From Clostridia bacterium (GTDB lineage: Bacteria > Bacillota > Clostridia > Christensenellales > Borkfalkiaceae), in NCBI GenBank assembly GCA_017456055.1, contig JAFTKC010000003.1, positions 1 to 42,206 of the forward strand: 42,206 bases of DNA, given 5' to 3'. Under the pieces are notes generated by a model that had not been told where the DNA came from, did not search any database, and saw only the letters and a list, made by a program, of their open reading frames with translations. Made by a program: the position numbers and the translations under genes. This document shows positions 1 to 42,206 of this stretch, one piece after another; the stretch's first letter is position 1, and each line of letters opens with the position of its first letter.

Positions 1-353
1 AAGTTTTGCTTTGCAGCACGTTTGCAATATCTTCGATGACACAAGCGAATTGACGATTGGTGTTTACACATTTGAAACTCTTCCCACTCAAAGTCGGGAA
101 TCAAATATCCATCCCCTACTTTCGCCCTTTCGGGGAACAATAAATGCGCAAATTCCGTTTCGCTCATTTCCAAAATATCCACAAACGCAATCTCTAAAGC
201 TTGAAATCGCTTTAAAACCGTCCACACAGTAGTTCGAGAACAACTACAAAGAGTAGCGATTTGCTTTTGATTGTTGCCTTTTTTGTAATATTCTACGATC
301 TGTAATTTTTCATAAAAAACCTCTTTTTTGTCGCCCTTTTTTACCCATATCAA
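1..353 (-). CDS. IS21-family transposase (IstA-like), N-terminal part, cut by the window edge
   Basis: About 115 residues are readable on the minus strand before the left edge. They start with a helix-turn-helix (YEKLQIVEYYKKGNNQKQIA, then TLCSCSRTTVWTVLKRF). The segments SETEFAHLLFPERAK, IPDFEWEEF and HRRYCKRAAKQN follow the layout of IS21 IstA proteins before the DDE core, which would lie outside the window. The start is uncertain. The frame is open upstream to a TTG at 353 that has no Shine-Dalgarno. A well-placed GAGG followed by ATG near 312 is one base out of frame and gives only MKNYRS before a stop. The gene may use TTG, or may have lost one base at its start codon and be dead. Upstream (about 365-420) lie two copies of a TCAAAAA-type motif that could belong to the element end. 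Family assignment is from motif memory only. Confidence 0.7.
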   Translation of the reverse strand, partial: MIWVKKGDKKEVFYEKLQIVEYYKKGNNQKQIATLCSCSRTTVWTVLKRFQALEIAFVDILEMSETEFAHLLFPERAKVGDGYLIPDFEWEEFQMCKHQSSIRLCHRRYCKRAAKQN

Positions 354-436
354 TAGATACAGAAAAGTGTTCAATTTGAGGAACCACCCCGTTTTTTTGA
401 CCGATTTTTGACTTTGCAAGAGTATTTCAAGAGAAA

Positions 437-469
437 AAAGTAGCCACTCTTTTGGGAGAATGGCCACTT
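437..469 (-). terminator. Intrinsic terminator of ppdK
   Basis: Read on the minus strand there is a 12-bp stem, AAGTGGCCATTC pairing with GAGTGGCTACTT through two G-U pairs, followed by TTTTTTCTC. The wobble pairs form only on the minus-strand RNA, so it serves ppdK, whose stop lies about 55 nt upstream. Confidence 0.8.
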
Positions 470-523
470 AAAAACAAATTTTTAATTAAAATAGTGAATT
501 TTTACCGCTTTTTGCGCTAAATC

Positions 524-3163
524 TTAGCCCCTAGGATTACGGATATTAGCCTGTGCAGCAGCAAGTCTAGCAATTGGAACTCTAAATGGTGAGCAAGAAA
601 CGTAATCTAAGCCGATTGCGTGGCAGAATTCGATTGATGATGGATCACCACCGTGTTCACCACAAATACCGCAGTGAATATCTGCTCTTGCATCGTGTCC
701 CATCTTAACTGCCATATCCATAAGTTTACCAACACCGTTGGTGTCTAATCTTGCAAATGGATCTGATTCATAAATCTTAGCAGAATAGTATGATGGTAAG
801 AATTTACCTGCGTCGTCACGAGAGAAGCCGAAAGCCATTTGAGTTAAGTCGTTAGTACCGAAGCAGAAGAATTCAGCCTCTTTTGCAATTTCATCAGCAG
901 TTAACGCTGCTCTTGGAATTTCAATCATAGTACCAACTTGGTATTTAATGTTTGCGTTTGCTTCTTTAATAACTGCTTCAGCAGTAGCAACAACCGTCTT
1001 CTTAACGTAAGCAAGTTCCTTAACTTCGCCAACCAATGGAATCATAATTTCAGGAACAATGTTCCAACCAGGATGACGTTTAGAAACGGCGATAGCAGCC
1101 TTGATAACAGCTTTAGTTTGCATTTCAGCAATTTCAGGATAAGTGACTGCTAAACGGCAACCACGATGTCCCATCATTGGGTTGGTTTCGTGTAAGCCAC
1201 TGATGATAGCCTTAATATCTTCAACCTTTTTACCTTGAGCATCTGCTAAAGCCTTTATTTCTGCTTCGTCGGTAGGAACGAATTCGTGTAGAGGTGGATC
1301 TAAGAATCTAATGGTCACAGGGTATCCCTTGAGTGCTTCCATAAGACCTTCGAAGTCTGCTTGTTGCATTGGCTCGATTTTGTCGAGAGCAACCTTTCTT
1401 TCTTCAGCGGTTTCTGCACAAATCATTTCACGGAACTTGTCAATTCTACCAGGTCCAAAGAACATATGCTCGGTACGGCAAAGACCAATACCTTGAGCGC
1501 CGAGTTCAGCGGCTCTTTCAGCATCTGCAGGGGTATCTGCGTTAGTTCTAACGCCGATAGCCTTATATTTATCAGCAAGTTTCATAATTCTTCCAAAGTA
1601 TCCACTGTTTGGATCTGCGGGAACGGTCTTAATAGCAACGTCGTAGATGCTACCAGTTGAGCCGTCTAATGAAAGTTCGTCACCTTCACGGAAGATTTTG
1701 CCCGCTAATTCAAAGTATTTTTCTTCTTCGTGCATCTTGATATCTCCGCAACCAGATACACAGCAAGTACCCATACCACGAGCAACAACGGCTGCGTGAG
1801 AAGTTTGTCCACCACGAACGGTTAAGATACCTTGAGCGTATTTCATACCTTCGATATCTTCTGGAGAAGTTTCTAGACGAACTAGAATAACTTTCTTGCC
1901 TGCCTTGCCTTGTTCAACTGCATCTTCAGGAGTGAATACGATAGTACCTGCAGCAGCGCCAGGAGATGCGGCAATACCCTTACCTACAACGTTGTTCTTA
2001 TCTGCAACCTTAAGCGCAGTAGCGTCGAAAGTTGGGTGTAATAACATATCTAAAGTCTTAGCGTCGATTTGCAATAATGCTTCTTGTTCGGTAATCATAC
2101 CTTCGTCGATAAGGTCGCAAGCGATTCTAATAGCAGCCGCAGCAGTTCTCTTACCGTTTCTGGTTTGAAGCATATAGAGTTTGCCTTTTTCAATGGTGAA
2201 TTCCATATCTTGCATATCTCTATAGTGATTTTCTAAGGTCTTGCAAATTTCAAGGAATTGATTGTAAACGTCTGGTAAAACTTCTGCCATTTTTGAAATA
2301 GGCATTGGGGTTCTAACACCAGCAACAACGTCTTCACCTTGAGCGTTCATTAAGAATTCGCCCATAAGTCCCTTTTCACCAGTAGCAGGATTACGAGTAA
2401 ATGCAACACCCGTACCACAATCGTCACCCATATTACCGAAAGCCATCATTTGAACGTTTACTGCAGTACCCCAACTATATGGAATATCGTGGTCCATTCT
2501 GTAGATGTTTGCTCTAGGGTTGTCCCAAGAACGGAATACGGCTTTGATAGCGCCGAAAAGTTGTTCTTTTGGATCGCTTGGAAAATCAGTTCCCAATTTA
2601 TTTTTATATTCTGCTTTGAATTGGTTAGCGAGTTCTTTTAAGTCTTCAGCAGTTAAATCAACGTCAAAGGTGACACCCTTTTCTTCTTTCATTTTGTCGA
2701 TAAGTTCTTCAAAATATTTCTTACCAACTTCCATAACTACGTCAGAATACATTTGAATAAATCTTCTGTAGCAGTCCCAAGCCCATCTTGGATTGTTAGA
2801 TTTTTCTGCAATAACTTCAACTACTTCTTCGTTTAAGCCTAAGTTTAAGATGGTGTCCATCATACCTGGCATAGACGCTCTTGCACCTGAACGAACTGAA
2901 ACTAAAAGTGGATTTTCTTTATCGCCGAATTTCTTTCCGGTGATTTTTTCCATCTTTTCGATGTTTTCCATAATTTCAGCTTGAATACTAGCGTTAATTT
3001 GTTTGCCGTCCTCATAATACTTAGTACAAGCCTCCGTACTAATGGTAAAACCTTGTGGAACTGGAAGACCAATCTTGGTCATTTCAGCAAGGTTTGCACC
3101 CTTTCCGCCGAGGACTTCACGCATTGAAGCGTTGCCTTCGCTAAATAGATATACGTATTTCAT
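524..3163 (-). CDS. ppdK: Pyruvate, phosphate dikinase
   Basis: Cytosolic enzyme interconverting pyruvate + ATP + Pi and PEP + AMP + PPi. In anaerobic Clostridia it usually takes part in glycolysis or gluconeogenesis. The protein has 879 residues from the chosen start, the usual family length. It opens with the N-terminal nucleotide-binding domain (YLFSEGNASMREVLGGKGANLAEM). The central phosphohistidine motif is GGQTSHAAVVARGMGTCCVSG, where the His after TS is the swivelling catalytic residue. The C-terminal PEP/pyruvate TIM barrel has GTNDLTQMAFGFSRDD and HCGICGEHGGDP. The start at 3163 (MKYVYLFSEG) is preferred over an in-frame ATG at 3208 because GGAGGAG lies 6-8 nt upstream. It is a single-gene transcription unit with its own promoter and terminator. 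A PpdK regulator is not seen in the window. Confidence 0.97.
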   Translation of the reverse strand: MKYVYLFSEGNASMREVLGGKGANLAEMTKIGLPVPQGFTISTEACTKYYEDGKQINASIQAEIMENIEKMEKITGKKFGDKENPLLVSVRSGARASMPGMMDTILNLGLNEEVVEVIAEKSNNPRWAWDCYRRFIQMYSDVVMEVGKKYFEELIDKMKEEKGVTFDVDLTAEDLKELANQFKAEYKNKLGTDFPSDPKEQLFGAIKAVFRSWDNPRANIYRMDHDIPYSWGTAVNVQMMAFGNMGDDCGTGVAFTRNPATGEKGLMGEFLMNAQGEDVVAGVRTPMPISKMAEVLPDVYNQFLEICKTLENHYRDMQDMEFTIEKGKLYMLQTRNGKRTAAAAIRIACDLIDEGMITEQEALLQIDAKTLDMLLHPTFDATALKVADKNNVVGKGIAASPGAAAGTIVFTPEDAVEQGKAGKKVILVRLETSPEDIEGMKYAQGILTVRGGQTSHAAVVARGMGTCCVSGCGDIKMHEEEKYFELAGKIFREGDELSLDGSTGSIYDVAIKTVPADPNSGYFGRIMKLADKYKAIGVRTNADTPADAERAAELGAQGIGLCRTEHMFFGPGRIDKFREMICAETAEERKVALDKIEPMQQADFEGLMEALKGYPVTIRFLDPPLHEFVPTDEAEIKALADAQGKKVEDIKAIISGLHETNPMMGHRGCRLAVTYPEIAEMQTKAVIKAAIAVSKRHPGWNIVPEIMIPLVGEVKELAYVKKTVVATAEAVIKEANANIKYQVGTMIEIPRAALTADEIAKEAEFFCFGTNDLTQMAFGFSRDDAGKFLPSYYSAKIYESDPFARLDTNGVGKLMDMAVKMGHDARADIHCGICGEHGGDPSSIEFCHAIGLDYVSCSPFRVPIARLAAAQANIRNPRG

Positions 3164-3215
3164 TAAATACTCCTCCAAATATTTTTTCCGTTTAGTTTTG
3201 TCTTTCAACCTATTT

Positions 3216-3244
3216 ATTTTACAATAAATTTAAAAATTTATCAA
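3216..3244 (-). promoter_or_regulatory. Predicted sigma-A promoter for ppdK
   Basis: On the minus strand TTGATA (3239-3244), a 17-bp spacer and TAAAAT (3216-3221) lie about 50 bp before the ppdK start, in the gap after recO. Confidence 0.65.
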
Positions 3245-3299
3245 CCCTTTTCAAGCCATCTTTTTCCATTTACGTAAAATATTTCATCTTTTAATATAT

Positions 3300-4013
3300 T
3301 TAATATATTATTCTTAGCAATTCTTTCAGTGAAGATAGATTTTCTTCCGTTTTGTTGACTAAATAATAGTCGATAAGCCTGAGCGATTTTATGGGCTTAT
3401 CCTCTAGCGCCTCTCCATTCTCGATTTTTTTTAGTTCGGCTAAAGTTGCAGGATTTATTTCCCTTCCTACCCCGTTAAAACACTCCTCGCAATAAAAACC
3501 ACCGCTATTATAGTCAAAATAAGTTCTTCCTTTAATATCATTTCCACAACAACTGCATCCCGAAAAATTTAAGGCGTAGCCCGTGTGCCTTAAAGCAAAA
3601 ATTAAAAACTTCGCTAGCGTATATGTAGCATCACTATCTCCATAACTCAATTCCTTTAAGCAGTCGATAATGGAAATAAAAAACTCTCTATTTACGATAT
3701 TTTCTTTGGAAAAATGGCGAACAAACTCCAAAACGGTTGCACCTGCGTAATACTTAACTATGTCTTCTCTAATAGGGTAGAAACTTTCTAACAAACTTGC
3801 CCCGATAACCGTTCTCTTGTCCCCCCTAGAAGAGAAGATAAATTCGGCAAAACAAAAAGGCTCAGATGCAAATTTTAACTTTGCTCCCGCCTTTTTTACC
3901 CCTTTTATTTTAGCGGAAACAATACCATTTTCAAGCGTATAAATGGAAAGGATTTTATCGCTCTCCCCATACGATATGCCGTTTAGTACTATTCCCGTTA
4001 ATTTTTCTTCCAT
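3300..4013 (-). CDS. recO: DNA repair protein RecO
   Basis: RecO helps load RecA by annealing and binding SSB-coated single-stranded DNA in the RecFOR pathway. The 237-residue protein starts with an OB-fold (GIVLNGISYGESDKILSIYT). Its C-terminal helical part carries a four-cysteine zinc site, CSCCGND and FYCEEC, around residues 155-180. Length and layout fit the Firmicutes RecO. It is the last gene of the yqfC-to-recO cluster, starting 2 nt after the yqzL stop, and is followed by the ppdK promoter. Its position directly after era and yqzL matches the conserved Bacillus and Clostridium order. Confidence 0.93.
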   Translation of the reverse strand: MEEKLTGIVLNGISYGESDKILSIYTLENGIVSAKIKGVKKAGAKLKFASEPFCFAEFIFSSRGDKRTVIGASLLESFYPIREDIVKYYAGATVLEFVRHFSKENIVNREFFISIIDCLKELSYGDSDATYTLAKFLIFALRHTGYALNFSGCSCCGNDIKGRTYFDYNSGGFYCEECFNGVGREINPATLAELKKIENGEALEDKPIKSLRLIDYYLVNKTEENLSSLKELLRIIY

Positions 4014-4015
4014 AA

Positions 4016-4129
4016 TTACTTCTCTTTCAGTTTTTTATAGAGCAGATAGTAGGAAATTTCTCCCGTTTTTTCAAACAATTCCCAAGCCGAATCTTCGGGC
4101 TTAGTGAAATCAAATCCGTCTTTTCTCAT
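4016..4129 (-). CDS. yqzL: YqzL-like small protein
   Basis: A 37-residue reading frame fills the gap between era and recO. It begins MRKDGFDFTKPEDS and ends AWELFEKTGEISYYLLYKKL-KEK. GGAGGGG lies immediately upstream of the ATG, and the TAA is 2 nt before the recO ATG, so translation is probably coupled. The core (W-x-x-F-x-x-T-G-x-I-x-x-Y-L-L-[FY]-K) resembles YqzL of B. subtilis, also a tiny protein between era and recO. The function of YqzL is unknown. It was identified from recalled family sequence, position and RBS. It is below the length that usual gene callers report. Confidence 0.82.
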   Translation of the reverse strand: MRKDGFDFTKPEDSAWELFEKTGEISYYLLYKKLKEK

Positions 4130-4176
4130 ATTCCCCTCCGCTTTTAGTATGCGAAAGGGAAAAATTATTATTCAAA

Positions 4177-5061
4177 TTAAACTTCTTCGCCGTAGCCGTG
4201 TTCTTTAAGTAAGTACGCGCTATTTCTCCAATCTTCTTCTACCTTAACGTAGGTGGTTAAGAAAACTTTTTTCCCTAAAAACTTTTCCATTTCTTGCCTT
4301 GCAAAAGAAGAAACTTCTCTAATAGCGCCACCATTTTTACCTATCAAAATTGCCTTGTGGTTAGGCTTTTCACATACGATATCTAGACTAATATCGTATA
4401 TTTTTCCGTCTTCTCTCAACTTAAATTCGTTTACGATTATTGCAACGCCGTGTGGAATTTCCGCTTGAAATTTAAGCAAAATTTTCTCGCGCATTATCTC
4501 CTTAATCATAAACCTTTCAGACCTATCCGAGATTATATTCTCGTCAAAAAGCCTATCTCCCTCAGGGAGAAGAGAAACTATAACCTTTTTTAATTCCTTA
4601 AGATTTTTGCCCTTCCTTGCCGAAACGGGAACTACGTGTTCGCAAACTTCACCTAGTTCTTTTATCTCGGAAATTAGCAAATTCTCAGGCGTTATATCTA
4701 TCTTGGTTAAAACTATAATGGTTGGAATATCTAACTTAGAAAACTTTAAGGCTAATTGCTTATCTTTTTCGCCAAGTCCTTGGTGCGCGTCTATAACGAA
4801 AAGCACCAAGTCCACGTCTTCAGTTGAATTCTCCACCGTTCTTTGCATATACGAATTGAGTAAACTTTCGGCTTTATAAATACCCGGCGTATCCACGAAT
4901 ACTATTTGAGAATCTTCTTCGTTTAAAATACCTAAAATTCTTTCTCTCGTTGTTTGTGGCTTTGGTGAAACGATAGAAACCTTTTCGCCAACCATAACGT
5001 TTATAAGGGTGCTTTTACCAGCGTTTGCCCTACCTATTACCGAAACTGACCCACAATTCAT
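4177..5061 (-). CDS. era: GTPase Era
   Basis: Essential GTPase that binds the 3' end of 16S rRNA and acts in 30S ribosome assembly. The 294-residue protein has the GTPase domain first: P-loop GRANAGKS at 10-17, DTPG at 57-60, TKID at 119-122 and a VSARKG G5 motif. A C-terminal KH domain (about 200-285) contains the GKNGGAIREV loop. Two small departures from common Era motifs are visible: the P-loop is GRANAGKS rather than GRPNVGKS, and T replaces N in NKxD. Both are tolerated in related GTPases. Its start overlaps the ybeY stop by 4 nt (ATGA), indicating translational coupling between two ribosome-maturation genes. Confidence 0.96.
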   Translation of the reverse strand: MNCGSVSVIGRANAGKSTLINVMVGEKVSIVSPKPQTTRERILGILNEEDSQIVFVDTPGIYKAESLLNSYMQRTVENSTEDVDLVLFVIDAHQGLGEKDKQLALKFSKLDIPTIIVLTKIDITPENLLISEIKELGEVCEHVVPVSARKGKNLKELKKVIVSLLPEGDRLFDENIISDRSERFMIKEIMREKILLKFQAEIPHGVAIIVNEFKLREDGKIYDISLDIVCEKPNHKAILIGKNGGAIREVSSFARQEMEKFLGKKVFLTTYVKVEEDWRNSAYLLKEHGYGEEV

Positions 5062-5528
5062 CTCTTTTTACTCTCCAAAAGGGCTAAAACTTGTTTTTCT
5101 AAATCTCGCATTTGCTTTTTGTCTTCGTCTGTCATATGGTCGTAGCCAAATAGATGCAACAACCCGTGAATAATAAGATACGTTCTCTCTTCAATCTCGG
5201 TGTTGCCATACTCTTTGGCTTGCTCTTTAATTTTTTCCTCGCATAAAACGATAGAACCTAAGAAAATATATCTCCCATCCATCTCGGTCACGCAGTTTTT
5301 TGGATCTAGAATAGCGCCCCTAATTCCGTCAAGACTTGGATAAGAAAGAACGTCAGTCGCCTTATCAACACCTCTCGTGGTATTATTTAAAGCGTGCATT
5401 TCTTCTTCTCTTAAGAAAACTAATTCGGCTTTAAGTTTTGCAGTTTGTCCCAAAACGGTATAAACCGCTTTGGCTATTTTTCTCGTTTTTACCTTTTTTT
5501 CTAAACTTTCTATCTTGAGTTTGCCCAT
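5058..5528 (-). CDS. ybeY: Endoribonuclease YbeY (16S rRNA maturation)
   Basis: Single-strand endoribonuclease that trims the 16S rRNA 3' end and takes part in 70S quality control. The 156-residue protein has the diagnostic zinc motif HGLLHLFGYDH (H-x3-H-x5-H) near residue 120-131. An upstream segment, LNNTTRGVDKATDVLSYP, matches the conserved LN-x-x-xRG-x-DxxTDVLSFP region. AAGGAAAA precedes the ATG. It lies 13 nt after yqfF and overlaps era by 4 nt. The diacylglycerol kinase and cytidine deaminase genes often found between ybeY and era in Bacillus are absent. Confidence 0.95.
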   Translation of the reverse strand: MGKLKIESLEKKVKTRKIAKAVYTVLGQTAKLKAELVFLREEEMHALNNTTRGVDKATDVLSYPSLDGIRGAILDPKNCVTEMDGRYIFLGSIVLCEEKIKEQAKEYGNTEIEERTYLIIHGLLHLFGYDHMTDEDKKQMRDLEKQVLALLESKKR

Positions 5529-5541
5529 AATTTTTCCTTTT

Positions 5542-7056
5542 TTATTGAAGAGTTTCGTCGGTAGTGGTGGCTTCTAAATCAATTCCGTCCAAACTAACCT
5601 TTGGATAATCAATACGATTGTGGTACACGCCAGAAAGTGTGTTTACTACCGTGTTGATGATTATATTTAATTCCTTAAGCGTTATCTCGCAATCGGTAAA
5701 TTGACCGAGTTCCATTCTTGAGTTAACTATCTTTTTAACGGCTTTTTTAACGTTTTCTCTAGACCTGTCGGTAAGCGTTCTCGCAACTGCCTCGCAACCG
5801 TCTGCAATCATAATGATTGCGGCAATTTTACTTTGTGGCTTAGGCCCTGCGTAGCAATATTCTGCAATATCTACTTCGCCGTCGGTAAACTTTTTAGCCT
5901 TGTCGTAGAAAAAGAGAATTGGCATAGTGCCGTGATGCTCTCTACAAACGTCTGCAATCTCTTTGGGAAGTCTATTCTTTAACGCCAAAGTATATCCGTC
6001 TTGCGCGTGCGCGCTTATAATATTTGCCGAAAGTTCAGGCGTCAAATCGTCGTGCGGGTTCTTTTCGGTCAACTGATTTTCCTTAAAATACTCGGGGCGA
6101 CGAAGTTTACCTATATCGTGATAGTATGCGCAAGTTCTCGCTAAAAGCGCGTCTTCCCCGATTGCCGTAGCGCAGGCTTCGGCAATGTTTGAAACGACTA
6201 TCGAGTGGTTAAACGTTCCCGGTGCTTTAGATATTATTTTTCTAACAATTCTAGATTTATGGTCGGTGAGTTCTCCAAGTTTAAAACTTGAGACCTTGTT
6301 AAAGCAAAATTCAAAGAAAGGAAGTATTGCAGTGAACAAGGTGACTGAAAGCGGACCGAACGCCACGCTAGAAATTAGGTCGTTTACGACGTTAGCGTCG
6401 CCGTAACCCGTTATTGGAATAACCGTACAAACTACGCTTGGCAAAGAAATTAAAAAGCCCAAGACGAAAAGTCTTATTCTAGAGTGAACTTCCTTTAAGC
6501 AGTACACGGCGATAATTCCCGAAGAAACGCCCATCGCAAATACTAATAGATAATCGTAAGTGGTTTTAGTAGACGAAACCGAAGTACTTATCATTCCCGT
6601 AAAAGCGTCGAATAAGAACATTATTATACAAAATATAAAGTTAACAAAAACCGCAGTCCTACTATTAGTTAAGAACAACACTAAAATTGTTGCTAACACT
6701 AGTGGACGTAAATAATAGTTTACGTATTGACCAAAAACGAAGCATATTGCTAGGCACAATTCTATGATTAAGAAAATCATTTCGGAATTGACTGCGTTTT
6801 TCAAAAAATCTCGCTCTTCAAAAAAGAAATACAAAAAGACTATAAACAGCGTAAAGAACAACAAAATTAAAAAGTTAAAAAACTTAATCACGTTTGTTCT
6901 TAGGTCGCTAAAATCAACCTTGCCCGCTTTGCTTTGCAAATAAAACATAAGCACGAACAAAAATCCTAACAATGCGAAATTTAGTAGATAAATCACAACG
7001 TTAAGAACGTAGTCTTTTTTATTCCATTTTAAAAGTTTATCCGAAGTTTTTTTCAT
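5542..7056 (-). CDS. PgpH/YqfF-type 7TM-HD cyclic-di-AMP phosphodiesterase, short form
   Basis: Membrane-anchored HD-domain phosphohydrolase. The family (YqfF, Listeria PgpH) degrades cyclic di-AMP to pApA. The 504-residue protein has about seven or eight hydrophobic helices between residues 15 and 260. A cytoplasmic HD domain (about 285-440) follows with NHSIVVSN, YYHDIGKLRRPEYFKENQ, SAHAQDGYTLA and REHHGT. Family members are usually near 700 residues because a large extracellular domain lies between the first and second transmembrane helices. Here that gap is only about 15 residues, so the external sensor domain is missing although the catalytic motifs are intact. It lies between yqfD (4 nt) and ybeY (13 nt), the normal YqfF position except that phoH is absent. 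Catalytic activity is inferred from family. Confidence 0.88.
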   Translation of the reverse strand: MKKTSDKLLKWNKKDYVLNVVIYLLNFALLGFLFVLMFYLQSKAGKVDFSDLRTNVIKFFNFLILLFFTLFIVFLYFFFEERDFLKNAVNSEMIFLIIELCLAICFVFGQYVNYYLRPLVLATILVLFLTNSRTAVFVNFIFCIIMFLFDAFTGMISTSVSSTKTTYDYLLVFAMGVSSGIIAVYCLKEVHSRIRLFVLGFLISLPSVVCTVIPITGYGDANVVNDLISSVAFGPLSVTLFTAILPFFEFCFNKVSSFKLGELTDHKSRIVRKIISKAPGTFNHSIVVSNIAEACATAIGEDALLARTCAYYHDIGKLRRPEYFKENQLTEKNPHDDLTPELSANIISAHAQDGYTLALKNRLPKEIADVCREHHGTMPILFFYDKAKKFTDGEVDIAEYCYAGPKPQSKIAAIIMIADGCEAVARTLTDRSRENVKKAVKKIVNSRMELGQFTDCEITLKELNIIINTVVNTLSGVYHNRIDYPKVSLDGIDLEATTTDETLQ

Positions 7057-7060
7057 TTCT

Positions 7061-7984
7061 TTACCCCGTGTATAAATTTTCCTTGTACTCTACTTTTACT
7101 TTGTAGTAATATTTCTCGTTAACTTTTTCTTCCTTGAGTTGCGCTATTTTCCCGTTTTCTTTTTCGTTTAATGCAAAAATTTCAGCCTTTTCTTTTTCTT
7201 CTATATCGAAAACGTATACGTACTCTTTGGTAATTTTTATGGTGACTACCGCAATGGGGTTAACTTCCACCGTTTTGTCTTTAATAACGGCGTAGCCCCC
7301 AACTAATAGGTCGCCAGCCTTAACTTCTTGCCCCTCTTTTACTAGCGCCGTTCCAGAGTAGAGATAAATTTTATCCACCACTCCGTCTAGAGAGCAAACT
7401 AAATCTTTTTGGCTAAGGTCTTTTATATGCGTATCGTTCTCTTTTAGAATAAGTTCTATTCTAAGGTAATTTCCTTGCTTACTGCAAGTGACGAAAGAAA
7501 ATCTTTTGCTATCTTTTAGTATATCGTCTGCAAGCGTAGAAACGTCTATATTAGAAAACCTCGAAAAAGTCGTCACTTGCCTTTCCAAAAGATATTTTTC
7601 CACTTCGTTGCTATAAACGTTTCCGTTTCCTGTGTACAAAATGCCAAAAACCAAATCGTTTGAGAGAACTAGCGTTAGAGAAAACAAGGCTATTCCAAGC
7701 ACTAAAAACGGGTTAACTATTAACCTATAAAGCCACAGTAAGCGCCCACTATCTCTAATCTTTTTTATATTATAACATAGATTATCCGTAATTGCAAAAA
7801 ATTTTTGTAAAGAACTAACTTTTACGGACACTTCTATCTCTTTATTAGTTAATCTTTTAAGGTTTTTTATCTCGACGTTCTCTTTTTTTAGATTATTGAT
7901 CAGTCTTTCAAAGTTTATTCCCTTAACCCTAAAGACCGAATAAACGCCGTCTATTTTAACACTACGCCCTTTATTTTTCCGCAA
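7061..7984 (-). CDS. yqfD: Sporulation protein YqfD
   Basis: Membrane protein of the YqfD family, made in the mother cell during sporulation in Bacillus. The biochemical role is unknown. The N-terminal cytoplasmic part (KIDGVYSVFRVKGINFERLI) is followed by one transmembrane helix (about residues 90-112). The long outside domain ends with hairpin-rich sequence (GTALVKEGQEVKAGDLLVGG). I chose the TTG at 7984 because GGGGGAG lies about 9 nt upstream. A further in-frame TTG at 8005 has no SD. From 7984 the protein has 307 residues, shorter than the roughly 390 of B. subtilis YqfD. It overlaps yqfC by 34 nt in another frame. The pair yqfC-yqfD supports an endospore-forming host. Confidence 0.85.
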   Translation of the reverse strand: MRKNKGRSVKIDGVYSVFRVKGINFERLINNLKKENVEIKNLKRLTNKEIEVSVKVSSLQKFFAITDNLCYNIKKIRDSGRLLWLYRLIVNPFLVLGIALFSLTLVLSNDLVFGILYTGNGNVYSNEVEKYLLERQVTTFSRFSNIDVSTLADDILKDSKRFSFVTCSKQGNYLRIELILKENDTHIKDLSQKDLVCSLDGVVDKIYLYSGTALVKEGQEVKAGDLLVGGYAVIKDKTVEVNPIAVVTIKITKEYVYVFDIEEKEKAEIFALNEKENGKIAQLKEEKVNEKYYYKVKVEYKENLYTG

Positions 7985-8211
7985 ATTAGCAAATCTCCCC
8001 CGCAATATTTTTTTATTTTCAACTCTTCCCCAGAAACTTCTACGATTTTATTTTTAAGCGCTAAAATAATAAGGTCTGGGCTTAGACTTATAATCTTTTT
8101 TACGCTCTCTAAATACGCACCGCTATCACCTATAATGCTCGCCTTAAAGGTTGGAAAAAAATTATCGGGACTATTTGTAAAATGCCCGTAAATTTCATCG
8201 ATAAAACTCAT
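7951..8211 (-). CDS. yqfC: Sporulation protein YqfC (YabP/YqfC family)
   Basis: Small 86-residue YabP/YqfC family protein. Members are mother-cell sporulation proteins of unclear mechanism. The family core is visible in the middle (VKKIISLSPDLIILALKN, then VSGEELKIKKYCGGDLLICG). AAGGAGAA lies 6 nt before the ATG. First gene of the yqfC-yqfD-yqfF-ybeY-era-yqzL-recO cluster. A CATAGATA box about 15 nt upstream of the SD could be part of a sigma-E promoter, but no convincing -35 is seen. Confidence 0.88.
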   Translation of the reverse strand: MSFIDEIYGHFTNSPDNFFPTFKASIIGDSGAYLESVKKIISLSPDLIILALKNKIVEVSGEELKIKKYCGGDLLICGKIKGVVLK

Positions 8212-8279
8212 TTTATTCTCCTTTTTTAATATCTATGCCAAGAAGATTTTTTTAATTCTAGAATTATTTTCTTTTTTCC

Positions 8280-8309
8280 TTGATTTTACCAGTCTTTTGG
8301 GGATATAAT
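8280..8309 (+). promoter_or_regulatory. Promoter of the 8316 gene, predicted to give a leaderless mRNA
   Basis: TTGATT (8280-8285), an 18-bp spacer and TATAAT (8304-8309) are followed by exactly 6 nt (taaagt) and then the ATG. Transcription would start at or next to the start codon. No SD is present. Confidence 0.65.
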
Positions 8310-8315
8310 TAAAGT

Positions 8316-8759
8316 ATGAAAAAATTTAGATTTCAATTTAACGCATATATTGTAATTTTACTTATTATCACACTTCTTATCGGGCTAACTGCGCTTGGTT
8401 TTAACGTTTACTCTATGATAGAAGTTCCGCCTTTTGAAAACGTTATTAAGTATATCGCCCTAGCAGTAATTTGCACTCTTCTCGTAGCGTTTATTTTACT
8501 CGTTTTATTTAACTCTAACTACGCCTTAAAAAAGGGCAAGATAGTTTTGACTTTTGGGTTTATAAAAACTTATTACGAAATAGATAAAATCGTTCAGTTT
8601 ACCATTTTTGAAGAAGGGACTTCTCTCGTAGCATATTTTAGTGACCAAACGTATACTAGAATAGTTATAAAAGCCCAAGAATTCGATAAAATTATTGAAC
8701 AAGTTAAAGAAATAAATCCAAAAATAATAGCCAATTCCGTAGAGAAAGGCAAAAATTAG
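8316..8759 (+). CDS. Small membrane protein with a bacterial PH-like domain
   Basis: 147 residues. Two hydrophobic helices (about 10-30 and 42-65) form a hairpin that anchors the protein. A soluble segment of about 75 residues (KGKIVLTFGFIKTYYEIDKIVQ to FDKIIEQVKEINPK) has the strand pattern of small bacterial PH-like domains found after a two-helix anchor. The function is unknown. There is no SD. The ATG lies 6 nt after a TATAAT box, so the message is probably leaderless. The gene is divergent from yqfC and stands alone before the M-box promoter. The domain call is tentative and rests on hydropathy and a resemblance to YcxB/PH-type proteins. Confidence 0.7.
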   Translation: MKKFRFQFNAYIVILLIITLLIGLTALGFNVYSMIEVPPFENVIKYIALAVICTLLVAFILLVLFNSNYALKKGKIVLTFGFIKTYYEIDKIVQFTIFEEGTSLVAYFSDQTYTRIVIKAQEFDKIIEQVKEINPKIIANSVEKGKN

Positions 8760-8789
8760 TAAAAAAATAAAAAAATTTAGTCAATATCA

Positions 8790-8818
8790 TTGACAAGGAA
8801 AAAAAAGAATAGTAAACT
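8790..8818 (+). promoter_or_regulatory. Promoter of the M-box/mgtE transcript
   Basis: TTGACA (8790-8795), a 17-bp spacer and TAAACT (8813-8818) lie just before the predicted aptamer. Confidence 0.7.
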
Positions 8819-8825
8819 AAATTTA

Positions 8826-8982
8826 CAACGTAAGATAATCCGGTAGGTAAGGTTACCATAGGGATACGGACTACTACCGCGAAATCGTGGAGACACGATT
8901 AGCAGGTCAAAAGATTTCGTCGAAAGCAAGGCGTAATCTAACGTAGTTTCACCGCCCTATGATACTAAAGCCAGATATGGTT
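8826..8982 (+). ncRNA. M-box (ykoK) magnesium riboswitch aptamer
   Basis: The leader contains hallmarks of the M-box aptamer: GGTAGGTAAGGTTACCATAG, then GGGATACGG-ACTACTACCG, GGAGACACGA, and late in the aptamer CCCTATGATACTAAAGCC, whose CCCTATG can pair with CATAGGG. M-box RNAs fold on Mg2+ and usually switch off magnesium-transport genes. It sits between a strong promoter and an intrinsic terminator directly upstream of mgtE, the expected context. Boundaries are approximate. Confidence 0.9.
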
Positions 8983-9012
8983 AAACTTTTTTAGTTTTAA
9001 AAAAGATTTTTG

Positions 9013-9042
9013 CACTTGCCGAATTATCAGCAAGTGTTTTTT
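9013..9042 (+). terminator. Expression-platform terminator of the M-box riboswitch
   Basis: CACTTGC (9013-9019) pairs with GCAAGTG (9030-9036), followed by TTTTTT. It lies between the aptamer and the mgtE SD (AAAGGAGGT, 9052-9060), so high Mg2+ should favour premature termination. Confidence 0.85.
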
Positions 9043-9067
9043 ATTTCTAAAAAAGGAGGTATCTAAA

Positions 9068-10429
9068 ATGACGGAAAAATTAGAGGCTTTGTACGAACAT
9101 TTAGCATTTTGCTTTGAAAGTAGAAAATTTGCCGACTTGCGAATTGCTCTTTTGGACGCCGAGCCTGCCGATATCGCTTCTTTTATTGAAAATAATTTAG
9201 ATGATAAAGAACAAATTTTCTTTTTTAGACTGCTTCCTAAAGAACAAGCGTCCGACGTTTTTATCGAACTTGACTCGGATACGCAAGAAGACTTTATTCG
9301 CTCTTTCAACGACAAGGAGTTAAAAGCCGTTTTAGACGATATGTTTATGGACGACACCGTAGATATTATCGAAGAGATGCCGGCAAACGTCGTTAAGAGA
9401 ATTTTAAGGGCTTCTACCCCGGAAGATAGAAAAAGTATTAACGCGCTTTTAGAGTATCCAGAAGATTCGGCGGGCTCTATTATGACGTTAGAATACGTTT
9501 CACTCTCGGCAAATATCACGGTAGAAGACGCTTTTGATAGAATAAGAAAAATAGGCCCTAACAAAGAGACTATTTACACTTGCTATATAACCGATAACAA
9601 AAAGCATCTTGTCGGCGTGACAACCGTTAAGGAATTACTTTTAGCCAATAGAGCGGATAAAATCGGCGATATTATGGACACGAGCGTTATAACCGTTTCC
9701 ACTTTAGAAGACAAGGAAAACGTTGCGTTTAAGTTTTCTAAATACGACTTTTTGGCTCTTCCCGTAGTAGATAAAGAAGGGTGTTTGGTCGGCATAGTCA
9801 CCGTCGACGACGCAGTGGACGTTATCCAAGAAGAAGCCACCGAAGATATTCAAAGGATGGCGGCAATTTTACCTAGTGAAAAGCCCTATCTAAAACAATC
9901 TATCTTCTCCATTTGGAAATCGCGTATTCCGTGGCTAGTTTTACTTTTAGTTGCGTCTACCTTTACTAGTATGGTTTTAGCGAGATATGAAAAGAGTCTA
10001 TCCACCGTGCTAACGGCTTTCGTGCCAATGTTAATGGGCGCTGCTGGAAACGCTGGTGGGCAAAGTTCAGTCACCATAATTCGTGCAATCGCAGTTAACG
10101 AAATTTCTTTTAAGGATATTTTTAGAGTTATCTTAAAAGAACTCTTAGTGGCTTTCTTGGTAGGTCTTTCGGTTGGTATAGTGTGCTTTTTGAAAATTCA
10201 ACTAATCGACAACCTATATAACGAAATTTCTATCTATGAAAACTTAGTTATATCAGGCGTGTGCGTAATCAGTATCGTTATGGCAAAATTAGTTGGCTGT
10301 ATTCTTCCACTACTCGCTAAAAAAATTAAGTTAGACCCAGCAGTTGTCGCTAGCCCTCTAATGACCACTATAGTAGACGTTTTATCACTTATTATCTACT
10401 GCTCGATAGCAATCGCCATATTGCCTTAA
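9068..10429 (+). CDS. mgtE: Magnesium transporter MgtE
   Basis: Mg2+ channel of the inner membrane. The 453-residue protein has the usual three parts. A cytoplasmic helical N domain of about 135 residues contains LLPKEQASDVFIELD and MFMDDTVDIIEEMP. Two CBS domains (about 140-265) include MTLEYVSLSANITVEDA and VVDKEGCLVGIVTVDDAV. A C-terminal five-helix pore domain has GNAGGQSS and PLLAKKIKLDPAVVASPLMTT. Length is normal. The consensus SD AAAGGAGGT is 7 nt upstream. Expression is probably controlled by the M-box riboswitch just upstream, and a strong bidirectional terminator follows. Confidence 0.96.
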   Translation: MTEKLEALYEHLAFCFESRKFADLRIALLDAEPADIASFIENNLDDKEQIFFFRLLPKEQASDVFIELDSDTQEDFIRSFNDKELKAVLDDMFMDDTVDIIEEMPANVVKRILRASTPEDRKSINALLEYPEDSAGSIMTLEYVSLSANITVEDAFDRIRKIGPNKETIYTCYITDNKKHLVGVTTVKELLLANRADKIGDIMDTSVITVSTLEDKENVAFKFSKYDFLALPVVDKEGCLVGIVTVDDAVDVIQEEATEDIQRMAAILPSEKPYLKQSIFSIWKSRIPWLVLLLVASTFTSMVLARYEKSLSTVLTAFVPMLMGAAGNAGGQSSVTIIRAIAVNEISFKDIFRVILKELLVAFLVGLSVGIVCFLKIQLIDNLYNEISIYENLVISGVCVISIVMAKLVGCILPLLAKKIKLDPAVVASPLMTTIVDVLSLIIYCSIAIAILP

Positions 10430-10444
10430 TAAACGTAAAATAAA

Positions 10445-10473
10445 AACCCTTTCATTGAAAAATGAAAGGGGTT
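10445..10473. terminator. Bidirectional terminator between mgtE and mscL
   Basis: AACCCTTTCATT pairs with AATGAAAGGGGTT around a GAAA loop. T-rich tracts follow on the plus strand and A-rich sequence precedes it, so it can end both the convergent mgtE and mscL transcripts. Confidence 0.85.
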
Positions 10474-10485
10474 AATTTTTTTGTT

Positions 10486-11100
10486 TTATTTTTCTAAAGT
10501 CTTTTCTAAGAGGGCTTTAATGTCTTTTAATAGGTCTTCGGTAGTAGGATTATTTAATCTTTCCTCTCTTGCCTTTTCTTCATTGAGTCTTGCCTCTTCT
10601 TCTTTTTGCTTTTCAATAAGAGCTTTCTTTTCGTCGAGATATGCTTGAATTTTTTCTTTTTCGTATCTCTTAATTCCACGAGCCTTTAATTCTTTTTTAT
10701 CTTCTTTAGAAAGTTTGAATTTTGCAAGTTCGTCTTTTAATTTTTGGTTGCCTTCTTGAACTCTATTGATAGTTTTAACAATTAAGAAAAGCACGAAAGC
10801 AACGATAAAGAAATTGATAATTGCACTAATAAATGCGCCCCAATCAATATAAATTGATTTAGATAGGTCTAAAAGTTTGGTCGTTTCGTCGTAAACAGGG
10901 CTTAACACGGTGACAGCGCCACTAAGTCCGTCTTTACCTAAAACTAACGCTAAAACCCAGTTAATAACCGGTTTAAGAACGTAGTTAGATAATCCGTTAA
11001 CGATTCCCGTGAAAGCACCGCCGATAATAACGCCGACAGCAAGATCAACCACGTTGCCACGAGTGATAAATTTCTTGAACTCACCAATAAATTTTTTCAT
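10486..11100 (-). CDS. mscL: Large-conductance mechanosensitive channel MscL, long C-terminal form
   Basis: Pentameric channel that opens under membrane tension and releases solutes in hypo-osmotic shock. The N-terminal MscL signature (FIGEFKKFITRGNVVDLAVGVIIGGAF split over residues 4-30) gives the amphipathic helix and TM1. TM2 (about 88-110) follows a loop with YDETTKLLDLSKSIYIDWG. The family is usually about 130-150 residues, but this one has 204. The extra 60-70 residues are a charged helical tail rich in K and E (KLSKEDKKELKARGIKRYEK onwards) that probably forms a coiled coil. AAAGGAG precedes the ATG. It is the last gene of the group with uppP and mnmE, 27 nt after uppP. Confidence 0.93.
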   Translation of the reverse strand: MKKFIGEFKKFITRGNVVDLAVGVIIGGAFTGIVNGLSNYVLKPVINWVLALVLGKDGLSGAVTVLSPVYDETTKLLDLSKSIYIDWGAFISAIINFFIVAFVLFLIVKTINRVQEGNQKLKDELAKFKLSKEDKKELKARGIKRYEKEKIQAYLDEKKALIEKQKEEEARLNEEKAREERLNNPTTEDLLKDIKALLEKTLEK

Positions 11101-11127
11101 TTTGTACTCCTTTTGTGTATGTATTTT

Positions 11128-11907
11128 CTAAACAAACGCCGTAATAAACGTTGAAATAGCAATTAAAACCAGGTAAAGCGAAAACCACTTATAGTTTGCC
11201 TTTTTAATGATTTTGAGCATAAACTTAATGGAAATATAACCCGTCACTACCGAAGTTATAACGCCGAAAGCGAGTGGCAAAAAGTCAATTCCACCAAAGC
11301 CACCACCCGTGATTCCATCTAAAATTTGCATTAATACTGCTGCTAAAATAATGGGGATACTCATTAAAAAGGTGAAGTTTGCATTGTCTTTTGTATTAAC
11401 TTTTGCGATAGTACCAAAAGTAATAGTCGTTCCACTTCTAGAAAGTCCCGGCAACACGCCTAACGCTTGCCCTGAGCCCATTATTAGCGAACTTTTTACG
11501 TTAATCGTGTTATCTAAACTAACCTTTTTGGTGCGAATTTCCGAAAAAAACATTTCGCCCGCCGTCAATAAAAAGGTTATACCTAGTAGCCAAATATGTT
11601 CGGCAAAAAGAGCGTCTAAATCGATTGCCTTTGAAAAGATTAGCCCTACGATTCCTGCAGGAATAGTTGCTAAAACTAAACACCAAAACTTTGAAAAAGA
11701 CTTTTTAAATAGACTTAAAATTTCCTTCCATAAAACTATTACTACGGGTATTAAAGTTCCAAGATGTAGCATAACTGAAAAGAAAATCACCCCTTCGGTT
11801 ATACCAAACCAATGTTGCAATAAAATCAAGTGTCCACTACTAGATATCGGCAAAAATTCCGAAAATCCTTGAACGGCACCCAAAACTATCGCTTGCCAAA
11901 TTTCCAT
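11128..11907 (-). CDS. uppP: Undecaprenyl-diphosphatase UppP (BacA family)
   Basis: Integral membrane phosphatase that recycles undecaprenyl diphosphate to the monophosphate lipid carrier for cell-wall synthesis and gives bacitracin tolerance. The 259-residue protein has the two conserved motifs: GFSEFLPISSSGHLIL near residues 14-30 with the catalytic Glu, and GLSRSGTTITFG near 155-166 with the catalytic Arg. About eight transmembrane helices are present. The common first motif reads EGxTEFLPISS, and here it is QGFSEFLPISS. The gene follows mnmE by 21 nt and precedes mscL. Confidence 0.96.
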   Translation of the reverse strand: MEIWQAIVLGAVQGFSEFLPISSSGHLILLQHWFGITEGVIFFSVMLHLGTLIPVVIVLWKEILSLFKKSFSKFWCLVLATIPAGIVGLIFSKAIDLDALFAEHIWLLGITFLLTAGEMFFSEIRTKKVSLDNTINVKSSLIMGSGQALGVLPGLSRSGTTITFGTIAKVNTKDNANFTFLMSIPIILAAVLMQILDGITGGGFGGIDFLPLAFGVITSVVTGYISIKFMLKIIKKANYKWFSLYLVLIAISTFITAFV

Positions 11908-11928
11908 AAAATTTCCCCCAAATAAACT

Positions 11929-13275
11929 TTATTTTCCCACGCAAAACCTTGAAAAGATGTCGTTTATAATCTCTTCAGTTGCAGTTTTTCCTGAAATTTC
12001 ACCTAAGTAGTCCCAACCGTCTTTAATGTCGATTGCAACTACATCAAGTGGAACAGAATCCACCATAGATAGCGCAAAAGAGAGTTTCTCTTTGGCGTTT
12101 TTAAGCGCCTCAAAGTGCCTTTGTTCAACTAAATAGTCGCCGTTATAGTCTATTCCCTCTCCCACCGTTTTATCATAAATTGCATCTTTCAATTTTTCAA
12201 TGTTTTCACCCGTGAGAGCCGAAATCTTTAAGTCGATATTAATATTGTTTTCTATCTTTTCGTCGCCTTTGTCCATTTTATTCATAACGACTAGCACGTT
12301 TTTATCCTTAACTAGTTCAAAAATCTTTTGGTCCTCACTAGAAAAATCGGCCAAGTCTAACAAAAATACTATTAAATCGGCTTGGTTTAATATCTTTTTA
12401 GAAAGGTCTACGCCTAAACTTTCAATTTTATCGCCACTCTCTCTAATTCCCGCCGTATCAAACAAATTAAATCTAACGTCTTTAATATCAATAGATCCTT
12501 CGACCACGTCTCTCGTCGTTCCGGCAATATCCGAAACTATTGCCTTATCGTAGTGAAGAAGGGAGTTTAGTAGTGAAGATTTTCCCGTATTCGGCTTGCC
12601 AACGAGCGCCACGTTAACACCGTTTTTAAGCGCTTGCCCCGTCTTAAAGGAAGATAAAAGTTTTTCTATTTCGTTAGTGACGAAAGTTAAATTTTCAACG
12701 AGCGTTTCTCTACTTACCTTGTCCAAGTTTTCTTCGGGATAATCAATGTCAACGTCGATACTAGCAAGAACTTCGGTAATTTTATCTTGAAGAGAAGTAA
12801 TTTTTTTAGTTAACTTTTCTCTATAAAGAGAATATCCTGCCTTAACACCACTAACCGATTCGGCGTTAATCATATCTATAAGTCCCTCTGCTGAAGAGAG
12901 AGATAATTTGCCGTTTATAAAAGCGCGTTTAGTAAACTCGCCGTTATTAGCAAGCCTTGCTCCTGAAGATAGGGCTTTTTCTAATATCCCTTTAGTAATA
13001 GCAACGCCACCGTGCGAGTGGAATTCAATTGTATCTTCCCCCGTAAAACTTTTTGGCGCTTTAAAGTAAACGCACATTCCAAAATCGGAAAATTTGTCCG
13101 TTTTAATCTCGCCAACGTACATTTTATTGGGCTCGAAATCTCTAACCGAAAGTTTTTCTAACGGAAAAAACATTTTTTCAGCAACGTCTAAAGGAGAATC
13201 GCCACTTATTCTAATCACGGCAACACCACTTGCGCCGAGCGCCGTGGAAATTGCAACGATATTTTCACTCTTCAT
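11929..13275 (-). CDS. mnmE: tRNA modification GTPase MnmE
   Basis: GTPase that with MnmG installs the carboxymethylaminomethyl group at the wobble uridine U34 of certain tRNAs. The 448-residue protein has an N-terminal folate-binding domain (DTIEFHSHGG at 81-90) and a helical domain with an inserted G domain: GKPNTGKS at 226-233, AGTTRD at 251-256, DTAG at 273-276 and NKMD near 331. It ends FCVGK, a variant of the C-terminal C(I/L)GK motif with the catalytic Cys retained. Its ATG overlaps the stop of the preceding membrane-protein gene by 1 nt (TAATG), so they are probably cotranslated. mnmG is not in the window. Confidence 0.97.
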   Translation of the reverse strand: MKSENIVAISTALGASGVAVIRISGDSPLDVAEKMFFPLEKLSVRDFEPNKMYVGEIKTDKFSDFGMCVYFKAPKSFTGEDTIEFHSHGGVAITKGILEKALSSGARLANNGEFTKRAFINGKLSLSSAEGLIDMINAESVSGVKAGYSLYREKLTKKITSLQDKITEVLASIDVDIDYPEENLDKVSRETLVENLTFVTNEIEKLLSSFKTGQALKNGVNVALVGKPNTGKSSLLNSLLHYDKAIVSDIAGTTRDVVEGSIDIKDVRFNLFDTAGIRESGDKIESLGVDLSKKILNQADLIVFLLDLADFSSEDQKIFELVKDKNVLVVMNKMDKGDEKIENNINIDLKISALTGENIEKLKDAIYDKTVGEGIDYNGDYLVEQRHFEALKNAKEKLSFALSMVDSVPLDVVAIDIKDGWDYLGEISGKTATEEIINDIFSRFCVGK

Positions 13276-14132
13276 TACTTATCGTCCTTGTCAAAGTCTT
13301 TAAATGGGTCGTCTTTACCCGAGTTGTTGTCAAATTCTTCAAATGGTTTTGGCTCGGGGCGTCTCTTTTCTTGTTCTCTAGTAGGCTCGTAAGGTCTTTG
13401 CGTATAAGCGCCGAAAGAACTAAAATATTTTGAACGCATATAGTCTTGATAATTTACCGCCTTTTTGTTTCTAACGGCAAAGATAAACGGACCTTCCAAC
13501 CCTAAAACGGACAACACGGTAGCCAAAATAAAATGGTCTGGAAAATATTTTTTAAATATTCCAATATAGGCGATTGCTAAGAGTACGGTTGCAATTAAAT
13601 CGAGTGGAATAGAAAGGTAAGAAATTATAGCGTAAATCAAACCAACCAATCTAAGATTTGCATACGGATAAATTATTCCGTCAACGAAAATTTGTCCGTC
13701 AAAATAATATTGCTGTAAGTAAGCAGGCACTCCCCCGCTTTCAATAACTCCGTATTCACAGTAGTAAACTTGTCCGCCTTGTAAATAGTAGCCGACAAGT
13801 GGGAAATACGCCAAAAATAAAGCAACCAAGTTCAAAAGTTCGGCAAACACGAAAATCAACGTGAGTATAAGCCCAAAACTTTTAATAACCTTGCCACCGA
13901 GCGAAACTTTGCCCATAACCTTACCAGCAACGAAAACCCAAGCGAGTGGAATCCACGCTAAAAACGAGTTTTTAACCTTTTCTTTTTTTGCCAACTTGTA
14001 TAATCCAAGCGAACGCAAAATATAAAAAACAAGTGGCACTAGAAGAGTCAAACCAAAATATAAAAAGATTTGCCAAGGTAAAAGTTCAAAGGCTTGAAAT
14101 CCTTCGCCAATCATCCAAATAACGTTTTTCAT
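13275..14132 (-). CDS. Conserved-looking membrane protein of unknown function with a charged tail
   Basis: I do not recognise this protein. From the ATG at 14132 it has 285 residues. This start is preferred over an in-frame ATG at 14141 because GGA lies about 7 nt upstream of it. Residues 1-225 contain about six hydrophobic segments and a cytoplasmic-looking loop (YKLAKKEKVKNSFLAWIPLA). The last 60 residues are soluble, first basic and aromatic (YMRSKYFSSFGAYTQRP), then proline- and acid-rich (PFEEFDNN, DDPFKDFDKDDK), and probably disordered. It is the first gene of the group leading into mnmE, with a 1-nt stop/start overlap. No catalytic motif is visible. Confidence 0.75.
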   Translation of the reverse strand: MKNVIWMIGEGFQAFELLPWQIFLYFGLTLLVPLVFYILRSLGLYKLAKKEKVKNSFLAWIPLAWVFVAGKVMGKVSLGGKVIKSFGLILTLIFVFAELLNLVALFLAYFPLVGYYLQGGQVYYCEYGVIESGGVPAYLQQYYFDGQIFVDGIIYPYANLRLVGLIYAIISYLSIPLDLIATVLLAIAYIGIFKKYFPDHFILATVLSVLGLEGPFIFAVRNKKAVNYQDYMRSKYFSSFGAYTQRPYEPTREQEKRRPEPKPFEEFDNNSGKDDPFKDFDKDDK

Positions 14133-14317
14133 TATAATCATCCTTTTTTATTTCTATGCGATAATAGTATGCGTGATATAAGCCCTTTCACTCACAAAAA
14201 AATCTATTTAAAATAATATAATATAAGAATACATACTAATACTATTTCATTAAAACACGGGAAAGGGGATATGTCAAGTTTTTTATTATAATTTACACAA
14301 AAAGACTTGAAAAAGGC

Positions 14318-14346
14318 TTGAAAATACTTCTCGTTTGCTATATAAT
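14318..14346 (+). promoter_or_regulatory. Promoter of the transketolase gene
   Basis: TTGAAA (14318-14323), a 17-bp spacer and TATAAT (14341-14346). The predicted leader is about 50 nt and holds no clear structured element. The rest of the 14133-14400 gap is AT-rich with nothing recognisable. Confidence 0.75.
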
Positions 14347-14400
14347 AGAACGTAGAAAATATAGGGCAACAACCTTTTTACGCCCTTTTTGGAGGATTAT

Positions 14401-16368
14401 ATGGATAATATTAAACAGACTACCGTAAACGCAATTCGCGTGCTTTCGGCAGAGGCTATCCAAAAGGCAAACTCCGGTCACCCCGGCATGCCACTTGGCG
14501 CTGCTCCGATAGGCTACTCAATTTTTACCAATATGGTATTTAATCCAAAGGACACTGCTTTTGACAATAGAGATAGATTCGTTCTCTCTGCAGGACACGC
14601 TTCTATGCTTGACTACTCTCTCTATTATCTCTTCGGCTTTGGCTTAACTAAAGAAGATATTATGAACTTCCGTCAATTAGGCAGTCGCACGGCAGGTCAC
14701 CCAGAATACGGCGTATGCCCTGGCGTTGAAACTTCTACAGGCCCACTCGGTCAAGGTATTGCAAACGCAGTTGGTATGGCTATTGCTGAAGATTATTTAG
14801 CAAATAAGTTTAATAGAGAAGGCTTCCCTATCGTTGACCATTACACCTACGCTCTTTGTGGCGACGGATGTATGCAAGAAGGTATAGAAAACGAAGCAGC
14901 ATCTCTTGCAGGCGCTCTAAAGCTCGGCAAACTTATCGTGTTCTACGACGATAACGATATAACTATCGAAGGCTCAACCGACATTACTTTCACCGAAGAC
15001 GTTGGCAAACGCCACGAGGCTCTCGGCTGGCAAGTTATTAAGGTTAAAGACGCTAACGATTTAGGCGCTATCAATCGCGCAATCAAAAAGGCTAAGGCTG
15101 AAAAGGAAAAACCATCACTTATTATCTGCAAGTCTGAAATCGGTTTCGGCTCACACTTACAAGGTAAAGCAGGTTGCCACGGCGCTCCTTTAGGCGAAGA
15201 AGGCGTTGCAACCCTAAGAAAGAATCTCGGTTGGGATTACCCTGCATTTGAAGTTCCAGAAGAAGTGTTCAAGCATTGCAAGAAGTTTGCAAACAAAGGT
15301 AGAAAGGCTCAAAGATTATGGAAAGCGCTCTTCAAAGATTACGCTGAAAAATATCCTGAACTTGCTAAAGAATATATCGATTGGAAGAAGAAAAAACTTC
15401 CAGACCTTAAATCTATCGAAGAATTGTGGACTTATGAAAAGGACGATGCTTCGAGAGGCTACGGCAACACCGTATTAAATAAACTTGCTAAATACGTTCC
15501 AAACCTTATTGGTGGTAGCGCAGACTTAGCGCCTGCAAACAAAACCAACATTAAGGCTCGTGGTGGATATTCGGCAGTTGACAAGAGTGGCTCAAATATG
15601 GCTTTCGGTATTCGTGAACACGCTATGGCTGCAATTGCAAACGGCATGTATTTACACGGTGGTTTAATTCCATACTGCGCAACCTTTGCAGTTTTCTCTG
15701 ACTATATGAAAAACGCAATGCGTATGTCGGCTATTATGGAAATTCCAGTTATCTACGTTCTAACCCACGATTCAATCGGCGTTGGTGAAGACGGACCTAC
15801 CCACCAACCTATCGAACACCTTGCAGGACTTCGCGCAATGCCAAACCTTAGAGTTTATAGACCTGCTGACGGCAGAGAAACTACTGCCGCTTGGATTAGC
15901 GCTATAACTGGCAAAAATCCATCTTGTCTATTCTTATCAAGACAAACTCTTCCACAACTAGAAGGATCTGGCGAAAAGGCGTTCAAGGGTGGATATATCC
16001 TTGCTGATTCAGCAAAGAAAGTTCCAGACGCTATCATTATGGCAACCGGTAGTGAAGTAGTTCTCGCTATGGACGCTAAGAAAGCGTTAATGGAAGAAGG
16101 AATTGACGTTAGAGTAGTTTCAATGCCTTGCGTTGAAGACTTTGAGGCTCAAAGCGAAAAATATAAAGAGAGCGTTCTTCCATCTAAGGTACGCGCAAGA
16201 GTTGCCGTTGAGGCAGGCGCTACTATGAGTTGGTATAAATACGTTGGTCTTGACGGAAAGATTGTTGGTATCGACACTTTCGGCGCTTCAGCACCTGCTA
16301 AGAAGTTGTTTGAAAAATTCGGCTTCACCACTAAAGCAGTAGTAGACGCAGTTAAAGAAACTCTTTAA
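14401..16368 (+). CDS. tkt: Transketolase
   Basis: Thiamine-diphosphate enzyme of the non-oxidative pentose phosphate pathway that moves two-carbon units between sugar phosphates. The 655-residue single-chain form has the N-terminal motif ANSGHPGMPLGAAPIGYS, the TPP/metal motif GDGCMQEGIENEAASLAG (about 153-170), IVFYDDNDITIEG, and the pyrimidine domain with FGIREHAMAAIANGM (catalytic Glu) and THDSIGVGEDGPTHQP. The ATG at 14401 has GGAGG 5 nt upstream. An in-frame ATG at 14389 lies before this SD. It is a monocistronic unit with a strong promoter and terminator. Codon use is somewhat more GC-rich than its neighbours, as expected for a highly expressed gene. Confidence 0.97.
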   Translation: MDNIKQTTVNAIRVLSAEAIQKANSGHPGMPLGAAPIGYSIFTNMVFNPKDTAFDNRDRFVLSAGHASMLDYSLYYLFGFGLTKEDIMNFRQLGSRTAGHPEYGVCPGVETSTGPLGQGIANAVGMAIAEDYLANKFNREGFPIVDHYTYALCGDGCMQEGIENEAASLAGALKLGKLIVFYDDNDITIEGSTDITFTEDVGKRHEALGWQVIKVKDANDLGAINRAIKKAKAEKEKPSLIICKSEIGFGSHLQGKAGCHGAPLGEEGVATLRKNLGWDYPAFEVPEEVFKHCKKFANKGRKAQRLWKALFKDYAEKYPELAKEYIDWKKKKLPDLKSIEELWTYEKDDASRGYGNTVLNKLAKYVPNLIGGSADLAPANKTNIKARGGYSAVDKSGSNMAFGIREHAMAAIANGMYLHGGLIPYCATFAVFSDYMKNAMRMSAIMEIPVIYVLTHDSIGVGEDGPTHQPIEHLAGLRAMPNLRVYRPADGRETTAAWISAITGKNPSCLFLSRQTLPQLEGSGEKAFKGGYILADSAKKVPDAIIMATGSEVVLAMDAKKALMEEGIDVRVVSMPCVEDFEAQSEKYKESVLPSKVRARVAVEAGATMSWYKYVGLDGKIVGIDTFGASAPAKKLFEKFGFTTKAVVDAVKETL

Positions 16369-16382
16369 TTATTAGTAAAAAT

Positions 16383-16410
16383 AAAACCCTAGCAAAACGC
16401 TAGGGTTTTT
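16383..16410. terminator. Bidirectional terminator between tkt and the first XRE gene
   Basis: AAAACCCTAGC (16383-16393) pairs with GCTAGGGTTTT (16399-16409) around a 5-nt loop, with T tracts in both directions. Confidence 0.88.
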
Positions 16411-16435
16411 AATTTTTAAAATATACTCAATACTT

Positions 16436-16654
16436 TTATTTCTCACGACCAACCAATTCGTCTAAAGATACGCCGTAAAAATCGGCAAGTTTAACGCAAA
16501 AATCAATACTTGGCAAAATCTTCCCACTCTCCCACCTGCTTACGTTTTGATGAGACGTGTTAATTTTGTTTGCCAATGCCGACTGACTTAAACCAAGCCT
16601 TTCTCTTTGTTCTTTGAGTGCTTCACCATAATTCAAAGTTGTTTTTTCTTCCAT
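16436..16654 (-). CDS. XRE-family small repressor, module A
   Basis: 72-residue single-domain helix-turn-helix protein of the Cro/CI (XRE) type. The HTH is LGLSQSALANKINTSHQNVS followed by RWESGKILPS. It ends KLADFYGVSLDELVGREK, nearly the same as the neighbouring XRE protein. The start MEEKTTLNYG at 16654 is chosen because TATAAT ends 6 nt before it and no SD exists, so the mRNA is probably leaderless. The protein probably binds the 16-bp palindrome TGCAC-N6-GTGCA upstream and an imperfect copy over its own -10, controlling itself and a strong divergent promoter. It has no dimerisation or ligand domain beyond the HTH core, so it resembles phage or toxin-antitoxin repressors in size. Confidence 0.85.
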   Translation of the reverse strand: MEEKTTLNYGEALKEQRERLGLSQSALANKINTSHQNVSRWESGKILPSIDFCVKLADFYGVSLDELVGREK

Positions 16655-16665
16655 ACTCGTATTAT

Positions 16666-16709
16666 AGTACATTTATGTGCAAAATACTTGACTTGCACTT
16701 TTTTGTGCA
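16666..16709. promoter_or_regulatory. Two predicted operators of XRE module A
   Basis: A perfect palindrome TGCACTTTTTTGTGCA (16694-16709) lies within the 17-bp spacer of the divergent plus-strand promoter. A second 16-bp site, AGTACATTTATGTGCA (16666-16681), matches it imperfectly and overlaps the -10 of the repressor gene. The sites are 28 bp apart start to start. The binding protein is inferred from position. Confidence 0.65.
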
Positions 16710-16716
16710 GTATAAT
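16688..16716 (+). promoter_or_regulatory. Divergent promoter of module A
   Basis: TTGACT (16688-16693), a 17-bp spacer and TATAAT (16711-16716) on the plus strand, opposite to the XRE gene. The spacer is almost entirely the TGCAC-N6-GTGCA palindrome, so repressor binding should block it. Confidence 0.7.
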
Positions 16717-16722
16717 ACAACT

Positions 16723-16790
16723 GCATATTTCTTGTTGTCACACAACGTAAATAAAAAAAGAATAGCGTCCTTGCTATTCTTCTCTTAGGG
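16723..16790 (+). ncRNA. Predicted short non-coding RNA of module A
   Basis: The divergent promoter should start transcription near 16723. The first 60 nt contain no ATG and no SD. The stretch from 16732 (TTGTTGTCACACAACGTAAA, then A-rich) is conserved with the module B copy at 17113. It ends in a hairpin (AAGAATAGC pairing with GCTATTCTT) followed by only a weak T tract (TTCTCTT). It would also be partly antisense to the 3' trailer of the second XRE mRNA. Expression is inferred, not shown. Confidence 0.45.
16752..16787 (-). terminator. Terminator of the second XRE gene
   Basis: On the minus strand AAGAATAGC pairs with GCTATTCTT over a 6-nt loop and is followed by seven T residues and ATTT. 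The same hairpin may end the opposite short RNA less efficiently. Confidence 0.8.
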
Positions 16791-16818
16791 TTTTATCTTT
16801 TAACTTCGCTCAATACTT

Positions 16819-17022
16819 TTATTTCTCTCGCCCAACCAATTCGTCTAAAGAAATACCATAATAATCTGCGAGTTTAATGCAATTTATTATGCTTGGTTCA
16901 CTTTGTCCTTTTTCCCATTTGTATAAGTTTTGGTGCGATATCTTTAATTCTTTTTCTATGTCGTATATACTTTTATTGTTTTCTACCCTTGTTAATTTTA
17001 AGTTTTCGCCTACTTTTTTCAT
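16819..17022 (-). CDS. XRE-family small repressor, module B
   Basis: 67-residue XRE-type helix-turn-helix protein. The HTH is SIYDIEKELKISHQNLYKWE followed by KGQSEPS. The C-terminus KLADYYGISLDELVGREK matches module A almost exactly, and the DNA around the stop codon (CTCAATACTTTTATTTCTC) is shared too, showing duplication of the whole cassette. The recognition-helix region differs between copies, in line with different predicted operators. Unlike module A this gene has an SD (AAAGGAG) 6 nt before the ATG. It is divergent from a consensus promoter whose spacer holds a 16-bp palindrome. No partner protein gene is adjacent. Confidence 0.85.
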   Translation of the reverse strand: MKKVGENLKLTRVENNKSIYDIEKELKISHQNLYKWEKGQSEPSIINCIKLADYYGISLDELVGREK

Positions 17023-17044
17023 AATTTCTCCTTTTAATTATTTT

Positions 17045-17089
17045 AGCAATTTTATTTGCTAATTGTCTTGACAAGCAATTTTAATTGCT
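17045..17089. promoter_or_regulatory. Two predicted operators of XRE module B
   Basis: Two near-identical 16-bp sites: AGCAATTTTATTTGCT (17045-17060) and AGCAATTTTAATTGCT (17074-17089), the second with perfect 7-bp arms. They are 29 bp apart start to start. The second fills positions 1-16 of the 17-bp spacer of the plus-strand promoter, and the first lies upstream of the repressor gene. Confidence 0.72.
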
Positions 17090-17096
17090 ATATAAT
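17068..17096 (+). promoter_or_regulatory. Divergent consensus promoter of module B
   Basis: Perfect TTGACA (17068-17073), 17-bp spacer, perfect TATAAT (17091-17096). Two perfect hexamers are uncommon and suggest a strong promoter that must be repressed. Confidence 0.8.
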
Positions 17097-17102
17097 TTAA
17101 AC

Positions 17103-17175
17103 GTAAACTTTTTTGTTGCTACACAAAGTTAATATAAAAAAAGAATAACGGAAAAAACCGTTATTCTTTTTAATT
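17103..17175 (+). ncRNA. Predicted short non-coding RNA of module B
   Basis: Transcription from the consensus promoter would begin near 17103 and end about 70 nt later at the hairpin AAGAATAACGG pairing with CCGTTATTCTT, followed by a T tract. There is no ATG or SD. The stretch from 17113 (TTGTTGCTACACAAAGTTAA, then A-rich, then AAGAATA) matches module A at about the same distance from the -10 (16 versus 15 nt). Conservation of this stretch between copies with different operators suggests the RNA is the functional product. Expression is inferred. Confidence 0.5.
17138..17171. terminator. Bidirectional terminator between module B and the ABC transporter
   Basis: AAAAAGAATAACGG pairs with CCGTTATTCTTTTT around six A residues. 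T tracts on both strands let it end both the short plus-strand RNA and the minus-strand ABC transporter message. Confidence 0.85.
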
Positions 17176-17192
17176 GTCGTTAATGTATAAGA

Positions 17193-19784
17193 TTACTTTT
17201 TAATTGCGTCTACAGGGTTTAATCTCGTAATTCTAAATAGTGGAATAAACGCTAGTAGTGGCATAACTATAAAGGTCATAATAACCATAAACGAATATGA
17301 TACGGGGGTTAAAACGAAGAAAGTCATTCCCACCATACCACCAACCGAATTAACCATAATGGAAGTATTAGCAAATCCCACGAACCAAGTGGCAACGCCA
17401 AATCCAAGTAAAAAGGCTATTAAAGCAAGCACTAGAGTTTCTATGATAAACGTTTTCTTAAGTTGACTACTGCTCGTTCCAAGCGCTTTTAGTATACCGA
17501 TTTCCTTAGTTCTAGCAGAAACGCCGAAAGAAATAAGGTTAATTAAAAGTAATACAGACGTTGCAAGGGCAACCACTAGTAGCACCAAGAATATGCTTGC
17601 TAGTTGCTTAGCCATAGATTCAAACATATATAGAGTTGAACCTAGTTCGCCACTAATACCCGTTGAATAGTCTTCTCTAAGTTCGGCGATAACGTCTTTC
17701 ATTTTTGCTTGGTCAACGACGTTTATCAAGATGTTTTCGTTGTTGAATACTAGCTTATAGTCTTCATCTTTAGGAAGATTTTGCGTATCTCTTAAATAAA
17801 GGAATTGGTTTAGGCTATAATCGTTTGGATAGTAAACGCCTTTAAGAATTAGTTTATCGCCTGCATAGAAGTTTTTATCAATCGTGTCTTTTGTAAAACG
17901 CAAATCAAACTCTTCTCCAAAGTGAGTAGGCGTGCCTAACTGATCCACGGTTATACCTTTTTGCTCCATATCTTCTGCTGAATATTCTGGAAGTTTATTG
18001 TCGGGGAACAACTCGTTATATGCGTGCACGGATAATAAAGCTTCCGTGCCCACGATAGTCGGAGAGCCTTGTCTTAGCCCCTCTTCCGTAAACACTCTAA
18101 TGCCATATCCTAAGTGAGCGCAAAAACCATCGGTCAATTTCTTTTCTATATCGCCAACCTTTACACTATAACCAAATCCCCTATTTCCCTTAGTGCTCAC
18201 GTTTACGTCACCAGAAATAGTATTATAGGTAGATTTAGTCATAAACAATGCGCCTACTATATTTTTAACAGTCATCTTTTGTTTTAGATCAGGTCTTGAG
18301 TTAAAGTATAGTTGATAATCAAATTCGCCGTCGGCGACTGAATCTATTAACCCCGACTTAATTATTCCGTTAATTAAGAAAGCCTTTCCACCTTTATAAA
18401 GAATTTTACCCGAAAGATTAGCAAAGTTGCTCTCATCCCCTTGATAAGATTCAATTTTAGTATAATCTATCTTGCTTCCGTCATAAATGTCATCAAAACT
18501 AACCCCTTGTTTACATGCGTAAATTTCAGCGCCCGTTTTTCTAAAAATTCTATAGGCAACGTCGGTTAGATAAACGCCGTTTTTGTTAAACTTACTATTT
18601 TCATAGAGTCCTAAGCCAAGGTCTATAACGTCTTGCTCGGCTTTAATAATATATCCGTTAATCGCCACTTCGTAGTGAGTTCCCATGTCTTCAGGATTTG
18701 TTTTGTCCTTATAGTAAATGGACGCCGAATTAAATCCATTAATAGAGTGCCCAGATGCGTACTTTACTGCCGAATTATTCTCTAAATAATCGTAAACCTT
18801 AAAGTTATCAATCGCACCCATCATCATAAAGCCACCGGTGTATTGCGAAGCCCCCACCGTTTCGAGAGTAAACTGCGAAATGTTGTTGTCTTTTGCCGTG
18901 TAATAAATATCTCTTTCACTATTAAAGTCAAAGAATACGTGCATACCACAAGTAAACATTAGCATTATAACGGTGGAAATAATGGTGATTATAGTCTTAA
19001 ACTTTTTCTGCGTTAAGTTGCGAAGAGCAAGCCTAATTGAATAACTAAACGGCATTTTCGCTTGTTTATTAAATTCTAACTTCTCTTCCTTTTCCTTTTC
19101 TTTTTGGAATTCACAATCGCTAACTACTTTTCCGTCTGCAATTTCAACTATTCCCTCGCCGAATTTATGTGCGTTCTCTTGGTCGTGAGAAACGACTACA
19201 ACTAACTTTTCTTTAGAAATTTCTTTTAAGAGATTGAAAACTTCTTCACCTGTTTCAGAGTCAAGGTTGCCGGTCGGCTCGTCGGCAAGAATAAAGGAAG
19301 AGTTTTTAACTATTGCTCTTGCAATAGCAATACGTTGCTTTTGTCCACCCGAGAGTTCGTTTACCTTTCTCTTTCCGTAGCCCTCAAGTCCAACAGTTTT
19401 GAGCGCCTTTTCCACTAGTTCAGCGTTTGCTTCCTTATCCTTTTCCCCTTGAAGTCTTAGCGCGATTTCTACGTTAGTTGCAACGTCAAAGTCATCTATT
19501 AGGTTATAGTCTTGGAAGATAAAACCTATCTCTTGGTTTCTATAATTTTCAAAATCACGCTCGGTAAAATCTTCAAAAGTCTTGCCCTTATAAGAAATCG
19601 TGCCACTGTCGGCCTTATCAAGTCCACCAAGAACGTTTAGCAAGGTACTTTTACCACTTCCACTCTTTCCTAAAATAAAAAACAAGCCCTTGTTTGGAAA
19701 AGACAAACCAACGCCTTTTAGCGCCGTGCAGTCAGTTCCCTTTTTGGACCTGTAAGTCTTAAAAACGTCTCTTAAAACTATCAT
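17193..19784 (-). CDS. ABC transporter, fused ATPase and FtsX-type permease (MacB-like)
   Basis: 863-residue fusion. Residues 1-220 form the ATPase, with Walker A GKSGSGKS at 39-46, [14 protein letters not shown] at 144-157, [12 protein letters not shown] and a VSHD switch motif. After a linker, the first transmembrane helix (about 255-275) is followed by an extracytoplasmic region of about 380 residues and three helices near the C-terminus (from about 720) forming the FtsX/MacB permease fold. Such proteins usually act in mechanotransmission, lipoprotein or peptide export or antimicrobial-peptide resistance. The substrate cannot be told. No two-component system is adjacent. It has its own promoter and lies upstream of the XRE modules. 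Confidence 0.9.
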
Positions 19785-19815
19785 AAATTTTCCTCGTTAA
19801 TTCAATAATATAATA

Positions 19816-19845
19816 ATAATATCATCTACACTATGCTTTTGTCAA
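19816..19845 (-). promoter_or_regulatory. Promoter of the MacB-like ABC transporter
   Basis: On the minus strand TTGACA (19840-19845), an 18-bp spacer and TATTAT (19816-19821). Confidence 0.7.
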
Positions 19846-19860
19846 TCGTAATATAAGCAT

Positions 19861-19891
19861 AAAAAAAGCAACCACCAGAGGTTGCTTTTTT
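19861..19891 (-). terminator. Terminator of the ABC exporter gene
   Basis: AAAAAAGCAACC pairs with GGTTGCTTTTTT around a 6-nt loop, just after the stop of the exporter gene on the minus strand. Confidence 0.85.
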
Positions 19892-19897
19892 AAGGTT

Positions 19898-21751
19898 TTA
19901 CATTTCGATTGATTTAGTTGCTACGTCGCTTAAATTTTTAAGTTCAAAGAATTTGCCTTTAAGCGCCATTAACTCTTCAAAAGTGCCCGTTTCTACGATT
20001 TTTCCTTCTTCTAAAACGACTATTCTATCAGCGTCTCTAATGGTTGATAGCCTATGCGCCACTATAAAAGTAGTTCTTCCCACTATACTTGAAGCAATAG
20101 CCTTTTGAACGTGAAACTCCGAGATATTATCTAGAGCCGAAGTTGCTTCGTCTAAAATTAGTATCTTTGGATTTCTTATAAGCGCCCTAGCAATAGTTAT
20201 TCTTTGACGTTGCCCACCCGAAAGTTTTCCACCGTGTTCACCAATATTGGTGTCTAGTCCGTTTGGCATTTCTTCGATAACGTCTTGTAGGTTTGCCATC
20301 TTTATAACTCTATCTAAATCTTCTTCGGTGTAGTGAGAAAGACCATACGTAATATTTTCTCTAATAGTGCCGGAGAACAATATGCTATTTTGTGGAACAA
20401 CCGAAACGTGATGGCGATATTCTTGCAAGTTTATATCTTTAATTGATTTTCCGTCTATCTTTATATCCCCAGAAGTTGGCATCATAAAGCCAATAATCAT
20501 ATTCATTAAGGTGCTCTTGCCACTGCCTGAACTTCCAACGACTGCTATACACTCGCCTTTTTTAACTGAAAGATTAAAGTTATTTAGAACGTCTATCTCT
20601 GTGTTTGGATAGCGATAATATAGGTTTTCAAAATCGACGTTTCCTTCAATGTCGGGAACTTTAACTTTATTAAACGCAATTTCCACATCTTTAGCCGTCA
20701 TAATTTCGGAAATTGAAGATATAGCCTCCGTTCCCCTAGAGATTTGTGGAAGAGCGTTAACTAAAGAAAGGGTATATCCACTAATCGAGCCGAAAAGCGA
20801 TTGATATAAAAGTATATCGCCAATTTCGATTATTCCCTTAAGGGCTAAAAATGATGAAAAGAACAAACAACACGAAGATAAAAGGGCTGAAACAACGTAC
20901 ATCCAAGCGCCGAAATTAGCCGTAGTTTTGTCTACTTCAATACCTGAGATCGCCACGTTTTTTATACTTTTATTAACTATGTTAATCTCGGTATCTTCTA
21001 ACCCGTGAGATTTGGTGACGGGAATCATTTCCATCATAGTAGAAAGTTTAGAACTCATTGCCTCAGTGCTAACTCTATAATCGTGATTACTCTTTTTTAT
21101 TTTCTTTCTAAACGCCATAGTTAAGAAGACGTTTACCGGCACTACGACTAAGAAAAATAGAGAGATTATTCCGTTTTTTACAATGGAAATAACTATATAA
21201 ACGATTAACGAAATAATTGTCGGTATAAGGCTATGCATTAAAAGAGATAAAAAGGTGTCTACTTCTTCGGTGTCCTTAATGAACTTAGATTGCACCTTTC
21301 CAGACTCTATATCCTTGTGATATACCATAGAGAGTTTTTGCATTTTTCTAACTACCGAACTCTTTATGCCTGCACTAGTTTTTCTTAGCATGCGGCTAAC
21401 TATTCTCCAGCGAAGCCTAGTCGTCGGTACGTTTTGAATTAAGCAAACGACGATAATCCCCGCATAGATTATCATTCTATGTAAATCTTCGGTGGCAAGC
21501 GAGCCTACGTTTATCGCTTCCGTCACAATGTTTATAATTTCAGCCGTTAAAATTGGCGTGACAAAGGTTGGCAACGCTTGAATTAAGTAAACAAAAAGAG
21601 AAAGAATAATCGGCAAACGATTTATCTTGAAAATCATTTTCAAGAACCCCGATTTTCCCTTTCTCTCTCTATTAGAAGTAAAATATTTTTCGTAATCCGG
21701 AAGATTGTTATCTGCTAAAAACGGTCGACCTTTTTCTCTATCTGCACGCAT
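19898..21751 (-). CDS. ABC exporter, fused transmembrane and ATPase domains
   Basis: 617-residue half-transporter of the multidrug/lipid exporter type (ABCB-like) that probably works as a homodimer. An N-terminal hydrophilic stretch of about 45 residues precedes six transmembrane helices (about 48-340). The ATPase (about 375-610) has GSSGSGKS, LSGGQRQRITIARA, ILILDEATSALD and the AHRLST switch histidine. Substrate is unknown. The start ATG at 21751 is preceded by CGGGG. It has its own perfect-spaced promoter and terminator, so it is a monocistronic unit. Confidence 0.92.
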   Translation of the reverse strand: MRADREKGRPFLADNNLPDYEKYFTSNRERKGKSGFLKMIFKINRLPIILSLFVYLIQALPTFVTPILTAEIINIVTEAINVGSLATEDLHRMIIYAGIIVVCLIQNVPTTRLRWRIVSRMLRKTSAGIKSSVVRKMQKLSMVYHKDIESGKVQSKFIKDTEEVDTFLSLLMHSLIPTIISLIVYIVISIVKNGIISLFFLVVVPVNVFLTMAFRKKIKKSNHDYRVSTEAMSSKLSTMMEMIPVTKSHGLEDTEINIVNKSIKNVAISGIEVDKTTANFGAWMYVVSALLSSCCLFFSSFLALKGIIEIGDILLYQSLFGSISGYTLSLVNALPQISRGTEAISSISEIMTAKDVEIAFNKVKVPDIEGNVDFENLYYRYPNTEIDVLNNFNLSVKKGECIAVVGSSGSGKSTLMNMIIGFMMPTSGDIKIDGKSIKDINLQEYRHHVSVVPQNSILFSGTIRENITYGLSHYTEEDLDRVIKMANLQDVIEEMPNGLDTNIGEHGGKLSGGQRQRITIARALIRNPKILILDEATSALDNISEFHVQKAIASSIVGRTTFIVAHRLSTIRDADRIVVLEEGKIVETGTFEELMALKGKFFELKNLSDVATKSIEM

Positions 21752-21806
21752 AATCTTACCCCGAAAGGCTTAATTTTATTTGATGAACAAGCCTATTCTT
21801 AGGGCT

Positions 21807-21835
21807 AGTATATATCACCTAAAACGGCTTGTCAA
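21807..21835 (-). promoter_or_regulatory. Promoter of the ABC exporter
   Basis: Minus strand: TTGACA (21830-21835), 17-bp spacer, TATACT (21807-21812). Confidence 0.78.
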
Positions 21836-21843
21836 TAGTTTTT

Positions 21844-22296
21844 TTAAATTTTTGAAAAAAATTTTAATAAGCCGTCAAGCCCCTCGTCGATATCTTTATA
21901 AACCTTGTCAAACCCCCCGTAATAATAGGGGTCTGCCACGTCGCCACTAAAGGTAAAATCAAGAAGTTTATAAACCTTTTTATCCTTATCTTCCGTAAAT
22001 ATTCGCATTAGATTTCTTAAATTTAAACTATCCATACAAATAAAGTAATCAAAGTCGGCATACTGACTCTTTACTATGGTTTGAGCACGCTTTTTACTGC
22101 AATCGATATTTAGCCCCGCTAAGATTTTTTTAACGGGTGGATAGACGGGGTTATTATGCTCTTCATAACTAGTGCCGAAACTTTCCACGTAGAATTTATC
22201 TTGAAGATTTTTCTCTTTTAATTTTTTAACAAATAAAAACTCTGCCAAAGGACTTCTACAAATATTGCCGTGACAAATAAACGCTACTCTTATCAT
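21844..22296 (-). CDS. Low-molecular-weight protein tyrosine phosphatase
   Basis: 150-residue cytosolic phosphatase. The signature CHGNICRSPLAEF starts at residue 8 (nucleophile Cys8, Arg14). The acid loop ADPYYYGGFDKVY near residue 122 carries the general-acid Asp. Family members dephosphorylate phosphotyrosine, in bacteria often on tyrosine kinases of polysaccharide synthesis, or arginine phosphate. No kinase or capsule gene is nearby, so the target is unknown. AAGGAG precedes the ATG. No clear hairpin follows the stop. The exporter promoter begins only about 10 nt downstream. Confidence 0.93.
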   Translation of the reverse strand: MIRVAFICHGNICRSPLAEFLFVKKLKEKNLQDKFYVESFGTSYEEHNNPVYPPVKKILAGLNIDCSKKRAQTIVKSQYADFDYFICMDSLNLRNLMRIFTEDKDKKVYKLLDFTFSGDVADPYYYGGFDKVYKDIDEGLDGLLKFFSKI

Positions 22297-22316
22297 AATT
22301 CTCCTTGTACGTTAAT

Positions 22317-22345
22317 ATTTTACTACCTTAAACGAATTTTTTCAA
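22317..22345 (-). promoter_or_regulatory. Promoter of the tyrosine phosphatase gene
   Basis: Minus strand: TTGAAA (22340-22345), 17-bp spacer, TAAAAT (22317-22322). Confidence 0.62.
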
Positions 22346-22362
22346 GCCATTTAATCAAAAAT

Positions 22363-22384
22363 CCCTTTAGGAAATCCTAAAGGG
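22363..22384 (-). terminator. Terminator of the 22392 ferritin-like gene
   Basis: CCCTTTAGGA pairs with TCCTAAAGGG. On the minus strand it is followed by ATTTTTGATT. Confidence 0.82.
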
Positions 22385-22391
22385 AAATTAT

Positions 22392-23642
22392 TTATTTTCT
22401 TCCGTAATCTACATTATCCACCTTTCTATCTCTAAGCGAAGTAATTGGGTTAGGCTTATCTTCGTATCTATAATCTTTTCCACATTTTTCAATATGCTTT
22501 TCAATAACTTTATGGGAAGCAACCGATTCGGTTGGCTTAGTTGCCGTTTGATTATACTTAAAAAACGGCGCTTTTTCATCTAATTTGTCCACTCTCTTAT
22601 AGTCTTCTCTATCGGCAGTATAGTTGCCCGTTTCTTTAAGCACCTTTCTAACGTATTCTTTATTTTCGCCGAACTTAAGAAGTTCTGGAAACTCTGCACC
22701 CGTAGGGAAGAGTTCCATATAGTCTTTATTTTCGTACTTTTCCAAAAGTTTACTTGCCTTTTGAAGATGCGCGCACTCTTCTAGATAGAACTCGTACCAT
22801 AGTTTTTTAATATCCTCGTTAGATTCGTCTTCAAAGCAACTATAATACAAGTAGCACTCGGTATACTCGTGCATAACTAAGCACTCTAGCCACGAGCAGT
22901 TGGTGTCTATTAAACTTCCGTATTGAGAAACGTGTTGCTCTTCTATCATAGCGATTTCGCTATATAGGTTTCGCCCTAACTCGCTTGGATAAAAGTTTGC
23001 TTGATTCATATAGAAGTTCATAGTTTGTTGCTCTGCAGCAGTTATAATATTGACGGTCAATTTGGTAAATAGGTCTGCCTTTTTAGAGTTAATATAGTTT
23101 TTAATCTCATCGGCTGGATATCGGTGCTCGGCAATAGTCGGTCTTCCCGGCATGACTTCGGTGTAATAGCCTAATAGATTTTCTGCCTTTATCCCTTCGT
23201 CCATTTCCAAAAGGTTAGCGTATCTAAAAACGTGGTCAAAGTCTTCTAGAAGTGCAAAGTTAAGTGCGTTTTTAACCTTAGGGTCGGTTGCCCTTTGGGC
23301 TAAAATTGCCGTCAGTTCTACGGCTAGTTGTTCGTAGCCTATGGTGTGTTGCAATACCGTTTCGTCTATCGGCTTTAATGACGCTATCTTTTTTTGTTGC
23401 TGTTGTTCTCTTCTTCTAATAAGCGCGATTTCTCTTCTTAGAGCGTTATCAGGACAATGCCTTGAAAATTGGTGCGAAAACCAGTTTGCCTCAAATTCCG
23501 TGCCGTTCATTAAAATAATTCTAACCTTAGTAAACGGACTCGTACTTTTACTATCGTAAGGTTTTAAGGCAAGTTTTTTAAAACTCTCATAACTTTTTTC
23601 TATTGGTTTGGTTTTTTGGTTAAATGGATTGATTTTTTGCAT
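22392..23642 (-). CDS. Ferritin-like protein of unknown function, paralogue 1
   Basis: 416 residues, soluble, no signal peptide. I recognise no named family. It contains helices with Glu and ExxH-like signatures in three successive sections: GYEQLAVELTAIL with LLEDFDHVFRYANLLE (about 102-145), AAEQQTMNFYMN with AMIEEQHVSQY, and HEYTECYLYYSC with LEECAHLQKASKLLEKYE. Paired Glu and ExxH helices are the pattern of carboxylate-bridged di-iron ferritin-like bundles. A conserved front section (KVRIILMNGTEFEANWFSHQ) and tail (IEKHIEKCGKDYRYEDKPNP) are shared with the paralogue at 24684. The ATG follows GGGGG. It has its own promoter and terminator. Possible roles include iron or oxidative-stress handling, but this is only inference. 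Confidence 0.7.
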   Translation of the reverse strand: MQKINPFNQKTKPIEKSYESFKKLALKPYDSKSTSPFTKVRIILMNGTEFEANWFSHQFSRHCPDNALRREIALIRRREQQQQKKIASLKPIDETVLQHTIGYEQLAVELTAILAQRATDPKVKNALNFALLEDFDHVFRYANLLEMDEGIKAENLLGYYTEVMPGRPTIAEHRYPADEIKNYINSKKADLFTKLTVNIITAAEQQTMNFYMNQANFYPSELGRNLYSEIAMIEEQHVSQYGSLIDTNCSWLECLVMHEYTECYLYYSCFEDESNEDIKKLWYEFYLEECAHLQKASKLLEKYENKDYMELFPTGAEFPELLKFGENKEYVRKVLKETGNYTADREDYKRVDKLDEKAPFFKYNQTATKPTESVASHKVIEKHIEKCGKDYRYEDKPNPITSLRDRKVDNVDYGRK

Positions 23643-23662
23643 AATTTCCCCCTTTTTTAGTT

Positions 23663-23692
23663 ATTATACCCAAAGGAAAAAATTATAAACAA
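23663..23692 (-). promoter_or_regulatory. Promoter of the 22392 ferritin-like gene
   Basis: Minus strand: TTGTTT (23687-23692), 18-bp spacer, TATAAT (23663-23668). Confidence 0.6.
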
Positions 23693-23698
23693 AAAATA

Positions 23699-23727
23699 AA
23701 AACTCCTATAGAAAATTTCCATAAGAG
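23699..23727 (-). terminator. Terminator of the SDR gene
   Basis: Minus-strand hairpin AACTCTTATGGAAA pairing with TTTCTATAGGAGTT through two G-U pairs, then a T-rich tract. On the plus strand these positions are mismatches, which fixes its direction. Confidence 0.75.
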
Positions 23728-23736
23728 TTTTTTTGT

Positions 23737-24540
23737 TTACCTTAGTATTTTCTTTATTACCCAAAATTGAAAGCCTTTTGGCAAAGCATTTAGTAGTAAT
23801 AAAAGTGGATTTCTATTTATTTTATAGGCAAATTTCGGGCGTTTCTTCTCTAAAATCTTATAAGTCTTTTTTGCAAGTTTAAGGGGAGAAATTTTTCTTG
23901 CCTCCACCCTATCTACGATTTTTTTAAACCTTTTTGCGTTGCAAGAGTAAAGTTTTGTGTTTTCACAAAAATCGTCTAGCGCTTTAGTGGAAACGCCGAG
24001 CATATTAGTATCCACAGCCCCCGCTCTTAACACGGAAACATATATACCTAAAAGTTGAAGTTCCATTTTAAGTGAAAATGCGTATTTATCTAAAGCACTT
24101 TTGCTAACTCCATAAAGCCCTGTAAACGGCAAGGGATAAAGTGGCGCAAGTTCACTCGTTATCATTATAATTTTACTACCCCTACTTAGTAGCGAAGAAA
24201 AAGCCTTATTAACGTTGAAAGCGCTAAAGAAATTACATTTAACTACTTTTTCAAACTTCTCGCTAGAAATTTCCACCAAAGAATCTAAGGCGTAAATTCC
24301 CGCAAAATGAACGATTGCGTAGAGATTATCAGTAATTTCTTTTACTTTATCAAAAGCCTTTTCCACGCTAGAATAATTTGTTAAATCGGCTTTTATAAAG
24401 GTTAAATTATCCTTATTCTCCCCCTCTACTATATCTAACCCGATAACCGAGTATCCCCTTTCTAGTAGCAAGGAAACAAAGGCTTTCCCCATTCCACCAT
24501 TAGCACCCGTAATTAGCACGAACTTTTTTTCTTCACTCAT
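23737..24540 (-). CDS. Short-chain dehydrogenase/reductase (SDR)
   Basis: 267-residue classical SDR. The Rossmann motif TGANGGMG is at 11-18, a catalytic Ser is in MITSE (129), and Y143-x3-K147 is in YGVSKSALDKYAFSLKMEL. The LDIVEG segment after the second strand has an acidic residue, which suggests NAD(H) preference. The C-terminus (FAYKINRNPLLLLLNALPKG) is hydrophobic, as in SDRs acting on lipids or sterols. The substrate is unknown. The gene sits between the two ferritin-like paralogues and has its own terminator. Confidence 0.88.
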   Translation of the reverse strand: MSEEKKFVLITGANGGMGKAFVSLLLERGYSVIGLDIVEGENKDNLTFIKADLTNYSSVEKAFDKVKEITDNLYAIVHFAGIYALDSLVEISSEKFEKVVKCNFFSAFNVNKAFSSLLSRGSKIIMITSELAPLYPLPFTGLYGVSKSALDKYAFSLKMELQLLGIYVSVLRAGAVDTNMLGVSTKALDDFCENTKLYSCNAKRFKKIVDRVEARKISPLKLAKKTYKILEKKRPKFAYKINRNPLLLLLNALPKGFQFWVIKKILR

Positions 24541-24683
24541 ATAATCAAAGACCTTTTAATCTTTTTTTATAGGATAGCATAAATAGAGCAAAAAATCAAC
24601 AAGCAAAGTCTTGCCAACTAGTAGTTCTCACCTTTTTTTAATTTTTTTCATAAAATAAACGGAAAGCAAAAAAGGGGGAATTT

Positions 24684-25973
24684 ATGAATCCGTTTAATGA
24701 AAAACCTATCAATTTACTGAGTAGTTTTCAAAATTGGAAACAACTTTATCCAAAATCGTACGATAAACACGAAGTAGACCCGTACACCAAAACTAGAATA
24801 ATACTTATGAACGGCACGGAATTTGAAGCAAACTGGTTTTCGCACAATATGGCACGTCACGTCACAGACAACGATTTGCGAAGGGAACTAGCCGTCACTC
24901 GTTCGATTGAAAAGCAACAACAAATAAAAATATCTCTATTAAAGCCTTGTGACGAAAGCGCCCTAGAACACACCATAGGCTACGAGCAATTAGCCGTTGA
25001 CTTAACTGCAGAACTAGCCAAAAGAGAAAGCGATTGCTACGTAAAAAAAGCGCTCGACTTTGCGCTATTAGAAGACTTCGACCACTTATATCGCTACGCT
25101 AACCTTTTAGAAATGGACGAGGGAATTAAAGCCGAAAGATTAGTTGGAAGATACACCGAGATTATGCCGGGTAGACCTACTATTGCCCACCATCGCTTTA
25201 ATAAAGATAACGTAAAACGTGGAATAAATTCAAAGACGGCAGATAAGCAAACGGTGTTAAACACTATGATAATAACCGCAGCCGAACAACAAACGATGAA
25301 TTATTATATGAACATAACCAATCTTGCGACCAACGATTTAGCACGCAAGGTTTATATGGAAATTGCCCAAGTAGAAGAAGAGCACGTCACCCAATACGAG
25401 TCGCTTATGGACTCAAGCGCTTCTTGGCTTGAAATGCTATTGTGGCACGAATATTGCGAATGCTATCTCTACTGGTCGTGTATGGTCACTGAAACTGACG
25501 CATACGTAAAATCTCTTTGGGAAGAAAACCTTGAGATAGAGATTTCTCATCTCAAGAAAGCCTGCGAACTCTTAGAAAAATACGAGGGCAAAACTTGGCA
25601 AGAAGTGATCCCCGACGGCGAATTTCCAGCGCCTATTTCTTTACACGAGAATATTCAATACGTTCGCGATATTTTGGATACTACCGTGCAATTTACCGGA
25701 CTTTTAGACGACTACGTAAAACTTAGCGAACTACCTAGTGACGCAAACTTCTTCCAATATCAAAATATTATAAACCCAACTATTGAAATAGTTCCAAGCC
25801 ACCTAGTTATAGATAAACATATCCGTGGCTACGGCAAAGATTATCGCTTTGAAACGGCCCCTAATCCCGTAAAAGAACTACGCAATAGAACGGTGGATAA
25901 TACACAAGTAGGAAGAGTTCCCTATACGGCAACTAGCACGGACTTTTTCTGCAACTTCAATAAAGAAAAATAA
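24684..25973 (+). CDS. Ferritin-like protein of unknown function, paralogue 2
   Basis: 429 residues and clearly homologous to the 22392 product over the full length. Shared segments include RIILMNGTEFEANWFSH, KPCDESALEHTIGYEQLAV, EIMPGRPTIA and YGKDYRFETAPNP. Candidate metal ligands fall in three sections: E101 with E130/H134, E201 with E231/H234, and E256 or E259 with E286/H289. This is consistent with three helix pairs of ferritin-like type, more than a single four-helix bundle. AGGGGGAA lies 5-8 nt before the ATG. The last 15 residues (TATSTDFFCNFNKEK) extend past the paralogue. It is on the opposite strand to its paralogue, with the SDR gene between them. Function is unknown. Confidence 0.7.
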   Translation: MNPFNEKPINLLSSFQNWKQLYPKSYDKHEVDPYTKTRIILMNGTEFEANWFSHNMARHVTDNDLRRELAVTRSIEKQQQIKISLLKPCDESALEHTIGYEQLAVDLTAELAKRESDCYVKKALDFALLEDFDHLYRYANLLEMDEGIKAERLVGRYTEIMPGRPTIAHHRFNKDNVKRGINSKTADKQTVLNTMIITAAEQQTMNYYMNITNLATNDLARKVYMEIAQVEEEHVTQYESLMDSSASWLEMLLWHEYCECYLYWSCMVTETDAYVKSLWEENLEIEISHLKKACELLEKYEGKTWQEVIPDGEFPAPISLHENIQYVRDILDTTVQFTGLLDDYVKLSELPSDANFFQYQNIINPTIEIVPSHLVIDKHIRGYGKDYRFETAPNPVKELRNRTVDNTQVGRVPYTATSTDFFCNFNKEK

Positions 25974-25980
25974 TCTTAAG

Positions 25981-26017
25981 AATAAAAGAAGGCAGGTTAT
26001 TCCTGCCTTCTTTTATT
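25981..26017. terminator. Bidirectional terminator between paralogue 2 and the rhamnosidase gene
   Basis: A perfect 16-bp stem (arms 25981-25996 and 26002-26017, core GAAGGCAGG/CCTGCCTTC). It is so tight that the stop codon of the convergent rhamnosidase gene (26013-26015) lies inside one arm. Confidence 0.88.
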
Positions 26018-28049
26018 GTCTAACTTTAATCTTTAAGCCAAAAGATTTTGCTTTTTCTAAATGGGTAAAGATTGGCTTGCCATCTTTAATCCCCTTAAAA
26101 CCTGCAACGCACTCTAAAATTATTGGACCTATAACCGAAGCAAAGCCGTGATTACAACTTGCTTTTGGGCTATCGTGTTCCCATAAAGTACCTGTTTTAT
26201 CTACCATTTCCTTAAAATAAGAAGTCATTTCTTCTAAAACTCTATCATATTCCTTTTTCTCTAAAAGATAGAAAAATCTTAAATAGTTGCCGATAAATAT
26301 ATTGCTTTTTGCGACGTTAGGATAAACGCCGTCCTTTCTTTTTGGACCAAACTTAGTAATCATTTTTTCTTCAAACTCGGCGCTTGGTCTAATATTAAAA
26401 AATAGCGCATAGTATTGGCAAGTTTCAGATAAATGGTCTTTTATGGGCTTGAGTTTTCCATCTTCTCTAACTGCGTTTTCTATAAAAAACTCGCCGTTAA
26501 ATGATTGTTTTATTATGTTCTCTTTTATAATTTTAGCCTTTTTTTCTAATTTTTTGTCATCATAGAGCGAAGCAACTGAAGATAGCATTGCGAAGTATAA
26601 CATATTAGAGGGATAATTTACCCCTTTCACGTAATCAGTCGAATTGCAAACGCTCCACTCTACGAATACCCAACCTTGCAAATCTTCTAAAAGATTATAT
26701 TCGTTTTCATACTCCAAAAAGAAATCTAAAAGCCCATAAACTCTATCTTTAGCAAGTTCAACTAAACTTCTATCCCCCGTTCTATTATAGTAATCTTTTA
26801 GTTCAATCACAAACCACATTGCCCAGTTAGGAATATATTGGTCTTGTCTGTTTTCCGACGGAAAACTCTTAGGAAGCATTCTAGAATCAATCTCTGGCGT
26901 TTTGCTTAAAATTATATTTTCTAAAAAAGCGCGCTCCATTAGATTATTGCCCATAAACGCTTGCTCGGCTTTTGCCGTAAAATAACTATCGCAAAGCCAA
27001 CCCGCCCTTTCTCTTCCAGGACAATCGGTAAAAAGGTCAACGGCGTTTTGCTTAAAGGTATTTTGCCCCGCCCGATAGATTTTTGCTATATCGTTTTCGC
27101 CATCAACCCAAATAAAATCAGCTAAATCGTTTTCGTAAGTTATAAGGGTTGGAGTAATCTCCACTTCCCCTTTATATATGATTTTTAAATGCTTAAAGGC
27201 ATACGGCTCAAAGGTTTGAACTTGACTTTCCCCTTTAGGCGCTTTAATTATCACTATCTCGTTGCACCCTGAACGACGGAAATGCCACTTTCCATCTATA
27301 AGGTACTCTTCCATAACGGCAAAAATTTCTACTTGCTCATTTGCCTTTATATCAAACTTTATAAATCCCGTTCGCTCGTTTTCAAGCGAGTAGTTTATTT
27401 CTTTATAACCGAATTTTACTTTATTTAAAAAATCTCTCTCTACTAAAAAACCTTTCTCCGACGCAAGATTCATAGGGTTTAATTCGCAAAAAGCAGGCGA
27501 AATCTCGCTAAACCCGTTAAACTCACCTTGACTAATTAGACTAAACTCAACCTTTTCGTATCCTGCAGTATCACCAACGCCGTCTAAAATAATTGGCTCT
27601 TCCACCGAATAAACTTCTAACGGAATATCCTTTACGCAAGTTAAATCAAAATATTCGATTCCAGTTCTTTGTCCACTAAATCTCGTCACGTCGGTAAGCC
27701 TATCGGTTCTTAAATAGCATTTAAAATCTAAAGTGCCGTAAACTAGCCCCTTATCGTCATACACTTCTACTCCAAAAAAAGGAAGTTGCTTATCACAAGC
27801 GTAGCAAAGGTGATTGTACCCTGCAACTTCAATTTCAATTTCCTTTACGCCTACAACTGAAATTTCTCTCTTTCTTGAATACCCCTCTCCCGTGCGTTCA
27901 GGCCCAAAGCAATTAAACTCGCCGTTAAGATAAACTCTATAAAAGTCTACCGCGCAAATCACTAATTTTTGGCACTCCTTATTTAGCGACAATTTAAAAA
28001 TTCTTCTAGAATATTGCTCTTCTCTATTTCCCGCCCAAACGAATTCCAT
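26013..28049 (-). CDS. GH78-like alpha-L-rhamnosidase
   Basis: 678-residue intracellular glycoside hydrolase with no signal peptide. The N-terminal beta-rich domains (about 1-300) have lectin-like strands (VDFYRVYLNGEFNCFGPERT). The catalytic (alpha/alpha)6 barrel has the GH78 motif FTDCPGRERAGWLCDSYF around residue 343, containing the Asp and Glu of the active site. A later TLWEHDSP-x-ASCNHGFAS segment near 620 carries the general-base Glu and conserved NH. Such enzymes release L-rhamnose from plant glycosides or polysaccharides. No rhamnose catabolic genes are adjacent, so uptake would rely on other loci. It has its own promoter. The substrate within GH78 and related families is inferred. 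Confidence 0.85.
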   Translation of the reverse strand: MEFVWAGNREEQYSRRIFKLSLNKECQKLVICAVDFYRVYLNGEFNCFGPERTGEGYSRKREISVVGVKEIEIEVAGYNHLCYACDKQLPFFGVEVYDDKGLVYGTLDFKCYLRTDRLTDVTRFSGQRTGIEYFDLTCVKDIPLEVYSVEEPIILDGVGDTAGYEKVEFSLISQGEFNGFSEISPAFCELNPMNLASEKGFLVERDFLNKVKFGYKEINYSLENERTGFIKFDIKANEQVEIFAVMEEYLIDGKWHFRRSGCNEIVIIKAPKGESQVQTFEPYAFKHLKIIYKGEVEITPTLITYENDLADFIWVDGENDIAKIYRAGQNTFKQNAVDLFTDCPGRERAGWLCDSYFTAKAEQAFMGNNLMERAFLENIILSKTPEIDSRMLPKSFPSENRQDQYIPNWAMWFVIELKDYYNRTGDRSLVELAKDRVYGLLDFFLEYENEYNLLEDLQGWVFVEWSVCNSTDYVKGVNYPSNMLYFAMLSSVASLYDDKKLEKKAKIIKENIIKQSFNGEFFIENAVREDGKLKPIKDHLSETCQYYALFFNIRPSAEFEEKMITKFGPKRKDGVYPNVAKSNIFIGNYLRFFYLLEKKEYDRVLEEMTSYFKEMVDKTGTLWEHDSPKASCNHGFASVIGPIILECVAGFKGIKDGKPIFTHLEKAKSFGLKIKVRQ

Positions 28050-28081
28050 AAAAATTAATTTCCTTCTTGTTTTCTATTAAA

Positions 28082-28110
28082 ATTTTAACATCAATTATAC
28101 TTAAAGTCAA
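28082..28110 (-). promoter_or_regulatory. Promoter of the rhamnosidase gene
   Basis: Minus strand: TTGACT (28105-28110), 17-bp spacer, TAAAAT (28082-28087). The SD AAGGAA lies before the ATG at 28049. Confidence 0.65.
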
Positions 28111-28118
28111 TAATAAAA

Positions 28119-28148
28119 TAAACCTTAAAGTTTAATCTCTAAGGTTTA
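28119..28148 (-). terminator. Possible terminator of the TetR gene
   Basis: TAAACCTTA pairs with TAAGGTTTA over a 12-nt loop, followed on the minus strand by TTTTATTATT. It is AT-rich and so weaker than others here. Confidence 0.55.
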
Positions 28149-28190
28149 CAAAACATTTAATTCGCAGAATCTTTTTCTTGAAATTTTTTT

Positions 28191-28874
28191 CTACGAGCAA
28201 TTTTCTAACGCATGCTCTGTAGCCGATTCAGTATACTTTATGAATTTTTTAAGCACTTTCTTGCCTATTTTAAGATAATCCATATTTAAAACTTTTTCTA
28301 TCTTGTTATCTCGCATCTCTTTAGGCACGTTATATATACTCATTATCGCGTCTAACGCCCCAGCAATTCTAACGTCAAGCGGTGCAGACTTTTCGGTTGG
28401 CATCATCGTTGCAAATTCAATGCCCGAAACGAGCATTTCCGCTTCTCTATAATTTACATCCGTCCAGTCGGTACAATATTCACCAAAAACGTTCTTTGCC
28501 TTTCTCGCGTCGTTATCTCTTATAATAGTCAACGTCTTTGGATGAGTATACGCCGTGAGATAAAATTCTTTTCCTACTTCACTATTTTCGCAAATTGCCG
28601 CCATAGACGTAAGTTCCATACAAAACGCTAAAAGCGGGCTATATCCCTCACCCATCTCTTTTTCCATCATCTTCCATTGAAAATCGCAAAGCATTTCCAC
28701 AAGCACTGCCAATACGTCCTCTTTCGTATGAAAATAATAAGTCATATTTCCAGTACTTATCTTTAGCTTTTCGCATATCGCTTTAGCAGAAGTACTTGCA
28801 TACCCCTCTCTTAAAAACATTTTTAGCGCCACTTGAAGTATCTTTAACTTAGTAGTGTTGTTTTTTCTCTCCAT
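28191..28874 (-). CDS. TetR/AcrR-family transcriptional regulator
   Basis: 227 residues. The N-terminal HTH is typical of TetR (KILQVALKMFLREGYASTSA, then KAICEKLKISTGNMTYYFHTKEDVL at about 30-55). The C-terminal helical ligand domain is not recognisable by sequence. A 6+4+6 palindrome TTAGCA-tccg-TGCTAA lies between the -35 and -10 of its own promoter, so it is probably autorepressed. It is transcribed toward the rhamnosidase gene and could control that gene or the divergent dGTPase-like gene. This is inferred from position. SD AAAGG is close to the ATG. Confidence 0.88.
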   Translation of the reverse strand: MERKNNTTKLKILQVALKMFLREGYASTSAKAICEKLKISTGNMTYYFHTKEDVLAVLVEMLCDFQWKMMEKEMGEGYSPLLAFCMELTSMAAICENSEVGKEFYLTAYTHPKTLTIIRDNDARKAKNVFGEYCTDWTDVNYREAEMLVSGIEFATMMPTEKSAPLDVRIAGALDAIMSIYNVPKEMRDNKIEKVLNMDYLKIGKKVLKKFIKYTESATEHALENCS

Positions 28875-28931
28875 TTAACCTTTTTTCCCATCGTTTTTTA
28901 CCATAGCAAGCACAAAAACTCCGTCTATTAT

Positions 28932-28961
28932 ATTTTAGCATCCGTGCTAATGTCTTGTCAA
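28932..28961 (-). promoter_or_regulatory. TetR promoter with embedded operator
   Basis: Minus strand: TTGACA (28956-28961), 18-bp spacer, TAAAAT (28932-28937). The palindrome TTAGCATCCGTGCTAA (28935-28950) lies within the spacer and touches the -10, a classical autoregulatory layout. Confidence 0.65.
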
Positions 28962-28997
28962 CATCTTTTTCGGTATAAAGGGAATTGCCTTTTTATA

Positions 28998-29025
28998 TTG
29001 CTTTTTTTATAAAATATTGTATAAT
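28998..29025 (+). promoter_or_regulatory. Promoter of the dGTPase-like gene, predicted leaderless
   Basis: TTGCTT (28998-29003), 16-bp spacer, TATAAT (29020-29025), then exactly 6 nt (ataact) to the ATG at 29032. No SD. Confidence 0.65.
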
Positions 29026-29031
29026 ATAACT

Positions 29032-30228
29032 ATGTCAAACTATAAAACTCTTTCAAAAGAAACGGAAAAATTAATAATTAGCGATAGAAAAAACAAAACT
29101 CTGCCTAAATTTTATTGCGACGATTCTAAGGCGATTAGAAGAAAGGATAACGAACATGATTCGCCGTCCGTTTGGCGTTCTGCCTTTATTAGAGACGTTG
29201 ATAAAATTCTAAACTGCCCCTTTTATAATCGCTACGCTGATAAAACGCAGGTTTTTTCTCTTTATAAAAACGACGATATTACAAGGCGCGCTCTTCACGT
29301 TCAATTGGTTTCTAGAACGGCTAGAACTATCGGCAAAACCTTAAATCTTAATCTTGATTTAATCGAGGCTATATCTATTGGGCACGATATCGGGCACACT
29401 CCGTTCGGACATACGGGCGAAAGATTCTTAAACGAACTCTTTTTAGAACGTGCTAATAGAAGTTTTAATCACAATATCCACTCGGTTAGGGTTTTGGATA
29501 AAATTTTTCCACTTAATTTAACTCTTCAAACGTTAGACGGAATAGCCTCGCATAACGGAGAACTAGAACTTGAAGAATATCTACCCGCTCCGTCTTACAC
29601 TTTTAGTGAGTTTGATGAAAAAATAGAGAGTTGTTATAAAAACGGAGAAAACGTTTATAAACTTATCCCCTTTACTCTAGAGGGGGCAGTTATGAGAATT
29701 GCCGATATTATCGCATATCTAGGAAAAGATAGACACGACGCTGAAAAAGGCAAACTTTTATCTACTCTTCCTTTTATCGACGAGGGAATCGGTGTTATCA
29801 ACGCAGAAATCGTAAACAACTTGATTGTTAATATAATAGAAAATAGTTATAATAAGCCTTATATTAAAATGGATAAGGAGTGTTTTAATGCGTTAAATAA
29901 GGCAAAAAGAGATAATTACGAGCGTATTTACCTTGATAAATCACAAAAGGATAGCGACTTAATTATAAAGAAAATGATGGAAGAAATCTATAATAAACTG
30001 CTTGCTGACCTAAAGGACGGCAACAAGTCTTCCACAATTTTTACACACCATATAAACTACGTAGATAAGCCTTATTATAAGAGAACTTCCCCCTATCAAG
30101 AAGAAGAAAAAAATCAAATAGTTGTTGACTATATAGCCTCTATGACCGACGATTATTTTATAGAACTATATAAGTATCTCTTCCCAAATAGCAATCTAGA
30201 ACTAAAATATAAAGGCTATTTTGAATAA
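29032..30228 (+). CDS. dGTP triphosphohydrolase-like HD protein
   Basis: HD-domain dNTP triphosphohydrolase of the dGTPase family, which cleaves dGTP to deoxyguanosine and triphosphate. The 398-residue protein starts at MSNYKTLSKE. An in-frame ATG at 29017 would lie across the -10. Visible motifs are WRSAFIRDVDKILNCPFYNR and ADKTQVF (nucleotide-binding front), RALHVQLVSRTARTIG (metal His), ISIGHDIGHTPFGHTGE (HD pair) and MRIADIIAYLGKDRHD (last Asp). Length fits the short Firmicutes-type dGTPases. The message is predicted leaderless because the ATG begins 6 nt after TATAAT. Role may be dNTP pool control or phage defence, neither shown here. Confidence 0.85.
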   Translation: MSNYKTLSKETEKLIISDRKNKTLPKFYCDDSKAIRRKDNEHDSPSVWRSAFIRDVDKILNCPFYNRYADKTQVFSLYKNDDITRRALHVQLVSRTARTIGKTLNLNLDLIEAISIGHDIGHTPFGHTGERFLNELFLERANRSFNHNIHSVRVLDKIFPLNLTLQTLDGIASHNGELELEEYLPAPSYTFSEFDEKIESCYKNGENVYKLIPFTLEGAVMRIADIIAYLGKDRHDAEKGKLLSTLPFIDEGIGVINAEIVNNLIVNIIENSYNKPYIKMDKECFNALNKAKRDNYERIYLDKSQKDSDLIIKKMMEEIYNKLLADLKDGNKSSTIFTHHINYVDKPYYKRTSPYQEEEKNQIVVDYIASMTDDYFIELYKYLFPNSNLELKYKGYFE

Positions 30229-30271
30229 AAGCGCTAACTTACACTATAAACACAAACAACAAATTCATAAT

Positions 30272-30312
30272 ATTTAAAATGAGTTCGGCATTTTACCGAA
30301 CTCATTTTAAAT
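30272..30312. terminator. Bidirectional terminator between the dGTPase-like and CLC genes
   Basis: A perfect 17-bp stem, arms 30272-30288 and 30296-30312 with core GAGTTCGG/CCGAACTC and a 7-nt loop, between convergent genes. Confidence 0.88.
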
Positions 30313-30339
30313 ATCTTAGTAGATTTCTCATATCTTTAA

Positions 30340-31935
30340 TTATTTCAAATTCTTTTTTATGTTAAACTCTAATTTAGAATAGTCTTGTTCTCCTAAGATT
30401 GCATTGAGTTTCACTTTAGTTTGTTCTTCATCAAAGGTTTCGCAACGCACGTGTAAAACGTCTCCCTCGTAAAAAGTCTCCGCATCTCTATTTTCATTAT
30501 CTAAATTATGAGAAGATTTTGAAATTACCGATAAATTAGAGGGCCAAATTATATCCTTAGATTTCTTATACTCTGCAAAACACCCTTTTTTTACTACCAA
30601 GAAAACGTCTAAAACCTTTTTTTCTTGTGTTTCTTCTTGAATTTTAGTTAAACTATTTATGATAGTGGCGTTGATGCCTTTTATTCCAAATATTTCAGTT
30701 ATTGCATACGATATTGCAACCACGATTATTAGGTGGAGAACGTTTCCCACGCAACCAAATACTTCCAAGGCGAAAACGATTGCCGTGAGAGGCATTTTCA
30801 TCATGGCCGAAATACAAGCAGAAACTCCTAACACCAAGATAGCCGTTGAATATTCGCTCGATAACCCAAACGCTTGTTGCATTCCTTGGCTCATGATTGA
30901 AGCAAGTATCGCGCCAAGCGTAATAATCGGTAAAAACACTCCGCCCGTCACCCTATTAGTATTGGCAAAAAGCATTAACGTCGTACGAACCAATAATAGA
31001 ATAAGTAGTCCGTAAATCGCGACGTTTTGTTCTAACAAAAATACAAAAACGTCATGCCCTGTTGACACGAAGGAATAAGATATTAACCCAAAAACGAGCG
31101 TAATTGCGAAAACCAAAAAGATTTTCACATAATGAGGAAGTTTTTTCAATTTAACGTTAGAAAAATTACCTATAACGTGATAATATTTCAAAAATAATAC
31201 GGCAACGAAACCAAACACAATGCCCATTACGAGTGGAATCCAAACGTCTGCTACTGAAAGAATTGTAATATCAATAGTTGGAAAAAGCCCGATACTTATT
31301 CCTAGTAGTGGCGAAAAGGTGTAAGAAACGGCTTGAGCAAACATTACGGCTACGCTACCCACTATTAAAATCATAGGTGAAATTCGTTGATGCGCTTCTT
31401 CTACGGCAAACAATACCCCTGAAACAGATGCACCTGTCGCCACTGCAAAGCCCGCACAAGCACCACCCGTCATAGTATAACTTTCCCAAGCGGGACGTTT
31501 TTTTGCTAAAGTCCTTACGCTTCCTTTACCTACAGCGACACCCATCAAAACAGACGGCCCTTCGTTTCCTAAAGGAACGCCAATTAAAAAAGAAATGAGC
31601 GACAAAAAAAACACTCCTAAAAGCGTGCCTAACCACTTGAACGAAACTATGTTTCTAAGCACGGCTAACGACGATGGAATCCCACACCCTCTCGTTCTTG
31701 GATATTTTTTATACACGAGTGGAAGAATTTTTGCTAGCACATAAAACGCAATTAATACTAATGGAACAAAATAAAATTTTTCGCGTAAAAAAGCATAAGA
31801 ATCTTGAGAAAAGGCAATTACGTATTTGGTTGCAAGTTTAAAAAGCATAATTACACCTGCCGTTAAAACACCCGTAATTGCTCCAAACATAATAGCAGGA
31901 AAAATTAAATTTAAGAAATTTCTATTTGCTTTCAT
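30340..31935 (-). CDS. CLC-type chloride channel or H+/Cl- antiporter with a C-terminal RCK_C-like domain
   Basis: 531-residue membrane protein. CLC selectivity motifs are visible: GCGIPSS (GSGIP equivalent) near 82, GNEGPSVLMG with the gating glutamate near 123, and GGVFLPIITLGA near 340. About 10-12 membrane helices lie within residues 10-420. The last 90 residues (KKGCFAEYKKSKDIIWPSNL to FYEGDVLHVRCETF) resemble a TrkA-C/RCK_C regulatory domain, a known CLC add-on. Presence of the gating Glu suggests an exchanger or gated channel. The transported halide is not certain. SD GAGGA precedes the ATG, and a strong promoter lies about 55 nt upstream. Confidence 0.9.
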   Translation of the reverse strand: MKANRNFLNLIFPAIMFGAITGVLTAGVIMLFKLATKYVIAFSQDSYAFLREKFYFVPLVLIAFYVLAKILPLVYKKYPRTRGCGIPSSLAVLRNIVSFKWLGTLLGVFFLSLISFLIGVPLGNEGPSVLMGVAVGKGSVRTLAKKRPAWESYTMTGGACAGFAVATGASVSGVLFAVEEAHQRISPMILIVGSVAVMFAQAVSYTFSPLLGISIGLFPTIDITILSVADVWIPLVMGIVFGFVAVLFLKYYHVIGNFSNVKLKKLPHYVKIFLVFAITLVFGLISYSFVSTGHDVFVFLLEQNVAIYGLLILLLVRTTLMLFANTNRVTGGVFLPIITLGAILASIMSQGMQQAFGLSSEYSTAILVLGVSACISAMMKMPLTAIVFALEVFGCVGNVLHLIIVVAISYAITEIFGIKGINATIINSLTKIQEETQEKKVLDVFLVVKKGCFAEYKKSKDIIWPSNLSVISKSSHNLDNENRDAETFYEGDVLHVRCETFDEEQTKVKLNAILGEQDYSKLEFNIKKNLK

Positions 31936-31994
31936 CTAAATCCTCTAGACTTAACTCTCTTTCATGTAAAATATTTGAGTTTCAATTTTAATTT

Positions 31995-32023
31995 ATTATA
32001 TCACCACAAAATATTTAATGCAA
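31995..32023 (-). promoter_or_regulatory. Promoter of the CLC gene
   Basis: Minus strand: TTGCAT (32018-32023), 17-bp spacer, TATAAT (31995-32000). The 50-nt leader shows no fluoride-riboswitch features. Confidence 0.7.
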
Positions 32024-32043
32024 GAAAAACAAATAACTCTACA

Positions 32044-32076
32044 AAAAAACGGATAGAAAAACTCTATCCGTTTTTT
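32044..32076 (-). terminator. Terminator of the P-type ATPase gene
   Basis: AAAAAACGGATAG pairs with CTATCCGTTTTTT around a 7-nt loop, 20 nt after the ATPase stop on the minus strand. Confidence 0.88.
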
Positions 32077-32097
32077 ATTGCATTTAGTTAACTAAAA

Positions 32098-34695
32098 CTA
32101 CGCTTTTTTAACTTTTTTTTCGCAACATTTCTTTACGATTTCTATAATTACTCTTACTAATTGAGTGATAACAAATGGAATAATTGCAAAAATTACCACC
32201 ATTAACAAATTAGTATAATTAAACGAAGTCGCTATATCCATAACTCCATGTAAAGACGATATTAAAAGCACTGCCATTAGCAACAACGCGCCGACAGCAA
32301 ACGCCCCCAAAGAATACCAGTTAGTTCTTACCTTGATTTTGAAAAGCGAATATTTTGATCTACTGTCAAATCCTTCAAATAGTCTTGCTAAACAAAGCGT
32401 TGCAAAAGCCATAGTGCTTGCCATAGCGCCCGAAATTTGATTACCCATCATAAACGCAAGCATAACGCACGTGGCTATCATTAAACTATGCACTAAAATA
32501 TACACTGTAGTTTCTTTATTTAATATTGCTTCGTTTGACGCTCTAGGTTTTTCACGCATAACGTCTAACTGAGCCGGTTCCATACAAAGCGCTAGCGCAG
32601 GCAAGGAATCCGTTAATAGATTTATAAATAACAAGTGAACGGGTGTAAAAGGCAATGGTAAATTAAGGAAGGTAGTAATTAGCACCACTAAAATCGCAGC
32701 AGTATTTCCTGCAAGTAAAAACTTAATAGTGTTTTTAATATTGCTATATATTGACCTTCCATTAGAAACGGACTTGACGATGGTTGCAAAATTATCGTCT
32801 GCTAAAATCATTGACGCGGCATCCTTGCTTACTTCCGTTCCCGTAATGCCCATAGCAACACCTACGTCGGCTTTTTTTAGCGCTGGCGCATCGTTTACTC
32901 CGTCTCCCGTCATTGCAACGACTTTTCCTTTCTTTTGCCAAAGTTCTACTATTCTTATCTTATGGACGGGACTTACTCTTGCATAAACTGATATTTTCTC
33001 TAAAATTTCCATAAGTTGTTCGTCTGTGGTCTTATCAAGTTCGGGCCCGTCTATACAAATGTCCCCTTCCTTAAAAATCCCAATCTCTTCGGCGATTGCT
33101 CTTGCCGTATCTTTATGGTCTCCCGTTATCATTATTGGTTTAATACCAGCAGAAATACAATCCTCGATTGCTTGTTTACTCTCTACTCTTGGAGGGTCGG
33201 TCATTGCGGCGAGACCAACGAATATAAATTCTCTCTCGTCCTCTACCGTTATATTCTTATCACTTTCTAGAATTTTCTTAGCAAAGGCCAAAACTCTCAT
33301 TCCCTTGCTTGACAAATTGCTAACTGCTAGTAAAATTTGTTCTTTATCTTGCTCAGTGATTGCCCTTGCTCCGTCTTTATCCTCAATAAAAGTTGTCCTT
33401 GGCAAAATTACGTCTAGCGCACCCTTGGTAAACATAACTCGTTCTCCGTCAATAACGTGAACTGTAGACATAAGTTTTCTATCACTATCAAATGGTATTT
33501 CATCAACACGTGGATAATTCAAACGAATTGTTGAAAGTTCTTCTGCAACGTAGTCTAAAAGCGCTATTTCCGTTGGGTCTCCAAGCCAAGCATCTCCTGA
33601 TCTTTCGGCGTCATTACAAAGAGACATTGCCTTTTTCAAATCTTCTTTTGCACCATCGCAAATGGAATATATCTCTCTAACCGTCATCTTGTTTTGAGTA
33701 AGCGTTCCCGTCTTATCCGAGCAAATTATAGAAACGCACCCTAAACTTTCAACTGCTTTAAGGTCTTTTATTATTGCTTTTTGCTTGCTCATTTTTTGTG
33801 TTCCTATAGCAAGCGAAATAGTAATAATTGAACTGAGTGCTTCCGGAATAGCCGCAACGGCAAGCGCAATGGCAAACATAAGCGCGTCTGTTATTTCTTG
33901 TCCGTTTACGAATTTTGTTAGCAAAAACACAACGGCACATATTCCAATAATTACGAAAGAAAGTACTTTGCTAAATTTATCAAGGGCGTTTTGTAAAGGC
34001 GTTTTCTTGCGCTTTGCATTTTGTATTAAAGACGCCACCTTTCCAATTTCCGTTTGCATACCTACGGCAGTGACAACGATTGTTCCGTGCCCGTTTGCAA
34101 CGCTTGAACCCGAGTAAACCATATTTAGCCTATCTCCAAGTGGCAAGTCTGTCTTGTCGATTTTTTCAGCGTCTTTCAAAACGTTTAGCGATTCTCCCGT
34201 CAACGCACTTTCGTTAACTTGTAAATACGCAGTCTCTATCAATCTACCGTCAGCAGGTATAACGTTTCCCGCTTCAACGAAAAGAATATCGCCAACGACT
34301 ACCTCAGACGCAGGAATTTCTATAAATTCCCCATTTCTTTTTACTCTGGCACGCGGTGCGCTCATTGCTTTTAGACTCATAAGCGATTTTTGAGCCTTTA
34401 CGTGTTGAGCCGTTCCAAGAATAGCATTCATGGTAATTACCGCTAGAATTACGATGGTACTCTCTAGATTCCCAGTAAATGCGGAAAAAATTGATGCTAT
34501 TATGAGTATTATAACTAGCAAATCAGTAAATTGTTCTAAAAACACTCTAAAAATACTCTTAGGCTTTTCCTCTTCAATCAAATTATAGCCGTACTTTTGA
34601 CGACTTTCTTTGACCTGAACGTCTGTTAATCCCCTCTCAACGTCAGTATTCAATTCTTTTACAACCTCACTAGAGTCTTCATTAAAATAGTTCAC
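32098..34695 (-). CDS. P-type IIA cation ATPase (Ca2+/Mn2+ export type)
   Basis: 865 residues from the GTG at 34695, which follows AAAGGAGAAA. Longer upstream frames run into the riboswitch. Domains: N-terminal cation ATPase segment (GLTDVQVKESRQKYGYNLI), actuator with TGES, helix M4 with AIPEALSSIITISLAIGTQK, phosphorylation motif SDKTGTLTQNK, nucleotide-domain KGALDVILP, hinge MTGDGVNDAPALKKADVG, and M5-M6 with NLLTDSLPALALCMEP. The layout is that of bacterial SERCA/PMCA-type Ca2+ pumps. The leader is a yybP-ykoY (Mn2+) riboswitch. Related riboswitch-controlled pumps in Lactococcus and Streptococcus export Mn2+ or Ca2+, so Mn2+ efflux is a plausible main role. It is a single-gene unit with its own terminator. 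Confidence 0.93.
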   Translation of the reverse strand: MNYFNEDSSEVVKELNTDVERGLTDVQVKESRQKYGYNLIEEEKPKSIFRVFLEQFTDLLVIILIIASIFSAFTGNLESTIVILAVITMNAILGTAQHVKAQKSLMSLKAMSAPRARVKRNGEFIEIPASEVVVGDILFVEAGNVIPADGRLIETAYLQVNESALTGESLNVLKDAEKIDKTDLPLGDRLNMVYSGSSVANGHGTIVVTAVGMQTEIGKVASLIQNAKRKKTPLQNALDKFSKVLSFVIIGICAVVFLLTKFVNGQEITDALMFAIALAVAAIPEALSSIITISLAIGTQKMSKQKAIIKDLKAVESLGCVSIICSDKTGTLTQNKMTVREIYSICDGAKEDLKKAMSLCNDAERSGDAWLGDPTEIALLDYVAEELSTIRLNYPRVDEIPFDSDRKLMSTVHVIDGERVMFTKGALDVILPRTTFIEDKDGARAITEQDKEQILLAVSNLSSKGMRVLAFAKKILESDKNITVEDEREFIFVGLAAMTDPPRVESKQAIEDCISAGIKPIMITGDHKDTARAIAEEIGIFKEGDICIDGPELDKTTDEQLMEILEKISVYARVSPVHKIRIVELWQKKGKVVAMTGDGVNDAPALKKADVGVAMGITGTEVSKDAASMILADDNFATIVKSVSNGRSIYSNIKNTIKFLLAGNTAAILVVLITTFLNLPLPFTPVHLLFINLLTDSLPALALCMEPAQLDVMREKPRASNEAILNKETTVYILVHSLMIATCVMLAFMMGNQISGAMASTMAFATLCLARLFEGFDSRSKYSLFKIKVRTNWYSLGAFAVGALLLMAVLLISSLHGVMDIATSFNYTNLLMVVIFAIIPFVITQLVRVIIEIVKKCCEKKVKKA

Positions 34696-34731
34696 TCTTT
34701 TTCTCCTTTTTATCTTTATTATGCGCTTAAT

Positions 34732-34782
34732 TAAAATAAAAAAGACTTTTATTGCAAAGTTATCCCTTGCAATAAAAGTCTT
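34732..34782 (-). terminator. Riboswitch-controlled intrinsic terminator upstream of the P-type ATPase
   Basis: A perfect 16-bp stem (AAGACTTTTATTGCAA, 34742-34757, with its complement at 34767-34782, 9-nt loop) is followed on the minus strand by a T tract. The 5' arm overlaps the GCAAGACTT end of the aptamer, so Mn2+ folding of the aptamer should prevent termination. Confidence 0.88.
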
Positions 34783-34882
34783 GCTCCAACACAAACTGTT
34801 CGTTTTTTGCCGACGGATTTCTCCGCGTGATGACGACAAAAAAAACCATATATAATAGCGAGCTACTCCCTTCTATTACCCT
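34770..34882 (-). ncRNA. yybP-ykoY manganese riboswitch aptamer
   Basis: The minus-strand leader shows the hallmarks of this class: AGAAGGGAGTAGC near the 5' side, CGTCATCACGCGGAGAAATC in the middle, and GTGTTGGAGCAAGACTT at the 3' side joining the terminator stem. Members sense Mn2+ and activate exporter genes. It lies directly upstream of a P-type ATPase, a known target class. Boundaries are approximate. Confidence 0.87.
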
Positions 34883-34883
34883 T

Positions 34884-34912
34884 AATATGCCATTTTTTTT
34901 CACTTTTGTCAA
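34884..34912 (-). promoter_or_regulatory. Promoter of the riboswitch/P-type ATPase transcript
   Basis: Minus strand: TTGACA (34907-34912), 17-bp spacer, CATATT (34884-34889). Confidence 0.6.
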
Positions 34913-34973
34913 GCATTTTTCCAAAAAACTCAAAAGAATCTTTAATTCTAAAAAAGATATGGATTTAATCTTG

Positions 34974-36593
34974 TTAAAAAGTGTTATGAGAAATGACGTT
35001 TACCGTCACTATATCTTTCCACTTAAGAGGACTTAAAAGCTCGTCGTTCCAAGCGTTTAACGGCAAGTTTTCGCACTCTAGTTCGGGAATAGAATTTACC
35101 TTTTTATCTAGATATTCTCTCAATCTTTCCCTAGCCGTCTTTAGTCTTTGCTTTAGTGCGCCTAGTCTAATATCTAAAACGTCGTATCCTTGAGAATTGC
35201 ACTCTTTATCCCATCTAATTTTTAGCGTTTTTTCAAACTTATTAAGTTTAATCTCCGCCTTTTTAATATCTTTATAAATTACTTCTAACTCGGCTAATTT
35301 CTTTTCTTTATAGGCTTTTCTAAGCCTTTTGCCTAGTTCAAACTTAATGGAAAGAAAATCGCAAAGCGCCGATTCCATTTCAAATAGATAGCCGTAGTTT
35401 TTACTCTTTTTTGCACGCCTACTTAATTTTTTAGCGTATTTTTTGTAAATTTCGCCACTGCCGTCTGGCGTATACAAATCAAAATATCCGTTAAGAAGGT
35501 CGCTATAAAATCCGTATTTAGAAGGGCCAAAAGGCCTTTTCTCTTTAGCGTTTTCACCAATGCAGTTAGGAAGGTCTAAGTCTAGAAAGGCGTTAAAGTC
35601 TTCGCCCGTAATTTCCTTAAATTCTCTTTTAATTTTAGCAATACTTTTCTCGCCTTGATAAACTCTAATAGCGTAGTAAAGCGAAGATAATACGGCAAAG
35701 TGCGAACACTCTTGTCCGTCGTCTCCCCAAACGGCAACGAGAACGTTTTTTACCCCCGTTTTTTTGCACGCCTTAAGAGAAGTTTCAAGGTGTTTCATTG
35801 ACCAATTATTAAATGGGGCAAAACTATTCCACGCCCACGCAGACCCTGCAAACCAACAGTTCTCGTCTATGCTTTTATGCACTTTTAACATTTTTGAATA
35901 CAAGGTGTCCTTTACTTGATAATAGTTCCAATATATTAAATTCACGCCGTCTGGAATAGCGTCTACCATCTCTTTTGGAACACAATTAAAGTCGTCTAAA
36001 GAATAGCCCCCGGTCGCCATCTTAAAGAACATATCCGACCACATACACGGCTCGAATTCGTATTTTTTTGCTATCTCAATAACCCTACTTAAATGGCTAG
36101 ATAAAAGTTCGTATCTGTTTTTAAATCCGTGCTTTTTAAAGTATCTACCTAAGCCAACCATTTCGGCTTCGTCCATGCCTATATGAATTTTTTTAGAAGA
36201 AAAACACTCTCTTGCAGTCGAAATAATCTTCTCGATTAAAGAATAGGTCTTTTCTTCACCTATAAGCAAGATATCCTTGGTATCGTTAATATCGTCGTAT
36301 GCTTGCCACTTGAATATTCCGTTAAGATGCGCAAGAGTCTGCACGCAAGGAATTAACTCTATACCCTTTGACAAAGCGTAAGAATCAAGTTCCTTTAACT
36401 CTTTTTTGGTGTATCCCCCACGCATAAAGCCAAAATAGGGCTCGCCCTCTATCTCAAAGGTGTCTTCCGTGTAAAGTTCTAAGGTGTTGTAGCCAAATTT
36501 TGCGAGTATATCTATGTATTCTTTTACTTTATCAACTTTCAAAACTCCGTTTCTAGAACAATCGAACAGTGCTCCAAAATATCCGTTAGACAT
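34974..36593 (-). CDS. GH20-like beta-N-acetylhexosaminidase
   Basis: 539-residue intracellular-looking glycoside hydrolase with no signal peptide. The TIM barrel begins at once (KVDKVKEYIDILAKFGYNTL) and contains YFGFMRGGYTKKELKELDSY, LIPCVQTLAHL and the catalytic pair D141-E142 in KIHIGMDEAEM, the GH20 signature. W-rich segments (FAGSAWAWNSF, LVAVWGDDGQECS) fit the substrate pocket. The C-terminal 150 residues are helical and charged. The family removes terminal GlcNAc or GalNAc by substrate-assisted catalysis. AAGGAG lies 7 nt before the ATG. The neighbouring transporter and phosphatase genes give no clear sugar pathway. No clear terminator hairpin was found downstream. Confidence 0.83.
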   Translation of the reverse strand: MSNGYFGALFDCSRNGVLKVDKVKEYIDILAKFGYNTLELYTEDTFEIEGEPYFGFMRGGYTKKELKELDSYALSKGIELIPCVQTLAHLNGIFKWQAYDDINDTKDILLIGEEKTYSLIEKIISTARECFSSKKIHIGMDEAEMVGLGRYFKKHGFKNRYELLSSHLSRVIEIAKKYEFEPCMWSDMFFKMATGGYSLDDFNCVPKEMVDAIPDGVNLIYWNYYQVKDTLYSKMLKVHKSIDENCWFAGSAWAWNSFAPFNNWSMKHLETSLKACKKTGVKNVLVAVWGDDGQECSHFAVLSSLYYAIRVYQGEKSIAKIKREFKEITGEDFNAFLDLDLPNCIGENAKEKRPFGPSKYGFYSDLLNGYFDLYTPDGSGEIYKKYAKKLSRRAKKSKNYGYLFEMESALCDFLSIKFELGKRLRKAYKEKKLAELEVIYKDIKKAEIKLNKFEKTLKIRWDKECNSQGYDVLDIRLGALKQRLKTARERLREYLDKKVNSIPELECENLPLNAWNDELLSPLKWKDIVTVNVISHNTF

Positions 36594-36671
36594 AGCATTT
36601 CTCCTTACTTTGCAAGTATATCACACCCCTACCGTTTTTGCAAGAGCAAATTCCTAACTTTTATAAAATAA

Positions 36672-36694
36672 AACACTCGATATATACGAGTGTT
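36672..36694 (-). terminator. Terminator of the EamA transporter gene
   Basis: AACACTCG pairs with CGAGTGTT over a 7-nt loop. On the minus strand it is followed by TTTATTTTATAA. Confidence 0.78.
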
Positions 36695-36706
36695 CTTATG
36701 TTAGTT

Positions 36707-37651
36707 TTAATCTTTTTTCTTAATTAATTCCTTAAAGTCCGTTGCAGCAAGTATTCCACAAATTACTACTAGGCATGCGCATATAAGGGTTAACGGATTT
36801 ATTATGCTGTAATCTCCAAATATTAAGATGGAAAATACGATTGCCCAAGCAGTGTAAGTGATATTAAGCGACATTGCCTTTGCAGCCCCGACCTTATGTA
36901 GCGCTCTATAATAGAATAAATACGATACACTCGCACTTAATGCCGCCAACGCAAGAACGGGGAAAAGTCCCCCTGTGGATATCGTAAATAGATTTAGCGT
37001 AAAGTTCCAACCACCGACGATAGGTAAAATTATAATGCCGTAAGAAAGGGCTGAAACGGTTTGTCTTATCGTTAGAACGGATTCTTTGTTTATCTCGGCG
37101 TTTTTTAGCGTTTTTGTTAAAATTACAGCCTCGATTCCCCACCCGAAAGCACACATAAAAACGCCTACTAAACCGAGCACAAAATTTTCCACGTTAACGC
37201 TTGGGGAATAACTTAACCCATAAACCCCACACAGAGTCAAAACTAAAAAAATCCATTGATACCACTTAACTTTTTCTTTAAGAAAAATATACGCCAAAAC
37301 CGTTCCTATCGCTGGATAAATAGCGCTTGCAACAGCACCTATCGAAGCGCCCAAATTATTCACGGCTAAAACGTAGCCTGTCATACCAATCGGCCCACCA
37401 ATTAACGATGAAACGATTATCCACTTAAAATCTGCCGTTTTAATTGCCCCTATTACGTTTTTAAAGTTTCTCTTTACGGCATTATATACAAAGAGAAATA
37501 TCGCTGAGAAAAGGTCGTGTAAAAAAGTGCTCACAAACGGTGCAAGAAACAAAGCCTGCTCGGTAGAAGCGAAGGGTGAAGTCGTTAATACCCACCCTAT
37601 AAGAACGGTTTCAAGCGCCCAAGTAATTCCTGCAAATATACCATTAAACAT
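36707..37651 (-). CDS. EamA/DMT-family transporter
   Basis: 314 residues with about ten transmembrane helices and two internal repeats of the EamA type (AIYPAIGTVLAYIFLKEKV in the first half, LNITYTAWAIVFSILIFGD in the second). Drug/metabolite transporters of this kind export or import small metabolites. Substrate unknown. I chose the ATG at 37651 (MFNGIFAG) because GAGGAA lies 5 nt upstream. An in-frame TTG at 37669 overlaps the HAD gene. It starts 10 nt after the HAD stop, so the two are probably cotranscribed. Confidence 0.88.
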   Translation of the reverse strand: MFNGIFAGITWALETVLIGWVLTTSPFASTEQALFLAPFVSTFLHDLFSAIFLFVYNAVKRNFKNVIGAIKTADFKWIIVSSLIGGPIGMTGYVLAVNNLGASIGAVASAIYPAIGTVLAYIFLKEKVKWYQWIFLVLTLCGVYGLSYSPSVNVENFVLGLVGVFMCAFGWGIEAVILTKTLKNAEINKESVLTIRQTVSALSYGIIILPIVGGWNFTLNLFTISTGGLFPVLALAALSASVSYLFYYRALHKVGAAKAMSLNITYTAWAIVFSILIFGDYSIINPLTLICACLVVICGILAATDFKELIKKKD

Positions 37652-37661
37652 ACGCTTTTCC

Positions 37662-38378
37662 TCAACCAAGTATTTCAGGTAGCGCTGAAAGGTCGTTTAT
37701 AATCACGTCTGCCCTGTCTTGTAATACTTTTTTGTTTTGTTCGTTTTTTGCTAGACCAATTACCTTTATTCCTGCATTTTGAGCAAATTTAACGTCCGTT
37801 AGCGTATCCCCAACCATTACGACTTTTTCTAAACTTAAATTGAACTTTTTGCAAAAGGCATAAGCACAAGATGGGTTAGGTTTTGTCGGTGTTTTTCCGT
37901 CGTCTGTATAAATTGCGTCGAACAATCCGTATACGCCTAGTTTTTCTAGGCACACGTTAGTCACGTGTTCGTTATCAGTCGTCACTATCGCAAGGCGTTT
38001 ACCTTGCTCTTTTAATTTTTTTAGTATACCCACTAGATTTTGAGTAGTTGCTACTACCTCCCCGACAACTTGACTTTCGTTATAAGCGTTTATCACTTCT
38101 TTTGTCACGAGATCAAGCGAAAACTCATAGCCGTGACTATTAAGCACCTTGCAAAATTCTTGACCTATTTGAAAATACGTGCCTTTAGATAGCACGCTAT
38201 TTACGTCGCAAACTCCGTCGTTAACGCCGATTGCACGCAAAATTTCATCCTCAAGATTTTCTTTTACTTGAAGTTTTTTCATAACGAGCTCAATGGCTTT
38301 TATTGAAACTTTTACCCAAAATCTATCAAATTCTAGTAAAGTTCCGTCTTTATCAAAAATTATTGCATCTGCTTTCAT
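37662..38378 (-). CDS. HAD-family hydrolase, phosphoglycolate-phosphatase-like
   Basis: 238 residues. HAD motif I is DKDGTLLEFDRFW at residues 9-21 with the nucleophile and acid Asp. Motif II is AIVTTDN, the Lys comes from TPTKPNPSC, and motif IV is VMVGDTLTDVKFAQNAG. An inserted helical cap (about 20-90) is of the type seen in Gph-like phosphatases. The substrate is probably a small phosphorylated metabolite but is not defined by sequence. SD GAAGGA is before the ATG. It is the first gene of a two-gene unit with the EamA transporter, with a promoter at 38427. Confidence 0.88.
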   Translation of the reverse strand: MKADAIIFDKDGTLLEFDRFWVKVSIKAIELVMKKLQVKENLEDEILRAIGVNDGVCDVNSVLSKGTYFQIGQEFCKVLNSHGYEFSLDLVTKEVINAYNESQVVGEVVATTQNLVGILKKLKEQGKRLAIVTTDNEHVTNVCLEKLGVYGLFDAIYTDDGKTPTKPNPSCAYAFCKKFNLSLEKVVMVGDTLTDVKFAQNAGIKVIGLAKNEQNKKVLQDRADVIINDLSALPEILG

Positions 38379-38426
38379 TTTATCCTTCGCCCTAATAACA
38401 ACGTTAAAATCATACGATTTTTTATA

Positions 38427-38455
38427 ATTATAACAAAAAAAAATATTCTTAACAA
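38427..38455 (-). promoter_or_regulatory. Promoter of the HAD-EamA unit
   Basis: Minus strand: TTGTTA (38450-38455), 17-bp spacer, TATAAT (38427-38432). Confidence 0.65.
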
Positions 38456-38509
38456 GCGTATAAGTAAATTTTTAGTAAAAGTATTTATCGAAAAAACTAC
38501 GCTCTTATG

Positions 38510-38938
38510 TTAATTTTTTATTTTAACGATTGCTTCGGTTATATTGGTCAACACGAGTTCGCCGTTTTGGTTAAAAACATTTATCTTAACTTCGACAATT
38601 CCATTTTTTTCGTTGCGCGCAGTAAGAGAAACAATTGTTGCGTTTCCCCTTAAAACGTCGCCTGCAAACACTGGTTTTAACCACTCTATTTTAGTGGATT
38701 TACCCGCAAGAAGTTCTTCACCAAAAAAGTCCACTTCTAAATATTTATTCCATACCGACATAAACGACATTACGCCCGGAGCAATAAGTTGATGAAAAGG
38801 CGTGCTTTTAGCATACTCCTCGTCGGTGTGAAGTGGAATATTATCGTAATTTCTTGCGAAATCTAACATCTTCTCTTTTTCTATCGTTGTAGGCTCAATA
38901 TCTACGCTCATTCCTATTTTTAACTCGTTAAAATACAT
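38510..38938 (-). CDS. MaoC-like hotdog dehydratase
   Basis: 142-residue single hotdog-fold protein. It contains FARNYDNIPLHTDEEYAKST and APGVMSFM, matching the MaoC pattern (D-x-N-P-x-H-x-D, with the catalytic Asp and His), then VFAGDVLRGNATIVS. Family members hydrate enoyl-CoA or related acyl thioesters, (R)-specific. A classical MaoC segment has D-x-N-P-x-H, here YDNIPLHTD, with I in place of one consensus residue. It is the last gene of the leuCDB run, 7 nt after the nitroreductase gene. Its link to leucine synthesis is not explained. No clear terminator is seen downstream. Confidence 0.85.
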   Translation of the reverse strand: MYFNELKIGMSVDIEPTTIEKEKMLDFARNYDNIPLHTDEEYAKSTPFHQLIAPGVMSFMSVWNKYLEVDFFGEELLAGKSTKIEWLKPVFAGDVLRGNATIVSLTARNEKNGIVEVKINVFNQNGELVLTNITEAIVKIKN

Positions 38939-38945
38939 AATTCAC

Positions 38946-39464
38946 CTAAAAAGTATCGTAATAAATTGTTTCATCCATATCCCTAAACTTTGAATGAAGT
39001 TCTAATGGTTTTGAATCACTAGCAGGATAACCCATAGCTAATAACGCAACGGGAATAATATTTTTAGGAATATTAAACGTTTCACACATTTTCTCGGGAT
39101 TAAAGTGCATTACCCAACAACACCCAACGCCTATATCTTGGGCTTTAAGCATCATGTGAGTAGCAACTATTACAGCGTCTACGGGAGACGATAACGCCCT
39201 GTCATACGGTCTTACCCAACTTTCGTCTTGATTATGGCACACTAGCATAGCCGTTGGTGCATTAAAGTGACATCTCGTACACCTCTTTAACTTTTCTATT
39301 GATTCTTTAGAATTAAGCACGAGTATTCTTTGTGGTTGATAATTACAACCCGTAGGCGCTTTATGTCCCGCTTTAAGAATTTCGTCTATATCACTTTGTT
39401 TTAAACGTTCACCATTAAATTTTCTTACCGAATATCTTTCCGTTATAACTTTATCAAATTCCAT
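38946..39464 (-). CDS. Nitroreductase-family flavoprotein
   Basis: 172-residue FMN oxidoreductase. The N-terminal RYSVRKFNGERL motif binds FMN phosphate, and KAPTGCNYQPQRILVL and GVGCCWVMHFNPEKMCETFN follow, with LLAMGYPAS near the end. Three cysteines occur at CTRC and GVGCCW. Members reduce nitro groups, quinones or enoates with NAD(P)H. Its natural substrate is unknown. It begins 1 nt after the leuB stop and ends 7 nt before MaoC, so it is transcribed with the leucine genes. Confidence 0.9.
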   Translation of the reverse strand: MEFDKVITERYSVRKFNGERLKQSDIDEILKAGHKAPTGCNYQPQRILVLNSKESIEKLKRCTRCHFNAPTAMLVCHNQDESWVRPYDRALSSPVDAVIVATHMMLKAQDIGVGCCWVMHFNPEKMCETFNIPKNIIPVALLAMGYPASDSKPLELHSKFRDMDETIYYDTF

Positions 39465-39465
39465 A

Positions 39466-40536
39466 CTAAATCCTACTACTTACAAGGTCGCCCATTTTTT
39501 TGCAACCTACTTTAATTTTACCTTCTTGCATAATATCGCCCGTGCGGTATCCGTCGTCAAGCGTTTTGTTTACGGCAAGTTCTATTGCATCGGCTTCTTC
39601 TTTCATATCAAAAGAATAGCGTAGCATCATAGCCACAGATAAAATAGTTCCCAAAGGATTTGCAATATCTTGCCCTGCAATATCAGGCGCAGAACCGTGG
39701 ATAGGCTCGTACATACCGAGAGTAGTTGAGGAAAGAGATGCTGACGGCATCATACCGATTGAACCGGTAAGCATTGAAGCTTCGTCCGATAAAATATCCC
39801 CAAACATATTTTCAGTAACCAAAACGTCAAACTTCGTTGGGTTTTTGATTAGTTGCATAGCCGTGTTATCAACCAAAATATCACTATATTCTACTTCGGG
39901 ATATTCTTCAGCTAAACGGTGCATAACCTTTCGCCAAAGTCTTGAAGTTTCTAAAACGTTTGCTTTATCAACTGACGCAAGTTTTTTGTTCCTTTTCATA
40001 GCCGTTGAATAAGCCACCCTGCCGATACGCTCAATTTCACTTTCGGAATAAGGCATTATATCGGTTGCTTTCGTTTCGCCGTTTACAACTTCGGTTTTCT
40101 TTTCGCCAAAATATACACCGCCCGTAAGTTCTCTAACTATCAAAAGGTCTATGCCGTCCCCTACGATTTCTTGTTTTAAGGGTGATGCATCAGCAAGTTG
40201 TGGAAAAAGCTTAGTTGGACGCAAGTTTGCAAAAAGCCCAAGTTCTTTTCTAACTGCAAGAAGCGCTTTTTCAGGACGGATATTACTAGGTAGGTTATCC
40301 CATTTAGGTCCACCGACAGCACCTAATAAAACGCTATCTGCATCTTTACATTTTTGCATATTTTCATCAGTTATAGGCACGCCGTATTTATCGATAGAGC
40401 AACCGCCAATGTCTACGTAAGTATAATTAAAAGTATGCCCGAATTTTTCGCCAACTTTATCTAAAACTTTTATCGCTTCTCTAATAATTTCAGGACCAAT
40501 TCCGTCACCCGATAAAACGGTAATATTTTTATTCAT
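39466..40536 (-). CDS. leuB: 3-isopropylmalate dehydrogenase
   Basis: Third step of leucine synthesis, oxidative decarboxylation of 3-isopropylmalate with NAD+. The 356-residue protein has [19 protein letters not shown] at the N-terminus, LRPTKLFPQ for substrate contacts, [12 protein letters not shown] (the LeuB-type loop), and the catalytic Asp segment [13 protein letters not shown] followed by [19 protein letters not shown] (NAD binding). Normal length. It follows leuD by 2 nt in the order leuC-leuD-leuB. The isocitrate dehydrogenase alternative is excluded by the loop sequence and gene order. Confidence 0.96.
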
Positions 40537-40538
40537 AA

Positions 40539-41024
40539 TTATTCTCCTTTTAAGGACGCTAAAAGTCCACCTTTTCTAATAATGTTTTGAATAAATTCGG
40601 GGAAAGGTTGTGCCTTATAAGTTTTTCCTGTAGTAGTATCAGTGATAAGTCCGGTATCAAAGTCAACGCTAACTTGGTCGCCTGCGTTAATTTCTTCAGC
40701 GGCTTGTTCGCACTCTAAAATAGGAAGTCCTATGTTTATTGCATTGCGATAAAAAATACGTGCAAAACTTTTAGCGATAACGCAACCCGTTCCACAAGTT
40801 TTAATAACGAGTGGCGCGTGTTCACGAGAAGAACCGCAACCAAAGTTCCAACCTGCAACCATAACGTCGCCCACGTTTACTTTTTTAACAAATTCCGTGT
40901 CAATATCTTCCATACAATGAAGCGCAAGTTCTTTTGCGTTAGAAGTATTAAGATAACGAGCAGGAATTATAACGTCCGTATCAACGTTATCAGGATATTT
41001 AAAAACTTTACCTTTAGTATTCAT
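40539..41024 (-). CDS. leuD: 3-isopropylmalate dehydratase small subunit
   Basis: Small subunit of isopropylmalate isomerase. The 161-residue protein has [23 protein letters not shown] and the swivel-domain signature [16 protein letters not shown]. This is the shorter archaeal/clostridial LeuD type (about 160 residues), rather than the roughly 200-residue proteobacterial type. It pairs with leuC, which ends 1 nt upstream. Confidence 0.96.
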
Positions 41025-41025
41025 T

Positions 41026-42206
41026 TTAGTTCTCCTTTGGGTTTGTGATATAACCCGTAATAGCGCTTGCTGCCGCAGTTAACGGACTTGCAAGGTAAAC
41101 TTCGCTCTTAACGTGTCCCATACGACCAACGAAATTTCTATTCGTCGTTGCGATACAACGTTCGCCTTCTGCCAAAATTCCCATATATCCACCAAGACAA
41201 GGTCCACAAGTAGGGGTAGAAACTACTGCTCCTGCGTCAATAAACGCTGTAACGTAACCCTTTTCCACGCACTCTTTATATATTTGCATAGTTGCAGGTA
41301 TTATTATACAACGTACGCCGTCAGCAACTTTTTGACCTTTTAACACGTTATACGCCGCCGTCATATCTTCCATTCTACCGTTAGTACAACTGCCGATAAC
41401 TACTTGGTCGATTTTAATATCACCTAATTCACTTGCAGGGTGAGTATTTTCGGGAAGATGTGGACAAGCAACCGTGGGAACGATTTTACTTAAATCAATA
41501 TCTATAACTTTTTCGTATTCAGCGTCTTCATCCGCAGAGAAAACTACGGGCTTTCTTTCACTTCTGCCGTTTAAGTATTCAAGTGTTTTTTCATCTACAG
41601 GAAAGATTCCGTTTTTAGCGCCTGCTTCTATTACCATATTGCAAATACAAAGTCTATCGTCCATAGATAAACAGCTTACGCCGTCGCCCGAAAATTCCAT
41701 ACTTTTATAGAGCGCGCCGTCAACGCCTATCATACCTATAATTGTAAGTATAACGTCTTTACCGCTACAATTTTCATTAAGTTTGCCTAAAAGATTAAAC
41801 TTTATAGCTGATGGAACTTTAAACCAAGCCGTTCCCGTTGCCATACCTGCCGCCATATCCGTACTGCCAACACCTGTGGAAAAAGCGCCTAACGCTCCGT
41901 AAGTACAAGTATGACTGTCTGCGCCGATTATGCAATCGCCCGCAGTCACAACGCCTTGTTCGGGAAGAAGCGCGTGTTCTATACCCATTTTGCCAACGTC
42001 GTAAAAATGGCTTACGCAATGTGAACAAGCAAAATTTCTACATTGCTTACTTTGTTCTGCCGCTTTAATATCTTTATTTGGAACGAAGTGATCTAAAACT
42101 ATTGCGATTTTATCTTTATCAAAAACCTTATCAAATCCCGCTTTTGTAAATTCATTTACAGCAACGGGAGTAGTTATATCGTTGCCAAGAACTATATCAA
42201 GTTTGG
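41026..42206 (-). CDS. leuC: 3-isopropylmalate dehydratase large subunit, N-terminus outside the window
   Basis: Iron-sulfur large subunit of isopropylmalate isomerase. 393 residues are readable, reaching the right edge with no start, so the gene continues beyond 42206. The family is about 420 residues, so only some 25 are missing. Visible: [27 protein letters not shown], the LPEQG region, [15 protein letters not shown], the cluster-binding [12 protein letters not shown] and [11 protein letters not shown] segments (three Cys ligands), and [10 protein letters not shown]. An internal ATG at 41988 is not the start, because the conserved N-terminal part continues in frame upstream. This is the clostridial LeuC type that partners a short LeuD. 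Confidence 0.94.

What the first reader, a model, noticed from the sequence alone, without database searches (positions are those of the whole stretch)
16414..17175. Twin XRE-repressor modules with divergent short conserved RNAs: candidate undescribed regulatory system
Two cassettes lie side by side. Each has a roughly 70-residue XRE protein (both end KLAD[FY]YG[VI]SLDELVGREK) and, divergently, a strong promoter leading into a non-coding stretch of about 65-75 nt with no ATG or SD. The RNA core is conserved: TTGTTG-YNA-CACAA-GT-AAT, then A-rich, AAGAATA and a hairpin. It starts 15 and 16 nt after the two TATAAT boxes. DNA flanking the XRE stop codons is also shared, so the whole cassette was duplicated. 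Conservation of a non-coding core next to diverged repressors and operators suggests the RNA is a product under selection. The hairpins also serve as terminators for minus-strand neighbours, which could explain part of the similarity.
Basis: partly seen in the sequence, partly recalled or inferred. Interest (0 to 1): 0.8.

Follow-up and report, generated by a model that had tools for sequence, protein, structure and literature searches.

The report
Repressor-locked small RNA cassette
Two neighbouring cassettes each pair a small phage-type repressor gene with a short stretch that looks like a non-coding RNA with a conserved hairpin; related gut bacteria carry the same element at other places, some under unrelated repressors, so the RNA itself looks like the working part of an undescribed system whose function is unknown.

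Summary
Each cassette has a 67-78 aa XRE repressor gene and, divergently, a near-perfect sigma-70 promoter with operator-like dyads, then about 70 nt without ATG, closed by a hairpin. Related Clostridia metagenome genomes carry the arrangement at other sites: I count 20 copies in 15 genomes, one decayed. The conserved part is a small hairpin, NNGU-[YGNNAM]-ACNN, 15-23 nt after the -10 box in 17 of 19 copies. Its outer base pairs covary (36 of 38 formed; 20 of 22 in a thinned set, P about 0.001), though energy folding finds it in only 3 of 9 RNAs. Strongest result: RNAs 84-91% identical sit beside repressors 19-30% identical; a covariance model without repressor or operator letters (R1) found two of these swapped copies, and R2, with the promoter added, a third. 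The XRE1-type repressor resembles RstR-like repressors of temperate ssDNA phages. Rfam has no match above threshold. Most likely a small trans-acting RNA is held silent by an exchangeable, phage-derived repressor. Target and inducer are unknown and no transcript has been shown. Closest precedents: CreTA and Bartonella Brt/Trp; neither membership is met.

The parts
16436..16672 (-). XRE1 repressor gene (78 aa as listed; likelier start 16654, 72 aa), RstR-like
   Evidence: N-terminal extension absent in G016 and G019 orthologues
16667..16681 (.). probable operator 1a (GTACATTTATGTGCA, imperfect copy)
   Evidence: sequence; matching paired sites in orthologues L023-L025; binding not shown
16693..16709 (.). 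probable operator 1b, TGCAC-N6-GTGCA, inside promoter 1
   Evidence: sequence; conserved in L023-L028; below the dyad cut-off
16688..16716 (+). promoter 1, TTGACT-17-TATAAT
   Evidence: 11 of 12
16723..16790 (+). small RNA 1, ends inferred (start about 7 nt after -10, end at terminator hairpin)
   Evidence: inference from promoter and hairpin
16732..16745 (+). conserved hairpin UUGU-UGUCAC-ACAA
   Evidence: energy folding prefers a shifted register
16752..16787 (.). terminator hairpin of RNA 1; terminator-like by scan on the minus strand only
16819..17022 (-). XRE2 repressor gene, 67 aa; N-terminus diverged from XRE1, C-terminus alike
17045..17061 (.). probable operator 2a, AGCAATTTTATTTGCTA
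   Evidence: D3
17074..17090 (.). probable operator 2b, AGCAATTTTAATTGCTA, inside promoter 2
17068..17096 (+). promoter 2, TTGACA-17-TATAAT
   Evidence: 12 of 12
17103..17175 (+). small RNA 2, ends inferred
   Evidence: inference from promoter and terminator
17113..17126 (+). conserved hairpin UUGU-UGCUAC-ACAA
17138..17171 (.). terminator of RNA 2, terminator-like on both strands; faces the convergent ABC transporter gene
16408..16571 (.). 3' flank and C-terminal coding part of XRE1, homologous to 16791-16954 (local duplication)
16791..16954 (.). 3' flank and C-terminal coding part of XRE2, second copy of the duplicated block
16383..16409 (.). transketolase terminator; boundary of the insertion
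   Evidence: no RNA-type cassette in 27 other genus loci readable behind transketolase

Best explanation
Each cassette is a two-part switch. A small RstR-like HTH repressor binds operators in the divergent intergenic region and holds down a strong promoter. When the repressor is lost or inactivated, the promoter makes a roughly 70-nt non-coding RNA: an A/U-rich 5' leader, a small hairpin with a conserved loop, an A-rich linker and a terminator hairpin. The RNA, not a peptide, is the product and acts in trans, with the hairpin and loop as its active part. Shown by sequence: the architecture, the hairpin's conservation and covariation, different insertion sites, and exchange of repressors around a conserved RNA. 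Inferred: transcription, repression by the adjacent HTH protein, trans action, inducer and target. The own genome carries a local duplication in which two paralogous RNAs came under two repressor/operator pairs of different sequence.
For: Promoters, dyads and hairpins. Covariation: 94.2% of cells paired in 13 sequences and 95.6% in 17, 0 of 500 shuffles, slid versions at most 59.6%. Outer pairs alone: 36 of 38 in 19 members; with by-eye members and near-identical copies removed, 20 of 22 in 11 sequences, P about 0.001. Of 102 scorable XRE loci, 36 had no divergent ORF and 9 of these carry the core; 66 had an ORF and 1 of these does, a spurious 27-aa ORF in a member (Fisher P 0.0003). Repressor swap: long-form RNAs 84-91% identical beside repressors 19-30% identical; one repressor is HTH_26-type with no BLASTP match to XRE1. 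The same locus in G027 and G024 carries different adjacent repressors. Non-coding: no ATG in either window RNA; a 1-nt indel inside the long form shifts any frame. Empty sites. Repressor kin: NCBIfam RstR best hit (below cut-off) and ssDNA-phage repressors.
Against: No transcript, binding or phenotype data. The stem is 4-5 bp; minimum-energy folding forms it in register in 3 of 9 RNAs (own2, G019, G209), in a shifted register in own1, and not in 5. Only two of four pairs vary, so 'pairs with a change on both sides' does not exceed shuffles (251, 271 and 423 of 500). The structure was written from these sequences and 2 members were chosen by eye. The motif is small: a perfect copy lies by chance inside an ORF (L365), and R2 gives 36-38 bits to viral stretches I judge to be chance, as much as to G746b (37.7), G001b (35.3) and G024b (32.4), which I accepted on stem, RNA similarity and a divergent HTH gene. 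One copy (G026, behind groEL) has no adjacent repressor and no orthologue of the expected one was found in that 76%-complete genome. The G001b copy is truncated inside the hairpin. 4 of 19 copies contain an ATG, in G024b and G406 upstream of the hairpin and in the same frame (and reading).
Confidence: 0.6

Rival explanations
1. The RNA is a toxin or abortive-infection effector: the repressor is a phage-type sensor/immunity protein, and its loss or its inactivation by an infecting phage releases a hairpin RNA that stops growth, as CreT does when CRISPR-Cas is lost.
For: Strong promoter with operator-like dyads; solitary cassettes at different sites; repressors exchanged around a conserved effector; repressor kin among ssDNA phages. 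CreT precedent: a hairpin RNA whose stem complementarity and loop matter (PMC10097628, passages read).
Against: No toxicity data. No SD/start codon or rare-codon mini-ORF as in CreT. A copy without adjacent repressor persists in G026.
Confidence: 0.2
2. An ordinary base-pairing regulatory sRNA that tunes a few host mRNAs; the repressor is simply its regulator.
For: Size and layout (5' leader, hairpin, terminator) are typical of sRNAs; leader positions -4/-3 prefer U/C (12 and 14 of 19).
Confidence: 0.4
3. Remnant of the phage early region: an old divergent leader left when the early genes were lost, kept only by hitch-hiking with an immunity repressor.
For: Repressors resemble RstR; in the inovirus and microvirus records read the divergent promoter precedes phage ORFs.
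Against: No promoter-plus-core match in the 6 phage records read; covariation and repressor exchange indicate selection on the RNA.
Confidence: 0.08
4. The hairpin is a DNA site (protein-binding or recombination site), not an RNA element.
For: Cassettes sit at different sites; G005 and G016 copies are flanked by exact repeats holding a terminator.
Against: Arms change sequence together while the asymmetric loop letters G2 and A5 stay, unlike a DNA dyad; the hairpin keeps 15-23 nt from the -10 box in 17 of 19 copies.
Confidence: 0.06
5. The transcript encodes a tiny peptide.
For: The core can be read as NNG-TYG-NNA-MAC in one frame, and two copies (G024b, G406) have an upstream ATG in that frame (read).
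Against: 15 of 19 copies contain no ATG in the stretch entered and I see no SD; a 1-nt indel separates G027/G024a from G001/G026/G024b with conserved flanks; stem covariation.
Confidence: 0.04

Closest known systems
CreTA (CRISPR-repressed RNA toxin)
   Same: Promoter kept silent by a dedicated repressor; product is a very small hairpin RNA whose stem pairing matters (PMC8501985 and PMC10097628, passages read)
   Different: Repressor here is an HTH protein, not CreA-Cascade; no SD, start codon or rare-codon mini-ORF in the window RNAs; toxicity unknown
Bartonella Brt/Trp (multicopy sRNA with XRE genes)
   Same: Family of small RNAs each paired with an XRE gene, several copies per genome (PMC8070961, passages read; PMC5387305, listing and start of abstract only)
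   Different: There the RNA lies upstream in tandem and attenuates the XRE gene in cis; here it is divergent and behind its own operator-bearing promoter
RstR-family repressors of filamentous phages (CTXphi type)
   Same: Best NCBIfam match of both proteins; in inovirus records a repressor gene divergent from other phage genes
   Different: Score below the curated cut-off (60.1 and 43.9 against 80); no phage genes beside the window cassette; promoter drives an RNA
BswR-rsmZ (XRE regulator acting on an sRNA) in Pseudomonas
   Same: XRE-type regulator acts through a small RNA (PMC3985676, listing and start of abstract only)
   Different: No relation in sequence looked for; whether the genes are adjacent was not checked
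svsR, prophage sRNA limiting phage infection
   Same: Phage-linked small RNA with a host effect (PMC12803456, abstract and outline)
   Different: Lambdoid prophage of E. coli; no comparison of sequence made

Membership tests
RstR family repressor (NCBIfam NF041951) | score at or above curated cut-off 80 bits | tested here: not met
   60.1 (XRE1) and 43.9 bits (XRE2), best match of each but below cut-off
RstR family repressor (NCBIfam NF041951) | encoded within a filamentous phage | tested here: not met
   neighbours are transketolase and an ABC transporter
CreTA | repression by a CreA RNA with CRISPR-repeat analogues and Cascade | tested here: inconclusive
   the adjacent regulator is an HTH protein and the direct repeats listed are the duplicated cassette and short operator or A/T-rich copies; no search for cas genes was made
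CreTA | mini-ORF with start codon (rare codons or SD) plus stem-loop | tested here: not met
   no ATG in either window RNA; no SD on reading; stem-loop conserved
CreTA | RNA is toxic | not testable with these tools
   needs an expression test
Bartonella Brt/Trp | RNA directly upstream of and in tandem with the XRE gene, attenuating it | tested here: not met
   RNA and XRE genes are divergent
Any Rfam 15 family | score at or above gathering threshold | tested here: not met
   over RNA 2 the best match is SpF25, 24.6 bits against 48, and over RNA 1 none up to E 1; among 16 relative loci only a T-box passes, at L074 1206-1438, outside the RNA
Type II toxin-antitoxin | toxin protein gene beside the HTH antitoxin | tested here: not met
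   the large ORFs beside XRE1/XRE2 are transketolase and an ABC/FtsX protein; small overlapping ORFs of 50-61 aa listed there were not tested
Small regulatory RNA (general kind) | own promoter, no ORF, terminator, conserved structure | tested here: met
   by sequence only; RNA 1 terminator weak on the plus strand
Small regulatory RNA (general kind) | a transcript of that size exists | not testable with these tools
   no RNA data available here

The most novel reading that the evidence does not exclude
A protein-repressed RNA effector system: a conserved hairpin RNA, toxic or anti-phage, kept silent by interchangeable phage-type repressors that act as infection sensors. An incoming ssDNA phage or its antirepressor lifts repression and the RNA shuts the cell or the phage down; swapping repressors retunes the trigger while the RNA effector stays constant.
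Probability: 0.18. Interest if true: 0.87.

Novelty: new variant of a known kind. Interest (0 to 1): 0.65.

Why it matters
It would add a small RNA family without a match in Rfam 15, in uncultured gut Clostridia. The layout is unusual: the RNA is the constant part and the repressor is exchanged, the logic of effector/sensor modules such as toxin-antitoxin or abortive infection (comparison from general knowledge). If the RNA is toxic or anti-phage, it would be an RNA effector locked by a plain HTH repressor rather than by CRISPR-Cas. Even as an ordinary sRNA it gives a portable two-part switch of about 380 bp with repressor/operator pairs of different sequence.

Tried and rejected
Rfam: only sub-threshold matches over the RNAs. 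Rescored with R2, L189 has 38.3 bits but two of four stem pairs broken and no divergent HTH gene seen; L202 has 36.0 bits and all four pairs, but reads as coding sequence; L205 has 30.5 bits at a likely start codon; L193 has a divergent HTH ORF but 22.2 bits. I judge these chance by reading, not by a test. Patterns for the long and short forms gave 16 and 23 viral stretches, none matching R1. R1 hits L365 (inside an ORF) and L363 (a terminator-like hairpin right behind a gene end) were rejected by reading. Of 31 R2 hits outside the first seven listed, all inspected, 4 are members (L421 decayed, L422, L425 = the known L091, L442); I rejected 27: ordinary promoters, leaders of protein genes, a tRNA, a CIRCE-like groES leader (L434), the XRE/ORF locus L432. 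The searches above 40 genomes used stricter filters; one search missed the members G424, G314, G397 and G417, so copy counts are lower bounds. A resemblance of GUCACAC to the 16S rRNA decoding region came to mind from memory; it was not tested and is not used. Paper searches showed, in the rows listed, no XRE-controlled sRNA cassette of this kind; subscription papers and preprints are not held.

Confidence went from 0.62 to 0.60 and interest from 0.66 to 0.65 for the weaker folding and the high chance scores.

Full report
What is there. The window is contig C20 of a 1.385 Mb genome in 26 contigs; relatives found by the XRE1 protein are records titled mostly as MAGs of Clostridia or Clostridiales, several from ruminant guts. 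Between transketolase (14389-16368, +) and an ABC/FtsX protein (17193-19784, -) lie two small HTH_3 genes on the minus strand. Each has a divergent near-consensus sigma-70 promoter (12 of 12 and 11 of 12). Dyads sit in and beside each promoter: TGCAC-N6-GTGCA for cassette 1 and two copies of AGCAATTTTAATTGCTA-like sites for cassette 2. After 15 and 16 nt comes the core, and a hairpin closes a stretch of about 70 nt. The hairpin of RNA 2 is terminator-like on both strands, that of RNA 1 only on the minus strand by the scan. There is no ATG on the plus strand of either.

Duplication. The two cassettes share their 3' flank and XRE C-terminal coding part (71% over 164 nt) and the RNA body (37 of 44 nt), but the repressor N-termini share only 13 of 41 residues, against 20 of 26 in the C-termini, and the operators differ. 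A local duplication followed by replacement or fast divergence of the DNA-binding half and its operators fits this (inference). AAGAATA plus terminator is shared because of the duplication; terminators of other members differ.

Other genomes. XRE1 relatives at 61-85% identity in G005, G016, G019, G026, G001, L091 (same sequence as G746:C30) and G209 have a divergent promoter, no ORF seen, and a short leader, hairpin and terminator-like hairpin. A profile of these repressors over 398 family genomes and 60 fetched stretches added G424, G314, G397 and G417, the last two picked by eye. Of 145 distinct XRE-like ORFs, 34 had no promoter by my rule and 9 too little sequence; of the 102 left, 66 had a divergent ORF and 36 none. 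The strict core occurs in 9 of the 36 and 1 of the 66, the latter a spurious 27-aa ORF in member G424 (Fisher P 0.0003). Recurrent partners in the ORF class are small proteins of about 90 aa: of five scanned, three match DUF6809 and two Cys-rich ones match nothing in Pfam.

The hairpin. Aligned almost without gaps, the cores read NNGU-YGNNAM-ACNN. With 13 and 17 sequences, 94.2% and 95.6% of cells pair, 0 of 500 shuffles reach this, and slid partners give at most 59.6%. The count of pairs with a change on both sides (2) does not exceed shuffles, since only two pairs vary. The inner U-A never varies and G-C holds in 16 of 17, so the evidence is in the outer two pairs: 36 of 38 formed in 19 members; 32 of 34 without the two picked by eye; 20 of 22 in a thinned set of 11, P about 0.001. 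Loop G2 is in 19 of 19 and A5 in 17 of 19. The distance from the -10 box is 15-23 nt in 17 of 19; the others are G314 with 9 and G024b, which I entered as 10 but is 8 from its TAAAAT box. Against: minimum-energy folding forms the hairpin in register in 3 of 9 RNAs, shifted in own1, and not in G005, G016, G026, G001 and L091.

Repressor exchange. Model R1 (-10 box to hairpin, no repressor and no operator) over 398 family genomes gave 14 places in 11 genomes; of 6 new ones, 4 are members (G027, G024a, G406, G026b) and 2 I rejected. R2, which adds the -35 and the promoter spacer, over 40 relatives and 396 order genomes added G024b, G746b and a decayed G001 copy. R2 scores of about 30-38 bits also occur by chance, so these rest on stem, RNA similarity and the divergent HTH gene. 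That makes 20 copies in 15 genomes, 19 used; G000, G001, G024, G026 and G746 have two each. Of the 7 copies found by model rather than by repressor, 6 have a divergent small HTH gene; G026b behind groEL has an operator-like dyad but no adjacent gene, and no orthologue of the G001b repressor was found in that 76%-complete genome. The long-form RNAs of G001, G026, G027, G024a and G024b are 84-93% identical. Between G001/G026 and the other three (RNA 84-91%) the repressors are 19-30% identical. The G024a repressor is HTH_26-type with no BLASTP match to XRE1. G027 and G024 hold the RNA at the same locus with different adjacent repressors.

Site. Transketolase was found in 40 of 44 genus genomes; 30 loci were returned, 29 besides the own. 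Two of the 29 end within 65 nt of the stop (L322, L344) and one has 245 nt (L345). Behind the 27 readable ones no XRE1/XRE2-like gene or member RNA was seen. Other HTH genes do occur there: L329 (G025) has an XRE gene driving a zinc-ribbon protein, with a weak R2 match of 22.9 bits at its promoter; L335 has an HTH_26-like gene, L318 and L342 weak matches. G019 has its cassette between mscL and mgtE, which are direct neighbours here at 10430-10485. The G005 copy is flanked by an exact 39-bp repeat holding a terminator, the G016 copy by a 28-bp one. In the shown part, whose output was cut, I noticed no recombinase gene beside the cassettes.

Repressor origin. The best NCBIfam match of both window proteins is the RstR family, below cut-off. 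The nearest phage records are inoviruses and microviruses (54% and 51%). In the six records read, five of them ssDNA phages, no promoter-plus-core match was found. So the repressor is phage-type; the RNA is not shown to be phage-borne.

How it probably works. Shown by sequence: architecture, conservation, covariation, repressor exchange. Inferred from the family: the HTH protein represses the promoter, and perhaps its own gene. Inferred: loss or inactivation of the repressor releases the RNA, which acts in trans through the hairpin. What it acts on is unknown. CreT RNAs show that a hairpin of this size can be a potent effector (PMC8501985 and PMC10097628, passages), but their start signals are absent. 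Bartonella Brt/Trp pairs XRE genes with a multicopy RNA, but in tandem and in cis (PMC8070961, passages).

Verdict. A real element, under selection by the evidence here; a candidate new small RNA family under exchangeable phage-type repressors; function open.

Noticed in passing
L053, L085, L088, L238, L243, L257 and others: The same XRE family often has a divergent small protein ORF instead (DUF6809-like, or a Cys-rich protein of about 88 aa), in L085 and L088 also between housekeeping genes: a wider class of XRE plus small effector units. No paper naming DUF6809 in the library.
   Followed up: partly
L088 2986-3680 / L289 (G238:C20): Three XRE genes of this family in tandem, about 220-240 bp apart, beside one Cys-rich small protein gene.
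   Followed up: no
L082 2842-3281; L083 2876-3284: Exact 39-bp and 28-bp repeats containing a terminator hairpin flank the cassette on both sides, as if insertion had duplicated the terminator.
   Followed up: partly
L329 3608-4240 (G025): Behind transketolase, where the own genome has its RNA cassettes, this relative has a different XRE gene with a divergent zinc-ribbon protein gene.
   Followed up: partly
L078, L099, L279, L295, L265, L056, L312: Other XRE loci without an ORF close behind the divergent promoter and without a clear copy of the hairpin; possibly other RNAs.
   Followed up: partly
L189 6125-6198: Viral contig with a consensus promoter, AGTCGTGACAC and a terminator-like hairpin, 38.3 bits with R2, but two stem pairs broken and no HTH gene seen.
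   Followed up: partly
L360 1180-1787: Besides the divergent HTH_26-type repressor, a second XRE gene converges on the RNA from its other side.
   Followed up: partly
window 22392-23642 (-) and 24684-25973 (+): Two look-alike proteins of 416 and 429 aa encoded divergently, with a dehydrogenase-like gene between them (read, not tested).
   Followed up: no
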